Assembly (NCBI RefSeq): GCF_003335675.1
Contig: NZ_QPHL01000015.1
Span: 62,001 to 126,000, forward strand
Direction: 5' to 3'
Length of the DNA: 64,000 nt
From: Winogradskyella sp. KYW1333
GTDB taxonomy: Bacteria > Bacteroidota > Bacteroidia > Flavobacteriales > Flavobacteriaceae
In this document: positions 1-64,000 of the stretch, in pieces
Layout of the letters: each line of letters begins with the position of its first letter
Numbering within the stretch: the stretch's first letter is position 1
The notes under the pieces: generated by a model
Told to the model about the DNA's origin: nothing
Databases searched by the model: none
Seen by the model: only the letters and a program-made list of their open reading frames with translations
Position numbers and translations under genes: made by a program

Positions 1-925
1 ATACATCATCCTTGTTGTTTAGAACCACACGCAAGGTTACTGTTCTTGTTTTCGTGTTTAAAACTGGGTCAATGAAATCTACTTTACCTTTAAACTCTTT
101 ATTAGGATAAGCATTGGTTGTTATCATCACTTCCTGTCCTTTTTTAAAGCGGTCAATCTGATTTTCATACACATCAAAATTTCCCCAAACTGTGTTTAGA
201 TTGGCAATTTTTAATAAGGGTTGACCTTGTTTAATGTAATCGCCTTGCTCTACCAATTTTTCTGTAACAGTACCCGAAAAGGTTGCATAAACAGGAAAGT
301 TTTCTTTCACTTTTCCAGTTTCTTCAATCTGATTGATTTGATTTTCAGAGAGCTTCCATAATTTCAGTTTATTACGGACTGCTTTGTATAAAGCAGGTTG
401 TGATTCTTTTAAAGATGCTGCTGTAATTAATTCTTGTTGTGCTGCATAGAGTTCTGGCGAATAAATGGTTGCCAATAATTGACCTTTACGAACTTCTTCG
501 CCTGTAAAACTCACATTCAAACGCTCAATTCTTCCAGCGAAATAACTTACTTGTACTGCATTGGCTTCTTCGTTTTCAGCAATTTTACCAGATAGTTTTA
601 TGGTATTGCCTTCTGCATTGCCTTTACCCACGACGGTTGTTTGGATATTGGCTAAAGCCATTGCGTTTTCTGTGAGCTTGAATTGGTCTGCTAACAGGCC
701 ATCTGCACTATTTTCAGCAGGAATTAAATCCATACCACAAATAGGACAATCGCCTGGTTCTGGTTTCATAATCTGCGGATGCATAGAGCACGTCCACATT
801 TGATTGGTTTTTACTGATTCAGATTGATTTTGTTTTGTATTTTCATTTGACGAATTACCAAAAATCAACCAACCTAATAGTAAACCAACTACTAATATTC
901 CGATATAAATTATATACTTTTTCAT
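1..925 (-). CDS. cusB: CusB-like RND efflux periplasmic adaptor (3' end cut by window edge)
   Basis: Membrane-fusion (HlyD/CusB) subunit that links the inner-membrane pump CusA to the outer-membrane channel CusC. 308 codons are visible from the ATG at 925, and the C-terminus lies outside the window. The start gives an N-terminal membrane anchor (MKKYIIYIGILVVGLLLGW) followed by a heavy-metal-binding YHS-like domain, with W-T-C-S-M-H-P near residue 43 and GDCPICGMDL near residue 57. A lipoyl/barrel-sandwich region follows (QGDYIKQGQPLLKIANLNTVWG). The Cys/Met/His cluster fits a Cu(I)/Ag(I) donor. It starts 2 bases after the stop of the PepSY gene, so the two are cotranscribed. Family assignment is firm; the copper preference is inferred from CusA. 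Confidence 0.92.
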   Translation of the reverse strand, partial: MKKYIIYIGILVVGLLLGWLIFGNSSNENTKQNQSESVKTNQMWTCSMHPQIMKPEPGDCPICGMDLIPAENSADGLLADQFKLTENAMALANIQTTVVGKGNAEGNTIKLSGKIAENEEANAVQVSYFAGRIERLNVSFTGEEVRKGQLLATIYSPELYAAQQELITAASLKESQPALYKAVRNKLKLWKLSENQINQIEETGKVKENFPVYATFSGTVTEKLVEQGDYIKQGQPLLKIANLNTVWGNFDVYENQIDRFKKGQEVMITTNAYPNKEFKGKVDFIDPVLNTKTRTVTLRVVLNNKDDV

Positions 926-927
926 TC

Positions 928-1638
928 CTATTTATTTTTTCTTTTAATTAACTTCCTAATCGAAGGTGAAGACGTGTACCATAGTAAAAATCCACTTAAA
1001 ACGGTTATCAATCCTAAAAGTGAAAATGCTCTTAATACTATTGTATTAAAGTTGTCTCTGCCTTCATAGTCCATAGTATGTGTCATCCAAAGAAAATCAA
1101 ACCAACGCCAAGAACGATGTCTTACGGTTTGAAATTTTCCGTCGCTTACAGAAACGTATGCTTTTAGTGCTTCATCTGTTTTATATGAGATAACATAAGC
1201 AGGTAGTAGTTTTTCTCGATACTCGTGGTGTTTTCCAGTTTCAGTAATTTGCTCAACAGATTCTACCTCTAAACCACTTTTCATATGGTTTTTGGCAATA
1301 TAGAGTGCCTCATCCTGCGTAATACTATTTTTTGGCATTCCATCTAAAGCATTATACAATTGCTCTTTATTTATCCAATAGTACGGTGCATTATCAATAT
1401 CTCTTAATTCAATAGTCTTTATTCCATTTGAAACATCCATTTCTGAAGGACTTATTAAACTATTAAATGCTTTGGGTTGATACTCCAAGTTTTTAAATTG
1501 GTCTCCGTGTATTTCATCGATGTTCGTCCAACTAAAGTATAAACCACTAATAGTCCAAAACAGGAATTGAATCCCTAAAAAGAGACCCAAATACCTGTGG
1601 GTTTTTCTAATTTTTAACGCCGTATGTCTATTTACCAT
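928..1638 (-). CDS. PepSY-domain membrane protein
   Basis: 236 residues with a first membrane helix around residues 16-38 and a last one around 203-226, enclosing a periplasmic PepSY-like domain (ITQDEALYIAKNHMKSG near residue 106). This is the PepSY-associated TM architecture, often encoded beside metal uptake, metal efflux and ferric reductase systems. It lies 6 bases downstream of the HMA-MauE gene and 2 bases upstream of cusB, in a tight operon. A role in periplasmic copper handling or membrane redox is inferred from position only; no catalytic residues are visible. Confidence 0.8.
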   Translation of the reverse strand: MVNRHTALKIRKTHRYLGLFLGIQFLFWTISGLYFSWTNIDEIHGDQFKNLEYQPKAFNSLISPSEMDVSNGIKTIELRDIDNAPYYWINKEQLYNALDGMPKNSITQDEALYIAKNHMKSGLEVESVEQITETGKHHEYREKLLPAYVISYKTDEALKAYVSVSDGKFQTVRHRSWRWFDFLWMTHTMDYEGRDNFNTIVLRAFSLLGLITVLSGFLLWYTSSPSIRKLIKRKNK

Positions 1639-1644
1639 AACAAT

Positions 1645-2376
1645 TTAATTTATAAGCATTAATGTCGCCATTACAATCATAATAGCATTTTCAATAAAAG
1701 TGGCTTCTGTCATAGGTAATTTTAAAGCAGTACCTAAACACGCACATCGTATTGATTTTTTGTCCAATAATGTTTTTGTTACTCCAATTGTTGTTATCCC
1801 TAATACTATTAGTGTAATTATTAAAGCTATATTAATTTCAAACCGCATTAAAAACATCAGTCCTAAAGCTGTTTCAATAAATGGATAAACTTTCCCATAA
1901 AAAGGAACACGTTTAGCTAAAGGGTCGTACATACGAAAGGATTCTGGAAAACCTTTTAAATCTAACATCTTGAAAAAACTAAAAACGATGTAGAATAAGC
2001 CCATAAAGTCCAGCATAAACTCGCTCCAACTCCAATTTTTATAATTTAACAATACGCTTGCTGACGCTATATAGAAGATGATGAGTAATAGTGGTTTAAG
2101 TTGTTGTAATTTGCTTTTTTCTTCTTCAATCTCAAAACTTGAAGATTGCGTAGACGTAAAAACATTCTTTATTTCTTTTTGAGTTATGGTATATTTCGAT
2201 GCTAAAGACTTTTGAAGTTCTACAATATCAATATGTTTATCCATAGTTATTGTTGCTTCTTGATTTTCAAGATTAACTTCGACATCGGAAACATCATCTA
2301 TATCTCTTAAACTGTTTTCTACAGATGCTTTACAACTGCCACAGGTCATTCCTTTTATTTTATATATATGTTTCAT
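1645..2376 (-). CDS. HMA domain fused to MauE/DoxX-like membrane protein
   Basis: 243 residues. Residues 1-70 form a heavy-metal-associated ferredoxin-like domain with the metal site GMTCGSC at residues 9-15. Residues about 95-243 carry four predicted membrane helices of the MauE/DoxX redox-associated type, with a Cys pair (RCACLG) near residue 212. The ATG overlaps the stop of the upstream lipoprotein gene by four bases (ATGA), indicating translational coupling. The HMA domain would pass Cu(I) to or from the membrane part. This fusion recurs in Bacteroidetes copper clusters as far as I recall, but its biochemical role is not established. Confidence 0.8.
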   Translation of the reverse strand: MKHIYKIKGMTCGSCKASVENSLRDIDDVSDVEVNLENQEATITMDKHIDIVELQKSLASKYTITQKEIKNVFTSTQSSSFEIEEEKSKLQQLKPLLLIIFYIASASVLLNYKNWSWSEFMLDFMGLFYIVFSFFKMLDLKGFPESFRMYDPLAKRVPFYGKVYPFIETALGLMFLMRFEINIALIITLIVLGITTIGVTKTLLDKKSIRCACLGTALKLPMTEATFIENAIMIVMATLMLIN

Positions 2377-3098
2377 TTTTTTGGTAGCTTTAATGTTACT
2401 GTTTGATTAAATGATAAATCATCAATATGACCAGCAATAGCATTATCATCAGTTTTAAAATGCATATGCATATTGGTAGTATGATGAGTGAAAACTGCTT
2501 TATGCTTTGTGGAATAGAAGCCTATAATTTGAACTCTTCTATTTGCTAAAGTTCCATTTAAACCAGATTCCTTATGCTTTTTATGGTTGTGGATAGTATC
2601 ACCATCTTTCCAATTTATGACGTGCCAATCCACAGAGGCGATTATACCTTCTAATAAGAAAGGAAATGGTTCTTCAGTATTGATTCCACTATTTGTGGCG
2701 AGTTCAAAAATTTGTTCTTCTAAATCACTTTTTGTCTTACTATTCTCGATTTGAAAAGTATCCCATTCTTCCACTTCAGCATATACTAATAAAGACGCTT
2801 TTAGACTATAAGAATCTTTAATTTGCAAGCTACTATCAATCACAAAGCTGTTGCTCGGTTTACTATCAAATATTTGTATTTCACCTTTGAGATTATCTAC
2901 AGCACCAAGAGCATATAGATGTTTCTTTTTTGAAAGTGTATCTAAACTAATTACGGGTTGAATGTTACCAGACATTATTGTTCTTAAAGCTCCCGAATGT
3001 TTTACTAATATTGAGACTTCTTTTTTGTGTGTGTTTTGGCAAGAGGTAAAAGCAATTACCATTATTACCAATACGATTATATATGTTGATTTATTCAT
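2373..3098 (-). CDS. Acetolactate-decarboxylase-like lipoprotein in copper operon
   Basis: 241-residue lipoprotein with the lipidated Cys at residue 20 (AFTSC). The mature part resembles alpha-acetolactate decarboxylase: LYALGAVDNLKGEIQIFD (residues 61-78, conserved Glu73) and His211-x-His213-x10-His224. That spacing is the same as the zinc triad His194/His196/His207 known in the Brevibacillus enzyme. The protein ends 17 residues after the third His, so the enzyme's C-terminal catalytic Glu has no obvious counterpart. It sits between cusC and the HMA fusion with 4-base spacing or overlap. An exported metal-binding role in copper handling is more likely than acetoin synthesis; this is inference. 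Confidence 0.7.
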   Translation of the reverse strand: MNKSTYIIVLVIMVIAFTSCQNTHKKEVSILVKHSGALRTIMSGNIQPVISLDTLSKKKHLYALGAVDNLKGEIQIFDSKPSNSFVIDSSLQIKDSYSLKASLLVYAEVEEWDTFQIENSKTKSDLEEQIFELATNSGINTEEPFPFLLEGIIASVDWHVINWKDGDTIHNHKKHKESGLNGTLANRRVQIIGFYSTKHKAVFTHHTTNMHMHFKTDDNAIAGHIDDLSFNQTVTLKLPKK

Positions 3099-3101
3099 AG
3101 T

Positions 3102-4337
3102 TTAATTAGTTAAATAATTAATTATAGTAGTTTGTACAAAGTAGGTCTTCACAGATTCTATTTGGTTCATTTGAAACTTTAGCTGTAACTCTTGAATGTC
3201 TAAAACATCATTAAAATCAATCGTTCCTGTTTCATAGCTTTTGATTAAAATATCTTCTGCATCTTTTGCTTGTTTTAGGTTTTTAGTTTGAGTAGTATAA
3301 CTTATTCTTGCAGAAATACGCTCATTAATCGCCTTGCTTAAAAGTGTTTCCAAAGTGTTTAATCGTTCCTGTTTTTGAGCTGTAATTTCCTGCTGTTGCA
3401 ACTCATTTTGTTTGGTTTGGGATTTGTATTTCTTATTGAAAATTGGGATAGAAACCGAAACCATTGGCATTACAATATCCTTTCCGTTATCGCTGAAATC
3501 CATATTTGGCCTTTCTGAAACATTGATATAATCTAATCCAAAACCAATCATTGGACTGCTTTCTTTTTGATTTAATAATTCTGATTGCTCTATGGATTGA
3601 TAGAGCTTATCATATTTTAGTAATTCAGGATGTAATGCTAAATTTTCAGAAGTAATATCAAAGTCTTCAGAAGGTATCATTACACTATCTACCACATTCA
3701 CGGTAACATCATTATCTCTATTCAATAGATTATTGAATTTGGTTTGTTCTGCTAAAAATTGTTGTTGCAATACATCTTTTAATTGTTGCATTTCGTTTTG
3801 ACGCATTTGCAATCGCAACACATCTACTGCGGATGCTTTACCAACCTCAACAGAAGTTAATGCCAACGTCTCATAAGTTTCTAATAGTTTAATGTTTTCA
3901 GTTAAGACCTCTTGCTTTGCTTTGTTCGCGTATAGATTATAATAGGATTGTGATACCGAAGCCATTAGTTTTCGCTTTGCGATAACAATGTCCTCGTATT
4001 TAGCATCTGCCAATGAACTCACATAATTTTCTCTCGATGTAATGGTTCCGAACCACGGTAACATTTGTTTAGCAGATACTTTAAAGCGTTGTGCACCTGT
4101 TCTGGTTTCCGGTTCACTTACAAAGTAACCAACTCCAAATTCGGTGTTCGGAATGGTATTGACTTCATTCACTTTTTCAGAAGCTCTTTTGTATTGTAAC
4201 TCAAACTTTTGAATTTCTGGATTGTTTGTTAAGGCTTCATCTATGAGTACTTCTAATTGTTGTGCATTTCCTTTGAGAACAAAGAATAACGAACAAAGAA
4301 AAAAGACTGTTTTTATGTGTGATTTTATGTGTTTCAT
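3102..4337 (-). CDS. cusC: TolC/CusC-type outer-membrane efflux protein
   Basis: 411 residues with a signal peptide (cleavage after KGNAQ, near residue 25) and two long alpha-helical coiled segments typical of outer-membrane efflux proteins (PF02321 type). Examples are LIDEALTNNPEIQKFE near residue 31 and the second repeat FGLDYINVSERPN near residue 266. It would be the outer-membrane duct of the Cus-like pump. Its ATG overlaps the cusA stop by 4 bases, and the ALDC-like lipoprotein follows 3 bases later. The family call is firm; the substrate follows from CusA. Confidence 0.9.
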   Translation of the reverse strand: MKHIKSHIKTVFFLCSLFFVLKGNAQQLEVLIDEALTNNPEIQKFELQYKRASEKVNEVNTIPNTEFGVGYFVSEPETRTGAQRFKVSAKQMLPWFGTITSRENYVSSLADAKYEDIVIAKRKLMASVSQSYYNLYANKAKQEVLTENIKLLETYETLALTSVEVGKASAVDVLRLQMRQNEMQQLKDVLQQQFLAEQTKFNNLLNRDNDVTVNVVDSVMIPSEDFDITSENLALHPELLKYDKLYQSIEQSELLNQKESSPMIGFGLDYINVSERPNMDFSDNGKDIVMPMVSVSIPIFNKKYKSQTKQNELQQQEITAQKQERLNTLETLLSKAINERISARISYTTQTKNLKQAKDAEDILIKSYETGTIDFNDVLDIQELQLKFQMNQIESVKTYFVQTTIINYLTN

Positions 4338-7300
4338 TTTACAGTTCTTTTAAGTTGAACTTCGGCTTTCCAGCTATATAATACTGGTACTACAAATAAG
4401 GTTATTAAGGCTATAAGCATTCCACCAAAACTTGGTATTGCCATAGGAATCATAATATCGCTACCACGTCCTGTTGATGTTAATACTGGTAATAATGCTA
4501 ATATGGTTGTAGCTGTTGTCATTAAGCAAGGTCTGATACGTTTTTCTCCTGCTTCTACAACAGATGTTCTTACTTCCTTTTTATTATCTGGTGTGTTTCT
4601 ATTGAAAGTTTGCGTTAAATACGTTGCCATAACTACACCATCATCCGTTGCAATTCCGAAAAGAGCAATAAAGCCCACCCAAACTGCAACACTTAAATTA
4701 ATAGGATGCATCTGAAATAAATCACGTAGATTTTCGCCAAAGAAATTGAAGTTTAAAAACCAATCTTGACCATAGAGCCATATCATTAGAAATCCGCCTG
4801 CAAATGCTACTGCAATACCTGTAAATACCATTAATGATGTACCTACAGAACGGAATTGGAAATACAGAATTAAGAAAATAATTGCTAATGCTAAAGGCAC
4901 AACAACCGACAAGGTTTTTTCGGCTCGCAACTGATTTTCGTATGTTCCTGTGAATTGATAATTAATACCTTTTGGTACTACTAATTCGCCATTATCTATT
5001 TTTTCTTGAATTAAGGCTTGTGCATTTTCTACAACACTTACTTCTGCGAAACCATCCATTTTATCAAATAATACATAGCCTACTAAAAAGGTGTCTTCAC
5101 TTTTAATTACTTGTGGACCTTGTTCATATTTTATTGTTGCCAATTCGCTTAAAGGAACTGGACTGCCTTTTTCTACTGGTACATAAATCTGTTTTAAGTC
5201 GGTTGGATTAGCTCTTAACTCTCTTGGGTATCGAACACGTACACCATAACGCTCTCTACCTTCAACGGTTTGGGTTAATACCATTCCGCCAACTGCAACT
5301 TTAAGTACATCTTGTACATCTTGTATTGAAATACCATAACGTGCAATTTTTTCTCTATCAATATCAATTAACAAATAGGGTTTCCCTACGATACGGTCTG
5401 CAAAAACAGCTTCATCTTTTACACCTTCAGCTTGTTTCAAAATATCCTCTAACTGCACACCAAACGCTTCAATTTGTTTTAAATCTTGACCTTTTACCTT
5501 GATACCCATTGGCGCTCTCATTCCTGTTTGAAGCATTACCAATCTGGTTTCAATAGGTTGTAGCTTTGGTGCAGAGGTAACACCAGGCAATTTGGTGACT
5601 CTTACAATTTCATTCCAAATATCGTCTGGTGATTGTATTTCTGGTCGCCAATTTCTATAAAACTCACCATCATTATCTTCTATTAATTGAGAGTTTTTAA
5701 TTACGCTCAAAGTAACATCTTTAGTATTATTTGGATTTGCGATGAATCGTCCATCTTTCAATTCAAACAAACCATCTTCATTTATTTTATAGCGTTGACG
5801 TTCTTCGTTTTCATTAAGCATATATTCTGGTTTGTACTGAATGATATTTTCATACATTGATAATGGCGCTGGGTCTAAAGCTGATTCTGTTCTTCCTGCC
5901 TTACCAACTACGGTTTCAATCTCTGGAATACTGGCTACTGCCATATCTAATTGCTGTAAAACACGTTTGTTTTCTTCTACACCAGAATGAGGCATCGAGG
6001 TTGGCATTAGTAGAAATGAGCCTTCATTTAATGAGGGCATAAACTCTTTGCCTGTATTTTTCATAATGAAAAATCCTGCAATGACAATAGCTGTTGGGAC
6101 AGACAAAAAGAGCAACTTATTATCTAAACACCACTTTAAAATACGTGTGTAGTATTTTATAAATAATGAGAAAACACCTAATAAACCAAAGCAAATAACA
6201 CTCACAAAAATGAGATTCCAAAAAATGCTTTTATCAATGCCTAATGGTCTCCAGTATTCTGCTAACAAGAATACAATAGCTGATACCGAAATAATGATAT
6301 TGATAAGATTAGCTTGCTTGTCTGTTATCTTACTTTGAAGATTGAGAAGTGCTGTAATTCCAAACGCTATCAAAATCAATCCTAACCAATATCCATAGAC
6401 TATTGCTACAATTCCCAATGCTATTAAAACGCCATTTAAAACATATTTAAAAGTGTTATTAATGCTTTTCTTTCGAAATAAAAATGCAGCGAAAGGCGGA
6501 ATTAAAAATAGCGCTACAATTATAGAAGCTGTTAATGCAAAGGTTTTTGTGAAAGCCAATGGTCTGAATAGTTTTCCTTCTGCACCAATCATCGTAAATA
6601 CAGGAATGAAACTAATAATGGTGGTCATTACTGCGGTTACGATTGCACCAGATACTTCGGCTGTTGCGTTGTAAACTACCGTGTTAATGGATTGTGTGCC
6701 ATCATCTTCATCTAAATGTCGAATTATATTTTCTGATAGTATAACACCAACATCGACCATTGTACCAATAGCAATAGCAATACCAGATAATGCGACAATA
6801 TTAGCATCGACACCAAAGAGTTTCATCGCTATAAATACCATTAAAACTGCTACTGGCAGTAGTCCAGAAATTAATACGGACGCTCGAAGATTAAACACCA
6901 TAATGATTATGACCAGAATGGTTATAAGTATTTCTAAAGTCAATGCCTCATTGAGTGTACCTAAAGTTTCTTGTATCAATTCTGTTCTGTCATAAAAGGG
7001 TACTATGGTTACTTGGGAAGTTCTACCATCCGCCAATACCTTTGAAGGTAATCCTGCACTTAATTCATTAATTTTTTCTTTTACGTTATTGATGACTTCC
7101 ATTGGATTTGCACCATAACGAGCAACCACAACAGCACCAACAACTTCTGCACCTTCCTTATCTAAAAGCCCTCTACGTGTTGCAGGACCTAAAGAGACTT
7201 TTCCAATATCCTTAATTTTAATCGCTGTATAGTCTTCTGAAGTGACTACTGCATTTTCGATGTCTGAAATGGATTTCACATAACCCAAACCACGCACTAA

Positions 7301-8041
7301 ATATTCGGCTTGGTTAATTTCCAAAGTTTGTGCACCAATATCTTTATTGCTTTCCTTAACCGCTTTTACAACGTGATGCAATCCAATATTATACTGACGC
7401 ATTAGTTCTGGATTTACATCCACTTGATATTCTTGAACATAGCCACCAATAGAAGCAACCTCTGAAACACCACTTGCAGAGGACAACGCATACTTTACAT
7501 AGTAATCCTGAATACTTCGTAATTCCTGTAAATCCCAACCACCAGTTACATTACCGTTTTCATCACGACCTTCAAGCGTGTACCAAAATATTTGTCCTAA
7601 TCCTGTGGCATCGGGACCCAAAGCAGGATTAACACCTTCGGGTAATAAACCACTTGGTAAGGAATTAAGTTTTTCGAGAATACGACTTCTACTCCAGTAA
7701 AATTCTATGTCTTCTTCAAAAATGATATAGATACTTGAAAAGCCGAACATAGAGGAACTACGAATGGTTTTTACTCCAGGAATCCCTAACAAGGATGTGG
7801 TTAATGGATACGTTATTTGGTCTTCTATATCTTGTGGTGAGCGACCATCCCATTTGGTAAAAACGATTTGTTGATTTTCACCTATATCTGGTATGGCATC
7901 TACAGCAACAGGATTGCTTGGTAAGAATCCTGTATCCCAATTGAAAGGTGCGTTGACTGTTCCCCAACCTATAAAGAGAACTAATAATAAAACTGCTACG
8001 AGTTTATTTTCTATTAAAAATTTGATGCTTTTATTTAGCAT
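4334..8041 (-). CDS. cusA: CusA/CzcA-family heavy-metal RND efflux pump
   Basis: 1235-residue inner-membrane proton/metal antiporter of the HME-RND class. The TM4 signature GIAIAIGTMVDVGVILSEN (near residue 420) is of the copper/silver (CusA) type rather than the Zn/Co type. The three Met ligands known in E. coli CusA have plausible counterparts in SFLLMPTSMP, DPAPLSMYENII and RLVMLQTGMRAP. The protein is about 190 residues longer than E. coli CusA. Much of the excess is an insert near residues 530-630 with additional hydrophobic helices. It is the first gene of the cusA-cusC-ALDC-HMA-PepSY-cusB operon; an inverted repeat lies about 30 bases upstream. Confidence 0.95.
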   Translation of the reverse strand: MLNKSIKFLIENKLVAVLLLVLFIGWGTVNAPFNWDTGFLPSNPVAVDAIPDIGENQQIVFTKWDGRSPQDIEDQITYPLTTSLLGIPGVKTIRSSSMFGFSSIYIIFEEDIEFYWSRSRILEKLNSLPSGLLPEGVNPALGPDATGLGQIFWYTLEGRDENGNVTGGWDLQELRSIQDYYVKYALSSASGVSEVASIGGYVQEYQVDVNPELMRQYNIGLHHVVKAVKESNKDIGAQTLEINQAEYLVRGLGYVKSISDIENAVVTSEDYTAIKIKDIGKVSLGPATRRGLLDKEGAEVVGAVVVARYGANPMEVINNVKEKINELSAGLPSKVLADGRTSQVTIVPFYDRTELIQETLGTLNEALTLEILITILVIIIMVFNLRASVLISGLLPVAVLMVFIAMKLFGVDANIVALSGIAIAIGTMVDVGVILSENIIRHLDEDDGTQSINTVVYNATAEVSGAIVTAVMTTIISFIPVFTMIGAEGKLFRPLAFTKTFALTASIIVALFLIPPFAAFLFRKKSINNTFKYVLNGVLIALGIVAIVYGYWLGLILIAFGITALLNLQSKITDKQANLINIIISVSAIVFLLAEYWRPLGIDKSIFWNLIFVSVICFGLLGVFSLFIKYYTRILKWCLDNKLLFLSVPTAIVIAGFFIMKNTGKEFMPSLNEGSFLLMPTSMPHSGVEENKRVLQQLDMAVASIPEIETVVGKAGRTESALDPAPLSMYENIIQYKPEYMLNENEERQRYKINEDGLFELKDGRFIANPNNTKDVTLSVIKNSQLIEDNDGEFYRNWRPEIQSPDDIWNEIVRVTKLPGVTSAPKLQPIETRLVMLQTGMRAPMGIKVKGQDLKQIEAFGVQLEDILKQAEGVKDEAVFADRIVGKPYLLIDIDREKIARYGISIQDVQDVLKVAVGGMVLTQTVEGRERYGVRVRYPRELRANPTDLKQIYVPVEKGSPVPLSELATIKYEQGPQVIKSEDTFLVGYVLFDKMDGFAEVSVVENAQALIQEKIDNGELVVPKGINYQFTGTYENQLRAEKTLSVVVPLALAIIFLILYFQFRSVGTSLMVFTGIAVAFAGGFLMIWLYGQDWFLNFNFFGENLRDLFQMHPINLSVAVWVGFIALFGIATDDGVVMATYLTQTFNRNTPDNKKEVRTSVVEAGEKRIRPCLMTTATTILALLPVLTSTGRGSDIMIPMAIPSFGGMLIALITLFVVPVLYSWKAEVQLKRTVK

Positions 8042-8070
8042 TGGCTTTGATAATTAAACAATTAGACATT

Positions 8071-8087
8071 GGTGTTTGAAAAACACC
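8071..8087. repeat. Short inverted repeat upstream of cusA
   Basis: GGTGTTT-GAA-AAACACC lies about 30 bases upstream of the cusA start, in the 109-base gap between cusA and the HYC_CC_PP gene. It has no T-run on either side, so a regulator site is more plausible than a terminator. The regulator is unknown. Confidence 0.35.
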
Positions 8088-8150
8088 GAATACAGCAAAT
8101 TATCCTTACGACATTGCAGTCATAGGATAAAAGAGTCTATTGTTTAAAAA

Positions 8151-8564
8151 TCAAATTAAGTATGTCTCGTCAATCTTGTAGAGTTGCCTGACGACGAGTG
8201 GCGGTTTATATTCTTCGTAAGTAGATACATTATTGTCTAAACCTTCAAAAAGGTTAATAAAAGTATAAACAAATGAAGCGATGAATACCTGTTGCTCAAA
8301 TGAGATTTTGTCAACTTGCAATTGTAATTCGTCTTGACCTTCAATTGCTAATTGTTCATCATCACAACAATTTTTCTTGGTAATAGAACATCCTTCGGTT
8401 GAAGGCTTTTCCATTTCCATTCCGCACCCTTTGGCTTTTTGAAAGATAGCAGTTTCTACTAAAGTATCTCCACAATAATGCATATTCACAGTAAATGACA
8501 TTGTAGAGCATAACACTACAAAAGCCATTGCTAAAGACATTATTTTATGGAAAAACTGCTTCAT
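8151..8564 (-). CDS. HYC_CC_PP-family small exported protein
   Basis: 137 residues from the internal ATG at 8564, which gives a clean signal peptide (MKQFFHKIMSLAMAFVVLCS). An upstream in-frame ATG at 8594 would only add charged residues before it. The family-defining motifs are present in order: HYCGD, a CC pair (KKNCCDDE), and PP near the C-terminus (YKPPLVV). Extra Cys/Met residues (GCGMEMEK) suggest metal binding. Family members are common in flavobacterial metal-efflux clusters; their biochemical function is unknown. Confidence 0.8.
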   Translation of the reverse strand: MKQFFHKIMSLAMAFVVLCSTMSFTVNMHYCGDTLVETAIFQKAKGCGMEMEKPSTEGCSITKKNCCDDEQLAIEGQDELQLQVDKISFEQQVFIASFVYTFINLFEGLDNNVSTYEEYKPPLVVRQLYKIDETYLI

Positions 8565-8635
8565 ATTGATTGCGAAGTTACGAAATTTTAACAACTATTG
8601 ATTTTGTTTAACAGAAGTTTAATTGAATAATCTGC

Positions 8636-10588
8636 TTAATCCCAACTCATTCGTTGTAATCTAACTGCATTTAAAATTGCTAATAATGCTACTCCTACAT
8701 CTGCAAAAACTGCTTCCCACATTGTGGCTAAACCACCTGCTCCTAATATCAATACAATAACTTTAACTCCAAACGCTAAAATGATATTCTGCCAAACAAT
8801 TTTTCTTGTAGAACGACTTATTTTAATGGCTCTAACTACTTTTGAAGGCTGGTCTGTTTGAATTATAACGTCTGCTGTTTCAATAGCTACATCACTACCT
8901 AAACCACCCATTGCAATACCAACGTTACTCGCTGCTAAAACTGGTGCATCGTTAATACCATCACCTATAAAGGCTATTTTGTTTTCAGGATTTTTCTTTA
9001 AAATTTCAACTTCGTTTAATTTATCTTCTGGTAGTAAACCACCTTTAGCATTTTCGATATTCAACTCTTTAGCGACTTGTTGCGTAATGGAATCTTTATC
9101 ACCGGAAAGCATCATAATATTTTTAATGCCTACTTTGTGTAATTCTGTAATAGTTTCTTTTGCATCCTCTTTTAATTCATCCGCTATTACTACATAACCT
9201 GCAAATTGATTATCGATTGCAACTAATACTATAGATTCTACAATAGTTTCCGTTTCACTTGGAATATCAATACTATTGGTAGTCATCAAGGCTTTGTTAC
9301 CTACTAAAACAGTTTTATCGTTTACTATACCTTTTAATCCTTTACCAGCAATTTCAGAAACTTCTTTTGCTTCATAGCTATTTTCAGTTCCTTTATATAC
9401 CATTATGGCTTTAGCTATTGGATGCGTGGATTGTTCTTCCATCGCCATTAAATATTGCATAAATTCGGTTTCTTTCCAACCGATTGCTTTTACTTCTTTG
9501 ATTTTAAAAACACCTTTGGTAACGGTTCCTGTTTTGTCCATTACCAAAGTATTTATCTTGGTCATTGCATCTAAAAATGAAGCACCTTTAAATAAAATTC
9601 CATTTTTTGAAGCTGCTCCCAAACCACCGAAATAACCTAATGGTATTGAAATCACTAACGCACAAGGACAAGATATTACCAAGAAAATTAATGCTCTGTA
9701 TAACCAATCTCTAAATACATAATCATCTACAAAAAAGTAAGGTATAAAAGTAACACCAATAGCTAAAAACACTACAATTGGTGTGTAGATACGAGCAAAC
9801 TGTCTGATAAACAATTCTGTTTTAGACTTACGAGCTGTTGCATTTTGAACCAAGTCTAATATTCTCGCAATAGAACTATCTTCAAAGATGTTGGTTACCT
9901 CAACTTCAATAACGCTTTCTAAATTAATACTACCTGCATAAACCTTTGCATCTTTCTGAATAGAATCTGGTTTGCTTTCTCCTGTTAATGCTGCGGTGTT
10001 TAGAGATGCTTTTTCGGATAATAAAATACCATCCAATGGAATTTTTTCACCTACTCGAATTTGTATTTTCTCGCCAATATTTACAGCTTCGGGCGATACA
10101 CTTATATAATCACCATCACGAAATACATTGGCTTCTTTTGGCCTAACATCTAATAAGGCTTTAATATTTCCTTTTGCTCTATTAACTGCTGCGTTTTGAA
10201 ATAATTCTCCTACTGCATAAAATAGCATTACTGCCACACCTTCAGGATATTCACCAATGATAAACGCACCAATGGTGGCAATAGACATTAAAAAGAACTC
10301 GGTAAAAACATCGCCTTTTATAAGACTTTTCCATCCTTCTTTAATTACAGGAAACCCAACTGGAATATATGCTAAAGTGTACCAAACTACTCGAATCCAT
10401 CCTTCAAATTGAGGAATGGCATCAAAATAATCTACAGCAATTCCTACGATTAGCATCACAAAACTTATAAGTGCTGGAATGTATGTTTTGAATGCACTTC
10501 CATTTCCGTGGTCGTGACCATCATCGTGAGAATGTTGTTCTTCTGAATTTGGTTTTAAATCTCTTAAATTGACTTTCTTTTTTTTCAT
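8636..10588 (-). CDS. P1B-type heavy-metal translocating ATPase
   Basis: 650 residues from the ATG at 10588. A longer in-frame ORF to 10672 would overlap most of the GDCCVxC gene and is rejected. The N-terminus is His-rich (HSHDDGHDHG) and lacks a CxxC HMA domain. Core motifs are the TGES actuator, the CPC membrane site (VISCPCALVIS), the phosphorylation site DKTGT, the HP motif in STHPIAKAI and GDGINDAP in the hinge. The CPC plus His-rich N-terminus points to a Zn/Cd/Pb exporter (P1B-2, ZntA/CadA-like), but Cu cannot be excluded. It is the last gene of the DUF3703-merTP-GDCCVxC-ATPase operon. Confidence 0.93.
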   Translation of the reverse strand: MKKKKVNLRDLKPNSEEQHSHDDGHDHGNGSAFKTYIPALISFVMLIVGIAVDYFDAIPQFEGWIRVVWYTLAYIPVGFPVIKEGWKSLIKGDVFTEFFLMSIATIGAFIIGEYPEGVAVMLFYAVGELFQNAAVNRAKGNIKALLDVRPKEANVFRDGDYISVSPEAVNIGEKIQIRVGEKIPLDGILLSEKASLNTAALTGESKPDSIQKDAKVYAGSINLESVIEVEVTNIFEDSSIARILDLVQNATARKSKTELFIRQFARIYTPIVVFLAIGVTFIPYFFVDDYVFRDWLYRALIFLVISCPCALVISIPLGYFGGLGAASKNGILFKGASFLDAMTKINTLVMDKTGTVTKGVFKIKEVKAIGWKETEFMQYLMAMEEQSTHPIAKAIMVYKGTENSYEAKEVSEIAGKGLKGIVNDKTVLVGNKALMTTNSIDIPSETETIVESIVLVAIDNQFAGYVVIADELKEDAKETITELHKVGIKNIMMLSGDKDSITQQVAKELNIENAKGGLLPEDKLNEVEILKKNPENKIAFIGDGINDAPVLAASNVGIAMGGLGSDVAIETADVIIQTDQPSKVVRAIKISRSTRKIVWQNIILAFGVKVIVLILGAGGLATMWEAVFADVGVALLAILNAVRLQRMSWD

Positions 10589-10598
10589 CAAGTTAGTT

Positions 10599-10805
10599 TT
10601 AACAACAACTTTTATTTTCTTGAATTGGTGGACAGGGAACTGTTCCATAAGAACAATACACACAACAATCACCTTCGTTTGGTTTTAGAACCGTTTTACA
10701 ATGCTCACACTCGTAGAAGAATTGACAAGCATTTGTTGGCATATCTTCTACTTTTTTATGTCCGCAGTTAGGGCAAGTGATTTCCGATTTTAATATGGTT
10801 TTCAT
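10599..10805 (-). CDS. GDCCVxC-domain small cysteine-rich protein
   Basis: 68-residue cytosolic protein with CPNCGH near residue 11, CEHCK near residue 33 and the family-defining GDCCVYCSYGTVPCPPIQ at residues 46-63. The family is annotated as GDCCVxC (seleno)protein; here only Cys codons are used and there is no in-frame TGA. Nine or more cysteines in 68 residues suggest metal or mercury scavenging or transfer. Its ATG shares one base with the merTP stop (TAATG), so it is translationally coupled between the importer and the ATPase. Confidence 0.82.
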   Translation of the reverse strand: MKTILKSEITCPNCGHKKVEDMPTNACQFFYECEHCKTVLKPNEGDCCVYCSYGTVPCPPIQENKSCC

Positions 10806-11398
10806 TAATTTTCTTTTTTGTTAGTTACTTTATAACCTGTTGCGTTAATTGCTTTCTCAATCTCCAATTCATTGGTTTTAGTTTCGTCAAACTCAATGAT
10901 TGCGTTACCATTTTCGTATGATGTTTTTGAGTTTACAATTCCGTTAAGTTTATTTACTTCGTGGTTAACGTGTGCTTCACAACTGGCACAAGTCATTCCA
11001 CTTATTTTATACTCTATTGTTTTTATATTTGATTTATCAACTATTATGATTTGTTTTTCGGTTTTTGGATATAACATACTTGAGTAGTATGGGAAAGCCA
11101 ACATCACAATTGCAAAAGCTGTTACAATGCCTAAAAAGGTTTTTGACTGCATAAATTTTGGTTCTTTATCCGTTTCACATTCACAGTCGATTTCTTTTTC
11201 TGGTTTTAATTTTTGATACCAAGCAAAGAGAAGAACTAATATAGTTAGCCCTATTAAGTAAGGTCTAAATGGTTCTATCCAAGAAAAAGTTGAAGCTACA
11301 CCACTTGTTCCTGCAATTAATGCCAAAACAGGTGTGATGCAACACAATGAAGCTGTGATTGCTGTTAGGATACTTGTAACCGCTAATTTATTTTTCAT
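10805..11398 (-). CDS. merTP: MerTP: mercuric/metal transport protein fused to HMA domain
   Basis: 197 residues. The N-terminal half resembles MerT: three membrane helices, with the Cys pair in TM1 (ITASLCCITPVLALIAG) and a cytosolic Cys pair (DCECETD). The C-terminal half is a MerP-like HMA domain with GMTCASC near residue 133. MerTP proteins bring Hg(II) or related thiophilic metals across the inner membrane. No mercuric reductase, MerB or MerR is found in the window, so export by the adjacent ATPase, or a metal other than mercury, is plausible. It overlaps the DUF3703 stop by 4 bases and the GDCCVxC start by 1. Confidence 0.88.
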   Translation of the reverse strand: MKNKLAVTSILTAITASLCCITPVLALIAGTSGVASTFSWIEPFRPYLIGLTILVLLFAWYQKLKPEKEIDCECETDKEPKFMQSKTFLGIVTAFAIVMLAFPYYSSMLYPKTEKQIIIVDKSNIKTIEYKISGMTCASCEAHVNHEVNKLNGIVNSKTSYENGNAIIEFDETKTNELEIEKAINATGYKVTNKKEN

Positions 11399-11757
11399 TC
11401 TATATCTAATAATTTTTCAATGTCTTTTGGAATAGGCATACGTTTTAATGGTGGTACGTTTGCGCCACCAGTATTACCAAGTGGAACGTGATTTATAAAT
11501 GATTTCCAGCCACCCACAAACAACCTAACTATTTGACCTATTACTTCTTTAGTATCTTTTTGTCTAAATCCAAATTTTAGCATTAGCCAATGTGAATAGG
11601 TATGTTCTATAGGATAAGACTGTCCTATTATATGACTACGCTCTAAATGAAACCAAGCATAACCAAACTGTTTATTTTCTAAACATAAACTGTATTGTTT
11701 TATTTCTTCGTTATAAGCCTGTTTAAGATGTTTAGGTATTTTAGTATTAAACTTCAT
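11395..11757 (-). CDS. DUF3703 family protein
   Basis: 120 residues from the ATG at 11757 (MKFNTKIPKHLKQAY). The longer in-frame start at 11799 would run into the proposed operator and promoter. Recognisable DUF3703 features are FGYAWFHLERSHIIGQ near residue 32 and HxxYSHWLMLKFGF near residue 52, with several His residues that could bind metal. Members commonly accompany merT/merTP genes. It is the first gene of the metal operon running to the ATPase and overlaps merTP by 4 bases. Function unknown. Confidence 0.78.
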   Translation of the reverse strand: MKFNTKIPKHLKQAYNEEIKQYSLCLENKQFGYAWFHLERSHIIGQSYPIEHTYSHWLMLKFGFRQKDTKEVIGQIVRLFVGGWKSFINHVPLGNTGGANVPPLKRMPIPKDIEKLLDIE

Positions 11758-11794
11758 ATCCACTAATTTTGGATAAAAGTAATTTAATAGTAAG

Positions 11795-11809
11795 TGCAAT
11801 GGAAGTGCA
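11795..11809. promoter_or_regulatory. Candidate Fur-like operator upstream of DUF3703-merTP operon
   Basis: TGCAATGGAAGTGCA lies between the Fur-family gene and the DUF3703 start. It matches TGCAATGGTTGTGCA at 14812-14826 at 13 of 15 positions. On the minus strand it places a TTG about 15 bases before TACTTTTA, a degenerate -7 element, so bound protein would cover the promoter. Assignment to the adjacent Fur-like repressor is inference. Confidence 0.55.
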
Positions 11810-11813
11810 TTTG

Positions 11814-12227
11814 TTATCCACTACACTTATCACATATACCTTTTACAACCAAGTTTACATTTTCCGAAACAAAGCCATCAGGCACTTTAATTTGAGGGAT
11901 TTTATGGTTTGTTAAGCAAATGGTTTCATTGCAATTGTTACAATGGAAGTGTAAGTGTAAATCTGTTTTTATATCACAACTACAACCTTGTTCACACAAT
12001 GCATATTTAGTAATTCCTGTGCCATCATCAATTTGATGTACAATATCCTTTTCTTCAAAAGTTTTAATAGTTCTGTATAAGGTAGTTCTATCTGCTTTTT
12101 CAAAAGCATTTTCAATGTCACTCAATGTTACTGCTATCTCTTTTTCTGCAAGAAACTTATATATAAGCAAACGCATTGCCGTTATGCGAATATCTTTTGA
12201 CTCTAATAATTGTTCTATTGTTTCCAT
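11814..12227 (-). CDS. Fur-family metal-responsive transcriptional repressor
   Basis: 137 residues. The N-terminal winged helix has recognition helix RTTLYRTIKTFEEKDIV near residue 47. The C-terminal dimerisation domain has a His-rich HLHFHCNNCNETICL near residue 91 and a terminal CDKC, giving the two CxxC structural zinc sites. Length is normal for Fur/Zur/PerR-like proteins. The metal sensed cannot be read from sequence; zinc or copper is plausible given the neighbours. It starts 2 bases after the TonB receptor stop and precedes the DUF3703 operon, and is the likely regulator of the 11.8 kb and 14.8 kb operators. Confidence 0.88.
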   Translation of the reverse strand: METIEQLLESKDIRITAMRLLIYKFLAEKEIAVTLSDIENAFEKADRTTLYRTIKTFEEKDIVHQIDDGTGITKYALCEQGCSCDIKTDLHLHFHCNNCNETICLTNHKIPQIKVPDGFVSENVNLVVKGICDKCSG

Positions 12228-12229
12228 AA

Positions 12230-14416
12230 TTAATCGTGGTGTTCGTTTCCAAATGGTTTAATAATAAGTCCTACACTAAATATAAAACCATCTGTTGGCG
12301 CATATATTTCTGGGAAAACAGGATTTTCGTGAGGTGGTAAAACCAAAGGTGAAAACCTGCTTTGTCTTCTATCTGTAAAGTTTTCAAAATTTACAAATAC
12401 ACTTCCTAATTTAAAGTTACGCATAACCAATAAGCCCATAGTTACAAAGTCTGTAGTCTCTGTTCCATTAGATAAAAACTGTTTGCCTGTATAAAAGGTT
12501 TCGTAACCAATTCGCCATTTTTCAGATTCGTACATTAATACACTACCTGCGTTGTGCTTTGCGGTTAATGGCTTCTGTGGATTACCAGGTAAATAATTTA
12601 GTTTAGTATCAATAAGCGCATAGTTTAAAAACCATCTAAAGTCTTTGTATGTAAATTTTATATTTGTTTCTGCTCCTTTACTAAATATTTCATCTGTTGC
12701 ATTTTCAAACTGAAATAATCCATTATCTGTTGAATTTAAAAGCAATCCATCATTTATTGCAGTCACATAGAATAATTGATTTATAGAAAAACCAATCTCA
12801 TCAGATAAACGTGTTTGATAATTCAAATCAAAATTAACACCATAAGAACGTTCTGCATCTACTGTAGACTTATTTATTGCAAGCACATTTTCAAAATTGA
12901 TATATTCTGCTTCCTCTGTAAAAATATCTGGAATCTTATACCCTAAACCTCCACCAATTCTACTTGAAAATCCACTATTATTTTTATAGAGTAGTGAAAT
13001 TCTTGGAAGTGGAAAGAAACCGAAATCAGTATTATAATCTGCTCTTAATCCAGTTTCCAATATCCAATTATCTGATATGTCGAAGATATTATTTGCAAAT
13101 GCTCCAAAGGTTACATCTTTTTGGTCTCGCTGTAATGGTGCGTTATCATTTTCATCGAAATTTGAGGTATATAGATTAGCTCCAACTATCCAATCCGTTT
13201 TTTCTGATGCTGTATTATATGTGATTTCAGTAAAAGTATTTGTTTGTTTGCCATCAAAATTAAAATCAGGAACTGTTAAATTTCTATCGAAAAAAGAGAC
13301 ACTATTTTTAAATTCTAATGAACTTATAGAATCTAATTGAGTTTGATATACCAATTGACTGCTTAATCGTTTTGAATTGTTCTCTTCTGTGTATTGATGA
13401 ATACCATCTTCACCATTTTCAATTTTGGTAATATCTCCGCCAATTCTATCATCATACGTTCCGTTTAATCCAAACCAAAGTGTTGTTTTATCTGATGGAT
13501 AATAAAATAATTTTGGATTGAATGAAATTGATGTCGTTTTTGGTAAATTACTAAAACCATCATCTTCTGGGTCATACGCTTTTTGATAGTGACCAGAGCC
13601 GTAAAGTGAAACACCGAATTTTTCATTTCGTTTGCTATAAAACACATTGGCTGTACTTCCTAATGCTTGTGTCTGCGTGAGCATTATGTCTAATGCAGGT
13701 TCTTCGTCTGGTGTTTTAGATACCATATTTACTAATCCTGCAATAGCACCTCCACCATAAAGTGTTGACGAACTTCCTTTAATAATTTCAAATTGTTGTA
13801 AGTCTAAAGGTGGTATTTGTAAAATACTTAACCCACTTGAGAAACCACCATATAATGGAAATCCATCTCTTAAAAGCTGTGTGTACCTACCATCTAAACC
13901 TTGAATACGAATATTGGTACTCCCACTACTTAATGATGTTTGTTGCATTTGTATTCCTGTGCTTTCACGAAGCACCATAGAAATATTAGTAGGATTCATT
14001 ATTGCTTTTTCTCCTAATTCCTCTGCACCTATAAACTCTATACGTGTCGGTATTTTTCTAACGGTTCTCGTACTTCTTGAAGATTGCAGTACTACAGCAT
14101 CTAATTGATTACCACCTTCTTTTAATTTAAAGACTAACGCTGTATTACTTGGAATTTGAATTGTTGTCTCAAATGCTTCAAAGCCTAAAAAGGAAATTAT
14201 TATTTGATGCTGACCATCTGGTATTTCTGTAAAAGTTGCAATACCATCAAAATCGGTTACTGCTCCTTTTTCTAATGCTTCAAAATAAACCGTTGCGCCC
14301 AATAAAGGCTCGTTTTCAGCTTCTGTTAGGACTTTTATTTGTATGTCTGATGTTTGTGCCTGTAACGATAGGCAAAGTATTAATATGAGCTTTATGCTCA
14401 ATAGGTATTTATTCAT
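12230..14416 (-). CDS. TonB-dependent outer-membrane receptor (metal-cluster associated)
   Basis: 728 residues: signal peptide (about 1-20, LCLSLQAQ), carboxypeptidase-like regulatory domain (about 24-105), plug domain (about 115-235, including NIRIQGLDGRYTQLLRDGFP) and a C-terminal beta barrel. This is a siderophore/vitamin/metal receptor type rather than SusC (no SusD partner follows). It lies between the DUF6660 gene and the Fur-like repressor, and spacing to the repressor is 2 bases. Uptake of a scarce or toxic metal complex under repressor control is the likely role. The C-terminus ends GNEHHD, an unusual His-containing tail after the last aromatic strand. Confidence 0.9.
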   Translation of the reverse strand: MNKYLLSIKLILILCLSLQAQTSDIQIKVLTEAENEPLLGATVYFEALEKGAVTDFDGIATFTEIPDGQHQIIISFLGFEAFETTIQIPSNTALVFKLKEGGNQLDAVVLQSSRSTRTVRKIPTRIEFIGAEELGEKAIMNPTNISMVLRESTGIQMQQTSLSSGSTNIRIQGLDGRYTQLLRDGFPLYGGFSSGLSILQIPPLDLQQFEIIKGSSSTLYGGGAIAGLVNMVSKTPDEEPALDIMLTQTQALGSTANVFYSKRNEKFGVSLYGSGHYQKAYDPEDDGFSNLPKTTSISFNPKLFYYPSDKTTLWFGLNGTYDDRIGGDITKIENGEDGIHQYTEENNSKRLSSQLVYQTQLDSISSLEFKNSVSFFDRNLTVPDFNFDGKQTNTFTEITYNTASEKTDWIVGANLYTSNFDENDNAPLQRDQKDVTFGAFANNIFDISDNWILETGLRADYNTDFGFFPLPRISLLYKNNSGFSSRIGGGLGYKIPDIFTEEAEYINFENVLAINKSTVDAERSYGVNFDLNYQTRLSDEIGFSINQLFYVTAINDGLLLNSTDNGLFQFENATDEIFSKGAETNIKFTYKDFRWFLNYALIDTKLNYLPGNPQKPLTAKHNAGSVLMYESEKWRIGYETFYTGKQFLSNGTETTDFVTMGLLVMRNFKLGSVFVNFENFTDRRQSRFSPLVLPPHENPVFPEIYAPTDGFIFSVGLIIKPFGNEHHD

Positions 14417-14465
14417 TGAATTGTATTTGTAATTAACTAAATAATTGATTTAAAATCGATTTGTT

Positions 14466-14786
14466 TTAGCTGATTACTTGTGGCGGATGCCAAATATTGG
14501 AAAGGAAATTAAACCCGTAAATAGGTTGATATGTAGAAATTAAATCCGTTGAGATTTCAATATTAAGTTTTAAATCAAATGTCTTGATGGGTTCGTAAGT
14601 AATTGTCATACCGCAACAATTACAAATACAAGTTACAGGACAAGAATCGTCGCTATCTTCTTGATGATTATGATTTGTACTTATCTCGTCTTGATGCTGC
14701 TGGTCTTCTATATTTTGCCCATCAGAACAAGGCTTTGCTGAAAGCAATAGTATAATTAATGATAATATGATTGTTACAAATTTCAC
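14466..14786 (-). CDS. DUF6660 family small exported protein
   Basis: 106 residues with an N-terminal hydrophobic signal (MKFVTIILSLIILLLSAKPC), a stretch rich in His/Asp/Gln (residues 25-46) and the cysteine motif CPVTCICNCCG near residue 49. The pattern matches DUF6660 proteins that precede TonB-dependent receptors in Bacteroidetes metal clusters. The many His and Cys residues suggest periplasmic metal binding. It is the first gene of the DUF6660-TonB(-Fur) unit, preceded by a TATCTTTG promoter element and the second copy of the candidate operator. Confidence 0.72.
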   Translation of the reverse strand: MKFVTIILSLIILLLSAKPCSDGQNIEDQQHQDEISTNHNHQEDSDDSCPVTCICNCCGMTITYEPIKTFDLKLNIEISTDLISTYQPIYGFNFLSNIWHPPQVIS

Positions 14787-14791
14787 AAGTA

Positions 14792-14799
14792 CAAAGATA
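14792..14799 (-). promoter_or_regulatory. TAnnTTTG promoter element for DUF6660/TonB unit
   Basis: Minus-strand TATCTTTG lies 5 bases upstream of the DUF6660 start codon, with a TTG from the candidate operator about 14 bases further upstream. It fits the Bacteroidetes -7 consensus, although the start codon is very close, so the transcript would be nearly leaderless. Confidence 0.5.
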
Positions 14800-14811
14800 A
14801 AAATTTAATGA

Positions 14812-14826
14812 TGCAATGGTTGTGCA
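14812..14826. promoter_or_regulatory. Candidate Fur-like operator upstream of DUF6660/TonB unit
   Basis: TGCAATGGTTGTGCA is near-identical to the copy at 11795-11809 and overlaps the expected -33 region of the DUF6660 promoter. It also contains the string GTTGTGC seen in the attC-like sites, so a chance or recombination-site origin is the alternative. Confidence 0.5.
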
Positions 14827-14836
14827 ATTATTTTAT

Positions 14837-14956
14837 TTAAGCGACAACCTTTGCTTTCTCCTTTAAAGTTTCAAGATGCTTTACCATATTGCTTTTACAC
14901 CATACCTCTTGTTTTATTGTTGGTGGATGACCAATAGCCTTGGTTAACTCTTCCAT
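14837..14956 (-). pseudogene. Short coding remnant (C-terminal fragment) at island edge
   Basis: An open frame of 39 codons (MEELTKAIGHPPTIKQ at its start, ending KEKAKVVA) has protein-like composition but no recognisable family. It runs into the start of the truncated recombinase on the other strand. I read it as the tail of a gene cut by the rearrangement that also removed the recombinase N-terminus. It could also be noise. Confidence 0.3.
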
Positions 14957-15584
14957 CAACCAAAGTATCAACAGTATAAAATTTTATTATGAGGTTGTTC
15001 TTGGCATGCCAAACAGGTTCTACGAGATTGAAAGGCCTAGAAAAGACAGAAAATTACCAACGGTCCTTTCAAAAAATGAAGTGATTGAACTTATCGATGC
15101 TACTAATAACTTAAAGCATAGATGCATACTGTCACTACTCTACTCATCTGGGTTGAGAAGGAGTGAATTGCTAAATCTCAAAATTAAGGACATTGACAGT
15201 CAAAGGATGTTGATTAAAGTTGAAAATTCTAAAGGGAACAAAGACCGTTACACTTTGCTAGGTGATAAAATGCTTAAAGAACTAAGGACGTACTACAGGG
15301 AATACCGCCCTAAAGAATACTTGTTCGAAGGGCAGACAAAACCGCAATATAGCGGAAGTAGTATTACTAAGATCATAGATTCTGCTGCCATGAAGATTGG
15401 CCTTAAAAAAAAGGTTACGGCACATACCTTGAGACACAGCTTTGCAACCCATTTATTGGAAAACGGAACGGATCTAAGGCATATCCAAGCATTACTGGGG
15501 CATAACTCAACAAAAACCACCGAAATTTACACCCATATTGCTTCCACAAGCTTTGATTACATTAAAAATCCGTTAGATTTGTAG
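14940..15584 (+). pseudogene. N-terminally truncated XerD-like tyrosine recombinase
   Basis: 214 codons from a TTG. The sequence begins inside the end of the SAM-like DNA-binding domain (INQSINSIKFYYEVV), so roughly 100-170 N-terminal residues are missing. The upstream frame is closed by TGA at 14928. The catalytic domain is complete: Arg of SSGLRRSELL, the Lys-containing beta-hairpin SKGNKDRY, HTLRHSFATHL, LGHNSTKTTEIYTHI with the catalytic Tyr. There is no extra IntI-specific insertion, so it is XerC/D-like. A GTTGTGC-ended palindrome follows 15 bases after the stop. Probably inactive without its N-terminal domain, though expression of the catalytic fragment cannot be excluded. Confidence 0.8.
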
Positions 15585-15599
15585 GTATAAACATAATGG

Positions 15600-15633
15600 G
15601 GCTAAACGTAATACGTTTAGCCAACTGTTGTGC
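15600..15633 (+). other. Recombination-site-like palindrome ending in GTTGTGC
   Basis: A perfect 11-base inverted repeat GGCTAAACGTA / TACGTTTAGCC (15600-15622, one-base loop) is followed 4 bases later by GTTGTGC (15627-15633). The same GTTGTGC core closes the hairpin at 23702-23769. It has no T-run, so it is not an obvious terminator for the recombinase. A GCACAAC lies in inverted orientation at 15661-15667. Candidate att site. Confidence 0.5.
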
Positions 15634-15736
15634 TTAATTTAGAATAACTGAAGAGAATCAGCACAACCATATTCATGGATGTCAAGTAAATACAACAGAA
15701 ATAAAACTTCTCATTAGGTTTTATAAAAATAAAGTG

Positions 15737-15744
15737 TACATTTG
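15737..15744 (+). promoter_or_regulatory. TAnnTTTG promoter element of the ilv operon
   Basis: TACATTTG lies 7 bases upstream of the first leader-peptide ATG. The predicted start of transcription would be at or next to that ATG, making the leader nearly leaderless. No clear TTG was seen at -33. Confidence 0.55.
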
Positions 15745-15751
15745 CACCTAA

Positions 15752-15814
15752 ATGAAAAACAGAAACATTATAGCATCTATTTTGGAAATCGTGATTATTA
15801 GTCACGAAAGATAA
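15752..15814 (+). CDS. ilv leader peptide 1 (attenuator)
   Basis: 20-residue ORF, sequence MKNRNIIASILEIVIISHER. It contains 6 Ile, 1 Leu and 1 Val, an unmistakable branched-chain amino acid bias. The stop TAA is followed at once by GGATG (15815-15819). GGATG can pair with CATCC of the downstream terminator stem. A ribosome stalled on the Ile codons would leave GGATG free to form an antiterminator; one that reaches the stop would cover it and allow termination. Called from composition and RNA logic, not homology. Confidence 0.85.
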   Translation: MKNRNIIASILEIVIISHER

Positions 15815-15842
15815 GGATGCCTATAAATGAAATATATTTATT

Positions 15843-15873
15843 AAAAGCCATCCAGTTAGGATGGCTTTTTTTT
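15843..15873 (+). terminator. Attenuator terminator 1 of the ilv operon
   Basis: Stem GCCATCC/GGATGGC with loop AGTTA, flanked by AAAA and followed by eight T residues. It is located 28 bases after the stop of leader peptide 1. It is a strong intrinsic terminator that competes with a GGATG-CATCC antiterminator pairing. Confidence 0.85.
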
Positions 15874-15899
15874 GATTAAAATTTCAGAATAAACAAACA

Positions 15900-15989
15900 A
15901 TGAAAACACAAAATTTAAATTCAATCTACTTGATGACTACTATAATAAGCAAAATTATTATTAGCATAATTATTTTACCGCCCAGGTGA
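15900..15989 (+). CDS. ilv leader peptide 2 (second attenuator)
   Basis: 29-residue ORF with 9 Ile and 3 Leu, including the run IISKIIISIIILPPR at its end. It begins 26 bases after terminator 1 with no clear TAnnTTTG promoter between, so the two leaders are probably read in series from one promoter. The stop TGA lies inside TGAGAA (15987-15992), which is complementary to TTCTCA in the 5' arm of terminator 2. This is the classical overlap of ribosome-at-stop and antiterminator. Confidence 0.88.
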   Translation: MKTQNLNSIYLMTTIISKIIISIIILPPR

Positions 15990-16014
15990 GAATGTAATTG
16001 TATTGATATAATAT

Positions 16015-16054
16015 AAAAGCCCTTCTCAAAAAATATGAGAAGGGCTTTTTTTTT
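16015..16054 (+). terminator. Attenuator terminator 2 of the ilv operon
   Basis: Stem GCCCTTCTCA/TGAGAAGGGC with a 7-base loop, flanked by AAAA and followed by nine T residues, ending 32 bases before ilvE. Together with leader peptide 2 it forms a second complete attenuator. Confidence 0.9.
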
Positions 16055-16086
16055 GACTAAAAAATTAATAAACACAAAATAAAAAA

Positions 16087-16953
16087 ATGTATTACAACAA
16101 AGAAACCCAAATATTTTTGGATGGCCAATGGATAAAAGCCCAAAATGGAAAAACGAATCTGTATAGTCAAACGCTACATTATGGAGCTGGTGTTTTTGAA
16201 GGGATTAGATCTTACAAAACAGATAAAGGCGCAAATATTTTTAAAGCTAAAGCACATTATGAAAGGTTGCATTATTCAGCAGAAAAAATGCACATCAATC
16301 TGAAGTATTCTGTTCAGGAATTAATTGATTTAAGTTATGAATTACTAGAAAGAAACCAATTGGAAGATGCTTATATCCGTCCTTTGGTTTATTTAGGCGA
16401 AAATATGTCTCTTCAACCCACAGAAGATGTTCACGTAATGCTTTGCGCTTGGCAATGGGGAAGATATTTAGGCGATACGCAGCTCAAATTAATGACTTCA
16501 TCTTTTCAGAGACCCAATCCAAAATCTTGTTTTGTAGAAGCCAAAGTAAGCGGTCATTACACCAATTCTTTATTGGCAACTACCGAAGCGAAGCAAAAAG
16601 GTTTTGATGAAGCTTTACTTTTGGATATGAACGAAAATGTGGCCGAAGGACCTGGAGCAAATTTCTTTTTTGAAAAAGACGAAAAATTATTTACTGCACC
16701 ATTGGGAAATATCCTTTCTGGTATAACACGACAAACTATTTTTGAATTAGCAGAAGATTTAGGTTTTGAAGTAGTAGAAAAGTTTTTTAAAGTTGAAGAA
16801 GTATATCAGGCAGATGGAGCCTTTTTCACAGGAACGGCAGCAGAAGTTGCTGCAATTGGAAGTTTGGACAATCACAGTTTCAATTTGCCTTGGGAAAAAA
16901 CTTTAGGCTATCAATTGGAAGATGCTTATCAAAAATGTGTTCATATAAAATAA
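16087..16953 (+). CDS. ilvE: Branched-chain amino acid aminotransferase
   Basis: 288-residue class IV PLP aminotransferase that interconverts Leu/Ile/Val and their 2-oxoacids. The PLP Lys lies in FVEAKVSGHYTNSLLAT near residue 155-160. The fold-type IV glycine and Glu signature is in NVAEGPGANFFF near residue 183. N-terminal landmarks are the substrate-entry HYGAGVFEGIRSY near residue 32. Length is normal. It is the first structural gene of the ilv operon, 32 bases after the second attenuator, with ilvD 6 bases downstream. Cytosolic. Confidence 0.95.
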   Translation: MYYNKETQIFLDGQWIKAQNGKTNLYSQTLHYGAGVFEGIRSYKTDKGANIFKAKAHYERLHYSAEKMHINLKYSVQELIDLSYELLERNQLEDAYIRPLVYLGENMSLQPTEDVHVMLCAWQWGRYLGDTQLKLMTSSFQRPNPKSCFVEAKVSGHYTNSLLATTEAKQKGFDEALLLDMNENVAEGPGANFFFEKDEKLFTAPLGNILSGITRQTIFELAEDLGFEVVEKFFKVEEVYQADGAFFTGTAAEVAAIGSLDNHSFNLPWEKTLGYQLEDAYQKCVHIK

Positions 16954-16959
16954 ATAAAA

Positions 16960-18636
16960 ATGGAATTAAATAAATACAGCAAACGCGTAACTCAAGACGA
17001 TTCGCAACCAGCTGCAAAAGCAATGTTGCACGCAATCGGCTTAACAAAAGAAGATTTTAGTAAACCTTTTGTGGGCATTGCTAGCACGGGTTATGAAGGT
17101 AACCCTTGTAATATGCACCTCAACGATTTAGCACTTGAAGTTAAGCACGGTACCAAAAACGCCAATTTAGTAGGTTTAATATACAACACTATTGGTGTAA
17201 GTGACGGTATTTCTATGGGAACTCCAGGAATGAGATATTCATTACCATCAAGAGATGTAATCGCAGATTCTATGGAAACAGTAGTGGAAGGAATGTCTTA
17301 TGACGCATTGGTAACAGTTGTTGGTTGCGACAAAAATATGCCTGGCGCATTAATGGCCATGCTCAGAACAAACCGACCAGGCGTTTTGGTTTATGGTGGA
17401 ACTATCGCATCTGGTTGTCACAAAGATAAAAAACTAGATGTAGTTTCTGCTTTTGAAGCCTGGGGACAAAAAGTAGCAGGTAAAATAGATGAAAAAGAAT
17501 ATCAAAATGTAATAGAAAAAGCATGTCCTGGAGCTGGTGCTTGTGGCGGAATGTACACAGCAAACACTATGGCATCTGCTATTGAAGCTTTGGGAATGTC
17601 TTTGCCATACAATTCTTCAAACCCAGCCTTAGGAAAAGAGAAAAAAGTAGAAAGTATAAAGGCTGGTGAAGCCGTTCGTTTATTGCTTGAAAAAGACATT
17701 AAACCAAAAGACATTGTTACCAAAAAAGCATTAGAAAATGCCATAAGATTAGTAATGATAATGGGCGGCTCTACCAATGCCGTATTACACTTTTTGGCAA
17801 TTGCCAGAACTGCTGAAGTGGAATTTACCTTAGATGATTTTCAAAGAATAGCAGATACAACTCCTTTTTTAGCAGACTTGAAACCAAGCGGACAGTTTTT
17901 GATGGAAGACGTTCACGAAATTGGTGGAATTCCTGCGGTTTTAAAATATTTATTGAAAAACGGTTTATTACACGGAGATTGTTTAACCGTTACAGGAAAA
18001 ACTTTAGCCGAAAATCTTGAAAACGTTCCAGACTTAAAAGCCGGTCAACAAATTATAAAACCATTAGAAAATCCTATAAAAGAAATGGGGCATTTAAGAA
18101 TACTGAGAGGAAATTTATCGCCAAAAGGTGCTGTTGCAAAAATTACAGGAAAAGAAGGTCTTCAATTTACTGGAACTGCAAAAGTGTTTGATTCAGAATA
18201 TGAAGCCAATGATGGAATTCGAGATGGAAAAGTAGTAAAAGGAGATGTCGTAGTTATAAGGTATGAAGGGCCAAAAGGTGGTCCAGGGATGCCTGAAATG
18301 CTTAAACCTACTGCGGCAATTATTGGTGCTGGTTTGGGAAATGACGTTGCCTTAATAACTGACGGTAGATTTTCAGGTGGAACACACGGCTTTGTAGTAG
18401 GCCACATTTCACCAGAAGCACAAGTTGGTGGACCGATTGCTTTTGTACGAAATGGTGATAAAATAACCATTGATGCTATAAAAAATACCATTGATTTTGA
18501 AATTTCAAAAGAAGAATTAGCAAAACGAAAAGCCAACTGGAAACAACCCGATTTAAAACACAAAAAAGGCGTATTGTATAAATATGCACGATCGGTTTCG
18601 TGTGCATCTGAAGGATGTGTTACAGATGAATTTTAA
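16960..18636 (+). CDS. ilvD: Dihydroxy-acid dehydratase
   Basis: 558-residue IlvD/Edd-family Fe-S dehydratase converting 2,3-dihydroxy-isovalerate or -methylvalerate to the 2-oxoacid. Cluster-ligand cysteines are visible in [22 protein letters not shown] and [14 protein letters not shown]. The C-terminal signature is [26 protein letters not shown] near residue 465. Length matches the family. It lies between ilvE and ilvB with 6- and 21-base gaps, in the third-step position of Ile/Val synthesis. Confidence 0.97.
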
Positions 18637-18657
18637 ATAAAAAACAAACCCCTAAAA

Positions 18658-20379
18658 ATGGAAGAATTAGCAATAAAAACGACAACAAAACAACAAGTAA
18701 TGACTGGCTCGCAAGCTGTCGTTCATTCACTTATAGCAGAAGGAATTGATTTAATATTTGGCTATCCAGGCGGAGCAATTATGCCTGTTTATGATGCACT
18801 TTATGATGTAGAAGCTAAGTTAACACACATTTTAACCAGACACGAACAAGGCGCAACACACGCAGCACAAGGCTATGCCAGAGCAACAGGAAAAGTGGGT
18901 GTTTGCTTAGCTACCTCAGGGCCTGGAGCTACCAATTTAATTACTGGAATAGCAGATGCACAAATAGACTCTACGCCATTGGTGTGTATTACGGGACAAG
19001 TAGCAAGTCATTTATTAGGCACAGATGCTTTTCAGGAAACGGATATTATTGGTATTTCAATGCCTGTTACCAAATGGAATTTTCAGGTAACTAAAGCAGA
19101 AGAAATTCCTTATGCTTTAGCAAAAGCTTTTTATATAGCAAGAACAGGAAGACCAGGTCCCGTTTTGGTAGATATTACTAAAGATGCTCAATTTGAAACG
19201 CTTGATTTTGAGTATAAACCTTTTAAAGGAATGAGAAGTTATGTGCCAACTCCTCAATTAGATTTAGAAAAAGTAAAAGAAGCCGCAGTATTGATTAATG
19301 CTGCCAAAAAACCACTTGTTTTGTTTGGGCAAGGTGTGCTTTTGGCAGAAGCCGAAAAAGAGTTTAAAGCATTTATAGAAAAGGCGGATTTGCCTTCGGC
19401 TTGGACCATTATGGGTTTGTCGGCCTTAGATTCTGACCATAATCTGAATGTAGGAATGTTGGGAATGCATGGCAATTACGCACCCAATAAATTGACCAAT
19501 GAATGTGATGTTTTGATAGCAGTAGGTATGCGTTTTGACGATAGAGTTACTGGTGACTTAAGCAGATATGCCAAGCAAGCAAAAGTGATTCATTTGGAAA
19601 TAGATCCTGCGGAAGTTAATAAAAATGTAAAAACAGATGTTGCCGTTTTGGGAAATGCTAAAGAAAGTTTAAGTGCATTAACTGAATTAATTAATGAAAA
19701 CGAACATGAAAATTGGCTGGCAAAATTCAGAAATTTAGAAAAAGAAGAGTTTGATGAAGTGGTCAAAGATGACCTTAATCCGACAACAGAATTGATGACA
19801 ATGGGTGAAGTGATGGATAAAATAAACCTTCATTCGGATCAAAAAAACATTATTGTAACAGATGTTGGGCAACACCAAATGGTAGCTTGCCGATATGCCA
19901 AATTTAAACAAACACGTTCCTTAATAACTTCTGGAGGCTCGGGAACTATGGGCTTTTGCTTGCCAGCTGCCATTGGTGCAAAAATGGGAAGACCAGATGC
20001 ACAAGTTATTGGAATTATTGGAGATGGTGGTTTTCAAATGACCATTCAAGAATTAGGAACAATTTTTCAGTTTAAAACTGCAGTAAAAATTGTAGTTATG
20101 AATAATGAATTTTTAGGAATGGTAAGGCAATGGCAAGAGCTGTTTTTTGAAAAAAGATATGCCTCAACTACTATGGTCAATCCAGATTTTCAAACCATAG
20201 TAAATGGCTATGGAATTAAAACTAAAAAGGTAGAAAAAAGAGAAGATTTAGAAGCAGCAGTAAAAGAAATGTTGGCGCACGAAGGTTCGTATTTTCTTGA
20301 AGTGATGGTTGGGAAAGAAAACAATGTATTTCCAATGATAGCAACTGGTGCATCTGTTTCAGACATAAGATTAAAATAA
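18658..20379 (+). CDS. ilvB: Acetolactate synthase large (catalytic) subunit
   Basis: 573-residue ThDP enzyme that condenses pyruvate with pyruvate or 2-oxobutyrate, the first common step of Val/Leu and Ile synthesis. Landmarks are the ThDP-activating Glu in LTHILTRHEQGATHAAQGYAR near residue 61, the FAD-binding middle domain, and GDGGFQMTIQELGT (ThDP/Mg motif) near residue 458. It is followed 4 bases later by the regulatory subunit ilvN. Length and motifs are those of the biosynthetic (AHAS) rather than the catabolic enzyme. Confidence 0.97.
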   Translation: MEELAIKTTTKQQVMTGSQAVVHSLIAEGIDLIFGYPGGAIMPVYDALYDVEAKLTHILTRHEQGATHAAQGYARATGKVGVCLATSGPGATNLITGIADAQIDSTPLVCITGQVASHLLGTDAFQETDIIGISMPVTKWNFQVTKAEEIPYALAKAFYIARTGRPGPVLVDITKDAQFETLDFEYKPFKGMRSYVPTPQLDLEKVKEAAVLINAAKKPLVLFGQGVLLAEAEKEFKAFIEKADLPSAWTIMGLSALDSDHNLNVGMLGMHGNYAPNKLTNECDVLIAVGMRFDDRVTGDLSRYAKQAKVIHLEIDPAEVNKNVKTDVAVLGNAKESLSALTELINENEHENWLAKFRNLEKEEFDEVVKDDLNPTTELMTMGEVMDKINLHSDQKNIIVTDVGQHQMVACRYAKFKQTRSLITSGGSGTMGFCLPAAIGAKMGRPDAQVIGIIGDGGFQMTIQELGTIFQFKTAVKIVVMNNEFLGMVRQWQELFFEKRYASTTMVNPDFQTIVNGYGIKTKKVEKREDLEAAVKEMLAHEGSYFLEVMVGKENNVFPMIATGASVSDIRLK

Positions 20380-20383
20380 AACT

Positions 20384-20920
20384 ATGGAAAAGAAAAGATT
20401 TACAATATCCGTATTTACAGAAGATGTAGTGGGAATACTCAATAGAGTGTCAATAATTTTTACAAGAAGGAAAATAAATGTAGAAAGTATTGCTGCGTCT
20501 GAAAGCGAAATTAAGGGAATTTACAGATATACAATTGTAATAACAGAAACAGAAGACCAAGTAAAAAAAGTGGTAGGTCAACTGGAAAAACAAGTAGAAG
20601 TGGTGAAAGCTGTTTTTCATCCTGATGATGAAACTGTGCACCAAGAAATAGCACTTTACAAAGTGAAAACAGGTGTTTTGGCCTCTGGTGGAAATGCAGA
20701 AAAAATTGTGCGTTCACATAATGCAAGAGTTTTATCTGTAGAAACGGAATTTACAGTTTTAGAAAAAACGGGACACAAAGAAGAAACACAACAATTATTT
20801 GATGATTTAAAACCTTTCGGAATATTGGAATTTGTACGTTCTGGAAGAGTTGCTATTACCAAACCAATGAAAACATTATCGTCAATAGTAGAACAATTAG
20901 AAGGATTAGTAAAAAATTAA
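20384..20920 (+). CDS. ilvN: Acetolactate synthase small (regulatory) subunit
   Basis: 178 residues: N-terminal ACT domain ([20 protein letters not shown], residues 3-22, and [14 protein letters not shown]) and a C-terminal ALS small-subunit domain from about residue 90. It binds valine and activates and feedback-inhibits IlvB. Length is typical of the IlvH/IlvN family. It is placed 4 bases from ilvB and 4 bases from ilvC. Confidence 0.95.
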
Positions 20921-20924
20921 AAAA

Positions 20925-22397
20925 ATGGAAAATTATTTCAATACATTATCATTTCGAGAGCAATTAGCACAATTAGGAAAATGTGATTTTATGGATGCCT
21001 CAGAATTTACAAATGGCGTAAGTGCTTTAAAAGGGAAAAAGATTGTCATTATAGGTTGTGGCGCACAAGGTTTAAACCAAGGTTTAAATATGCGAGATTC
21101 TGGTTTAGATGTTTCTTTCACTTTAAGAGAAAGTGCTATAAAAGAGCGAAGACAATCTTTTAAAAATGCAAATGAAAACAAATTTAAGGTTGGAACTTAT
21201 AAAGAAATGATACCAACCGCAGATTTGGTTATAAACCTCACGCCTGATAAACAACATACCGATGTGGTAAGTAAAATAATGCCTTTAATGAAAAAAGGAG
21301 CAGCTTTATCTTATTCTCACGGTTTCAATATTGTAGAAGAAGGAATGAAAATAAGGGAAGATTTAACAGTAATAATGATGGCTCCAAAATCGCCTGGTTC
21401 GGAATTAAGAGAAGAATATAAAAGAAATTTTGGTGTACCCACTTTGATTGCTGTTCATCCAGAAAACGACCCGAAAAATGAAGGACTTGAATTAGCAAAA
21501 GCCTATGCCGTTGCCACTGGTGGAGATAAAGCTGGTGTGTTACATTCTTCTTTCGTAGCTGAAGTAAAATCAGATTTAATGGGCGAACAAACCATACTTT
21601 GTGGCGTGTTGCAATCAGCATCTATACTTTGCTTTGATAAAATGTTAGAGAAAGGACTAGAGGCAGGTTATGCTGCAAAACTCATTCAATATGGCTGGGA
21701 AACTTTGACAGAAGCCTTAAAGCAAGGAGGCTTAACTAATATGATGGACAGACTTTCAAATCCTGCAAAAGTAAAAGCATACGAACTGGCAGAGGAATTA
21801 AAAACAATTATGACACCTTTATTTAACAAACATATGGACGATATTATGTCAGGAGAATTTTCAAAAAGGATGATGAAAGATTGGAAAAATAATGACAAAG
21901 ATTTGTTGAACTGGAGAAAAGCAACTGGCGAAACCGTTTTTGAGCAAACAAAAGCAACAGACGCTTTCATTAGTGAGCAAGAGTTTTTTGATAATGGAAC
22001 TTTATTAGCAGCTTTCATAAAAGCAGGTGTAGAATTGGCTTATGAAACTATGACAGCTTCAGGAATAAAAGCAGAATCTGCTTATTACGAATCACTGCAC
22101 GAAGCACCATTAATTGCCAATACACTAGCTCGAAAAAAACTATATGAAATGAACAGAGTTATTTCTGATACCGCAGAATATGGCTGTTATTTATTTGATC
22201 ATGCTTGTAAACCATTATTAGCCAATTTTATGACAAACATAGAAACACGTTTAATAGGAAAACAATTTTCAATAGATAATCAAGTGGATAATAAAAAATT
22301 AATAGCAGTAAATCAAGCTTTGAGAAATCATCCAATAGAAAAAATAGGTGCGACTTTGAGAACTTCTATGAGCGCAATGCAAAAACTAAAAAAATGA
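20925..22397 (+). CDS. ilvC: Ketol-acid reductoisomerase, class II (long form)
   Basis: 490 residues, the length of the E. coli-type class II enzyme with a duplicated helical C-terminal domain. NAD(P)-binding Rossmann motif [17 protein letters not shown] near residue 45, with Arg in LRESA as a likely NADPH-phosphate contact. Metal-binding Asp/Glu residues lie in the knotted domain ([17 protein letters not shown] near residue 211). Catalyses acetolactate or acetohydroxybutyrate to dihydroxy acids. The ilvA ATG overlaps its stop by 4 bases. Confidence 0.96.
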
Positions 22398-23653
22398 CCT
22401 CAGAAACTCAATATATTACTTTAGAAAACGTGAAAAAAGCAGCATCTCTTTTAAGAGATGTTGTTTTGGAAACGCCATTACAAAAAAATCAGTATTTGTC
22501 TGAAAAATATGAGGCTAATATTGTTTTTAAACGAGAAGATTTACAAGGCGTTCGTTCTTATAAAATAAGAGGAGCTTATCATAAAATTTCATCATTAACT
22601 GGCGAAGAATTAGAGCAAGGAGTCGTTTGTGCCAGTGCAGGAAATCACGCGCAAGGTGTTGCTTTTTCTTGTAAAGCAAAAAAAATAAAGGGTGTTATAT
22701 TTATGCCAACGATTACACCCAATCAAAAAATAGAACAAGTAAAAATGTTTGGCGGAGATTATGTAGAAGTGGTTTTAAATGGCGATACTTATGATGATGC
22801 TTCTTATGCAGCCACAGATTATTGCAAAGAAAAAAAGATGTCTTTTGTACATCCTTTTCACGATATAAAAGTAATAGAAGGGCAAGCAACCATTGCTTTA
22901 GAAATATTAGCACAAAGCAAAACACCTGTAGATTATTTGTTTTTGCCTGTTGGTGGTGGTGGTTTGGCTGCTGGTGTTTCCAGTATATTTAAAGAACTTT
23001 CTCCCAACACAAAAATTATAGGTGTTGAACCAAAAGGCGCAGCTTCAATGTCTGTTTCAATAACTAATGGATTTAACACAAAAATAGAAAACATAGATAA
23101 ATTTACTGATGGCGCATCTGTCCAAAAAGTAGGTGATTTAAACTTTGAAATTTGTAAAGAAAATTTAGACGAAATGGTAACCGTTCACGAAGGAAAAGTG
23201 TGCCAAACTATTTTAGATTTGTACAATAAAAACGCTATTGTGGTTGAACCTGCTGGTGCGTTAACCACAGCAGTTTTAGACCAGTTTTCTACTGAAATAA
23301 AAGGTAAAAATGTAGTTTGTTTAATTAGTGGCTCAAATAATGACATTACTCGAACAGAAGAAATAAAAGAGCGTGCTTTGCTTCATTCTGGACACAAACA
23401 TTATTTCATCATAAAATTTCCGCAAAGAGCAGGTGCTTTACTAGAGTTTTTAAATGATATTTTAGGTCCAAATGATGATATTACCCATTTTGAATATTCC
23501 AAAAAACACAACAGAAATTCAGGTCCAGCCATTGTTGGTTTAGAAATAAGTAACCCAAGGGATTTAGACGGACTGATTCTAAAAATGAAAACAAAAAATT
23601 TCTTTGGAGAATATTTGAATGATAAGCCAGATTTGTTTCAAGTTTTGATTTAG
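22394..23653 (+). CDS. ilvA: Threonine ammonia-lyase (biosynthetic threonine deaminase)
   Basis: 419 residues. PLP Lys lies in [14 protein letters not shown] near residue 56, the glycine-rich PLP phosphate loop in [12 protein letters not shown] near residue 183, and one C-terminal ACT-like regulatory domain covers about residues 330-419 ([21 protein letters not shown]). It makes 2-oxobutyrate for isoleucine. One ACT-like domain, rather than the two of E. coli IlvA, is the shorter form. It is the last gene of the operon and starts inside the ilvC stop (ATGA). Confidence 0.94.
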
Positions 23654-23701
23654 CAAAAGCAAACTATAAAAATGATTAGATTTACTGTAAGTAAAAACTA
23701 A

Positions 23702-23769
23702 GCACAACACTATGTATAGTGCATATGCACCCTTCGGGATGCAAACGCACCATACACCAACCGTTGTGC
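23702..23769 (+). other. attC-like folded recombination site downstream of ilvA
   Basis: GCACAAC (23702-23708) and GTTGTGC (23763-23769) are exact reverse complements enclosing a long imperfect stem: TGTATAGTGC pairs with the complement of GCACCATACA, TGCA with TGCA, and CCC-TTC-GGG caps it, with an unpaired A on the 3' arm. Outer cores, an imperfect stem, an extrahelical base and a total of 68 bases are the general design of integron attC sites. There is no T-run, so it is not a normal terminator. The 320-base gap 23654-23975 otherwise holds no gene I can support. Confidence 0.6.
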
Positions 23770-23975
23770 GTCATTTAAGAAATGAACTTTCCTGAAATAG
23801 GTTGACTAAAAATTAACCATTATGTACAAAAATAACAAAGTAATTATCACTAAAAAAAAGCCTAGTTTTTTTCGAGATTTTTTTTTGAGTTCTAATCAAC
23901 CATATTCGAAAACAATCAACCAAAAATTCCCTAAAATAATCAGGTGTAAATTGGTTACAGATACAAAAATAAAAT

Positions 23976-24182
23976 TTACCTATTGTTCTTTTTTTCCATT
24001 ACTTGTTTTGAACTTTGGTAAACAGCGTACAATATAGTCCCAAGACCAACAGATAACAGAATAATTGTAAGATGATGATTCGATTTCTTTAGCTCTCTAT
24101 TACTAGATGCGAGCAAATCCATCTCTGCAGGAATATCCTGCCTAACATCTAATTCAAAACAATTAATAATTTCTTGTTCCAT
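23976..24182 (-). CDS. Small single-pass membrane protein of the integrated element
   Basis: 68 residues. The soluble N-terminus (MEQEIINCFELDVRQDIPAE) is followed by one membrane helix near residues 38-57 and a Lys-rich tail (MEKKNNR). No family is recognised. It lies 3 bases after the next gene in the same direction, so probably one transcript. It belongs to the small integrase-carrying element; role unknown. Confidence 0.55.
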   Translation of the reverse strand: MEQEIINCFELDVRQDIPAEMDLLASSNRELKKSNHHLTIILLSVGLGTILYAVYQSSKQVMEKKNNR

Positions 24183-24185
24183 GGC

Positions 24186-24557
24186 TTATACTTTAAGTTT
24201 AATAATTTTAAAAGTGTTTGCATCAATTCGAGTGTATGCATAATCGTCGATACATGTCCATGTGACTCCTTGCATTTTCATCGTATGCGTATTAAATCCA
24301 AAGTTTAATCCTGCTCCTAACAAATAGTCGTATGACCTTGTAATTTCATTATGGGGTCCTAACACAATCTGTAATACCCTTCTATTAGTATCTAAAATCT
24401 TTCTTGTTTTGGATTTAGCTTGTCGTATTTCTTTAGCTTTAAGATTATTATATCTAATTTGGTTCTCTCTGCTGGCAAACTTTTGGTTGCTTCGCTTTGG
24501 TACGAACTCTTCACCTGTTAAGGGGTCCATGGCCTTTTCTTTGTTGTCTTCATTCAT
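24186..24557 (-). CDS. Hypothetical protein with DPLTGEEFVPKR motif
   Basis: 123 residues. The N-terminal motif DPLTGEEFVPKRSNQKFAS (residues 11-29), followed by N-rich and K-rich sequence (RYNNLKAKEIRQAKSKTRK), resembles small proteins seen beside integrases in Bacteroidetes mobile elements, from memory. The C-terminal half looks like a small beta-rich domain. No catalytic motif is seen. Upstream 24558-24695 holds no other gene. Confidence 0.6.
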   Translation of the reverse strand: MNEDNKEKAMDPLTGEEFVPKRSNQKFASRENQIRYNNLKAKEIRQAKSKTRKILDTNRRVLQIVLGPHNEITRSYDYLLGAGLNFGFNTHTMKMQGVTWTCIDDYAYTRIDANTFKIIKLKV

Positions 24558-24695
24558 ATTTCTAATATTTTATATAATTCAATGTATTTATAATGTATTT
24601 GAACTTATACAGAAATAGGTTAATGCAACTGGGCATATGTTCACCTAACTTAAATCCATATAAATTTTAAATTAATGTGCTTAATTAAGTTCTAG

Positions 24696-25037
24696 TTAGG
24701 TTTTACTTAAATAGTCATTAGCCTCTTGATTTATTACAGAAGGCTTTCCTGCTTTAAGCCAATCAATAATGTCTGTTCTTGAAAAGGTTAATGGCCTTCG
24801 TTTAGAAATGACTGGTATTTCAAAGCGGCACACCTTTGAATAAATGGTTGACTTTTTATAACCTGTGAGTTGTTGGACTTCCTCAACAAAGATGATGTCG
24901 CTATTTGACTTTGAACGGCCAGATGTACCGTCAGTGCTGTTAAGTAGTTTTTTTGCTTCTTGAGCAAAAGCTTCTTTACTAAGGTCTATATATTCTCCAA
25001 CAGTAAGGGAATAAAGGGGTTTTGATAAATCTTTCAT
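24696..25037 (-). CDS. Excisionase-like helix-turn-helix protein
   Basis: 113 residues. A MerR/HTH_17-type DNA-binding domain occupies residues about 50-100 (FVEEVQQLTGYKKSTIYSKV, then RRPLTFSRTDIIDWLKAGKP). This is the fold of excisionases and small regulators next to Bacteroidetes integrases. It starts about 20 bases from a region of repeats and palindromes (25058-25147) that may be its control region. A role in excision or transcription of the element is inferred. Confidence 0.75.
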   Translation of the reverse strand: MKDLSKPLYSLTVGEYIDLSKEAFAQEAKKLLNSTDGTSGRSKSNSDIIFVEEVQQLTGYKKSTIYSKVCRFEIPVISKRRPLTFSRTDIIDWLKAGKPSVINQEANDYLSKT

Positions 25038-25057
25038 TGCATCACTTATAGTTTGAG

Positions 25058-25147
25058 TCGAATCATATGGAGCATTCGAATCATTAATTAATGATGCAAT
25101 AATCGGAAGTGATTTAGATCACTTAAAAGACCCTAAACAGTTTAGGG
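25058..25147. repeat. Repeat-rich control region of the integrated element
   Basis: Direct repeats TCGAATCAT at 25058-25066 and 25076-25084; palindrome TCATTAATTAATGA near 25081-25094; hairpin AAGTGAT-TTAG-ATCACTT near 25107-25124; perfect palindrome CCCTAAAC-A-GTTTAGGG at 25131-25147. It sits between the HTH gene and the RteC-like gene. No T-run follows, so regulator binding or excision control is more likely than termination. Confidence 0.55.
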
Positions 25148-25173
25148 ATCAAGTAGTGACTCGATTTATGTAA

Positions 25174-26103
25174 TTAATTGTCTTTATTAATTATTATATG
25201 TTCCAATCCTGGTACATTTATTCTATTAGATTTCTTGACAGTACGGGAATTGGTGGCAATTATTTTATGAACATATCCTAAGCTAAAATCAGTAACTTCA
25301 TCTTTCTTGTTAATGTAAGTGAAATATTCACAAATCCATCTTTCTATATTTGATAATTTACCTACGACCCTTTGATTTAAATAAAGCTGCCTAAATACTA
25401 AAAGAAATTTATTTGCATTACCTCTAAAACAAATTTTATTCTGAATCTCCTCTCCATTGAGTAGTTGCTCTAATTTTTTTCGATCCTTTTTTTCAAAATA
25501 TGGTCTTAAAGCATCAAACAAATTCAAATTATTATTATTAATTACTAAGATTGGCCTGTTCTCAAATCTATGTTGGATTAAATTATTCACTTTTTCCACC
25601 ACTTCAACATCAAGAAGTTGAGATTGATGTTTCGCGATATTAAATTTCAAAAAATCAATAAATTCATTTATCCTACCGTCGAAGTTGGTTGACAATTGAA
25701 ACTTTAAAAAATTTTCAATTTCAGATAGATTAAACTCGTATTGTCTTAATTTAAGCGCAAACCAGAAACCGAATTCTGGATCGTTCTTATCAATAATAAT
25801 ATTTTCGTTATAATGAAAACAATCACCCTTCATCATAAAAAAGTTCAAATTGAACCGCTCACGTAAATCACTATGTGCCTCTTCATACTTTTCTAAATAA
25901 TCTTTAAAGTATTTATCTGTCCCATTATTATAATCTTTTGATTTTAAAACTGGTTGTCCATTTTTAAATATCATGGCTTCAATCTTGTTGAGAATCTTTA
26001 ACCCTAATTTGTCAGAAGTTTTATTTAATAGAATCAAGGATCGCTCATAATCCTTGATATCGGACGTATCGATTTTGTAATAAGAATAGTTAATTTTCAT
26101 CAT
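25174..26103 (-). CDS. RteC-like / DUF6617-like hypothetical protein
   Basis: 309 residues with no transmembrane segments. The C-terminal third (KICFRGNANKFLLVFRQLY near residue 224, then IERWICEYFTYIN and FSLGYVHKIIATNSRTVKK) resembles the winged-helix end of RteC-type regulators of Bacteroidetes conjugative transposons. The N-terminal part is unrecognised. The gene ends the integrase cistron: its ATG shares one base with the integrase stop. Likely an excision or transfer regulator; moderate confidence in the family only. Confidence 0.5.
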   Translation of the reverse strand: MMKINYSYYKIDTSDIKDYERSLILLNKTSDKLGLKILNKIEAMIFKNGQPVLKSKDYNNGTDKYFKDYLEKYEEAHSDLRERFNLNFFMMKGDCFHYNENIIIDKNDPEFGFWFALKLRQYEFNLSEIENFLKFQLSTNFDGRINEFIDFLKFNIAKHQSQLLDVEVVEKVNNLIQHRFENRPILVINNNNLNLFDALRPYFEKKDRKKLEQLLNGEEIQNKICFRGNANKFLLVFRQLYLNQRVVGKLSNIERWICEYFTYINKKDEVTDFSLGYVHKIIATNSRTVKKSNRINVPGLEHIIINKDN

Positions 26104-27221
26104 TAAGAATTAATATCAGGTATTGCATTCGCAGCCTCCACCTTCTTCTGATTGATGATTTTGGCATAAACCTGTGTGGTTTTTAACTCCTTATGGCCGA
26201 GTAATTTAGAAACTGTGTATATATCCGTACCAAATGTAAGTTGTAAGGTTGCATACGTATGACGTGCACAGTGGAATGTGATTGTTTTACTAATTCCTGC
26301 TTTCATAACCCATTGCTGCAGTTTTAAGTTATTCCAAGCACTATATCTTAAACCCTTAAATACACGTTCCTCATCACCTTGTCTATCATTTAGCAAGTTA
26401 AAGGCTTGTTCTGGAATTGGGTGTGTTTGATAACCGTTGGTCTTCTTTTGCTTAAAGCGTATGTAATAACCTTGCTCTTTAGAATATTGGACTTCCTTCC
26501 ATATCAACTTATGGACATCAGACCACCTTAATCCTGTAAGTGCACTAAAAATAAAGGCTTGTTTCAAGATTGGGATCTCGCATTCCGTATTAGCAACTTT
26601 TTTCAGTTCTTCTAAGGTTAAGAACTCGCGTTCTGATTCACCTTGTTTAAACCCTTTGACATTATCCGCTGGATTATTAGTTATAATATGTTCTATTGTG
26701 GCCTCTCTTAAGCACGCCTTTACTTTATTAAAATAAGAATAACATGAATTTTGAGAGAGTGGTTTATTACTTTTAGTTCTTGCAGTATGCTTTAAATAAT
26801 ATTTAAAGTCCTCCAGCCACTTCATATCAACATCTTTGAATGGGACAAAGTCTCCTCTGAATTTTATCAAATGCTTTAAAACGCTATCCCAATTTCCATA
26901 GTTCCCAGTAGACTGGTTATAGCGCTCATCTGTTTTTTCGGAAAAATAAGTAATGAAGTTTTTATTAAGATTCTCTTTGGCAATATTCGAAAAACCATGA
27001 GCATCTTGTTGCATCTCCAAAAACCTCTTTGAACGAATGCTTTCCGCTAACAACGAAGTCTTTTTGTTGTGAGCTCTTTCTTTGGAAGTACTTGGCGAAC
27101 TATATAAGTACAAATTGAGCGATTCCTTCTTTCTTTTTTGTTTGGCCTTTGGTAGATAATAATCTAAATATAAACTTTCCTGACCGTCCTTTTTCTTTCG
27201 TGTTCTAATGGATACATTCAT
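26103..27221 (-). CDS. int: Tyrosine site-specific integrase of the small element
   Basis: 372 residues, Bacteroidetes mobile-element type: N-terminal arm-binding/beta domain (MNVSIRTRKKKDGQESLYLD), SAM-like core-binding domain (about 105-200) and C-terminal catalytic domain. Catalytic residues: Arg in SALTGLRWSDVHKL, Lys in RFKQKKTNGYQTH, HCARHTYATLQL and LGHKELKTTQVYAKI with the nucleophilic Tyr. It is intact, unlike the recombinase at 14.9 kb. It is oriented away from mnmE, with iterons (27231-27282) just upstream. Confidence 0.9.
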   Translation of the reverse strand: MNVSIRTRKKKDGQESLYLDYYLPKAKQKRKKESLNLYLYSSPSTSKERAHNKKTSLLAESIRSKRFLEMQQDAHGFSNIAKENLNKNFITYFSEKTDERYNQSTGNYGNWDSVLKHLIKFRGDFVPFKDVDMKWLEDFKYYLKHTARTKSNKPLSQNSCYSYFNKVKACLREATIEHIITNNPADNVKGFKQGESEREFLTLEELKKVANTECEIPILKQAFIFSALTGLRWSDVHKLIWKEVQYSKEQGYYIRFKQKKTNGYQTHPIPEQAFNLLNDRQGDEERVFKGLRYSAWNNLKLQQWVMKAGISKTITFHCARHTYATLQLTFGTDIYTVSKLLGHKELKTTQVYAKIINQKKVEAANAIPDINS

Positions 27222-27230
27222 GTGACAAAA

Positions 27231-27282
27231 TTTTGTACCGTTTTGTACCGCAAATTAAAAAAGGTACAAATACGGGACAAAA
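27231..27282. repeat. Iterons (arm-type sites) upstream of the integrase
   Basis: TTTTGTACCG occurs twice in tandem (27231-27250), followed by inverted copies GGTACAAA (27263-27270) and CGGGACAAAA (27273-27282, one mismatch). Ordered direct and inverted 8-10 base repeats beside a tyrosine integrase are typical of arm-type integrase sites in attP or attR, or of an operator for the integrase gene. Confidence 0.55.
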
Positions 27283-27388
27283 ATAACTAAATTAGAACAA
27301 ACAAACAAAAGTTCAATTCACAATAAAAAATATAATAACTTGTATTTCAATTACTTATATTGATGTAGTTTGAGGCAGTTTGCGATAG

Positions 27389-28777
27389 TTACTTTCCAAT
27401 ACAAAAATTTGCAAAGATATTCCCAAGAAGATCATCAGTAGTAATTTCACCAGTAATTTCGCCGAAGTGATTTAAGGCTTGCTTAATATCTATAGCCAGT
27501 AAATCACCTGAAAGTCCAGTTTCTAGACCATGCTTAACTTTTTGAATTTCTTCAAACGCTTTTAATAAAGCATCATAATGCCGTGAGTTAGTAACGATAG
27601 TCTCGTCATTTCTAAGGGAACCTGTATTAATTAGATTTAAAAGTGAATTGGTAAGTTGCTCTATACCAAAACCTGTTTTTGCCGATAAGGGAAAGATATC
27701 TGTGATAGAATTATTTACTTCGGCCAATTGGATATCATCTAATGTATCTATTTTATTTGCTATAACCAGCAATGGTTTTTGAGGATGTTTATTCCGAATC
27801 TTTTCAATTTCTATTCTAACCGATTCTAATTGTTCCATATTTTTCTGTGCATCAAACAGATAAATCACAACTTGAGATTGATCGATTTTTTCAAAAGTCT
27901 TTTTTATACCTATACTCTCTACTATATCCTTTGTATCCCTTATACCAGCTGTATCTATAAATCTAAATCCTATTCCACCTATTGATATCTCATCTTCAAT
28001 TGTATCTCGAGTTGTACCTGCTATTTCAGAAACAATAGCTCTATCTTCATTCAAGAGTGCATTTAAGAGGGTAGATTTACCAACATTTGGTTCACCAACA
28101 ATAGCTACCGGAATACCATTTTTAATTACATTACCAACAGCAAATGAATCTATCAACCGTTTTAATACAAACGAAATTCGATCTACTAGTTCTTTAAATT
28201 GGGTTCTATCCGCAAATTCAACATCTTCTTCTGCAAAATCTAATTCTAATTCAATCAACGATGCAAAATTCAGCAACTCTTCTCTCAACTTTGCAATTTC
28301 TGAAGAAAAACCACCACGCATTTGTTGCATAGCTATTTTATGTGATGCCTCATTATCACTTGAAATCAAATCTGCTACAGCTTCTGCTTGACTTAAGTCT
28401 AATTTTCCATTCAAAAAGGCTCTCAATGTAAATTCTCCTGCAGTAGCCATACGACAACCCTTTCTCAAAAACAACTGTATAATCTCTTGTTGAATATATG
28501 CTGATCCATGACAGGAAACCTCAACGACATCTTCACCTGTGTAAGAATTAGGATTCTTAAAAATTGAAATTAACACCTCATCTAAAGTACGTCCTTCATC
28601 TACAATATGACCTAGATGAATAGTATGTGTCTTCTGTTTAGCAAGGGATTTTTTATTTGTAACAGATTTAAAATGTGCATCTACAATAGCAATTGCATTG
28701 ATACCAGATAATCTTACAACAGCAATTGCACCACTTCCAGATGGTGTTGCTAAAGCTACTATTGTATCATTATGCAT
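27389..28777 (-). CDS. mnmE: tRNA uridine-5-carboxymethylaminomethyl modification GTPase MnmE
   Basis: 462 residues. N-terminal formyl-THF-binding domain (MHNDTIVALATPSGSGAIAVVRLSG), G-domain with GEPNVGKSTL (near residue 227), DTAGIRDT and NKID, and the C-terminal CIGK box whose Cys is required for tRNA wobble-U34 modification. Full length, so the adjacent mobile element has not damaged it. A minus-strand TACTTTTG promoter element lies at 28795-28802, about 18 bases upstream of the start. Confidence 0.97.
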   Translation of the reverse strand: MHNDTIVALATPSGSGAIAVVRLSGINAIAIVDAHFKSVTNKKSLAKQKTHTIHLGHIVDEGRTLDEVLISIFKNPNSYTGEDVVEVSCHGSAYIQQEIIQLFLRKGCRMATAGEFTLRAFLNGKLDLSQAEAVADLISSDNEASHKIAMQQMRGGFSSEIAKLREELLNFASLIELELDFAEEDVEFADRTQFKELVDRISFVLKRLIDSFAVGNVIKNGIPVAIVGEPNVGKSTLLNALLNEDRAIVSEIAGTTRDTIEDEISIGGIGFRFIDTAGIRDTKDIVESIGIKKTFEKIDQSQVVIYLFDAQKNMEQLESVRIEIEKIRNKHPQKPLLVIANKIDTLDDIQLAEVNNSITDIFPLSAKTGFGIEQLTNSLLNLINTGSLRNDETIVTNSRHYDALLKAFEEIQKVKHGLETGLSGDLLAIDIKQALNHFGEITGEITTDDLLGNIFANFCIGK

Positions 28778-28794
28778 TAGAAATAAATTTATTG

Positions 28795-28802
28795 CAAAAG
28801 TA
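28795..28802 (-). promoter_or_regulatory. TAnnTTTG promoter element of mnmE
   Basis: Minus-strand TACTTTTG lies about 18 bases upstream of the mnmE ATG. It fits the Bacteroidetes -7 consensus; no TTG at ideal spacing was seen. Confidence 0.45.
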
Positions 28803-28890
28803 TTGTAAATAAAAAGATTCTACCATAACCAATTACTGTATTTTATAATTTAATTCACAATCCATTTTAATAATTTTTAGTGTTAGTTTA

Positions 28891-28898
28891 TATATTTG
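28891..28898 (+). promoter_or_regulatory. TAnnTTTG promoter element of the TlpA-like gene
   Basis: TATATTTG lies 55 bases upstream of the start codon, in the 176-base divergent gap with mnmE. Confidence 0.5.
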
Positions 28899-28953
28899 CA
28901 AGACTAGAAATCGCATATTTAATAGCTAACTCTAGTTTATAAAAAGAAAAAAC

Positions 28954-30105
28954 ATGAAAAGAATTTTAATACTAGCTGTACTTCTTGTTGCATTTGTAGG
29001 TTGCAAACAGGAACCAAGAACAGATTTCGTGATTAATGGTATTGCACAGGATGTATATAACGGCTCGAGAGTCTATCTAAAAGATGTAAGCAATCTTGGA
29101 AGAGAGGTTTATACAGATACAGCAATCGTTATGGATGGAAAATTCATATTAAAAGGAAGTGTTAATGAACCGAAAGTGAGGTTTTTAGAAATACAAGGTA
29201 TACCTGGTGAATTTTTATTTATGCTCGAAAACAGTGAAATTGAAATTGAAATAAATAAGCAATTAATGCTTGAATCTACAGCAACTGGATCTAAAACACA
29301 TAATGATCTTGTAGCTTATCAAGGTGGCATTAAAGAGCTTCAAGAGGAAAATAGAAACTTGATAAATACTTTTATGAAATACAGAAAGGAGCAGGATACA
29401 GCTAGATTAGATTCTATGAAAGTTCTTCTAGAAGATCATGGCCAACGATTTTTGAAATTTCCTGCGAAGTATGTTAAGGATAATAATGACAGCTATTTCA
29501 GTCTTAATTTAATCGGACTTGAGGCAAACAAAAAGAAATTTGATATTGAGGATTTTTTAGATGCCTACGACAATTTAACACCAAGTTTAAAGAATACTCC
29601 AATGGGCGGAAAAGTAAAACGCAAATTGGATAGTATTAATACAGAATATCAAAAGACAGCACACCTACAAGTTGGTAAAATTGCACCTAGTTTTGAAGCA
29701 CCAAAACCAGATGGAACTATAGTATCTTTAGAAGAACTCAAAGGAAAGGTTACGATAATTGATTTTTGGGCGGCTTGGTGTGGACCATGTCGAAGAGAAA
29801 ATCCCAATATAGTTAAAATTTACAATGAGTATCACGACAAGGGTCTGGAGATTATTGGGGTTTCACTAGACGGCAATTCTCGTCAATCAAATCCTAAGAA
29901 AGCTTGGTTAGATGCCATTGAGAAAGATAAACTTGCATGGACACAAGTTTCACATCTTAAGTATTTTAATGACCCTGTTGCACGTCTTTATGATGTTAAT
30001 GCTATTCCTGCCACTTATATTTTAGATAAAGACGGTAAAATTGTCGCTAAAAACCTTAGAGGACGGCAATTAGAATCAAAGATTCAACAATTGTTTATGC
30101 AATAA
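28954..30105 (+). CDS. TlpA-type thioredoxin-like lipoprotein with DUF4369 domain
   Basis: 383 residues: lipobox with Cys17 (VAFVGCKQ), N-terminal DUF4369-like beta domain (about 25-115), a helical linker, and an AhpC/TSA-Redoxin C-terminal domain with the active site WAAWCGPCRREN near residue 270 and the cis-Pro loop NAIPATYIL. It is anchored in the cell envelope and would act as thiol-disulfide oxidoreductase. This architecture is widespread in Bacteroidetes; the physiological substrate is unknown. Monocistronic, convergent with the rhomboid gene 16 bases away. Confidence 0.9.
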   Translation: MKRILILAVLLVAFVGCKQEPRTDFVINGIAQDVYNGSRVYLKDVSNLGREVYTDTAIVMDGKFILKGSVNEPKVRFLEIQGIPGEFLFMLENSEIEIEINKQLMLESTATGSKTHNDLVAYQGGIKELQEENRNLINTFMKYRKEQDTARLDSMKVLLEDHGQRFLKFPAKYVKDNNDSYFSLNLIGLEANKKKFDIEDFLDAYDNLTPSLKNTPMGGKVKRKLDSINTEYQKTAHLQVGKIAPSFEAPKPDGTIVSLEELKGKVTIIDFWAAWCGPCRRENPNIVKIYNEYHDKGLEIIGVSLDGNSRQSNPKKAWLDAIEKDKLAWTQVSHLKYFNDPVARLYDVNAIPATYILDKDGKIVAKNLRGRQLESKIQQLFMQ

Positions 30106-30121
30106 GTTTTACATCTATATT

Positions 30122-30775
30122 CTAACGGAGTTTACCCGTTTTATGCATAACATACAGTATAATGATTGGTATGGCCAACAAACCTACATGACCTATGTCT
30201 GTTTTAAATAAACTCGGCATTAATAAAAGAGTTAATGCATAACCACCAACTGCGCCTCCAAAATGGGCATCATGACCTATGTTGCCTACTCTGTTTTTTA
30301 TACCATAGATAGAATACAACAAATAACCAATACCGAAAACATAACCAGGTATTGGGATGGGTATAAAGAACATATATAAGCTCATACTTGGTTCTAATAA
30401 AATTGCTGCATATAAAATGCCTGTCACAGCACCACTTGCTCCAATAGCACTATACCAATATTCATCTTTATGAAAGTATAGGGATAATAAGTTTCCAAAA
30501 ATTAAACTTGCTATATAAATAATAACAAAATTGAAATTGCCCAACTGATTTATTACAGTACCAGCAAAAAAATAAAGAGTTATCATATTCATCAATAAAT
30601 GCGTAGTATCGGCATGTAAAAACCCAGAACTAATCATTCTTATCTGCTCACCTCTTCTAATACTACCAACATTAAATTTATATTTTTCAAAAAACAAACG
30701 ATCATCAAAACCCTTAAAAGACATAATGACATTGGATGCGATAATAACAATTGTAACTATTCCTAAATTGTACAT
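30122..30775 (-). CDS. Rhomboid-family intramembrane serine protease
   Basis: 217 residues with about six membrane helices. The catalytic Ser is in GASGAVTGILYA near residue 117 and the catalytic His in HDAHFGGAVGGYAL near residue 170. HADTTHLLMNMITLYFF near residue 54 is the family's His/Asn-containing TM2 motif. Short single-domain form without zinc finger. Divergent from the acyltransferase gene with a 61-base gap. Substrate unknown. Confidence 0.92.
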   Translation of the reverse strand: MYNLGIVTIVIIASNVIMSFKGFDDRLFFEKYKFNVGSIRRGEQIRMISSGFLHADTTHLLMNMITLYFFAGTVINQLGNFNFVIIYIASLIFGNLLSLYFHKDEYWYSAIGASGAVTGILYAAILLEPSMSLYMFFIPIPIPGYVFGIGYLLYSIYGIKNRVGNIGHDAHFGGAVGGYALTLLLMPSLFKTDIGHVGLLAIPIIILYVMHKTGKLR

Positions 30776-30805
30776 AAACTCTAATCTATTAATTCAAATA
30801 TAACA

Positions 30806-30813
30806 TATATTTG
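30806..30813 (+). promoter_or_regulatory. TAnnTTTG promoter element of the acyltransferase gene
   Basis: TATATTTG lies 23 bases upstream of the ATG at 30837 in the short divergent gap. Confidence 0.5.
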
Positions 30814-30836
30814 CCCTTTAAAACTAACATCATTTG

Positions 30837-31727
30837 ATGCAACTTATTGCTTACATAATTATTTTTCCAATTCTTTGGTTAATCTCCATATTACCCTTTA
30901 AAGTCTTGTATGGCTTATCTGATGTCATACACTTTTTTATGTATAGAATATTTGGATACCGAAAATCAGTTGTTAAATCTAATTTAAGGTTGGTATTTCC
31001 TGAAAAATCTGAAAAAGAGATTTCAAAAATCATGAGTGAATTTTACAGTCATCTTTGTGATTTAATTCTTGAAGCAATAAAGTCATTAACAATTAAGGAA
31101 AGTGAAATAAAAAAACGATTTGTTTATAAAAACATCGAAGAAATAAAAGCACTAGAATCTCAAAATCGTAGTGTTTTATTAATGTGTTCTCATTATGCAA
31201 ATTGGGAATGGTCAGTAGTTATTCAATGTCATATAAAGCATAAGGGTTATGCAATTTATAAGCGTTTAAGTAATAAACACTTTGACGGCTTGGTTAAGCG
31301 TATGAGGGCGAGATACAATGCCTATCTCATTACTACAAAAGAAACTATAGCTACCTTAACTCAACTTAAAGCAAATGGTGAATTATTTGTTGCTGGTTTT
31401 GCAGCAGACCAATCCCCAAAATTGAAAAAAGCGCACTATTGGAGAAAGTTTATGGGCATTGAGGTCCCTGTTATCACAGGCCCTGAAATGATTGCCAAGA
31501 AACTGGATGTACCTGTTATATTTTTTAGAATAGATAAAATCAAACGTGGTTATTATGAAGCCACAATTGAGCCGGTAATTATGAACCCTAAGGGTTATGA
31601 TGAAAACGAAATCACGGATATGTACATAGAATATATCGAAAAACAGATTTATGAAAAGCCAGAGTTCTATTTATGGACACATAAACGCTGGAAATATAGT
31701 AATCAAGTTCCTGAAAACTTGAAATAA
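30837..31727 (+). CDS. LpxL/HtrB-family lipid A acyltransferase
   Basis: 296 residues from the ATG at 30837; a TTG one codon earlier is an alternative start. The N-terminal hydrophobic segment (MQLIAYIIIFPILWLISILP) anchors it to the inner membrane. The catalytic HX4E box is H-YANW-E in LMCSHYANWEWSVV near residue 117. FAADQSP near residue 188 and the C-terminal YLWTHKRWKY are family landmarks. It would transfer a secondary acyl chain to lipid A or an ornithine-type lipid. Confidence 0.9.
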   Translation: MQLIAYIIIFPILWLISILPFKVLYGLSDVIHFFMYRIFGYRKSVVKSNLRLVFPEKSEKEISKIMSEFYSHLCDLILEAIKSLTIKESEIKKRFVYKNIEEIKALESQNRSVLLMCSHYANWEWSVVIQCHIKHKGYAIYKRLSNKHFDGLVKRMRARYNAYLITTKETIATLTQLKANGELFVAGFAADQSPKLKKAHYWRKFMGIEVPVITGPEMIAKKLDVPVIFFRIDKIKRGYYEATIEPVIMNPKGYDENEITDMYIEYIEKQIYEKPEFYLWTHKRWKYSNQVPENLK

Positions 31728-31733
31728 TCTGGT

Positions 31734-32028
31734 TTACCTTAAATTAAACCAAGAATCTACATCAGAAGAGTTGCAAGGTACTTTATTTTGATATTTATGG
31801 ACAAATTCATTATTACAACCTGAATATCCATAGTCCAATGCCCATGTTTCTTAGTTTTTCTTCAATTGGCCGGCATAACCTGCATGAAACTGTCCAATCC
31901 GTATAAATTATTGTTTATTTGCCATATGATGATTTAAATGTTTCATCCTACCCAATTATATTCGTAAAATAAGCTTCTAAATCAGATACTCTATTTGTAA
32001 AAGCCCCAGAAACCATATATGTAGTCAT
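31734..32028 (-). pseudogene. Decayed gene of unknown family
   Basis: The 325-base gap between the acyltransferase and glmM holds a broken minus-strand gene. It starts at 32028 (MTTYMVSGAFTNRVSD) and stops after 26 codons; protein-like sequence resumes in another frame (RIGQFHAGYAGQLKKN, stop, ETWALDYGYSGCNNEF) and ends at TAA 31734 (SDVDSWFNLR). At least two nonsense changes and one frameshift. No family recognised; the intact ancestor would have been about 95-100 residues. Confidence 0.55.
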
Positions 32029-32052
32029 TTTATAAGTAGATAAGCAATGATA

Positions 32053-33441
32053 CTAAATATTAGCAATGGTCTTTATCTCAGTTATGAATCTATCTGCTAA
32101 GTTATCAGCAGATTCTTGAGTCGGTGCTTCAGTATAAATCCTAATTATAGGCTCAGTATTACTTTTACGAAGATGTACCCAGCTATCTGCAAAGTCAATT
32201 TTCACACCGTCGATAGTGGTCAATTTCTCATGACTATAATTAGACTCCATTGTGCTAAGAATACCATCGACATCCAATTCTGGAGTTAACTGTATTTTCT
32301 TTTTGCTCATAAAGTAATTTGGATAAGTAGCTCTTAACTCACTAACCTTCATTTTTTTCTCAGCAAGAAGACTTAAAAACAAGGCTACACCAACTAAAGC
32401 GTCCCTTCCGTAATGTAATTCAGGATAGATTATTCCACCATTTCCTTCTCCACCAATCACAACATTATTCTTCTTCATTAATTCAACAACATTAACCTCC
32501 CCCACGGCGCTAGCTTCGTACACACCGCCATATTTTTCAGTTACATCTCTTAACGCTCTTGTTGAACTCATATTACTCACCGTATTTCCTGGGTTTTTAC
32601 TCAAAACATAATCCGCACAAGCAACAAGTGTGTATTCTTCACCAAACATTTCTCCTGTTTCATCCATAAATGCTAAACGATCAACATCTGGATCAACAAC
32701 AATTCCAAAATCCGCATGTTCGTTAACAACAGCCTGCGCTAAATCTCCTAGATGTTCCTTAAGAGGTTCTGGGTTATGAGGAAAATGACCTGTGGGTTCA
32801 CAATAAAGCTTAACTGCATGCACACCTAGACGCTCCAAAAGTAATGGTATAGCAATCCCTCCTGTGGAATTAACACCATCTACTACAACTTTAAAATTGG
32901 CATCTTCAATTGCTTTTTTATTAACCAATGGCAAATCTAACACCTCATCTATATGCAAATCTATATAAGCTTCATTCTTAGTTATTTTCCCTAAAACATC
33001 AACTTCAGAAAAATTCATACTATCAGACTCTGCAATTTCTAAAATTTTTTGTCCCTCAGTACCATTTAAAAACTCACCTTTTGCATTCAATAACTTTAGT
33101 GCATTCCATTGCTTTGGATTGTGGCTTGCTGTTAATATTATACCACCATCAGCGTGTTCCATAGGTACAGCCACTTCAACAGTAGGTGTGGTAGACAATC
33201 CTAAATCTACAACATGGATTCCCAAACCTACCAGGGTATTCATTACCAAATTCTGAATCATTTCTCCAGATATTCTAGCATCTCTTCCTACAACTACTTT
33301 GTAATTTTTCTTATTGCGCTGTTGCTTTATCCAAGTACCATATGCGGCAGCAAATTTAACTGCATCTATTGGAGTTAAATTATCTTCAACCTTACCACCT
33401 ATTGTCCCTCTAATCCCAGAAATGGATTTTATTAAAGTCAT
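32053..33441 (-). CDS. glmM: Phosphoglucosamine mutase
   Basis: 462 residues of the alpha-D-phosphohexomutase superfamily. Phosphoserine loop ILTASHNPKQWNALKLL near residue 100, Mg loop VDPDVDRLAF near residue 247, sugar-binding GGEGNGGIIYPE near residue 325, and phosphate-binding RKSNTEPIIRIYTEA near the C-terminus. TASHNP followed by QWN and the length fit GlmM (glucosamine-6-P to glucosamine-1-P, peptidoglycan and LPS precursor) rather than phosphomannomutase, but substrate specificity is by similarity only. Confidence 0.88.
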   Translation of the reverse strand: MTLIKSISGIRGTIGGKVEDNLTPIDAVKFAAAYGTWIKQQRNKKNYKVVVGRDARISGEMIQNLVMNTLVGLGIHVVDLGLSTTPTVEVAVPMEHADGGIILTASHNPKQWNALKLLNAKGEFLNGTEGQKILEIAESDSMNFSEVDVLGKITKNEAYIDLHIDEVLDLPLVNKKAIEDANFKVVVDGVNSTGGIAIPLLLERLGVHAVKLYCEPTGHFPHNPEPLKEHLGDLAQAVVNEHADFGIVVDPDVDRLAFMDETGEMFGEEYTLVACADYVLSKNPGNTVSNMSSTRALRDVTEKYGGVYEASAVGEVNVVELMKKNNVVIGGEGNGGIIYPELHYGRDALVGVALFLSLLAEKKMKVSELRATYPNYFMSKKKIQLTPELDVDGILSTMESNYSHEKLTTIDGVKIDFADSWVHLRKSNTEPIIRIYTEAPTQESADNLADRFITEIKTIANI

Positions 33442-33458
33442 ATAATTTTGATTTTGAG

Positions 33459-33466
33459 CAAATATA
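33459..33466 (-). promoter_or_regulatory. TAnnTTTG promoter element of glmM
   Basis: Minus-strand TATATTTG lies 17 bases upstream of the glmM start, in the 70-base divergent gap with the AcpH-like gene. Confidence 0.5.
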
Positions 33467-33511
33467 GTATCTAATTCCTATTATATTATTATGAATTTGT
33501 AAATTCGGAAA

Positions 33512-34114
33512 ATGAATTTTTTAGCTCATATTTATCTTTCTAGTGACAATGAATTAATAACTATAGGAAATTTTGTCGCCGATGGTATTAGAGGAAAAAA
33601 ATATGAGCAATACCCAGAAGAAATCCAAGTTGGTATTTTATTACACAGAGCTATAGACACCTTTACAGACGCACATCCAGTTTTTAGAAGAAGTACTAAG
33701 CGTCTTCATGACCCTTATGGCCATTATAGTGGTGTAATTGTAGATATTTTTTATGATCATTTTTTGGCAAAAAATTGGAGTGCGTATTCTAAGATTCCTT
33801 TAGATTCATATGTTAAGAACTTTTACCATAGTCTAGAGCGCCATTTTGAAATTTTACCTCCCAAATTTAAACACTTAACGCCATTAATGATAGAAGATAA
33901 CTGGTTACTGAGTTATGCTGAGATTGATGGCATCCAATCGGTATTAAATGGTATGAATAGAAGAACCTATGGTCGATCTAAAATGAATTTAGCCACAAAG
34001 GAACTTAAATTGTTCTATTCTGAATTTGAAAAAGATTTTACTGAATTTTTTAACGAACTTATCTTTTATAATAACCAGAAATTAAAAACATTAACCAAGA
34101 AGTTTAATTTATGA
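33512..34114 (+). CDS. acpH: Acyl-carrier-protein phosphodiesterase-like protein
   Basis: 200 residues of the AcpH (DUF479) family: MNFLAHIYLS at the N-terminus, GNFVADGIRGK near residue 22, and HRAIDTFTDAHPVFRRS near residue 49, which contains the HD-like metal ligands. E. coli AcpH removes 4'-phosphopantetheine from ACP. Flavobacterial members may do the same; the call is by family. It overlaps the ggt start by 4 bases, so the two are coupled without an obvious metabolic link. Confidence 0.85.
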   Translation: MNFLAHIYLSSDNELITIGNFVADGIRGKKYEQYPEEIQVGILLHRAIDTFTDAHPVFRRSTKRLHDPYGHYSGVIVDIFYDHFLAKNWSAYSKIPLDSYVKNFYHSLERHFEILPPKFKHLTPLMIEDNWLLSYAEIDGIQSVLNGMNRRTYGRSKMNLATKELKLFYSEFEKDFTEFFNELIFYNNQKLKTLTKKFNL

Positions 34115-35817
34115 GAAAATTATTTGGTCTATTAATTATAACTATACTTTCTTTTACAAGCTGTAAAAAAGAACGCGTTTTAGAAATTATCCAAACCGGT
34201 AAAAGAGGTGTAATTTCAGAAAATGCGATGGTTGTAAGTGCTAGACAAGAAGCCTCAAAAATTGGTGCTGATATTTTAAAAAAAGGAGGCAATGCATTTG
34301 ATGCTATGATGGCGACAGAATTGGCTTTAGCAGTAACTTATCCGGTTGCCGGGAATATTGGTGGAGGTGGATTTTTAGTTTATCGCTTGGCTGATGGTAC
34401 AAAAGGTGCTTTAGATTACCGAGAAAAAGCACCAATCGGTGCATTAAAAGACATGTACCTCGATGAGCACGGAAATGTAATTAAAGGAAAAAGCACTACA
34501 GGAAGCCTTGCAATTGGTGTTCCAGGAACTATTGCTGGTATTTTTAAAGCTCAGGAAAAGTTTGGAAAATTAGATGTAGAAACTATTATTCAACCAGTTA
34601 TTGAACTTGCTGAAAATGGGTACATTGTTACTGAAAAACAAGCACGTAGATTTAAGTCAAAGGATAGTATTTTTCAGGTTGTTAATGGAAAAGAGATTCT
34701 TTATAACAAGAATGTATTAGCGGGTACGCGAATTCAAAACCCAGCATTAGCCAATACTCTAAAGCGTATAGCCAAAAACGGAAGAAATGAATTTTATTCT
34801 GGTGAAACTGCACGTATTCTTGTCGATTTCCTAAAATCAAGAGGTAGTATTATCACATTAGATGATTTAAATAAGTATGAAAGTAAATGGAGAGACCCAA
34901 TTACATTTCAGTATGATGATTTAGTAATTACATCCATGTCTCCACCTTCATCGGGCGGAATTTGCTTGAGCCAGATAATGACAATGATAGAACCTTTTGA
35001 CTTAGCCGATTATGGTCATAACCAACTTAAAACGATTCAAGTTTTGGCGGAAGCAGAAAAACGTGCTTATGCAGATCGTAGTTATTATCTTGGAGATCCA
35101 GATTTTATTGAAATACCAACAGAAACCCTAATGAGTCAAGTTTATCTAGAACAAAGAATGAAGGATTTCTCCTTTAATAGGGCTACACCTGCTGACTCTA
35201 TTTCTCATGGAAAAATTATTGGCTATGAAAGTGAAGAAACTACACATTATTCTATCGTTGATCAATTTGGTAATGCCATAGCAGTAACTACAACTTTAAA
35301 CGCAGGTTTTGGATCTAAAGTTTTTGTTGATGAACTTGGTATTTTTCTTAATAACGAAATGGATGATTTTAGCAGTAAACCGGGTGTCCCAAATTATTTT
35401 GGTCTTATTGGTGCTGAAGCAAATAGTATAGTTGCGGAAAAAAGAATGCTTAGCTCCATGACACCCACAATCATTGAGAAAGATGGAGAATTTTACATGT
35501 CTCTTGGTACTCCTGGTGGATCTACAATAATTACATCAGTATTACAGACCATCTTAAATGTGCACGAATTTGGTCTTAGTATGCAAAAAGCAGTTGATGC
35601 TCCAAGATTTCATAATCAATGGCTGCCAGATGAAATAAGAATGGAACCTAATGCGTTCGATCCCTCCATAATAAAGCAATTAGAGGCAAAAGGATATTCT
35701 ATCAACTTAACTCGATCTCCTGTTATTGGTAAAGTTGATGGTATTTTGATTCTCGATGACGGAAGATTAGAGGGAGGTGCAGACAGTCGTGGAGACGATA
35801 CTGCTATAGGTTTTTAG
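34111..35817 (+). CDS. ggt: Gamma-glutamyltransferase, exported
   Basis: 568 residues. The N-terminal hydrophobic lipoprotein-like signal (LIITILSFTSCKKE, Cys19) implies envelope location. The autoprocessing nucleophile Thr lies in EETTHYSIVDQFGNA near residue 377. Other landmarks are the substrate Arg in DYREKAP and GTPGGSTIITSVLQT near residue 470. It cleaves gamma-glutamyl bonds such as that of glutathione. Length and motifs are complete. Confidence 0.94.
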   Translation: MRKLFGLLIITILSFTSCKKERVLEIIQTGKRGVISENAMVVSARQEASKIGADILKKGGNAFDAMMATELALAVTYPVAGNIGGGGFLVYRLADGTKGALDYREKAPIGALKDMYLDEHGNVIKGKSTTGSLAIGVPGTIAGIFKAQEKFGKLDVETIIQPVIELAENGYIVTEKQARRFKSKDSIFQVVNGKEILYNKNVLAGTRIQNPALANTLKRIAKNGRNEFYSGETARILVDFLKSRGSIITLDDLNKYESKWRDPITFQYDDLVITSMSPPSSGGICLSQIMTMIEPFDLADYGHNQLKTIQVLAEAEKRAYADRSYYLGDPDFIEIPTETLMSQVYLEQRMKDFSFNRATPADSISHGKIIGYESEETTHYSIVDQFGNAIAVTTTLNAGFGSKVFVDELGIFLNNEMDDFSSKPGVPNYFGLIGAEANSIVAEKRMLSSMTPTIIEKDGEFYMSLGTPGGSTIITSVLQTILNVHEFGLSMQKAVDAPRFHNQWLPDEIRMEPNAFDPSIIKQLEAKGYSINLTRSPVIGKVDGILILDDGRLEGGADSRGDDTAIGF

Positions 35818-35910
35818 TTTTAACAACTTTTTAAAATATCCACCTCATCTAAGTTGTATCTTTAGAAGCACCAATCCGAATTCTTAATCTACACTTTAAA
35901 CCAACTAAGC

Positions 35911-38900
35911 ATGCGATATTATATTGGCTTTTTAGGCCTTTTTATTAGTTTAATCAGTTTTTCACAAGGCACTCAACTTTTGAGACAACCAACTTTACAT
36001 GGAGATAATGTTGTATTTGTTTATGCAAATGATCTTTGGAAAGCTTCAACACAAGGTGGTACTGCAATTAGACTTACAAGTGATGAAGGATATGAATCAA
36101 GCCCACATTATTCTAATGATGGAAAATTAATTGCTTTTACTGCGCAATATGACGGTAATATAGATGTATTTGTAATGCCTGCTGAAGGTGGTGAACCAAA
36201 ACGATTAACATATCATCCAGGTGGTGATTTTGTTCAAGGATGGACACCTGATGGTAGAGTTTTGTTTAGATCTAGTAGAGAAAGCCAACCAACAATGACT
36301 AATAAATTCTTTACCGTTTCCACAAATGGTGGGTTACCTGAAGCTTTAGAGATACCAAGAGCCGCTTATGGAGAAATGTCAAGAGATGGTAAACACCTAG
36401 CATATACTCCCATTACTGGTTGGGATGCTGAATGGAGGAATTATCGCGGTGGACAGGCCATGCCAGTTTGGGTAGTTAACTTGAAAACGAAAGAGTTACT
36501 AAGAACAAAGCAACCAACTAAGGAACGTCATCTTGATCCTGTTTGGTTAAATGGTATCGTTTATTTTATGTCTGAGCGAGATTACACAATGAACATTTGG
36601 TCATTTAATCCAAATACCAAGGAAGAAAAACAGATCACTTTTCATAAAAAATTCGACGTAAAAAGTCTTGACTCCAGTATTGATAAAATTGTGTACGAAC
36701 AAGGTGGTTATTTACATATTTATGACCCTAGTAACAGCAAAAGCAGTCAATTGAATATTGAAGTTAAAGCCGATTTAAATTTTTACAGATCCAAGTGGGA
36801 TGATGTAACAGGTAGAAACCTATCAAATCCTAATTTATCACCAAAAGGAAAGCGTGCAGTATTTGAATATAGAGGAGAAATCTTTACTATACCTAAAGAG
36901 AATGGAACTTGGATGAATATCACCAATTCTCCAGGTGTTGCAGATCGAAGTCCTATTTGGTCACCAAAGGGTGATAAAATTGCATGGTTTTCAGATATGG
37001 GTGGTGAATACAGTTTAGTTTTAGCTGACCAAGATGGTCAAAATCCAGTAACCATTGCATTGCCAGAACCAACCTTCTATTTTCAACCAGATTGGTCTCC
37101 AGATGGCAAAAATATTACTTACACAGATACGCATTATAATATTTGGATTTTAAATCTTGATACCAAAAAAACAAAGAAAGTTGCAACAGACAGATACGCT
37201 CATCCTAACAGAAGTATGAATCCAGTTTGGTCACCTGACAGTAAATGGATTGCCTACGCCAAACAACAAGAAAGTCACTTTAAATCAATTTTTGCCTACA
37301 ATATTGAATCCGGAAAAACTATTCAATTAACAGATCCAATAGCAGATGCAATAACCCCTGTTTGGGATGAATCTGGCAAATACCTGTATACACTTGCCAG
37401 CACAAACTATGGCTTATCTTCAGGTTGGTTAGATATGAGTAACTATGACCCAGGTTCTAACTTGACCAGAAGTTTATATGCAGTTGTTCTCAATTCATCT
37501 GACAAAGCGCCGAATCTTCCTAAAAATGATATGGAAGAAATTAAGGTCGAAGACAAATCTGATGACACTAAAAAGGACAAGAAAGAAGACAAAGATCTTG
37601 AAATTATTATTGATGATAAGGGTATTTTCGATAGAGCTGTTGCATTAAAATTGCCTGCAAGAAATTATGTAGCTCTGTTAAAAGGACCGAAGCATAAAGT
37701 ATTTATCGCTGAGGCTATACCAAATGAAAATGGCCTAAAAGTACATTCGTATGATGTGGAAAAAGAAAAAGCTACAGATTTCACTAAAGGTGTGTCACAA
37801 ATGGTCGCTTCAGAAGACAGAAAATCTGTTCTTCTATCTCAAAACGGAAGTTGGATATTGACCAGCTCAAAAGGTAAACCAAAGCCTGCTGATGACAAAT
37901 TAAAAACCAACTTGAAAATTAAATTAGACCCTAAAGCTGAGGCACATCAAATTTTTAAGGAAGGTTGGCGTTACATGCGCGATTTTCTTTATGTAGACAA
38001 TGTGCACGGTGCACCATGGGATGATATTTACAAATGGTATTCGCCTTGGATTGATCATGTACGTCATAGAACCGACTTAAATTATGTTGTAGATATTATG
38101 AGTGGTGAGGTTGCTGTGGGTCATTCTTATGTTTCTGGTGGTGATTTTCCTGATTTGTATTTTGTACCTATTGGATTATTGGGCTGTGATTTCAAAATTA
38201 ACAATGGTAAATATCAGATTGCAAAAATCTATAATGGTGAACGTTGGAACCCTAACACAAGAGCACCTCTAGCACAACCCGGAATAAATGTAAATGAAGG
38301 AGACTATATTCTTTCTATCAATGGAAAGAAACTTACGAGTAACAACAACATCTATGAATATTTAGAACAAACATCTGAACGAGAAATTAATATTACAATA
38401 AGTAGTTCTGCAAACGGAAATAATCCTAGAACTGTTTTGGTTAAACCTGTTAGGAATGAGCGCAGTTTACGCAGTATTGAATGGGTTGAAAAAAATCGTA
38501 GAAAAGTAGATGAATTATCTAATGGAAAATTAGCTTATGTTTATGTACCAAATACTGGTGGTGGCGGTTTTACATCGTTCAATAGATATTATTTCTCTCA
38601 ACAAGACAAGAAAGGTGCAGTAATTGATGAGCGCAATAATGGTGGTGGCTCTGCTGCGGATTATATGATCGACGTAATGGCCCGTGAACTATTTGGCTAT
38701 TTTAATAGCAAGGCAAATGACAACAGACCTTGGACCACACCAATGGCTGGTATTTGGGGACCAAAAGTTATGATTATTAATGAGCGTGCAGGATCTGGTG
38801 GTGATTTACTACCATACATGTTTAAAATGAAAGACCTTGGTCCTTTAATAGGTACTAGAACGTGGGGAGGATTAGTAGGAACCTGGGATACACCAAGATT

Positions 38901-39162
38901 TATAGATGGAGGTCGTATGGTAGCTCCTCGTGGCGGATTTTATGATGTTAATGGCAATTGGGCTGTTGAAGGCGAAGGTGTAGCACCAGACATTGAAGTA
39001 ATCCAACATCCTAAAGAAACAACCAAAGGTAACGATCCGCAATTAGAACGTGCTGTAGAAGAGGCTTTGAAATTACTTAGAGGTAATGAATTTGAGCTTA
39101 AGCCAGAACCTAAGGCTCCTGTAAGATGGAAACGCCCTGATGGTTACAAAAATGATAATTAA
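35911..39162 (+). CDS. Tricorn-like S41 protease with beta-propeller
   Basis: 1083 residues: signal peptide (about 1-19, LISLISFSQG), an N-terminal WD40/PD40 beta-propeller region (repeats such as SNDGKLIAF, SPDGKNITY and SPDSKWIAY, about 25-530), a core domain, a PDZ domain (about 770-850; GDYILSINGKKL) and a C-terminal S41 protease domain. The nucleophile is in NERAGSGGDLLPYMF near residue 960. A charged low-complexity linker (KSDDTKKDKKEDKDLE) separates propeller and protease. Exported peptide degradation is the family role. The 93-base gap upstream holds no clear promoter. Confidence 0.92.
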   Translation: MRYYIGFLGLFISLISFSQGTQLLRQPTLHGDNVVFVYANDLWKASTQGGTAIRLTSDEGYESSPHYSNDGKLIAFTAQYDGNIDVFVMPAEGGEPKRLTYHPGGDFVQGWTPDGRVLFRSSRESQPTMTNKFFTVSTNGGLPEALEIPRAAYGEMSRDGKHLAYTPITGWDAEWRNYRGGQAMPVWVVNLKTKELLRTKQPTKERHLDPVWLNGIVYFMSERDYTMNIWSFNPNTKEEKQITFHKKFDVKSLDSSIDKIVYEQGGYLHIYDPSNSKSSQLNIEVKADLNFYRSKWDDVTGRNLSNPNLSPKGKRAVFEYRGEIFTIPKENGTWMNITNSPGVADRSPIWSPKGDKIAWFSDMGGEYSLVLADQDGQNPVTIALPEPTFYFQPDWSPDGKNITYTDTHYNIWILNLDTKKTKKVATDRYAHPNRSMNPVWSPDSKWIAYAKQQESHFKSIFAYNIESGKTIQLTDPIADAITPVWDESGKYLYTLASTNYGLSSGWLDMSNYDPGSNLTRSLYAVVLNSSDKAPNLPKNDMEEIKVEDKSDDTKKDKKEDKDLEIIIDDKGIFDRAVALKLPARNYVALLKGPKHKVFIAEAIPNENGLKVHSYDVEKEKATDFTKGVSQMVASEDRKSVLLSQNGSWILTSSKGKPKPADDKLKTNLKIKLDPKAEAHQIFKEGWRYMRDFLYVDNVHGAPWDDIYKWYSPWIDHVRHRTDLNYVVDIMSGEVAVGHSYVSGGDFPDLYFVPIGLLGCDFKINNGKYQIAKIYNGERWNPNTRAPLAQPGINVNEGDYILSINGKKLTSNNNIYEYLEQTSEREINITISSSANGNNPRTVLVKPVRNERSLRSIEWVEKNRRKVDELSNGKLAYVYVPNTGGGGFTSFNRYYFSQQDKKGAVIDERNNGGGSAADYMIDVMARELFGYFNSKANDNRPWTTPMAGIWGPKVMIINERAGSGGDLLPYMFKMKDLGPLIGTRTWGGLVGTWDTPRFIDGGRMVAPRGGFYDVNGNWAVEGEGVAPDIEVIQHPKETTKGNDPQLERAVEEALKLLRGNEFELKPEPKAPVRWKRPDGYKNDN

Positions 39163-39189
39163 TTCTGAAAGTAATCTAGTAGGTTAGAT

Positions 39190-39858
39190 ATGTCTTTTGT
39201 AAAAGAAGTTAGCTTTTCTTTAGAAAGTAATAGAGATGAAGCTAATGCCATACCAATGAAAGCTTACATGAAAAATAAGTTTGTCTTTTTTGGTATTAAA
39301 TCTGCTTTGCGAAAGTCTATTCTAAGAGAAATAATTAATTCAAATAAAGTCGAATTAAAGAATGATATTTCAGAGATCACTCAAACACTTTACAATAAGC
39401 CAGAACGAGAATTTCATTATTGTGCCATGGATGTATATTCAAGGTTTAAAAAAAGAAATTACAACAAAACTGACATTGGTTTAATAGAATTTTTAATTAC
39501 TAAAAATTCGCATTGGGATACCGTAGATTTTATCGCAAAACATATACTTGGTCAATTTTTGCTTGAAATACCTGAAATGCGAGATGAAACCATTAGGTCG
39601 TTTTCAAACAGTGACAAAATGTGGTTAAATCGTTCGGCAATTTTATTTCAATTGGGTTACAGGGAGCAAACAGATTTTCATCTACTTTCACAATTATGTA
39701 TTAAACATAAGTCATCCAACCAATTCTTTATTAAAAAAGCCATAGGCTGGGCTTTAAGGGAATATGCAAAGTGTAACAGTAAGCCCGTTCTTGATTTTGT
39801 TAAAAGAACTGATTTAAAACCACTGAGTGAAAGAGAAGCTTTAAAACATTTTATATGA
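39190..39858 (+). CDS. DNA alkylation repair (AlkD-like) protein
   Basis: 222 residues built of HEAT-like helical repeats, the ALK fold of AlkC/AlkD glycosylases: MKAYMKNKFVFFGIKSALRK near residue 23, SHWDTVDFIAKHILG near residue 102, DKMWLNRSAILFQLGYR near residue 142 and IKKAIGWALREYAK near residue 181. The WDTVD and W-N-R elements are family landmarks around the lesion-binding cleft. It would excise positively charged N3/N7-alkylated bases. Its stop overlaps the ATP-grasp start by 4 bases. Confidence 0.88.
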   Translation: MSFVKEVSFSLESNRDEANAIPMKAYMKNKFVFFGIKSALRKSILREIINSNKVELKNDISEITQTLYNKPEREFHYCAMDVYSRFKKRNYNKTDIGLIEFLITKNSHWDTVDFIAKHILGQFLLEIPEMRDETIRSFSNSDKMWLNRSAILFQLGYREQTDFHLLSQLCIKHKSSNQFFIKKAIGWALREYAKCNSKPVLDFVKRTDLKPLSEREALKHFI

Positions 39859-40754
39859 ATTACGATGTTGTTGTTTTAACTGATAGTCGCTATTTAAAGG
39901 ATAGTAAAGACCCATATTACAAGAATGTATTTTATGAAGATGCATTGGTATGTGAAGCTTTAAAATCAGAAGGATTAAAAGTCAACAGAAAAGCTTGGAA
40001 TGACCCTGAATTTGATTGGTCTAATACCAAAGCCATAATGTTCAGGACAACGTGGGATTATTTTGATGATTTCGATGAGTTTTCCAATTGGTTAAATGAC
40101 GTCTCAAAAGTCACAACACTTATGAATTCAGAAGCTACCGTTAGATGGAATATTGACAAACATTATTTAAAAGACCTTAAAAACAATGGTATTCATATTG
40201 CTGAAACACTATTTATTGAAAAAGGTACCGATTGTAATCTAGAAGATCTTCATACAAAAATGAATTGTGAAACAACCGTTTTAAAACCATGTATTTCTGG
40301 TGCTGCAAGACATACTTACAAACTAAATTCTGATAATTTGAACCATTATGAATCCATCTTTCAGGATTTAATTGCACAAGAGGCGATGATGCTACAGCCA
40401 TTTCAACATAAAATAGTTACTGAAGGTGAAGTATCAATGATGGTATTCAACGGAGTATTTACACATGCCATACTAAAAAAAGCTAAAGCTGGTGATTTTA
40501 GAGTACAAGACGACTTTGGCGGCACCATTTATAATTACTCACCTTCTGAAAAAGAAATTAAATTTGCCATTGAGGCTGTCCATGCTTGTGATGAAATGCC
40601 TTTATATGGAAGAGTAGATATCTTCAATGACAATTCAGGTAAAATTGCTTTAGCGGAATTAGAGTTAATTGAGCCAGAACTTTGGTTTAGGAATAATCCA
40701 GAAGCAGCTAATGTTTTAGCTAAAGCTACAAAAGAAAAATTATCTTTGTTGTAA
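39855..40754 (+). CDS. ATP-grasp family protein (RimK/glutathione-synthetase-like)
   Basis: 299 residues. Pre-ATP-grasp N-terminal domain with FRTTWDYFDDFDEF near residue 62, ATP-grasp lysine in TTVLKPCISGAARHTY near residue 140, and the metal-binding end LAELELIEPELWFRNNPEAA near residue 267. The family also includes enzymes that make peptide-like or amide bonds. Nothing nearby shows its substrate; cotranscription with AlkD-like and with the following membrane protein may be incidental. Confidence 0.85.
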   Translation: MNYDVVVLTDSRYLKDSKDPYYKNVFYEDALVCEALKSEGLKVNRKAWNDPEFDWSNTKAIMFRTTWDYFDDFDEFSNWLNDVSKVTTLMNSEATVRWNIDKHYLKDLKNNGIHIAETLFIEKGTDCNLEDLHTKMNCETTVLKPCISGAARHTYKLNSDNLNHYESIFQDLIAQEAMMLQPFQHKIVTEGEVSMMVFNGVFTHAILKKAKAGDFRVQDDFGGTIYNYSPSEKEIKFAIEAVHACDEMPLYGRVDIFNDNSGKIALAELELIEPELWFRNNPEAANVLAKATKEKLSLL

Positions 40755-40766
40755 ATATTATCTGTT

Positions 40767-41504
40767 TTGACAAAGGCATCAAGAACTAAACGCATCTTAA
40801 AAATTATTGGTGGACTAATTATATTTTTCACCCTTCCTTCACTCCTGTTTTATGGTTTTATTTATTTAAAATATAACGACGAATTACCTGTTGGAAAAAT
40901 TGATAAACAGGCTGATGCATTGGCTACGAGCATGCTAATTGCTTTAGATTTTGAAGCATATAAAAATACAGATTATTTAGAATGGACTTTTAAAGGTAGA
41001 CACTTTTATAAATGGTTTAAGGCTAACAACAGGTGCGAAGTTTACTGGGATGACTTTAAGGTCGAATTAGATTTAAGAGATCATGATAATTCAAAAGTTT
41101 TTGTTGCAGAACAAGAGTATAACGGTATAGAAAAACATGATTATACCCAAAAAGCTGAAGCTTTTTTCAACAACGATTCCTTTTGGCTTGTTGCTCCTTA
41201 TAAAGTATTTGATAATGGTGTAGAGAGACGTATTGTTGAATCCGAAGATGGTGATAAATCACTTTTGGTAACATATACCAAAGGTGGCACAACACCTGGT
41301 GATAGTTACTTATGGCATTTTGATAAGGATGGCAAACCAAAAAGTTTTCAAATGTGGGTTGATATATTACCAATTGGTGGCATAGAAGCAACTTGGGAAA
41401 ATTGGATGATAACTGAGAGTGGCGCAATGCTACCAACGTTGCACAATATCTTGTTTCTAGGACTTGAAATTGATGATGTGAAAGGTACTGTTTTAAAGGA
41501 TTAA
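40767..41504 (+). CDS. Conserved membrane-anchored hypothetical protein
   Basis: 245 residues from a TTG start; no ATG occurs before residue 51, and the TTG gives a good basic-then-hydrophobic N-terminus (KRILKIIGGLIIFFTLPSLL). One N-terminal membrane helix is followed by a periplasmic beta-rich domain with many Trp/Tyr (YLEWTFKGRHFYKWF near residue 70, PIGGIEATWENWMITESG near residue 203). No enzyme motif recognised. It lies 12 bases after the ATP-grasp gene. Confidence 0.7.
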   Translation: MTKASRTKRILKIIGGLIIFFTLPSLLFYGFIYLKYNDELPVGKIDKQADALATSMLIALDFEAYKNTDYLEWTFKGRHFYKWFKANNRCEVYWDDFKVELDLRDHDNSKVFVAEQEYNGIEKHDYTQKAEAFFNNDSFWLVAPYKVFDNGVERRIVESEDGDKSLLVTYTKGGTTPGDSYLWHFDKDGKPKSFQMWVDILPIGGIEATWENWMITESGAMLPTLHNILFLGLEIDDVKGTVLKD

Positions 41505-41599
41505 ATTTTCTGAATAGAAATCTGTATATCCGGCGCCTCTTATTTTTGTTCAATAACTACTTGTGTATCATCTACCATTCTTATTTTCTCCAGAATGAC

Positions 41600-42250
41600 A
41601 TTAGAAACACCTAACATACAAGCAACCATTATCATATAAAAAATACGTTATACCTTTTTGAATGCTTTTACCATACCGAGCAAAGAATAATTCTTGCTCC
41701 AAAGCTGTACTTACTGACAGATTATCAGGTGACAATTTACTCCTTTGACCAACAAAGTGCTGACTTTTGAGCTTAAAAAGAATATTAAAACTAATTAAAC
41801 TCCCTTAATTTCTTGTGATATACTGTTGCAGGTCTATTTTTTCTTGCTCATCTAGATTGATAGAATTTATCTTCTGCTCCATGACTCTTAACCTATCCTA
41901 ACCATTGTGATTTTGTGAAAAAAGGTATCAATTGGTAATTCTTTTCCTTGCAAATTAGTATCACTTGATTCTAGTATGAGCTTACCGCCTTTCCTTTGTC
42001 TGCTATTTTTACAGTTTTAGAAACATCAGACCATTTCTTCAATATACTTCTTTAGCTTTTATCTACCTCAAAGAAACTTACAGTATCTACATCGTCTTCA
42101 ACGGCATCAATCACTTCAAATTCCTCATCAACCTCTAAAGTTTACAATCCGCGTTCAATAAATGTTACCCAAAATTGCTTGGAGGTCACATTGGTAACCA
42201 CACCTTTACCATAGGTTGAGTGATTAATACGTGAACCTATACTATATAAT
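41600..42250 (-). pseudogene. Heavily decayed gene with CarD/UvrD-like N-terminus
   Basis: The 900-base gap 41505-42407 is not empty. Read on the minus strand from 42250 it gives IGSRINHSTYGKGVVTNVTS, then stop-broken sequence (TLEVDEEFEVIDAVEDDVDT), then frame-shifted pieces (VDKS stop; SLKKWSDVSKTVKIADKGK; LSPDNLSVSTALEQELFFAR). There are at least four stops or frameshifts. The RINHSTYGKGVV start resembles the Tudor-like domain found at the end of UvrD or in CarD. The ancestor was about 200 residues, function unknown. Confidence 0.6.
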
Positions 42251-42347
42251 TTTATACAAATATTTTTTATTGATTTTGTTCAAAAAAATGAATTTAAAAA
42301 TACTCTATTACACCAAATTATAATGGATTATTTATCCACATAAAAAC

Positions 42348-42378
42348 TTGAAAAATTCTCTTAAACTTCATAAATTTG
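42348..42378 (+). promoter_or_regulatory. Promoter (TTG-N20-TAAATTTG)
   Basis: TTG at 42348-42350 and TAAATTTG at 42371-42378 with 20 bases between, 29 bases upstream of the small secreted-protein gene. Both Bacteroidetes elements are present. Confidence 0.65.
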
Positions 42379-42407
42379 TATAATTATCAATTTAAACCTA
42401 TTTAATT

Positions 42408-42758
42408 ATGAAAAACGTAATATTAACTCTGTTTTTTTTAGGATTTTGTTTTTTTGCTTCTGCTCAAACAGAACCGAATGTTGGTGATGAATTAGTTATA
42501 AATGAGCCTACTGCAGTTAATTACAAATATGTAAAATTTCCTAAGCTAAATATACTTGCAAAAAGAGGTAAAGTAGCTAACTACAAGAGCGTTTATGGAG
42601 ATACTGTCATAGTAAAAGAAGTAATGGCCAATGAGGATGGTACTATATATGTGGTTTTAGAACGAAAAGACGGCACTAAATTTTTTGGATATCTAAAAAG
42701 CGTAAAAGCCAATTACAATAAATCTATTGAAGCTGGTGAAATAGCGCCAACAACTTAA
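42408..42758 (+). CDS. Small secreted conserved hypothetical protein
   Basis: 116 residues with a clear Sec signal peptide (MKNVILTLFFLGFCFFASAQ, cleavage near residue 19-20). The mature part contains KFPKLNILAKRGKVANYKS and a beta-rich VVLERKDGTKFFGYLK segment. No family name is recognised. It has its own promoter and its own terminator, so it is a monocistronic gene just upstream of uvrA. Confidence 0.75.
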   Translation: MKNVILTLFFLGFCFFASAQTEPNVGDELVINEPTAVNYKYVKFPKLNILAKRGKVANYKSVYGDTVIVKEVMANEDGTIYVVLERKDGTKFFGYLKSVKANYNKSIEAGEIAPTT

Positions 42759-42782
42759 ATAAAAATAGCTATAATTTATAAG

Positions 42783-42810
42783 GTGCATTGTTAACAATGC
42801 ACTTTTTTTT
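42783..42810 (+). terminator. Intrinsic terminator after the small secreted-protein gene
   Basis: Perfect 20-base palindrome GTGCATTGTTAACAATGCAC followed by eight T residues. Confidence 0.9.
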
Positions 42811-42869
42811 ATGCCTTAATTCTAATTATTAAGAATAAACCTTCACACTAAATTAACAACTAAATATTG

Positions 42870-42877
42870 TACCTTTG
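42870..42877 (+). promoter_or_regulatory. TAnnTTTG promoter element of uvrA
   Basis: TACCTTTG lies 37 bases upstream of the ATG at 42915. Its presence argues against the longer uvrA ORF that would begin at 42867 inside the promoter. Confidence 0.6.
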
Positions 42878-42914
42878 CAACTTTGTCAAAACATTCAAGT
42901 CGGCTATTACTTAT

Positions 42915-45743
42915 ATGACAACATTTAACGATTCTATTGAAGTTAAGGGTGCTCGTGTACATAATCTAAAAAACATTGATGTAACCATTCCAAGAGAAAA
43001 GCTTGTGGTCATCACAGGATTATCAGGGAGTGGCAAATCTTCATTAGCATTTGATACTATTTATGCAGAAGGTCAACGCAGATATATTGAAACTTTTTCG
43101 GCATATGCACGTCAGTTTTTAGGAAGTCTTGAACGACCTGATGTAGATAAAATTGATGGTCTTTCACCTGTAATCGCAATTGAACAAAAAACCACTAGCA
43201 AATCACCACGTTCAACTGTAGGTACGATTACTGAAATTTATGATTTTTTAAGGCTTTTATATGCTAGAGCGGCAGATGCCTTTAGCTTTGAGACTGGTGA
43301 AAAAATGGTTAGCTACAGTGATGAGCAAATCAAGGACCTAATTATCGAGGCCTACAGTGGCAAGCGTATAAATATTCTTTCTCCAGTAATTCGATCACGT
43401 AAAGGCCACTACAGAGAACTTTTTGAACAAATTGCAAAACAAGGCTTTGTAAAAGTGCGTACCGATGGTGAAATTGTTGAACTCGCAAAAGGAATGAAGT
43501 TAGATCGATATGTTACGCACGACATTGAGATAGTAATTGATCGTTTAAAAATTGATGATTCTCAAGACAATGAAAAGCGGCTAATGGAATCTATTAATAC
43601 TGCCATGTATCACGGTGATGATGTATTGATGGTTATTGACCAAGACACCAATGAAACGCGATACTTTAGTCGAAATTTAATGTGCCCTTCATCAGGAATT
43701 TCGTATCCAAACCCTGAACCAAATAACTTTTCTTTCAATTCGCCAAAAGGTGCTTGTCCTAATTGTAATGGTATAGGAGAGAAATATGTAGTTAACGAAA
43801 AAAAATTGGTGCCAGATGGGTCTCTATCAATAAAAAATGGAGCATTAGCACCTCATGGACCTCAGAAAAAAAGTTGGATTTTCAAACAGTTTGATACCAT
43901 TGCCCAACGATTTGATTTTTCCCTCAATGACCCCTGGAAAGATATTCCCAATGAGGCAAAACAGATGATTCTATATGGTGGTAAGGATAAATTTACTGTA
44001 GAAAGTAAATTACTTGGTGTCTCAAGAAATTATAATATCGATTTTGAAGGTGTAGCCAATTTCATTGAGAGCCAACATAAGTCAAATTCTACCTCATTAG
44101 TGCGTTGGGCCAAGGAATACATGGATAAAATCGAATGTCCAGTATGCGAAGGTTCTCGTTTAAGAAAAGAATCCCTTAATTTCAAAGTTGACGGAAAAAG
44201 CATTGCCGCCTTAGTCAAAATGGATGTAATTGAGCTTGGCGAATGGTTAGAGGGCCTTTCGGAAAGACTCTCAGACAAGCAACTAAAAATATCCACTGAA
44301 ATTTTAAAGGAAATAAAAAACAGAGTTCAATTCTTGTTAGATGTTGGGCTTACTTATTTGTCATTAAATAGAAGTTCTAAATCGTTATCAGGTGGTGAAG
44401 CGCAACGTATTAGACTAGCTACACAGATTGGATCTCAACTGGTCGGTGTACTTTATATTTTAGACGAACCTAGTATTGGTTTACATCAACGAGATAATGA
44501 AAAACTAATCAATTCTCTTGCTTCACTGCGAGATGTGGGCAATTCTGTAATTGTTGTAGAGCATGACAAGGATATGATTGAACGTGCCGACCATGTCATA
44601 GATATTGGTCCATTTGCAGGAAAACATGGTGGTGAAATTATTAGCGAGGGCACACCAAAAGAACTATTGGAACATCATACATTGACCGCATCATATCTTA
44701 ATGGTGAAAAAGAAATTGAAGTTCCAAAAAAACGCAGAAAGGGAAATGGAAAAAAGATAAGTCTTAAAGGGTGTACCGGGAATAATCTTAAAGATGTTAA
44801 TGTAGAATTTCCTTTAGGGAAAATGATAGGTGTAACAGGTGTTTCTGGAAGTGGGAAGTCTACCTTAATAAATGAAACCCTTTACCCTATTTTAAATGCA
44901 CATTTTTTCAATGCTGTAAAAAAGCCTATGCCATATAAATCAATCAAAGGCTTAGAGCATATTGATAAAGTTATTGATATAAACCAATCACCAATTGGTC
45001 GCACACCGCGTAGTAATCCTGCAACATACACTAAAACTTTTGATGAAATCAGAAAGCTTTTTGCTCAAATTCCTGAAGCTATGATTCGTGGTTACAAAGC
45101 GGGTAGATTTAGTTTTAATGTTGCGGGTGGAAGATGCGAAACATGCCAAGGTGGAGGATTGAGAGTAATAGAGATGAATTTTTTACCTGATGTATATGTA
45201 GAATGTGAAACATGCCAAGGTAAAAGATTTAACAGGGAAACGTTAGAAATACGATACAAGGGGAAGTCTATTAGCGATGTTTTAAATATGACAATTGAAG
45301 AAGCTACTATTTTCTTTGAGCATATTCCTAAAATCTACAGAAAACTTAAAACTATTGAGGATGTTGGTCTTGGTTATATAACATTAGGCCAACAAAGCAC
45401 AACCCTTTCAGGTGGCGAGGCACAACGTATTAAACTTGCGACAGAACTAAGCAAAAGAGATACAGGGAATACATTTTATATTTTAGATGAACCCACAACT
45501 GGGCTTCATTTTGAAGATATTAGAGTATTAATGAAAGTACTCAACAAACTTGTTGACAAAGGAAATACCGTTTTAATTATTGAACACAATTTAGATGTGA
45601 TCAAAACGGTAGATTATATTATTGACATTGGGTACGAAGGCGGAAAAGGCGGTGGACAAATTGTTGCAAAAGGCACACCGGAACAACTTATTAAAGATGA
45701 AAATAGCTACACAGCGAAATTCTTAATAAAAGAGCTGTCTTAA
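42915..45743 (+). CDS. uvrA: Excinuclease ABC subunit A
   Basis: 942 residues from the ATG at 42915 (MTTFNDSIEVKGARVHNLKN). Two ABC ATPase modules: Walker A GLSGSGKSSLAFD near residue 32 and GVSGSGKSTLINE near residue 645, signatures LSGGEAQRIRLATQ and LSGGEAQRIKLATE. Zinc-binding Cys pairs are CPNC and CPVCEGSRLR in the first half and CETCQGGG...CETCQGKRF in the second. DNA-damage recognition subunit of nucleotide excision repair. Length is normal; no UvrB or UvrC in the window. Confidence 0.97.
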   Translation: MTTFNDSIEVKGARVHNLKNIDVTIPREKLVVITGLSGSGKSSLAFDTIYAEGQRRYIETFSAYARQFLGSLERPDVDKIDGLSPVIAIEQKTTSKSPRSTVGTITEIYDFLRLLYARAADAFSFETGEKMVSYSDEQIKDLIIEAYSGKRINILSPVIRSRKGHYRELFEQIAKQGFVKVRTDGEIVELAKGMKLDRYVTHDIEIVIDRLKIDDSQDNEKRLMESINTAMYHGDDVLMVIDQDTNETRYFSRNLMCPSSGISYPNPEPNNFSFNSPKGACPNCNGIGEKYVVNEKKLVPDGSLSIKNGALAPHGPQKKSWIFKQFDTIAQRFDFSLNDPWKDIPNEAKQMILYGGKDKFTVESKLLGVSRNYNIDFEGVANFIESQHKSNSTSLVRWAKEYMDKIECPVCEGSRLRKESLNFKVDGKSIAALVKMDVIELGEWLEGLSERLSDKQLKISTEILKEIKNRVQFLLDVGLTYLSLNRSSKSLSGGEAQRIRLATQIGSQLVGVLYILDEPSIGLHQRDNEKLINSLASLRDVGNSVIVVEHDKDMIERADHVIDIGPFAGKHGGEIISEGTPKELLEHHTLTASYLNGEKEIEVPKKRRKGNGKKISLKGCTGNNLKDVNVEFPLGKMIGVTGVSGSGKSTLINETLYPILNAHFFNAVKKPMPYKSIKGLEHIDKVIDINQSPIGRTPRSNPATYTKTFDEIRKLFAQIPEAMIRGYKAGRFSFNVAGGRCETCQGGGLRVIEMNFLPDVYVECETCQGKRFNRETLEIRYKGKSISDVLNMTIEEATIFFEHIPKIYRKLKTIEDVGLGYITLGQQSTTLSGGEAQRIKLATELSKRDTGNTFYILDEPTTGLHFEDIRVLMKVLNKLVDKGNTVLIIEHNLDVIKTVDYIIDIGYEGGKGGGQIVAKGTPEQLIKDENSYTAKFLIKELS

Positions 45744-45834
45744 TATTAAGTTTATTTTACAATTGATCCTGTATTGATAACCATAATAAAAAACTATATT
45801 AGTAGGTTTTCAAAAAGGAAATAAGAATAATTAT

Positions 45835-46521
45835 ATGAGAAAAGAGCATAAGCACAAAAGTTGGAATGAAATAAAAACTAATGACTCATGGGCCATATTT
45901 AAAATTATGGGTGAGTTCGTTGGTGGATATGAGAAACTAAGTAAGATAGGTCCTTGTATTTCTATTTTTGGTTCAGCTAGAACAAAACCAGACCACAAAT
46001 ACTATAAATTAGCAGTAGATGTTGCTAGTAAAATAGTTGAGCATGGTTACGGTGTTATCACAGGTGGTGGTCCAGGAATTATGGAGGCAGGTAATAAAGG
46101 TGCGTATATTGCTGGTGGCACATCAGTAGGATTAAATATTGAGTTGCCTTTTGAACAACATGACAATCCCTACATTGATAATGATAAAAGTCTAGACTTT
46201 GATTACTTCTTTGTTCGTAAGGTAATGTTTGTAAAATATTCTCAAGGCTTTGTTGTAATGCCTGGAGGATTTGGAACTTTAGATGAACTCTTTGAAGCTA
46301 TGACATTGATACAAACTTTAAAAATTGAGACTTTCCCTATTATTCTGGTTGGAACAGAATTTTGGGGCGGGTTGGTTGATTGGATAAAAAGCACATTGAT
46401 AGATGCTGGAAATATTAGCCCAGAGGATTTAGATCTTTTCCACGTTGTTGATCGTGCTGATGATGTCATAGAAATATTAAACGATTTTTACAAAGAATCT
46501 AGACTTAGCCCAAATTTCTAA
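45835..46521 (+). CDS. LOG-family phosphoribohydrolase-like protein
   Basis: 228 residues of the Rossmann-like LOG/TIGR00730 family. GGGPGIMEAGNKGA near residue 74 and the nucleotide-binding/catalytic PGGFGTLDELFEAMT near residue 141 are the two defining motifs. Plant LOG and many bacterial members cleave nucleoside monophosphates (cytokinin precursors, AMP) to base and ribose-5-phosphate. Activity here is by family only. Downstream gap to the nuclease gene is 25 bases. Confidence 0.9.
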   Translation: MRKEHKHKSWNEIKTNDSWAIFKIMGEFVGGYEKLSKIGPCISIFGSARTKPDHKYYKLAVDVASKIVEHGYGVITGGGPGIMEAGNKGAYIAGGTSVGLNIELPFEQHDNPYIDNDKSLDFDYFFVRKVMFVKYSQGFVVMPGGFGTLDELFEAMTLIQTLKIETFPIILVGTEFWGGLVDWIKSTLIDAGNISPEDLDLFHVVDRADDVIEILNDFYKESRLSPNF

Positions 46522-46546
46522 AATTGTCCTTTTTAATTTCACCGCT

Positions 46547-47821
46547 ATGAAAAAGAAAATATTTGGATGCTTTTTGCTCGCCTGCATGTTTTGGATAGAT
46601 GTTTCTGGTCAAGAAACATTTAAGGTGATGTTTTATAATCTTCTAAACTATCCGTTAGAGGATGCCGTGCCTAACAGAGAAGATGATTTAGAATTTATAC
46701 TTTCTGATTACCAACCCGATTTATTTTTGGTTTGCGAATTAAACAATATTATTGGTGCAAATAATGTACTTAACATTACTAGATCTTCAATTTCTACAAA
46801 TTATGAAATGGCAACCTATGTTTCTAATACTTCAGATGATACCACAGGCGATCAAAATGATTTACAAAATCTATTGTATTATGATAGCACTAAATTCATA
46901 TTAGAGGACGAGATCATTGTACCAACGGATTTAAGAGATTTTAATGTATATAAATTGAAAGTAAACACTGTTGATCAAACTACTAATCCAATAGAATTTT
47001 ATGTTATCGTTTGTCATTTAAAGGCATCAAGTGGTGATCAAAATGAATTAAGGCGCTTTAATATGGTCGTAGAGTTAGATGATTACCTAAGTACTTTACC
47101 TTCAGACTCAAATATTTTGTTAGGAGGAGATTTAAATATATATACAGGGTCAGAACCAGCCTTTCAGCTATTGTTGCAAGACACCAACAATATAACTCTT
47201 GCCGACCCGGCTGATAGAGTTGGAAGTTGGAACAACAACCCTAATTTTGTTGATGTTTTTACGCAATCTACGAGAACCCAAAATGGATTAGGTGGTGCAT
47301 CAGGTGGTTTAGATGATAGGTTCGATTTTATTTTAACCTCGGAGAATATGTTGACTAATGCTACGATTACATACGAACCGAACTCTTATCAAGTTTATGG
47401 TAATAACGGGTTATCAGCATGCTATAATAGTGCCATAAATTCTTCCGCATGTGCAATTCCTGGTTCTGAATTTTCTTTTGAAGTTAGAGATGCCCTACAT
47501 AATTTCAGTGACCATTTACCTGTCACAATGAACCTAGAAATAGATGAAAATTTGCTTAGTATATATGATAATATTGCAGAAGCAGAATTAAAACTAGAAA
47601 AAACCATAGTAGATTCGGAGATTCACATCATAAATATACCAGCGAAACTTTTTGCCGAAGATATAGTCATTTATAATAGTTTAGGTAAAATGATAAAAAA
47701 AATACAGTTAGTATTAAATTCTAACTTAAAAATCAATTGTTCAGATTTGGCAAACGGTATTTACTTTTTAACTATCCCGAATTTTCAGATCAAACCGATT
47801 AAAATTATTGTTTCTCATTGA
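46547..47821 (+). CDS. Secreted endonuclease/exonuclease/phosphatase-family enzyme with T9SS tail
   Basis: 424 residues: signal peptide (about 1-21, ending DVSGQ), an EEP-fold domain with FYNLLNYP near residue 28, LLGGDLNIYTGSEP near residue 191 and SDHLPVTMNL near residue 323 (metal/catalytic Asp-His), and a C-terminal type IX sorting domain (DIVIYNSLGKMIKKI and ANGIYFLTI). Exported extracellular nuclease or phosphatase. Its stop overlaps the TTG start of the next gene. Confidence 0.88.
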   Translation: MKKKIFGCFLLACMFWIDVSGQETFKVMFYNLLNYPLEDAVPNREDDLEFILSDYQPDLFLVCELNNIIGANNVLNITRSSISTNYEMATYVSNTSDDTTGDQNDLQNLLYYDSTKFILEDEIIVPTDLRDFNVYKLKVNTVDQTTNPIEFYVIVCHLKASSGDQNELRRFNMVVELDDYLSTLPSDSNILLGGDLNIYTGSEPAFQLLLQDTNNITLADPADRVGSWNNNPNFVDVFTQSTRTQNGLGGASGGLDDRFDFILTSENMLTNATITYEPNSYQVYGNNGLSACYNSAINSSACAIPGSEFSFEVRDALHNFSDHLPVTMNLEIDENLLSIYDNIAEAELKLEKTIVDSEIHIINIPAKLFAEDIVIYNSLGKMIKKIQLVLNSNLKINCSDLANGIYFLTIPNFQIKPIKIIVSH

Positions 47822-50658
47822 TAGGTAAATCTCACATAGCAATTCTGTTATTCTGTTTTGGGTCAATATTATTTGCTCAGAACAAAATTACCGTTGATGC
47901 TGTAGTTGATATAGACAAAAAGTCTATTACTATTTCGCAAACGATAATTTATAAAAATGAATCAGACGATGCCTTAAAAGAAATTTACCTAAATGATTGG
48001 AATAATAGCTACTCAACAAAAACTACACCACTTGCAAAACGGTTTGAGGAAGAATTTAGCACCAAATTTCACTTAGCAAAAAGTGAACAAAGAGGATTTA
48101 CCACAATTACTTCTCTAAAGGATATCTCTAATAATAAATTAGAGTTTACCAATTTAATAAATCATCCTGATGTAATTAAGGTGACATTACATTCAGAATT
48201 AAAACCAGGTGATTCCTATCATTTAATACTGAATTACAATCTTGTATTACCAGACGCAACCTTTACAGATTACGGCTTTACTAAAAATAAGAATTTTGAT
48301 CTTAAATACTGGTACATAACGCCTACTGTTTATGATGGTAAATGGAATTATTATAGTAACAAGGATTTAAATGATTTATTTGTTCCAAAAGCAGACTTAG
48401 AACTAAAAGTTACCCACCCCTTGAATTACAAGGTAACCTCAGAGTTAGATTTGACACGCCTTGATTTAACCGAAGATAAAAAATCACAGATAACCTTTCT
48501 TAGTGGTAAAGATAGGGTTGATACATATTTGTCGATAAACCGGTTTCCGCGATTTAGCTTTGTGCAGACTGATGATTTTATAGTACTTTCTAATATCAAT
48601 GAAAAAGGACTTGCTCCAACGGATAAGGCTGTTTTAACTGATAAAATTACACGGTTTTTAACGAAAAACTTAGGAGAATATCCACATAAACAACTTTTAG
48701 TTACTGAAATTGATTACAACCAGAATCCGTTATATGGTCTTAACCAGTTACCAGACTTTCTAAGACCTTTTCCAAAAGAATTTCAATACGAATTGAAATT
48801 GCTAAAAACAGCTTTAAAAAAGTATCTAGATAATATTCTGCTTATAAATCCACGCAAGGAAAATTGGCTTAGTGACGGATTACAAATATATTTTCTAATC
48901 AAATACGTTGAAGAGTATTACCCTGATATGAAATTAATTGGTACACTTGCCAATATCTGGGGTATTAGAGCTTTCCATGCTGCTGATCTAGACTTTAATT
49001 TTCAGTACTTTTTATATTCAATGGAAATTGCTAGAAAAAACCGTGATCAGCCACTAGCAACTTCAAAAGATTCACTTATAAAGTTTAATGCCAATATTGC
49101 TAATAAATACAAAGCTGGTGTTGGTTTTAATTATCTAGATGAATTTGCTAACGATATTGTTTTGAGGGAGAGTATTACTCAGTTTCTTAAAACAAATACA
49201 ATACAAAACGTTTCAGTAAGTGACTTTGAATCATTTATAAAAAAAGAAACAACTAAGGATATTGATTGGTTTTTTAAAGATTATGTTGGTACAAGAAAAA
49301 AAATAGATTTTAAAATAAAAGACGTAGATACCACTGAGGACTCCATCAAGGTTACTATTAGGAATAAGAGGGGAAATACTATGCCTATCTCTCTTTTTAA
49401 ACTCAAAAATGATTCTGTAATTGGTCAAACTTGGATTGAAAATATTGTTGGCACAAAGACTATTTCCATTCCAAAAGACGATACGGAAAAGTTTGTACTT
49501 GATTATGATAATATAGTCCCAGAATTTAATCAAAGAGATAATTATAAAGCAGTAAATGGGTCTTTCTTAAATAATAAGCCATTTCAGTTTAGGTTATTTA
49601 AGGATATAGAAGATCCAGATTATAATCAAATATTTTTCATGCCTTTAGTTGAGTTCAATAATATTTATGATGGTTTAACCCTTGGTACCAAAATTTATAA
49701 TAAAACGATTTTAAGGAAACGCCTTAACTACAGGTTTTCGCCACAATATGCATTGAAATCTAAGTCATTAACAGGATCTGCCTCTGTCTATTACACTCAT
49801 AATTTGGAGAACCAAAATCTATTTGATATCACTTACGGTATAGCCTCAGGTTATCAATCTTTTGCACAAGATGCATTTTTTACAAGTATAAGACCATCCA
49901 TTTCCTTTTCGTTTAGAGATGATGATGACTTTAGAGCTGATGGTAGAGATTTTATTACAGCAAGGTATGTTAGCATTACTAGAGATATTGGTGAAAATGC
50001 TACCGTAACGGTTGACGAGCCTGATTATGGAGTTTTTAATTTACGTTACACACATTCTAATCCTGGAATTATTAATTTTTCAAGATTTAACGCAGATTTT
50101 CAGTTAGCAAATCAGTTCAGCAAACTTTCTGTAAACTATGAATTTAGGCGTCTCACAAGGAGTAATAGAAATATAAATTTTAGATTATTTGCTGGTATTT
50201 TCTTAAACAATGACAGTGATCCAAATTCTGACTATTTTAGCTTTGCACTAGACAGACCGACGGATTATCTATTTGATTTAAACTACCTTGGAAGATCCGA
50301 AGATGCAGGATTATTTAGCCAACAAATTATAATTGCAGAAGGAGGGTTTAAGTCCATGTTAGATACACCCTTTGCCAATCAATGGATTACTACTGCCAAT
50401 TTCAGCACATCTATCTGGCGCTATATTCAAGCCTATGGTGACATTGGTTTGGTCAAAAACAAATTTGAAAAAACCAAATTCGTATACGATTCTGGTATTA
50501 GGCTAAATCTAGTTGAAGATTACTTTGAATTATACTTTCCACTTTATTCAAACTTGGGCTGGGAGATTTCCCAACCAAATTATGGAGAAAAAATCCGTTT
50601 CATCATAACCGTAGACCCACAAGTACTTTTAGGGCTGTTTAGACGAAAATGGTATTAA
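47818..50658 (+). CDS. M1-peptidase-like protein fused to outer-membrane beta barrel, HExxH missing
   Basis: 946 residues from a TTG overlapping the previous TGA (TTGA), with a good signal peptide (IAILLFCFGSILFAQ). Residues about 20-500 look like an M1 aminopeptidase/gluzincin: N-terminal beta domain, GLNQLP near residue 308, WLSDGLQIYFLIKYVEEYYP near residue 348. The expected zinc motif HExxH is not present; the matching place reads EFQYELKLLK. The last ~350 residues form a beta barrel ending in an aromatic (RRKWY). The start and the loss of catalysis should be noted; likely a surface binding or assembly protein. Confidence 0.75.
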   Translation: MIGKSHIAILLFCFGSILFAQNKITVDAVVDIDKKSITISQTIIYKNESDDALKEIYLNDWNNSYSTKTTPLAKRFEEEFSTKFHLAKSEQRGFTTITSLKDISNNKLEFTNLINHPDVIKVTLHSELKPGDSYHLILNYNLVLPDATFTDYGFTKNKNFDLKYWYITPTVYDGKWNYYSNKDLNDLFVPKADLELKVTHPLNYKVTSELDLTRLDLTEDKKSQITFLSGKDRVDTYLSINRFPRFSFVQTDDFIVLSNINEKGLAPTDKAVLTDKITRFLTKNLGEYPHKQLLVTEIDYNQNPLYGLNQLPDFLRPFPKEFQYELKLLKTALKKYLDNILLINPRKENWLSDGLQIYFLIKYVEEYYPDMKLIGTLANIWGIRAFHAADLDFNFQYFLYSMEIARKNRDQPLATSKDSLIKFNANIANKYKAGVGFNYLDEFANDIVLRESITQFLKTNTIQNVSVSDFESFIKKETTKDIDWFFKDYVGTRKKIDFKIKDVDTTEDSIKVTIRNKRGNTMPISLFKLKNDSVIGQTWIENIVGTKTISIPKDDTEKFVLDYDNIVPEFNQRDNYKAVNGSFLNNKPFQFRLFKDIEDPDYNQIFFMPLVEFNNIYDGLTLGTKIYNKTILRKRLNYRFSPQYALKSKSLTGSASVYYTHNLENQNLFDITYGIASGYQSFAQDAFFTSIRPSISFSFRDDDDFRADGRDFITARYVSITRDIGENATVTVDEPDYGVFNLRYTHSNPGIINFSRFNADFQLANQFSKLSVNYEFRRLTRSNRNINFRLFAGIFLNNDSDPNSDYFSFALDRPTDYLFDLNYLGRSEDAGLFSQQIIIAEGGFKSMLDTPFANQWITTANFSTSIWRYIQAYGDIGLVKNKFEKTKFVYDSGIRLNLVEDYFELYFPLYSNLGWEISQPNYGEKIRFIITVDPQVLLGLFRRKWY

Positions 50659-50760
50659 CATATTCTTAGAGTAATGTTAATTTTTTACATTTTTTTAATA
50701 ATTATGTAATTATGAAGCTTATTTATTAAGAATATTTCAATTTTATAACAGTGGATTATA

Positions 50761-50790
50761 TTGTATAAAATTTTATTTTCCGTACCTTTG
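50761..50790 (+). promoter_or_regulatory. Promoter (TTG-N19-TACCTTTG) of the E1 gene
   Basis: TTG at 50761-50763 and TACCTTTG at 50783-50790, 21 bases upstream of the E1 ATG at 50812. Near-consensus for Bacteroidetes. Confidence 0.75.
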
Positions 50791-50811
50791 CGTATTCTAA
50801 TTTAGACCTTA

Positions 50812-53223
50812 ATGAAGACCAACCCAGATATTAAAACAGAGATTACATTTGAAGATTTTAAGGCAGAAGTCTTAAATGATTACAGGCTTGCTGTTACAAG
50901 TAGAGAATGTAGTTTACTAGGTCGTCGAGAGGTCTTAACAGGAAAGGCAAAATTTGGAATTTTTGGCGGAGGAAAGGAAATTCCTCAAATCGCTTGGGCA
51001 AAAGCATTCGCCAACGGCGACTTTAGGTCAGGATATTATAGAGATCAAACCTTTATGATGGCGATTGGAGAATTAACAATAGAACAGTTTTTTGCCGGAC
51101 TATATGCCAACACAGACCTTAGGCAAGAACCTATGTCTGCTGGGCGTCAAATGGGTGGTCATTTTACAACACATAGTTTAGATGAAAACGGGAATTGGAA
51201 AGATTTAACCAAGCAGAAGAATTCTAGTGCTGATATTTCACCAACTGCAGCTCAGATGCCAAGACTATTAGGATTGGCTCAAGCATCTAAAATATACAGA
51301 AATGTGAAAGGAATTGACACTACTAATTTTTCTATTGAAGGAAACGAAGTTGCTTGGGGTACTATTGGTAATGCAAGTACTAGTGAAGGTCTGTTCTTCG
51401 AAACTGTAAACGCTGCAGGTGTTTTACAAGTACCTATGGTTATAAGTGTTTGGGATGACGACTATGGAATTTCAGTACATGCTAAACATCAAACTACTAA
51501 GGAAAACATATCAGAAATCCTTAAAGGATTCCAACGTACCGACAATGAAAATGGTTATGAGATTTTCCGTGTAAAAGGATGGAATTACCCTGAACTAATT
51601 GATGTTTATCAAAGAGCAGGACAAATAGCACGTAATGAGCATGTTCCTGTTCTAATACATGTACAAGAGCTAACCCAACCTCAAGGGCATTCAACTTCGG
51701 GATCGCACGAACGTTATAAGGATAACGAAAGACTAACATGGGAAGTTGAGCACGATTGTAATACGCAGATGCGTAAATGGATCATTAACAATAATATTGC
51801 TACGGACGATACATTGTTAACTCTAGAGCGTGAAATAAAAAAGGCTGTGAGAGATGGGAAAAAGGTAGCTTGGTCTGCATTTTTGAAGCCAATTCTCAAG
51901 GAGAAAAATGAAGTATTAGATTTATTAAAACAGCTTGCTTCATCTAGCCCAAATGGTGTATTTATCAACAAATTAATTGGTGAATTAGAATCTGTTAATG
52001 AACCATTAAGGCGAGATGTTTTATCAATAGCTAGAAAGGCCCTCAGATACGTATTATTTGAAAATTCAAAGGAAAAAACCACCCTTCAAAATTGGATTAG
52101 TACCTATATAGAAGATGTTCAACTAAAATACAGCTCACACCTTTACAGCGAGTCTGATAAAAACGTATTTAATCAAACAGCAGTAGAACCAATTTATGGC
52201 AAAGATTCTAAAGTTGTTGATGGGCGTATCGTCTTACGAGAAAATTTTGATGCCATTTTTAATAAATATCCTGAAGCGTTAATTTTTGGAGAAGATTCTG
52301 GATACATCGGTGATGTAAATCAAGGTTTAGAGGGATTACAAGAAAAACATGGTGAACTAAGAATATCAGATACTGGAATTAGAGAAGCTACAATTGTGGG
52401 TCAAGGTATCGGAATGGCAATGCGTGGATTAAGACCTATAGCAGAAATTCAGTATTTGGATTATCTCATGTATGCTCTTCAAATTATGAGTGATGATTTG
52501 GCTACAGTTCAGTACCGTACTAAAGGAAGGCAAAAAGCTCCAATGATAGTTAGAACTCGAGGTCATAGATTAGAAGGAATCTGGCACTCTGGATCGCAAT
52601 TAGGTGGTATACTAAATCTAATTAGAGGTATCCATGTGTTAGTTCCCAGAAATATGACTAAAGCAGCAGGGTTTTATAATACCTTACTACAAAGTGATGA
52701 ACCAGCACTCGTAGTTGAATGCCTTAATGGTTATAGATTAAAAGAAAAATTACCTAGTAACATTGGTGAATTTAAAACACCAATCGGCGTTGTTGAAACC
52801 TTAAAAGAAGGTGAGGATATTACTTTAGTATCTTATGGTTCTACTTTGCGTTTAGTAATGGAAGCCTCGAGAGAATTACTAGAAGTAGGTATAAATGCAG
52901 AAGTCATAGATGTTCAGTCATTACTTCCATTAGATATTAATCACGATATTGTAAAAAGTATAGCTAAAACTAATCGTGTTTTAATAATAGATGAGGATGT
53001 TGAAGGTGGTGCATCAGCTTTTATATTAAATGAGATTTTAAATAAACAAAATGCCTTTGAGCATTTAGACAGCCAACCTAAAACATTAGCTTCAAAACCT
53101 CATAGACCTGCATATGGAACCGATGGTGATTATTTCTCAAAACCATCGACAGAAGATATTTTTGAAACTGTGTATACGATAATGCATGAATTAAATCCAA
53201 CCAATTATCCTGCATTACGATAA
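50812..53223 (+). CDS. 2-oxoacid dehydrogenase E1, fused alpha and beta subunits
   Basis: 803 residues that join the E1 alpha (ThDP-binding, residues about 1-400) and E1 beta (about 455-803) chains which are separate in many bacteria. Alpha landmarks: RSGYYRDQTFMMAIGELT near residue 73 and GNASTSEGLFFETVNAAG near residue 187. Beta landmarks: FGEDSGYIGDVNQGLEGLQ near residue 491 and EIQYLDYLMYALQIMSDDLA. Substrate is probably branched-chain or pyruvate-type 2-oxoacids; E2 and E3 genes are not in the window. It would degrade the products of the same pathway that the ilv operon builds. Confidence 0.92.
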   Translation: MKTNPDIKTEITFEDFKAEVLNDYRLAVTSRECSLLGRREVLTGKAKFGIFGGGKEIPQIAWAKAFANGDFRSGYYRDQTFMMAIGELTIEQFFAGLYANTDLRQEPMSAGRQMGGHFTTHSLDENGNWKDLTKQKNSSADISPTAAQMPRLLGLAQASKIYRNVKGIDTTNFSIEGNEVAWGTIGNASTSEGLFFETVNAAGVLQVPMVISVWDDDYGISVHAKHQTTKENISEILKGFQRTDNENGYEIFRVKGWNYPELIDVYQRAGQIARNEHVPVLIHVQELTQPQGHSTSGSHERYKDNERLTWEVEHDCNTQMRKWIINNNIATDDTLLTLEREIKKAVRDGKKVAWSAFLKPILKEKNEVLDLLKQLASSSPNGVFINKLIGELESVNEPLRRDVLSIARKALRYVLFENSKEKTTLQNWISTYIEDVQLKYSSHLYSESDKNVFNQTAVEPIYGKDSKVVDGRIVLRENFDAIFNKYPEALIFGEDSGYIGDVNQGLEGLQEKHGELRISDTGIREATIVGQGIGMAMRGLRPIAEIQYLDYLMYALQIMSDDLATVQYRTKGRQKAPMIVRTRGHRLEGIWHSGSQLGGILNLIRGIHVLVPRNMTKAAGFYNTLLQSDEPALVVECLNGYRLKEKLPSNIGEFKTPIGVVETLKEGEDITLVSYGSTLRLVMEASRELLEVGINAEVIDVQSLLPLDINHDIVKSIAKTNRVLIIDEDVEGGASAFILNEILNKQNAFEHLDSQPKTLASKPHRPAYGTDGDYFSKPSTEDIFETVYTIMHELNPTNYPALR

Positions 53224-53254
53224 ATAAGTCTTGATTATAGCAATTGTTACATAG

Positions 53255-53286
53255 AGCTCTCAAAAAATGAGGGCTTTATTTTTTCA
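53255..53286 (+). terminator. Intrinsic terminator after the E1 gene
   Basis: Stem AGCTCTCA / TGAGGGCT (one G-T pair) with a five-A loop, followed by a T-rich tract (TTATTTTTTC). It lies about 30 bases after the stop. Confidence 0.7.
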
Positions 53287-53362
53287 TATAACATAAATCA
53301 TAATATATTTAAGGTGTATTAAATAGATTTGAAACAACTATTATTATAAACAATACTCTTCT

Positions 53363-54217
53363 ATGCTGACTAGAGAACTTATAAATTCTTTTAAAACAAA
53401 ATCTGATCTTAATGATTATTTAGAGGCTAACAGAGCTTCAAATTTAAGTTTTGACAAAGTGCTTGAAAAACATGCCTATGAACAAGAATTATTGCCATTA
53501 CAGGCTGAGTTAGTACAATTTCAGAGATGGGTACAGAAAGAGAATAAAAAGATAGCTATAATTTTTGAAGGTCGGGATGCCTCAGGTAAAGGTGGCACTA
53601 TAAAACGATTTAAAGAGCATCTTAATCCCAGAGCCATGCGGGTTGTTGCATTGAATAAACCAACTGAGGTTGAAAGGAATCAGTGGTATTTTAATCGCTA
53701 TATAAAAGAATTACCTAATGCTGGAGAAATTGTATTCTTTGATAGAAGTTGGTACAACAGGGCAGTTGTGGAACCTGTAATGGGGTTTTGTGATAAAACA
53801 CAATATGATCGTTTTATGATTCAAGTACCAGAATTTGAACACATGTTATTTGAATCTGGTACTCACATCATTAAATTTTGGTTTTCAGTTTCTAAAGAAG
53901 AACAACAGCGTCGGTTTGAAAAACGCTTAAATAATCCACTTAAAAAATGGAAATTTAGCCCAGTTGATGAAAAGGGCCAAGAACTTTGGGACGAATTCAC
54001 TACCTATAAAAACCAAATGTTTAGCAGGACCCATAATCACTTTAGCCCATGGGTAGTAATAAAATCTAACAACAAAAAGCAAGCTCGCTTAGAAAGTATA
54101 AAGTACGTGCTTAGTTTATTTGATTACGAAAACAAAGGTGAGATTGGTAAAAATCTACTGCCAGACCCTAACATTGTACAACGTTATTTTAGAAACACCA
54201 TTCAGCTAGACCAGTAA
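53363..54217 (+). CDS. ppk2: Polyphosphate kinase 2 (first of tandem pair)
   Basis: 284 residues of the one-domain PPK2 family. Walker A IFEGRDASGKGGTIKRFKEH near residue 68, lid/Arg region NPRAMRVVALNKPTEVERNQWYFNRY near residue 90, Walker B FFDRSWYNRAVVEPVMGFC near residue 127. It transfers phosphate between polyphosphate and nucleotides (usually (d)NDP to NTP or AMP to ADP). Class is not safe from sequence by eye. Its stop TAA overlaps the ATG of a second PPK2 gene by one base. Confidence 0.92.
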   Translation: MLTRELINSFKTKSDLNDYLEANRASNLSFDKVLEKHAYEQELLPLQAELVQFQRWVQKENKKIAIIFEGRDASGKGGTIKRFKEHLNPRAMRVVALNKPTEVERNQWYFNRYIKELPNAGEIVFFDRSWYNRAVVEPVMGFCDKTQYDRFMIQVPEFEHMLFESGTHIIKFWFSVSKEEQQRRFEKRLNNPLKKWKFSPVDEKGQELWDEFTTYKNQMFSRTHNHFSPWVVIKSNNKKQARLESIKYVLSLFDYENKGEIGKNLLPDPNIVQRYFRNTIQLDQ

Positions 54218-55044
54218 TGAAAAATTCATTTAATCTAACAGATAAGGATCTTAATATTCTTAATTCTAAGAAAGGATTAGAAGCACTTTTAAGACAAAAC
54301 AAATTTGATCTACAAAAGGCGCTAAGAAATGTCAAGTACGAGAAGCGTCTCGAAAAACTTCAAGAAGAAATGCTTATTTTACAACAATGGGTTGCTAGAA
54401 ATAATAAAAAAGTAATCATCCTTTTTGAAGGACGCGATGCCGCTGGTAAAGGTGGTGCTATTAGACGTATTATTCAACATTTGCCACCACGTGCTATTAG
54501 AGTTGTTGCATTACCAAAACCAAATCAAACCGAAATAGGCCAATGGTATTTTCAGCGTTATATCAATAGACTCCCAAATAATGGTGAAATAGTATTCTTT
54601 GATAGAAGCTGGTACAACAGAGCAGTAGTTGAACCTGTAAATGGATTCTGTTCTAAAAAAGAATATGACATATTTATGGGCCAAGTAAATGAATTTGAAA
54701 AGATGATTCAAGATTCTGGAATTATTTTATTGAAGCTTTATTTTTCAATAACAAAGAATGAGCAGGCAAGACGCTTTAATGACATCATTTCCTCCTCTCA
54801 CAAAAAATGGAAATATAGTGAGGTGGATAAAAAAGCGATAACACTTTGGGATGAATATACAAAGTATAAGGAAACAATGTTCCTAAATACACAGAAAGCT
54901 ACGCCTTGGAAAATCATTAAGGCAAATAGAAAAACAAATGCTAGGATTAGAGCATTTGAGTATATTCTACATAAAATTCCTTACGAAAACAAAGATTTAG
55001 AAACTATAAAACCTAAATCCATCCGCGCATTATTAGAAGGATAG
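54217..55044 (+). CDS. ppk2: Polyphosphate kinase 2 (second of tandem pair)
   Basis: 275-residue paralogue of the preceding gene. Walker A ILFEGRDAAGKGGAIRRIIQ near residue 68 and Walker B FFDRSWYNRAVVEPVNGFC near residue 128 are both intact. DASGKGG is replaced by DAAGKGG, and the lid and C-terminal halves differ markedly, so the two may act on different nucleotides. The one-base overlap (TAATG) implies matched expression. Co-encoded tandem copies suggest stepwise AMP-ADP-ATP phosphorylation or a heteromer; inference. Confidence 0.9.
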   Translation: MKNSFNLTDKDLNILNSKKGLEALLRQNKFDLQKALRNVKYEKRLEKLQEEMLILQQWVARNNKKVIILFEGRDAAGKGGAIRRIIQHLPPRAIRVVALPKPNQTEIGQWYFQRYINRLPNNGEIVFFDRSWYNRAVVEPVNGFCSKKEYDIFMGQVNEFEKMIQDSGIILLKLYFSITKNEQARRFNDIISSSHKKWKYSEVDKKAITLWDEYTKYKETMFLNTQKATPWKIIKANRKTNARIRAFEYILHKIPYENKDLETIKPKSIRALLEG

Positions 55045-55322
55045 TCGTACTTTATATATAGTTGAATTTTATTAAAATTCAGGATAAAGAATAATTCAAA
55101 TAACAGAAACCTCTTTTATGTGGTTGGCCCCAAAACTGACGGGTCGAAATTTAGTTACGGCTTTCCAATAATGCATAATTCTAAAAAAAATGAAACTGGT
55201 CTGTTGGTACAAAAGTTTATAAAGTCAATGGATTAGGATTTAAAAAATTACTGATTGAGATAAAAAAGGAATATGAAGGCAAAGCCATTTATTTATTGTA
55301 TTCATTAATTATAGTTTAAAAC

Positions 55323-55350
55323 GCACTTAAACACAATAAGTGCTTTTTTT
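55323..55350 (+). terminator. Intrinsic terminator upstream of the methyltransferase gene
   Basis: GCACTTA-AACACAA-TAAGTGC followed by seven T residues. The 330-base gap 55045-55374 otherwise contains only short, frame-shifted coding traces (for example near 55120-55230) that I cannot assign. Confidence 0.8.
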
Positions 55351-55374
55351 ATATCTTTAAATCAAACAACTTAA

Positions 55375-56985
55375 ATGCTTACAAAAAAAGACAAGTCAAA
55401 ACTTAGAAGCACCATTTTTAGACACTTAGACGGTATTGCTACATCAACATCCATTTATACATTACATAAACATAAAGTTTTAGACCATATTCTAAGGTTA
55501 GAAACTGTTGATTTGCATGACTTAGCTAAAGAATTTAAAGCCAATGAAGGCTATCTTAATGTGGCCCTGAGAGTAGTATGCTCGCAAGGATGGCTAATCC
55601 AAGAAATAAATAATGAAACCAACCAAGTAACCTACAAAACTAACGATAATAGTGAAAAAGCATTTGAGCTTGCATTATTATATGAAGATGTCGTTAATCT
55701 ATTAAAATATTCAGACAGGTTTGCTCAAGAAAAAATGATAAGTGTTGATGCATTTATTACTTTGGAACGAATCTTTAAAAAATTTGAAAATAAATATGGT
55801 TTAGTTGATGAGGATGAATCATCAATAGAATTTCAAGTTTTAAAACATATTGAGGGTGTAATTGCAGGTCCTATTATAGTTTTACTTGGTGTCAATGGTC
55901 TTTTTCATAAATACTTTATGGAGGCCTCATTTACAGCCGAAGAATACCATAGAGATCCTGAGAGCTTTAGGAAGATTCTTAACTTCTTTTCACATTTAGG
56001 GTGGTTTAACAAGAAAAAGAATACTTATCAATTTACCGATAAAGGTCTGTTTTTTGCTAAACGTGCTAGTGCTTACGGTGTAACAGTTTCCTACATTCCA
56101 ACTTTTTTAAAACTTGATGAACTCATCTTTGGAAACCCAAAAATCTTAAAGACTACATCACATAGCGAAACCGAAAAACATGTTCATAGAGAGATGAATG
56201 TTTGGGGAAGTGGTGGTGCTCACGCCACTTATTTTAAAGTAATTGACAAGGTAATTATTGACTTGTTTAACAGGCCGATTGATGAGCAACCTAAAGGCAT
56301 TTTAGACATGGGTTGTGGCAATGGCGCATTTATAGAGCACATTTTTAATGTAATTGACCAACAAACTCTCAGAGGAACGATGTTAGATGAATACCCTCTC
56401 CTATTAGTGGGAGCTGATTTTAATAAGACTGCTCTTAAGGTAACGCGAGCAAATCTAATCAAGGCAGATATTTGGGCTAAGGTAATTTGGGGTGATATTG
56501 GAAGACCTGATCTTTTAGCTTCGGATTTAAAGGAAGATTACAACATTGAGCTTAGAGATTTGTTAAATGTAAGGACATTTTTAGATCACAATAGAATCTG
56601 GAATGCACCGAATAATCAATACAATATTATTAGCAATTCCTCAGGAGCTTTTGCAACTAATGGCATAAGGTTGTCAAATAACAATGTTGAAGCCTCTCTT
56701 TTCGAACACCTCAACAAATGGAAACCTTATGTTGAGAAATTTGGCTTATTAATTATCGAATTACATACAATAAAACCAGAATTGACAGCCAAAAATATTG
56801 GCAAGACACCAGCCACAGCATACGATGCCACTCATGGTTTCAGTGATCAGTATATCTTAGAGGTAGGTGTATTTAGAGCTATGGCACAGAAAGCAGGACT
56901 AATACCAGATGACAATCATTTTGCCAGATTTCCTGATAGCGATTTAGCCACAGTGAGTATTAACCTATTAAAGGGAGCACTTTAA
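55375..56985 (+). CDS. Class I SAM-dependent methyltransferase with two winged-helix segments
   Basis: 536 residues, about 200 longer than simple O-methyltransferases. An N-terminal winged helix occupies about 10-95 (FRHLDGIATSTSIYTLHKHK) and a second about 155-245 (EGVIAGPIIVLLGVNGLFHK...FKHLGWF-like). The SAM motif GILDMGCGNGAFIEHIF is near residue 304, and the C-terminal methyltransferase fold ends near ATVSINLLKGAL. The duplicated dimerisation modules resemble polyketide/natural-product O-methyltransferases. Substrate unknown; a broken DUF202 gene starts inside its stop codon. Confidence 0.8.
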   Translation: MLTKKDKSKLRSTIFRHLDGIATSTSIYTLHKHKVLDHILRLETVDLHDLAKEFKANEGYLNVALRVVCSQGWLIQEINNETNQVTYKTNDNSEKAFELALLYEDVVNLLKYSDRFAQEKMISVDAFITLERIFKKFENKYGLVDEDESSIEFQVLKHIEGVIAGPIIVLLGVNGLFHKYFMEASFTAEEYHRDPESFRKILNFFSHLGWFNKKKNTYQFTDKGLFFAKRASAYGVTVSYIPTFLKLDELIFGNPKILKTTSHSETEKHVHREMNVWGSGGAHATYFKVIDKVIIDLFNRPIDEQPKGILDMGCGNGAFIEHIFNVIDQQTLRGTMLDEYPLLLVGADFNKTALKVTRANLIKADIWAKVIWGDIGRPDLLASDLKEDYNIELRDLLNVRTFLDHNRIWNAPNNQYNIISNSSGAFATNGIRLSNNNVEASLFEHLNKWKPYVEKFGLLIIELHTIKPELTAKNIGKTPATAYDATHGFSDQYILEVGVFRAMAQKAGLIPDDNHFARFPDSDLATVSINLLKGAL

Positions 56986-57254
56986 TGTCAAATAAAGAAG
57001 AGAATCAATTAATTACTAGAGATTGGCTTGCCATAGAACGCACTAAACTTACCAACGAACGCACATTTCTAGCTTACTTTAGGACCTTTTTAGTATAACT
57101 TGGGACAGGAGTAACAATAATAAAACTAGAAATGTTTTCGGATATAGAATCCTTTGGAATAATATTAGTTAATGTATCTATAATTATTCTTGCGATTGGT
57201 ATCTTTCGCTTTATACGTGTTAAACATAAAATACGAAAACACTATAAGGTTTAG
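56985..57254 (+). pseudogene. DUF202 membrane protein gene with one in-frame stop
   Basis: A 90-codon frame starting with ATG at 56985 (sharing one base with the preceding TAA) reads MSNKEENQLITRDWLAIERT, then KLTNERTFLAYFRTFLV, a TAA at 57096-57098, then LGTGVTIIKLEMFSD and further membrane sequence to TAG at 57252. ERTxLxNERTFLAYxRT is the DUF202 signature. A single nonsense codon separates two well-preserved halves, so this is a recent pseudogene, a readthrough case or a sequencing error. 57255-57380 holds nothing I can support. Confidence 0.7.
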
Positions 57255-57380
57255 TTTAAAAAAATATTTTCAATTAGTATATGTTCATTGTTTGACATGA
57301 GCAGACCTTAGTTTGTCGAAATTTGTTGGTTAAAAGATATAACCAGCTGAAATTTGTATAAACTTTAAAACAAGTACGAC

Positions 57381-58043
57381 ATGAAAAAGCTAAAGCACAT
57401 ATTATCATTCACCTTGATCTTTCTTCTAAACTCTTGTATTGTTAAGTCTTTACGCCCATTTTATTTAGCAGAACACATTAGGTTTAACGACCAATTAATT
57501 GGTAACTGGACAACAGGAGAGAATAGTACCTGGGAAATTACATCCTTTAAAGAAACTTGGGAAAAAGACAATGAAGGAAATTCAAAACTGATGGAAGACG
57601 ATATGGAAGCCTATGAATCATACAAGAATGCTTATGTTGTTAAATACATGAGTTCAGAAAAAGAGGCGTTCTTTTTAGCTATGCCCTTTATGGTAGATAA
57701 ACATTTGTTTTTAGATTTTACACCATTTGAATATGAGGACAGTGGTATTAACAGATTAGTAGCTCAACATCTTTTAAAAACACATTCTGTAACCTATGTA
57801 GATTTTCAAAATGATGGTACCATTAAGTTAAAATGGTTGGATGAATCAGTTGTGACAAACTTAATAAGCGAGAAAAAATTAAGGTTAAAACATGAAAAAA
57901 CAGGTATAGATGAAGATTTGGTACTTACGGCAAGTAGTGAAGAACTTTACAGTTTTCTGAAAAAATTTATGAAATCTGATATTGAAAACAAATGGGATAA
58001 AGATGTAATTAAAACGCTTAAACCTTCTAATGCCAAGCCTTAA
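57381..58043 (+). CDS. Conserved lipoprotein of unknown function
   Basis: 220 residues with a lipoprotein signal (LIFLLNSCIVKS, Cys19). The mature part starts RPFYLAEHIRFNDQLIGNWT, then a mixed alpha/beta domain rich in charged residues (FKETWEKDNEGNSKLMEDD). No enzyme motif recognised. Its 3' end overlaps the kinase ORF if the kinase starts at 58030, or abuts it (1-base gap) if at 58045. It may be a ligand or partner for the following two-component system; that is only positional. Confidence 0.65.
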   Translation: MKKLKHILSFTLIFLLNSCIVKSLRPFYLAEHIRFNDQLIGNWTTGENSTWEITSFKETWEKDNEGNSKLMEDDMEAYESYKNAYVVKYMSSEKEAFFLAMPFMVDKHLFLDFTPFEYEDSGINRLVAQHLLKTHSVTYVDFQNDGTIKLKWLDESVVTNLISEKKLRLKHEKTGIDEDLVLTASSEELYSFLKKFMKSDIENKWDKDVIKTLKPSNAKP

Positions 58044-58044
58044 T

Positions 58045-59118
58045 ATGCAATATATAAAACCAAAAAATATCCACAGACCATTACTGTTTCATAGTGTTCT
58101 GTGGATATTGGCTTTTCTAATTTTAATATTTGTTTTTACAAAAGGCAAGCAACCGGTAACAATAGATTTTATTTACACCATTGGATTTCTGCTTCTTATA
58201 GCTATTCCTGTTTGTATTAATTTCTATTGGCTCATCCCAAAGTTTCTCAAAAGAGAAAATTATATATTATATATAATAGGATTTACCTTATCTGGCCTAG
58301 TATTTGGCTACATTATTTATAATTTTTTTCAACCATTTTTAGATACTCTTTTTCCTTCTTATTTTTTCATTTCATATCTCACAAACAACAATTTAATCAT
58401 AGTAATTGTTATATTTCTTATTAGCACTACATTGTTGAAACTAGGAGAGGATTGGTTCTATTTTAATAGCAGTCAGAATAAAGCACTCAAACAGAAAAGT
58501 CTTCAGTTTGAAACCCAATTATCAGCTTTAAGGTCTCAAATTAACCCACATTTTTTATTTAATTCTCTCAATGTTATTTATGCGCTGGCTTTAGAAAAAA
58601 AAGAAGACATATCTAAAGCGATTGTTCAACTTTCTGATATTTTAAGATATGTTATTTATGATTCTGATACTGAAAGTGTAAGTCTTAAAGATGAAGTTAA
58701 TTTATTGAAGAATTATATTGCCTTTCAAAATTATCGTATAAACGCAACAAATGCCGTAGATTTTACTTTAGATATAGAAAATTACGACTTTAAGATTTAT
58801 CCTATGCTTTTATTACCACTGCTCGAGAATAGTTATAAACATGGGGATATCCATGATCAAGATCATTTACCTATTAAGGCAAGTATCTCACAAAAGGGAA
58901 ATACATTTTGCTTTGAAATTTCAAACGCAAATCTTCAAATAAAAAATGCAATTAATGCAAAACACTCAGGTGTTGGTTTAAGTAACCTTAAGAATAATTT
59001 AAATTTGGTATATCCTGATAAACACCAACTAACTATAAGTGAAAATGAAGATATTTTTAAAGTTATCTTAAATTTAACCGATGAAGCACAAAACCAAAAT
59101 ATCATGCTTGATTATTGA
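58045..59118 (+). CDS. LytS/YehU-type sensor histidine kinase
   Basis: 357 residues from the ATG at 58045; 58030 is an alternative that would overlap the lipoprotein gene by 14 bases. About four N-terminal membrane helices (residues 15-130) lack a large periplasmic sensor. The His_kinase (PF06580-type) phosphoacceptor lies in LRSQINPHFLFNSLNVIYA near residue 164, followed by an HATPase domain (LLPLLENSYKHGD, HSGVGLSNLKNNLN). The kinase gene overlaps the response regulator by 38 bases, so the pair is cotranscribed. Confidence 0.88.
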   Translation: MQYIKPKNIHRPLLFHSVLWILAFLILIFVFTKGKQPVTIDFIYTIGFLLLIAIPVCINFYWLIPKFLKRENYILYIIGFTLSGLVFGYIIYNFFQPFLDTLFPSYFFISYLTNNNLIIVIVIFLISTTLLKLGEDWFYFNSSQNKALKQKSLQFETQLSALRSQINPHFLFNSLNVIYALALEKKEDISKAIVQLSDILRYVIYDSDTESVSLKDEVNLLKNYIAFQNYRINATNAVDFTLDIENYDFKIYPMLLLPLLENSYKHGDIHDQDHLPIKASISQKGNTFCFEISNANLQIKNAINAKHSGVGLSNLKNNLNLVYPDKHQLTISENEDIFKVILNLTDEAQNQNIMLDY

Positions 59119-59773
59119 TGACGAAATTTCGTCACAAAAGGTGTTGCAACATTTTGTTGCAGAAGTAACTGTTTTAGATTTAAAAGCAACTTGCAATAAT
59201 GCTTCTGAAGCATTTAAATACCTGCAATTAAATGAATATGTAGATCTGTTGTTTTTAGATGTTAATATGCCTAATCAAACAGGATTAGATTTTTACAAAA
59301 CCCTTAAAAATCCTCCAAAGGTTATTTTCACTACAGCTTATCCCCAATATGCTGTTGAAGGATTTGAAGTAAATGCAGTGGATTACTTATTAAAACCTAT
59401 TTCGTTTGAACGCTTTCTTACAGCAATTAACAAAACCATAAGCCTATTAAACATTGAAAGCGACACTCAAAATTTTATAATTTTAAAAGAGAACAAATCG
59501 CTTCATAAAATTAATTTTGATGATATTCTTTACCTAGAAGCTTTTGGCGACTATGTAAAGGTGCATGCACATAACAAAACTATTGCAACACATAGTACTT
59601 TTTCTAGTTTAATTGAAAATTTTCCAGATTATTTTCTTAGAGTACACAAATCGTTTAGTGTAAATCTCAATAAAATGACACAAGTTTCCGGTAATCAAAT
59701 TACAGTTGATAATTACACAATTCCAATTGGCCAAACCTATAGGCAATCCGTTTTAAATGCTTTAAATTTGTAG
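59081..59773 (+). CDS. LytTR-family response regulator
   Basis: 230 residues. Receiver domain with acidic pocket CLIIDDEISS near residue 9 and phosphoacceptor Asp in LLFLDVNMPNQTGLDF near residue 60; conserved Thr/Ser in IFTTAYPQYAVEGFEVNAVD and Lys in LLKPISFERF. C-terminal LytTR DNA-binding domain from about residue 130 (ILYLEAFGDYVKVH, ENFPDYFLRVHKSFSVNL). Partner of the upstream LytS-type kinase, with which it overlaps 38 bases. Targets are unknown. Confidence 0.92.
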   Translation: MKHKTKISCLIIDDEISSQKVLQHFVAEVTVLDLKATCNNASEAFKYLQLNEYVDLLFLDVNMPNQTGLDFYKTLKNPPKVIFTTAYPQYAVEGFEVNAVDYLLKPISFERFLTAINKTISLLNIESDTQNFIILKENKSLHKINFDDILYLEAFGDYVKVHAHNKTIATHSTFSSLIENFPDYFLRVHKSFSVNLNKMTQVSGNQITVDNYTIPIGQTYRQSVLNALNL

Positions 59774-59774
59774 A

Positions 59775-60257
59775 ATGAAGATTGAATCTATTGTTACAAT
59801 TAAAAAAGAATTAAAACACCTTCCAAAAGAGGATTTGCTAACTCTATGCTTACGATTAGGTAGATTTAAAAAAGAAAATAAAGCACTACTCACCTATCTA
59901 CTTTTTGAATCCCTTGATGAAGATGGTTATGTAACTAGTGTAAAAAATACCTTAGACGAACTATTTGAAACTATGAATACGGATAGTTATTTCTATATGA
60001 AAAAAACGATTCGTAAAATACTAAGGCAAATAAGAACCTACAGCAGGTATTCTAATAAAAAGTCTACCGAAGTAGAACTCCTTCTTTATTTCTGTGAACG
60101 GTTAAATTCACTTAGACCTTCAATTCACAGAAACAGGACTTTGAGCAATCTCTACCATAGACAAGTGGTTTCTATTCAGAAGAAAATCACTGCACTTCAT
60201 GAAGATCTTCAATATGACTATACGATTCAACTAGAGGAGATAGAAAACCAGAAATAA
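59775..60257 (+). CDS. Conserved hypothetical protein linked to LytTR pair
   Basis: 160 residues, no signal peptide or membrane helix, mostly alpha-helical and very Lys/Arg/Glu-rich (LPKEDLLTLCLRLGRFKKEN, YMKKTIRKILRQIRTYSRYSNKK). It begins 1 base after the response-regulator stop, so it is translated with it. No family name recognised. Basic helices could bind nucleic acid, but nothing shows this. Confidence 0.65.
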   Translation: MKIESIVTIKKELKHLPKEDLLTLCLRLGRFKKENKALLTYLLFESLDEDGYVTSVKNTLDELFETMNTDSYFYMKKTIRKILRQIRTYSRYSNKKSTEVELLLYFCERLNSLRPSIHRNRTLSNLYHRQVVSIQKKITALHEDLQYDYTIQLEEIENQK

Positions 60258-60341
60258 ACTTATTATTTTAAACTTGACATTTGTCATAGTTATTCTACTT
60301 CAATATTTAGACCTTTAGTAAAGTTCTAAACTCATGAAGTC

Positions 60342-60875
60342 ATGAAAACTGTTAATAAACTTTTGTTATTGTTATTCGCAATTAATTTAGGCTGTGCTTA
60401 TACCAGCGAAATCGTATATGATTACAACCTAGAAGTAGACTTTAACCAATACGATACTTATGTATTATGTATGGACGACTTTTTTGTAGAACATACCAAT
60501 CATCCCAATTTAGACAATGAAGAAGTACGAAGAATTATTGGTGACGCGGTTGCCTTAGAAATTGAAAATAAAGGACACCGAACCAATGTATTAAAACCAC
60601 AATTACAAGCCGGATTTAGATTACTAATTAGTGAAGAGACTGCAGAATTTACGGATTGTGAACATTTGGAAGAATTAGAATATTGGGAGAGCTGTGCAAT
60701 TCACACTGAAACTTATGAAGAAGAGACCTTAGTTGTCTATGTTGCTGATTTTGAAACCAAAAAAGTAATTTGGCATGCTTCTATAGTTTGTGATCTTCAA
60801 CAATCACAGAAAAAATTGAAACCATACATATACGACCTAATATCAGATCTGTACGATACTTATCCTAAAACGTAA
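60342..60875 (+). CDS. DUF4136-like lipoprotein
   Basis: 177 residues with lipobox LGC (Cys18 in LLLLLFAINLGCAYTSE). The mature part YDYNLEVDFNQYDTYVL...DALALEIENKGH and the late VVYVADFETKKVIWHAS match the DUF4136 layout of outer-membrane lipoproteins. Function unknown. It follows the LytTR operon by 84 bases and is convergent with the RNA methyltransferase. Confidence 0.7.
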   Translation: MKTVNKLLLLLFAINLGCAYTSEIVYDYNLEVDFNQYDTYVLCMDDFFVEHTNHPNLDNEEVRRIIGDAVALEIENKGHRTNVLKPQLQAGFRLLISEETAEFTDCEHLEELEYWESCAIHTETYEEETLVVYVADFETKKVIWHASIVCDLQQSQKKLKPYIYDLISDLYDTYPKT

Positions 60876-60923
60876 GTAGCAAGGAATCCAGATGAAAAAA
60901 AGGATTTAAAGACATTTTAATTA

Positions 60924-62084
60924 TTAAACTTGCTTCTTTGCTTTTCGGCTACCTTCGTACATTTCGTATTTAACCAATCTCGACTCCAATTTTGCGTTAA
61001 ATACTTTAATTTTTCGTGAAGGTCTCAGACCGACATACTTGAGTGCCTCTATATTTGAAGTTATTAACCAAGCATTTGTATTTGGATAACCATGTTTTAG
61101 TGTAGTTCCGATATTACCATAGAATTCTTCAACATTAAGATTTTCTAGTCGCTCTCCATACGGTGGATTAAAAACCATATGCAATTTTTCAGAACCTGCT
61201 TTTTGAGTTTTAAAAAAATCTTCGTGTTTTATTGTAATAAACTCATCTAAGTGGGCATTTTTTATATTTTCTTTTGCCTTTTTTACAGCAGATGGTGATT
61301 TATCATACCCTAAAATTTTATGGTGGAAATCTCTTGTTTTATTCAGTAACGATTCTTCTATTTTTTCAAATAAATCAACATCCCAATCTTGCCAGCGCTC
61401 AAAAGCAAATTCTTTACGCATTAAATTGGGTGGAATATTACAGGCAATCATTGCGGCTTCTGCCAAAATAGTTCCACTACCGCACATTGGGTCCATAAAA
61501 TCAGTTTGACCATCCCAACCGCTCATAATTATTAAACCTGCAGCCAATACTTCATTTATTGGTGCAATATTAGTTGCTGTTTTATATCCCCTTCTGTGCA
61601 AGGATTCACCAGACGTATCGAGTGATATTGTACAACGCTGTCTATCGATATGAACATTTATTTTTAGATCAGGGAAGCGAAGATCTACATTAGGCCTTTT
61701 ACCAGTTGCTTCTCTAAATCGATCTACAATAGCATCTTTTGTCTTAAGTGCAGTATATTTTGAATGGGTAAAAATACTATGATGAACCGTCGCATCTACT
61801 GCCAGTGAACCATCCGTCTTAAGGAAATTTTCCCATTTAATTTTCTTAACATTATTATACAAATCTTGCTCACGTATCACTCTAAAAGAATGAATTGGTT
61901 TTAAAATCTTTATTGCTGTCCTAAGTCCAAGATTTGCCTTGTACATAAAACCTTTATCACCAACAAAACTCACATTACGAACACCTTTTTCCACATGCAT
62001 AGCACCCAATTGGGTCAATTCATTGGCCAGAATATCCTCAAAGCCAAATAAAGTTTTAGCAACCATTTTGAAATTATTGTCCAT
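60924..62084 (-). CDS. THUMP-domain rRNA/tRNA guanine methyltransferase (RlmL/YpsC-like)
   Basis: 386 residues from the ATG at 62084; an in-frame TTG 6 bases upstream is less likely. N-terminal ferredoxin-like/THUMP region (FEDILANELTQLGAMHVEK near residue 14), methyltransferase domain with MDPMCGSGTILAEAAMIACN near residue 197 and the catalytic VFNPPYGERL near residue 307 (NPPY, base N-methylation). It matches the N-terminal half of RlmL, so single-domain N2-guanine methyltransferase on 23S rRNA is likely; tRNA targets are possible. Confidence 0.9.
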   Translation of the reverse strand: MDNNFKMVAKTLFGFEDILANELTQLGAMHVEKGVRNVSFVGDKGFMYKANLGLRTAIKILKPIHSFRVIREQDLYNNVKKIKWENFLKTDGSLAVDATVHHSIFTHSKYTALKTKDAIVDRFREATGKRPNVDLRFPDLKINVHIDRQRCTISLDTSGESLHRRGYKTATNIAPINEVLAAGLIIMSGWDGQTDFMDPMCGSGTILAEAAMIACNIPPNLMRKEFAFERWQDWDVDLFEKIEESLLNKTRDFHHKILGYDKSPSAVKKAKENIKNAHLDEFITIKHEDFFKTQKAGSEKLHMVFNPPYGERLENLNVEEFYGNIGTTLKHGYPNTNAWLITSNIEALKYVGLRPSRKIKVFNAKLESRLVKYEMYEGSRKAKKQV

Positions 62085-62104
62085 AAGCAAAGTCTAATAG
62101 ATTG

Positions 62105-62112
62105 CAAAAATA
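62105..62112 (-). promoter_or_regulatory. TAnnTTTG promoter element of the RNA methyltransferase
   Basis: Minus-strand TATTTTTG, 21 bases upstream of the start at 62084, lies back-to-back with the divergent element at 62116-62123. Confidence 0.5.
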
Positions 62113-62115
62113 CAG

Positions 62116-62123
62116 TATTTTTG
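62116..62123 (+). promoter_or_regulatory. TAnnTTTG promoter element of the methyltransferase gene
   Basis: Plus-strand TATTTTTG, 16 bases upstream of the ATG at 62140. Confidence 0.5.
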
Positions 62124-62139
62124 TACGACATTTATTGAT

Positions 62140-62871
62140 ATGAATAAATCCACTAAACATTGGTATATATCTTGGTTTGACACGCCTTATTACCATATTT
62201 TATATAAGGACAGAGATTACTCTGAAGCACAGGGTTTCATGGATAATCTTACCAATTATCTAAATCTGCCAGATAATGGAAAAATTTTGGATTTGGCATG
62301 TGGTAAAGGAAGGCATTCGGTTTATCTAAATAAATTAGGCTATGATGTTACAGGTGTAGATTTATCAGAACAGAGCATTAACTACGCGAAGCAATATGAA
62401 AATGACACCTTAAAGTTTAAGGTGCATGATATGAGCAAACCTTTAAATGATAAGTTTGACGCCGTTTTTAATCTCTTTACAAGCTTTGGCTATTTCGACG
62501 ACGAAAGCTGTAATCTTAATACAATTAAAGCAATAAAATCAGAGCTTAATGAATTTGGTTTTGGAGTTATTGATTTTATGAACACCAATTATGTTACATC
62601 CAATTTAGTAGCTCAAGATGTTAAATCGGTTGATGGAATTGATTTTTATCAAAAAAGAAGGGCTGAAAATGGTTTCATTATGAAAGATATAAGTTTTGAA
62701 ATTGATGGCGAGAAATTTAACTTTCAAGAATGTGTGAGAGCTTTTATACTAGAAGATTTTGAAAATTTATTTGAAAAAGCAGGTGTTCACTTACTTGATG
62801 TATTCGGTGATTATAATCTTAATAAATACCTATCAGAATCCTCAGAACGTCTAATTATGATTTTTAAGTAA
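62140..62871 (+). CDS. Class I SAM-dependent methyltransferase
   Basis: 243 residues. SAM-binding motif KILDLACGKGRHSVYLNKLG near residue 48, acidic loop DVTGVDLSEQSINYAK near residue 70, and FDAVFNLFTSFGYFDDE near residue 107 (motif IV). Stand-alone small-molecule methyltransferase type (Methyltransf_25/11). Ten bases separate it from the ZIP transporter gene. Substrate unknown. Confidence 0.88.
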   Translation: MNKSTKHWYISWFDTPYYHILYKDRDYSEAQGFMDNLTNYLNLPDNGKILDLACGKGRHSVYLNKLGYDVTGVDLSEQSINYAKQYENDTLKFKVHDMSKPLNDKFDAVFNLFTSFGYFDDESCNLNTIKAIKSELNEFGFGVIDFMNTNYVTSNLVAQDVKSVDGIDFYQKRRAENGFIMKDISFEIDGEKFNFQECVRAFILEDFENLFEKAGVHLLDVFGDYNLNKYLSESSERLIMIFK

Positions 62872-62880
62872 TTTACAGAT

Positions 62881-63555
62881 ATGAACAAGTATTTATTTCC
62901 TATTTATGCCATAATTATAGGAGTTGTAATTGCTATACTTACTAAGAAGCAAAAACCAATTGGCACGAAGCTTTTATTATCTTTTAGTGGTGCATTTTTA
63001 TTGGCTCTTACACTTTTTGATCTTCTTCCCGAAGTTTATGAACAATTAGAAGCGAAGAAAACTGGTCTATTTATCATGTGTGGAATATTACTTCAGGTAA
63101 TACTAGAGTTTTTCTCAAAAGGTGCTGAACATGGTCATATACATTTACAAAAAAAAGAATCTAGATTCCCTTGGTTGTTATTTTTAAGTTTATGTATTCA
63201 TAGTCTAACTGAAGGATTTCCTATTCATCAGCACAATGATATGGTTTATGGTGTGTTTATCCATAAAATTCCTATAGCAGCTCTTATCACAGCATTTTTA
63301 TTACAAGCTAATTACAACAAAATTCAGATTTTTAGTTTTTTGATTGTTTTTGCAGCCATGACACCTTTAGGCACAGTAATATCAAACAACACTGCAATAG
63401 CACCAGAATATGTAGATATTGTTAGTGCAGTTGCTATTGGTATCTTTTTACATATCTCTACAACTATTTTATTTGAAACTGGCGAAGGACATAAGTTTAA
63501 TTTATCAAAGCTTCTCGCTATTGTATTAGGTGTGTTAATTGCTTATTTTATTTAA
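62881..63555 (+). CDS. ZIP-family metal transporter
   Basis: 224 residues with about eight hydrophobic segments. A His-rich loop GAEHGHIHLQKK near residue 81, the ZIP TM4 metal motif CIHSLTEGFPIHQH near residue 105, and HKIPIAALI near residue 129 (TM5 ligands) identify the family (Zn/Fe/Mn import). Its stop overlaps the DUF4268 start by one base. It is outside the metal-resistance island and has ordinary neighbours. Confidence 0.88.
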   Translation: MNKYLFPIYAIIIGVVIAILTKKQKPIGTKLLLSFSGAFLLALTLFDLLPEVYEQLEAKKTGLFIMCGILLQVILEFFSKGAEHGHIHLQKKESRFPWLLFLSLCIHSLTEGFPIHQHNDMVYGVFIHKIPIAALITAFLLQANYNKIQIFSFLIVFAAMTPLGTVISNNTAIAPEYVDIVSAVAIGIFLHISTTILFETGEGHKFNLSKLLAIVLGVLIAYFI

Positions 63556-63983
63556 TGTTCTCGAAAGAAGATAGTCGCTTATTACGTCAAGAATTTTGGA
63601 CTAGTTTCGGAAAATCCTTTCCAAGAAAATGGCTTTTATATAACACAAAAATCAAAGGTCTTTCCTTTAAATTTTATTTCGACACAAAAAAGGCATACAT
63701 TACTCTAGATCTAGAAGATAATTTAGAAAATCGCATTAATTGTTGGGAAAAATTAACTGCACTAAAAAGCATTCTGCACAGTGATTATCTGCCCGATGCT
63801 ATATATGAAGAAGAGTTTTATTTAGACAATGGAAAAGAAATATCTCGAATCTATTTACCACTAGAACAAAAAGTATCTATTCATAACAAAAACTCATGGA
63901 GAGCTGTTATGGAATTCTTTAATACCAACATGATTTTGTTTGAAACATTCTTTGAAGAATATAGAGATATTATCAAAAGATAA
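63555..63983 (+). CDS. DUF4268 family protein
   Basis: 142 residues, cytosolic. The N-terminus FSKEDSRLLRQEFWTSFGKS and the final FFNTNMILFETFFEEYRDIIK are characteristic of DUF4268. A conserved helical domain; function not established. It overlaps the ZIP stop by one base (TAATG), so it is cotranscribed. Confidence 0.78.
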   Translation: MFSKEDSRLLRQEFWTSFGKSFPRKWLLYNTKIKGLSFKFYFDTKKAYITLDLEDNLENRINCWEKLTALKSILHSDYLPDAIYEEEFYLDNGKEISRIYLPLEQKVSIHNKNSWRAVMEFFNTNMILFETFFEEYRDIIKR

Positions 63984-64000
63984 GTATTCCCTAATTGTTT

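Follow-up and report, generated by a model that had tools for sequence, protein, structure and literature searches.

Classical ribosome-mediated attenuators are those of the E. coli trp, his, and ilvGMEDA operons, and attenuation has reportedly been the subject of a comparative study by Lopatovskaya et al., 2010. Tandem T-boxes and tandem riboswitches also exist. Tandem riboswitches are described in the available part of PMC5912903, and the trp attenuation mechanism in that of PMC3641672, a paper on the Salmonella mgtCBR operon whose authors present its tandem attenuators as a singular example responding to different signals. In the same family as the bacterium studied here, the accessible text on Flavobacterium psychrophilum reports strong hints of leader-peptide attenuation in front of amino-acid biosynthesis operons (PMC9723704). 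Our literature search, which covered titles and abstracts mostly from outside the subscription journals, found no paper on serial attenuators that sense the same amino-acid signal.

Here, we analyzed the sequence upstream of the ilvEDBNCA operon in a 64,000-nt stretch of DNA (the window) from Winogradskyella sp. KYW1333. Sequence analysis indicates that this operon is very probably guarded by two ribosome-mediated attenuators in series, which would respond mainly to one signal (Ile, with some Val) and steepen repression.

Results

Two leader ORFs, each followed by a predicted terminator, precede ilvE

The source of the window is contig C7 of a 2.8-Mb genome. A first-pass annotation of the window had proposed that two leader ORFs, each with a terminator and with bases at its stop codon complementary to that terminator, lie in front of ilvE. 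We re-derived this arrangement from the sequence and confirmed it. Between 15737 and 16086, there are successively a TACATTTG box, leader ORF 1, terminator T1, leader ORF 2, and terminator T2, and ilvE starts at 16087. The features are as follows.

15714-15718, + strand: TTAGG, a -33-like element, 18 nt upstream of the -7 box (from the sequence)
15737-15744, + strand: TACATTTG, a -7 box of the Bacteroidota sigma-A type, the sole TAnnTTTG in 15581-16086
15752-15814, + strand: leader ORF 1, MKNRNIIASILEIVIISHER, with a predicted 5' UTR of ~3 nt (near-leaderless), aligned with relatives
15789-15807, + strand: protector/pause hairpin of module 1, TCGTGA..TCACGA around the V-I-I codons (from folding)
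15815-15822, + strand: region 2 of module 1 (antiterminator strand), GGATGCCT, pairing with the 5' arm of T1 (duplex -8.4 kcal/mol)
15843-15873, + strand: terminator T1, with an 11-bp stem and a 5-nt loop (15843-15869) and a T run (hairpin -15.7 kcal/mol)
15900-15989, + strand: leader ORF 2, MKTQNLNSIYLMTTIISKIIISIIILPPR, with an alternative inner start at 15933
15973-15991, + strand: possible protector hairpin of module 2, TTTTACC/GGTGAGA (from folding; fixed-column support is weak in type D)
15987-15992, + strand: region 2 of module 2 (antiterminator strand), TGAGAA, pairing with the 5' arm of T2 (duplex -6.4 kcal/mol)
16015-16054, + strand: terminator T2, with a 14-bp stem and a 7-nt loop (16015-16049) and a T run (hairpin -20.6 kcal/mol)

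Leader 1 is 20 aa long, with six Ile, one Leu, and one Val (8/20 residues), and leader 2 is 29 aa long, with nine Ile and three Leu but without Val (12/29). The start of leader 2 at 15900 is preserved in the two closest relatives (L114 and L115); the detector described below took the inner ATG at 15933. The T1 core consists of GCCATCC (15847-15853) and GGATGGC (15859-15865) followed by eight T, and the T2 core of GCCCTTCTCA (16019-16028) and TGAGAAGGGC (16036-16045) followed by nine T. In both modules, the segment at the stop codon is complementary to the 5' arm of its own terminator. Indeed, GGATG directly follows the TAA of leader 1, and TGAGAA contains the TGA of leader 2. As in classical attenuators, predicted intrinsic terminators separate the leader ORFs from the first structural gene.

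A scan of both strands of 15580-16200 found four terminator-like sites vs 0.2 expected, T2 being counted on each strand. We then searched for modules with a detector that required an ATG-initiated ORF of 8-45 residues containing at least five Ile/Leu/Val (at least 33%), followed by a terminator. None of 2000 dinucleotide shuffles of the 342-nt segment 15745-16086 held even one leader-terminator module. In 1365 strand-kb of sequence flanking the loci of the named relatives, there were 11 modules and no tandem pair (within 300 nt), module counts here and below being approximate and probably low because the detector misses some leaders. For example, a second, type D terminator in L038 lacks an ORF that passes the detector, and in L118 the ORF that the detector assigned to module 1 is the wrong one.

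Tandem T-box or riboswitch elements might be mistaken for leader-peptide attenuators and do occur in nature, but no Rfam family matches the window at the gathering score, and we find such elements barely conceivable here. Below that threshold there were 39 matches up to E = 10, mostly presumed chance, including Thr_leader (25.2 bits) and Phe_leader (26.1 bits). The best of them, L10_leader (34.3 bits vs 44) and SNORA41 (34.2 vs 80), were taken as chance.

The operon and its neighborhood

The modules lie in front of the following genes.

16087-16953, + strand: ilvE, branched-chain amino acid transaminase, first gene of the operon (NCBIfam TIGR01122 and NF005146, over cut-off)
16960-18636, + strand: ilvD, dihydroxy-acid dehydratase (TIGR00110, over cut-off)
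18658-20379, + strand: ilvB, acetolactate synthase large subunit (TIGR00118, over cut-off)
20384-20920, + strand: ilvN, acetolactate synthase small subunit (TIGR00119, over cut-off)
20925-22397, + strand: ilvC, ketol-acid reductoisomerase (NF003557 and TIGR00465, over cut-off)
22394-23653, + strand: ilvA, threonine ammonia-lyase (TIGR02079 and NF006390, over cut-off)

IlvE of the window (16087-16953) shares 90 and 83% identity with the IlvE proteins from two other genera and at most 59% with those found in its own genus. Because it is closer to other genera than to its own, the ilv operon and the attenuator array may have been acquired jointly. Directly upstream, at 14940-15584, is the gene for a 214-aa tyrosine recombinase, whose best matches start ~60 residues into XerA/XerD-like models and whose N-terminal part appears to be missing. 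The same genome has a second ilvD-B-N-C-A-like operon on contig C9 (L210:3001-9808), in which ilvD and ilvA were identified by NCBIfam and the middle genes by size and order only. The module scan found no attenuator module upstream of this second operon.

Tandem modules recur upstream of ilvE and ilvD in related bacteria

To collect relatives, we searched for IlvE in 68 genomes of the genus (eight others with IlvE, 54-59% identity) and 397 genomes of the family (27 with IlvE at E <= 1e-90, including the window's own), and added the best 80 named IlvD loci. This gave 115 upstream regions, of which six were dropped because they had too little upstream sequence (L037, L104, and L126) or were duplicates (L103, L110, and L123). 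The remaining 109 regions comprise the window and its best-scoring IlvE/IlvD relatives, i.e. the nearest ones and no random sample of the family. Within this set, at least one module was found in 76/109 regions, at least two in 42, and three in 3 (L127, L128, and L132). No module was found in 33 regions, and 34 of the 76 module-bearing loci have just one. The ilvE-first loci have three modules in 3 cases, two in 27, one in 14, and none in 5, and the ilvD-first loci two in 12, one in 20, and none in 28. All 42 arrays precede ilvE or ilvD, which is a consequence of the choice of loci. Carriers of two modules include Tenacibaculum, Gelidibacter, Bizionia arctica, and Aquimarina, and Ile/Leu/Val-rich leaders resembling those of the window were found in 75 other loci. 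Loss of the Ile-rich frames or of the stem complementarity in relatives had been named in the first-pass annotation as grounds for giving up its proposal; both are kept.

A wider sample, scanned with a laxer threshold, comprised 69 loci (29 returned by the search and 40 fetched) from the 124 of 296 genomes of the phylum with an IlvD; it includes the second ilvD of the window genome, a genome that occurs twice, and a locus that lacks upstream sequence. Two modules were detected in seven loci from six genomes. These are G386, which was already in the 109-region set, G659 and G712 from another family of the same order, G523 from another class, and G541 and G704 from the genus g128. When 12 genomes of g128 were scanned, two had two modules, eight had one, and two had none. 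The distant family f23 contributed 19 loci, 18 with a single module and one with none, so that single modules are the rule in those groups. The 18 loci of f23, which belongs to the same phylum, each have one ilvD leader (L151-L168) that closes with a VIG motif and a basic tail (YRPGK in many cases); most of these leaders are followed by a GCCTTCCC terminator.

When modules were sorted into types by their terminator core, the arrays fell into A-B (22 loci), C-D (6 loci, the window's type), E-E or E-other (10 loci), F-D (1 locus), and F-D-D (3 loci). In the 22 A-B arrays, like modules from different loci have mean identities of 76.5 and 74.9%, vs 64.6% for the two modules within a locus. The corresponding values in five of the six C-D arrays (L118 was left out) are 72.2 and 70.1% vs 63.9%. 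That like modules are closer between loci than the two modules are within a locus suggests that both are old and have been inherited together, kept since before these lineages split. L127, L128, and L132 represent a natural triple attenuator, in which modules 2 and 3 are 80-96% identical, a similarity that we read as a sign of recent tandem duplication.

Modules evidently do duplicate, and 34 of the 76 module-bearing loci make do with one, which raises the question whether only one module acts in the window while the other is a decayed or neutral duplicate persisting by descent. We consider this improbable, since both modules keep an ORF, a terminator, and a matched antiterminator across genera, and since the modules of A-B arrays resemble their counterparts in other loci more than each other.

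Each stop-codon segment is matched to its own terminator

We computed the pairing of the stop-codon segments with terminator 5' arms in 121 modules. Segments pair with their own arm at a mean of -9.85 kcal/mol and with arms from other loci at -6.52 kcal/mol. For 83% of modules the own duplex is in the best tenth of 50 segment shuffles, and 17% fall outside. Own pairing is better than crossed pairing in 38 of the 39 two-module loci, by a mean of 7.6 kcal/mol per locus, and in the window the own duplexes have energies of -8.4 and -6.4 kcal/mol vs -5.8 and -3.4 kcal/mol for the crossed ones. Each antiterminator is predicted to be mutually exclusive with its terminator, as in classical attenuators. 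Taken together, anatomy, conservation, and the preference for own over crossed pairing support well the proposal of two complete attenuators in series.

The ends of the leaders fold better than shuffled sequences (mean z -1.85, n = 121, 45% at p <= 0.05), and the mean z for the first 45 nt of the same ORFs is +0.76. RNAalifold, when applied to leader ends, produced structures for types B and E but zero energy for types A and D, in which registers shift, and we therefore counted named structures instead. In type B (31 modules), 96.4% of the cells in the protector hairpin and terminator are paired, and 8/19 pairs are changed on both sides (0/500 shuffles). The type B antiterminator overlaps both the protector hairpin and the terminator arm in its bases and has 98.6% of its cells paired; this is reached by 164/500 column shuffles, an uninformative control because the terminator arm barely varies. 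The leader-end hairpin was assessed in 24 type C/A modules, hand-chosen from the 47 modules of types A and C and including module 1 of the window. It has 84% of its cells paired (0/500) and 5/6 pairs changed on both sides (14/500), with further pair types reached by 99/500 shuffles. In type D (15 modules), to which module 2 of the window belongs, the terminator is 97.8% conserved and 83% of the cells of a six-pair antiterminator are paired, column shuffles again being uninformative (500/500). The type D protector hairpin, in fixed columns, has only 61% of its cells paired, and its both-side changes are reached by 148/500 shuffles.

Stalling near the leader end is predicted to favor the antiterminator

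Alternative folds had been suggested as a check by the first-pass annotation, and we computed them as a function of ribosome position. In brief, the RNA was cut before the 3' arm of the terminator, and the ribosome was taken to mask -15 to +12 around the A-site codon. In module 1, the number of expected antiterminator pairs is 7.1 on the ATC at stop-24, 4.6 on the ATT at -18, 4.1 on the ATT at -15, and 0.0 with the A site at the stop codon. In module 2, it is 7.4-9.4 from the ATT at -33 to the ATT at -15 (9.3 on the ATA at -21) and 0.3 at the stop codon; for stalls farther upstream in leader 2, from stop-57 to -42 and including two ATA codons, just 0.3-1.1 antiterminator pairs are predicted. 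The model thus predicts that the antiterminator forms when the ribosome stalls at the Ile codons closest to the hairpin and is lost at the stop codon. Without a ribosome, there are 2.0 (module 1) and 5.8 (module 2) expected antiterminator pairs, from which it follows that, in the absence of translation, repression would be stronger at module 1 than at module 2. The minimum free energies are -8.4 and -9.0 kcal/mol for the antiterminator segments vs -15.7 and -20.6 kcal/mol for the terminators. Because the antiterminator is far weaker than the terminator, the switch would have to be kinetic, with the antiterminator winning by forming first.

A single promoter probably serves both modules

In the accessible text on F. 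psychrophilum, TAnnTTTG is located at -12 to -5 (PMC9723704). This spacing would place the transcription start near 15749 and leave leader 1 a 5' UTR of ~3 nt. A relaxed promoter-like box, defined as one ending 4-13 nt before the ATG, was found for 43/76 first leaders vs 1/45 later leaders and predicts 5' UTRs 1-8 nt long; an exact TAnnTTTG was found within 58 nt upstream for 26/76 vs 1/45. In 13 of the 43 boxed first leaders, TTAGG lies 14-22 nt upstream of the box (spacings 18-20). Given that boxes precede many first leaders but almost no later ones, it is probably just the first of the two leaders that is near-leaderless.

A transcription start between T1 and leader 2 would have argued against the first-pass proposal. 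At the sequence level, the window lacks a TAnnTTTG in this interval, and 44 of the 45 spacers that lead from a terminator to the following leader are likewise free of one. The exception is Aquimarina sp. MMG016 (L074:3419-3758), where a promoter-like TTAGG..TAAATTTG lies just before the second leader. A separate promoter for later modules, found in this one spacer of the 45, was rejected. In ilvE-first A-B arrays, ~155-170 nt separate T2 from ilvE. A TAATTTTG box is seen ~20 nt before the ilvE ATG (in the 20-30-nt region) in L039, L043, L046, L120, and L121, and is perhaps a basal promoter bypassing the attenuators.

By composition, the Ile-rich peptides (18-29 residues) are reminiscent of small hydrophobic type I toxins. 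Leader 1 and T1 might accordingly be a separate small gene (for a peptide or an sRNA, e.g. a hydrophobic toxin-like one), the transcript of which T1 alone would end, leaving module 2 as the only one devoted to ilv. We give this very little credence in view of the box-free spacers described above. Moreover, leader 1 shares the stop-codon antiterminator logic, and tandem pairs, all 42 of which precede ilvE or ilvD at the loci chosen, were found nowhere else in the 1365 strand-kb of flanks.

Both modules are dominated by Ile

The first-pass annotation had considered that the two modules might sense Ile and Leu/Val separately. The compositions of the modules are alike across the 39 two-module arrays, with means for modules 1 and 2 of 6.3 and 6.6 Ile, 2.3 and 2.0 Val, and 1.0 and 0.8 Leu, respectively, and do not support such a division. 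The Ile codons of the leaders are mostly ATT. Composition does not point to units answering different signals in the manner of mgtCBR, both modules being Ile-dominated.

A two-input gate, in which leader 1 senses Ile and Val and leader 2 senses Ile or Ile and Leu, nevertheless has some basis in Val content. Leader 1 of the window has Val and leader 2 has none. A weaker asymmetry, though not a Leu/Val split, is found in the window's array type, Val occurring in 6/6 type C but 5/13 type D leaders of arrays; the last 12 codons of type D second leaders contain 0.3 Val on average (n = 10). Ile dominates both modules in all array types; in the commonest arrays, A-B, Val is present in 22/22 module 1 and 19/22 module 2 leaders; and Leu is scarce throughout (0.0-0.8 in the last 12 codons), both leaders of the window containing it. 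We regard serial attenuators that sense different amino acids as unlikely. In the window, module 2 may come nearer to sensing Ile alone, and the differences in Val allow a slightly different mix in this array, but not Ile vs Leu/Val.

Histidine operons of the same family have single modules

As a control, we examined hisG upstream regions in the same family. Exactly one His-leader module was found in 29/30 loci (L211-L240, from 30 of the 49 genomes with a hit), and none of the 30 had two, the remaining locus having a short flank. The window genome's own hisG (L271) also has one His-leader module, MKKHLHHRFHLVAQAR. Serial modules are therefore no general habit of the amino-acid operons of these genomes, as far as his shows. 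At leuA-like loci, 30/30 had no Ile/Leu/Val module, but leuA may not be the first gene there, which leaves his as the sole informative control.

Discussion

From the anatomy, conservation, and module-specific pairing described above, we infer stalling, termination, and a multiplied response, as follows. One promoter would start the RNA ~3 nt before leader 1. When Ile is sufficient, the ribosome would reach the stop codon of the leader and cover the antiterminator strand at or just after it, and the terminator would form. When Ile is scarce, the ribosome would stall on upstream Ile codons and open the protector hairpin, and the freed strand would pair with the 5' arm of the terminator, allowing the polymerase to read on. 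RNA polymerase would have to pass T1 and then T2, and because two successive escapes are needed, the escape probabilities would multiply, giving a tighter shut-off and a steeper response to one signal. Multiplied repression would be a natural consequence of the series.

On balance, we favor the broader view that attenuator arrays, composed of two or three units that share a signal and have their own matched antiterminators, are recurrent for branched-chain operons in Flavobacteriaceae and some distant Bacteroidota, and that they have grown by tandem duplication into a copy-number-tuned amplifier of Ile shortage, his operons being single. Same-signal attenuators in series would raise a single leaky switch to its second or third power with no need for a protein regulator, and since related bacteria naturally carry one, two, or three modules, the gain can be measured. 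Such arrays would also provide a concrete regulatory logic for amino-acid operons of Bacteroidota, for which the literature, in its accessible parts, gives just transcript-structure clues. In addition, the arrays show how switches duplicate and diverge with each antiterminator still matched to its own terminator.

The modules resemble classical E. coli attenuators in having a leader ORF rich in the regulatory amino acid, predicted antiterminator and terminator hairpins, and an intrinsic terminator before the first gene; a protector hairpin is likewise predicted, with support in types B and C/A (including module 1) but weak support in type D (module 2). They differ in that two to three complete units occur in series, almost no 5' UTR is predicted for the first leader, and the antiterminator strand lies at or just after the stop codon. 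Other leaders are similar in part. The available passages on structured 5' regions of F. psychrophilum make no mention of two attenuators in series (PMC9723704). The msrD leader, for which the phrase "two attenuators" is used in the accessible text, is also regulated through a leader peptide, but answers an antibiotic (a macrolide) and not amino-acid supply (PMC10314930). The rimP-leader of several Gammaproteobacteria has a second tandem terminator and a potential antiterminator for the upstream one, but is not described, in the part of PMC2965389 available, as an amino-acid-sensing leader peptide. Salmonella mgtCBR, as presented in the accessible part of PMC3641672, likewise has two short ORFs in one leader, each controlling elongation. 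However, mgtM and mgtP answer different signals (ATP and proline), whereas the two leaders here apparently answer one, and the mgtCBR stem-loops are unlike intrinsic terminators, whereas two strong intrinsic terminators are predicted upstream of ilvE.
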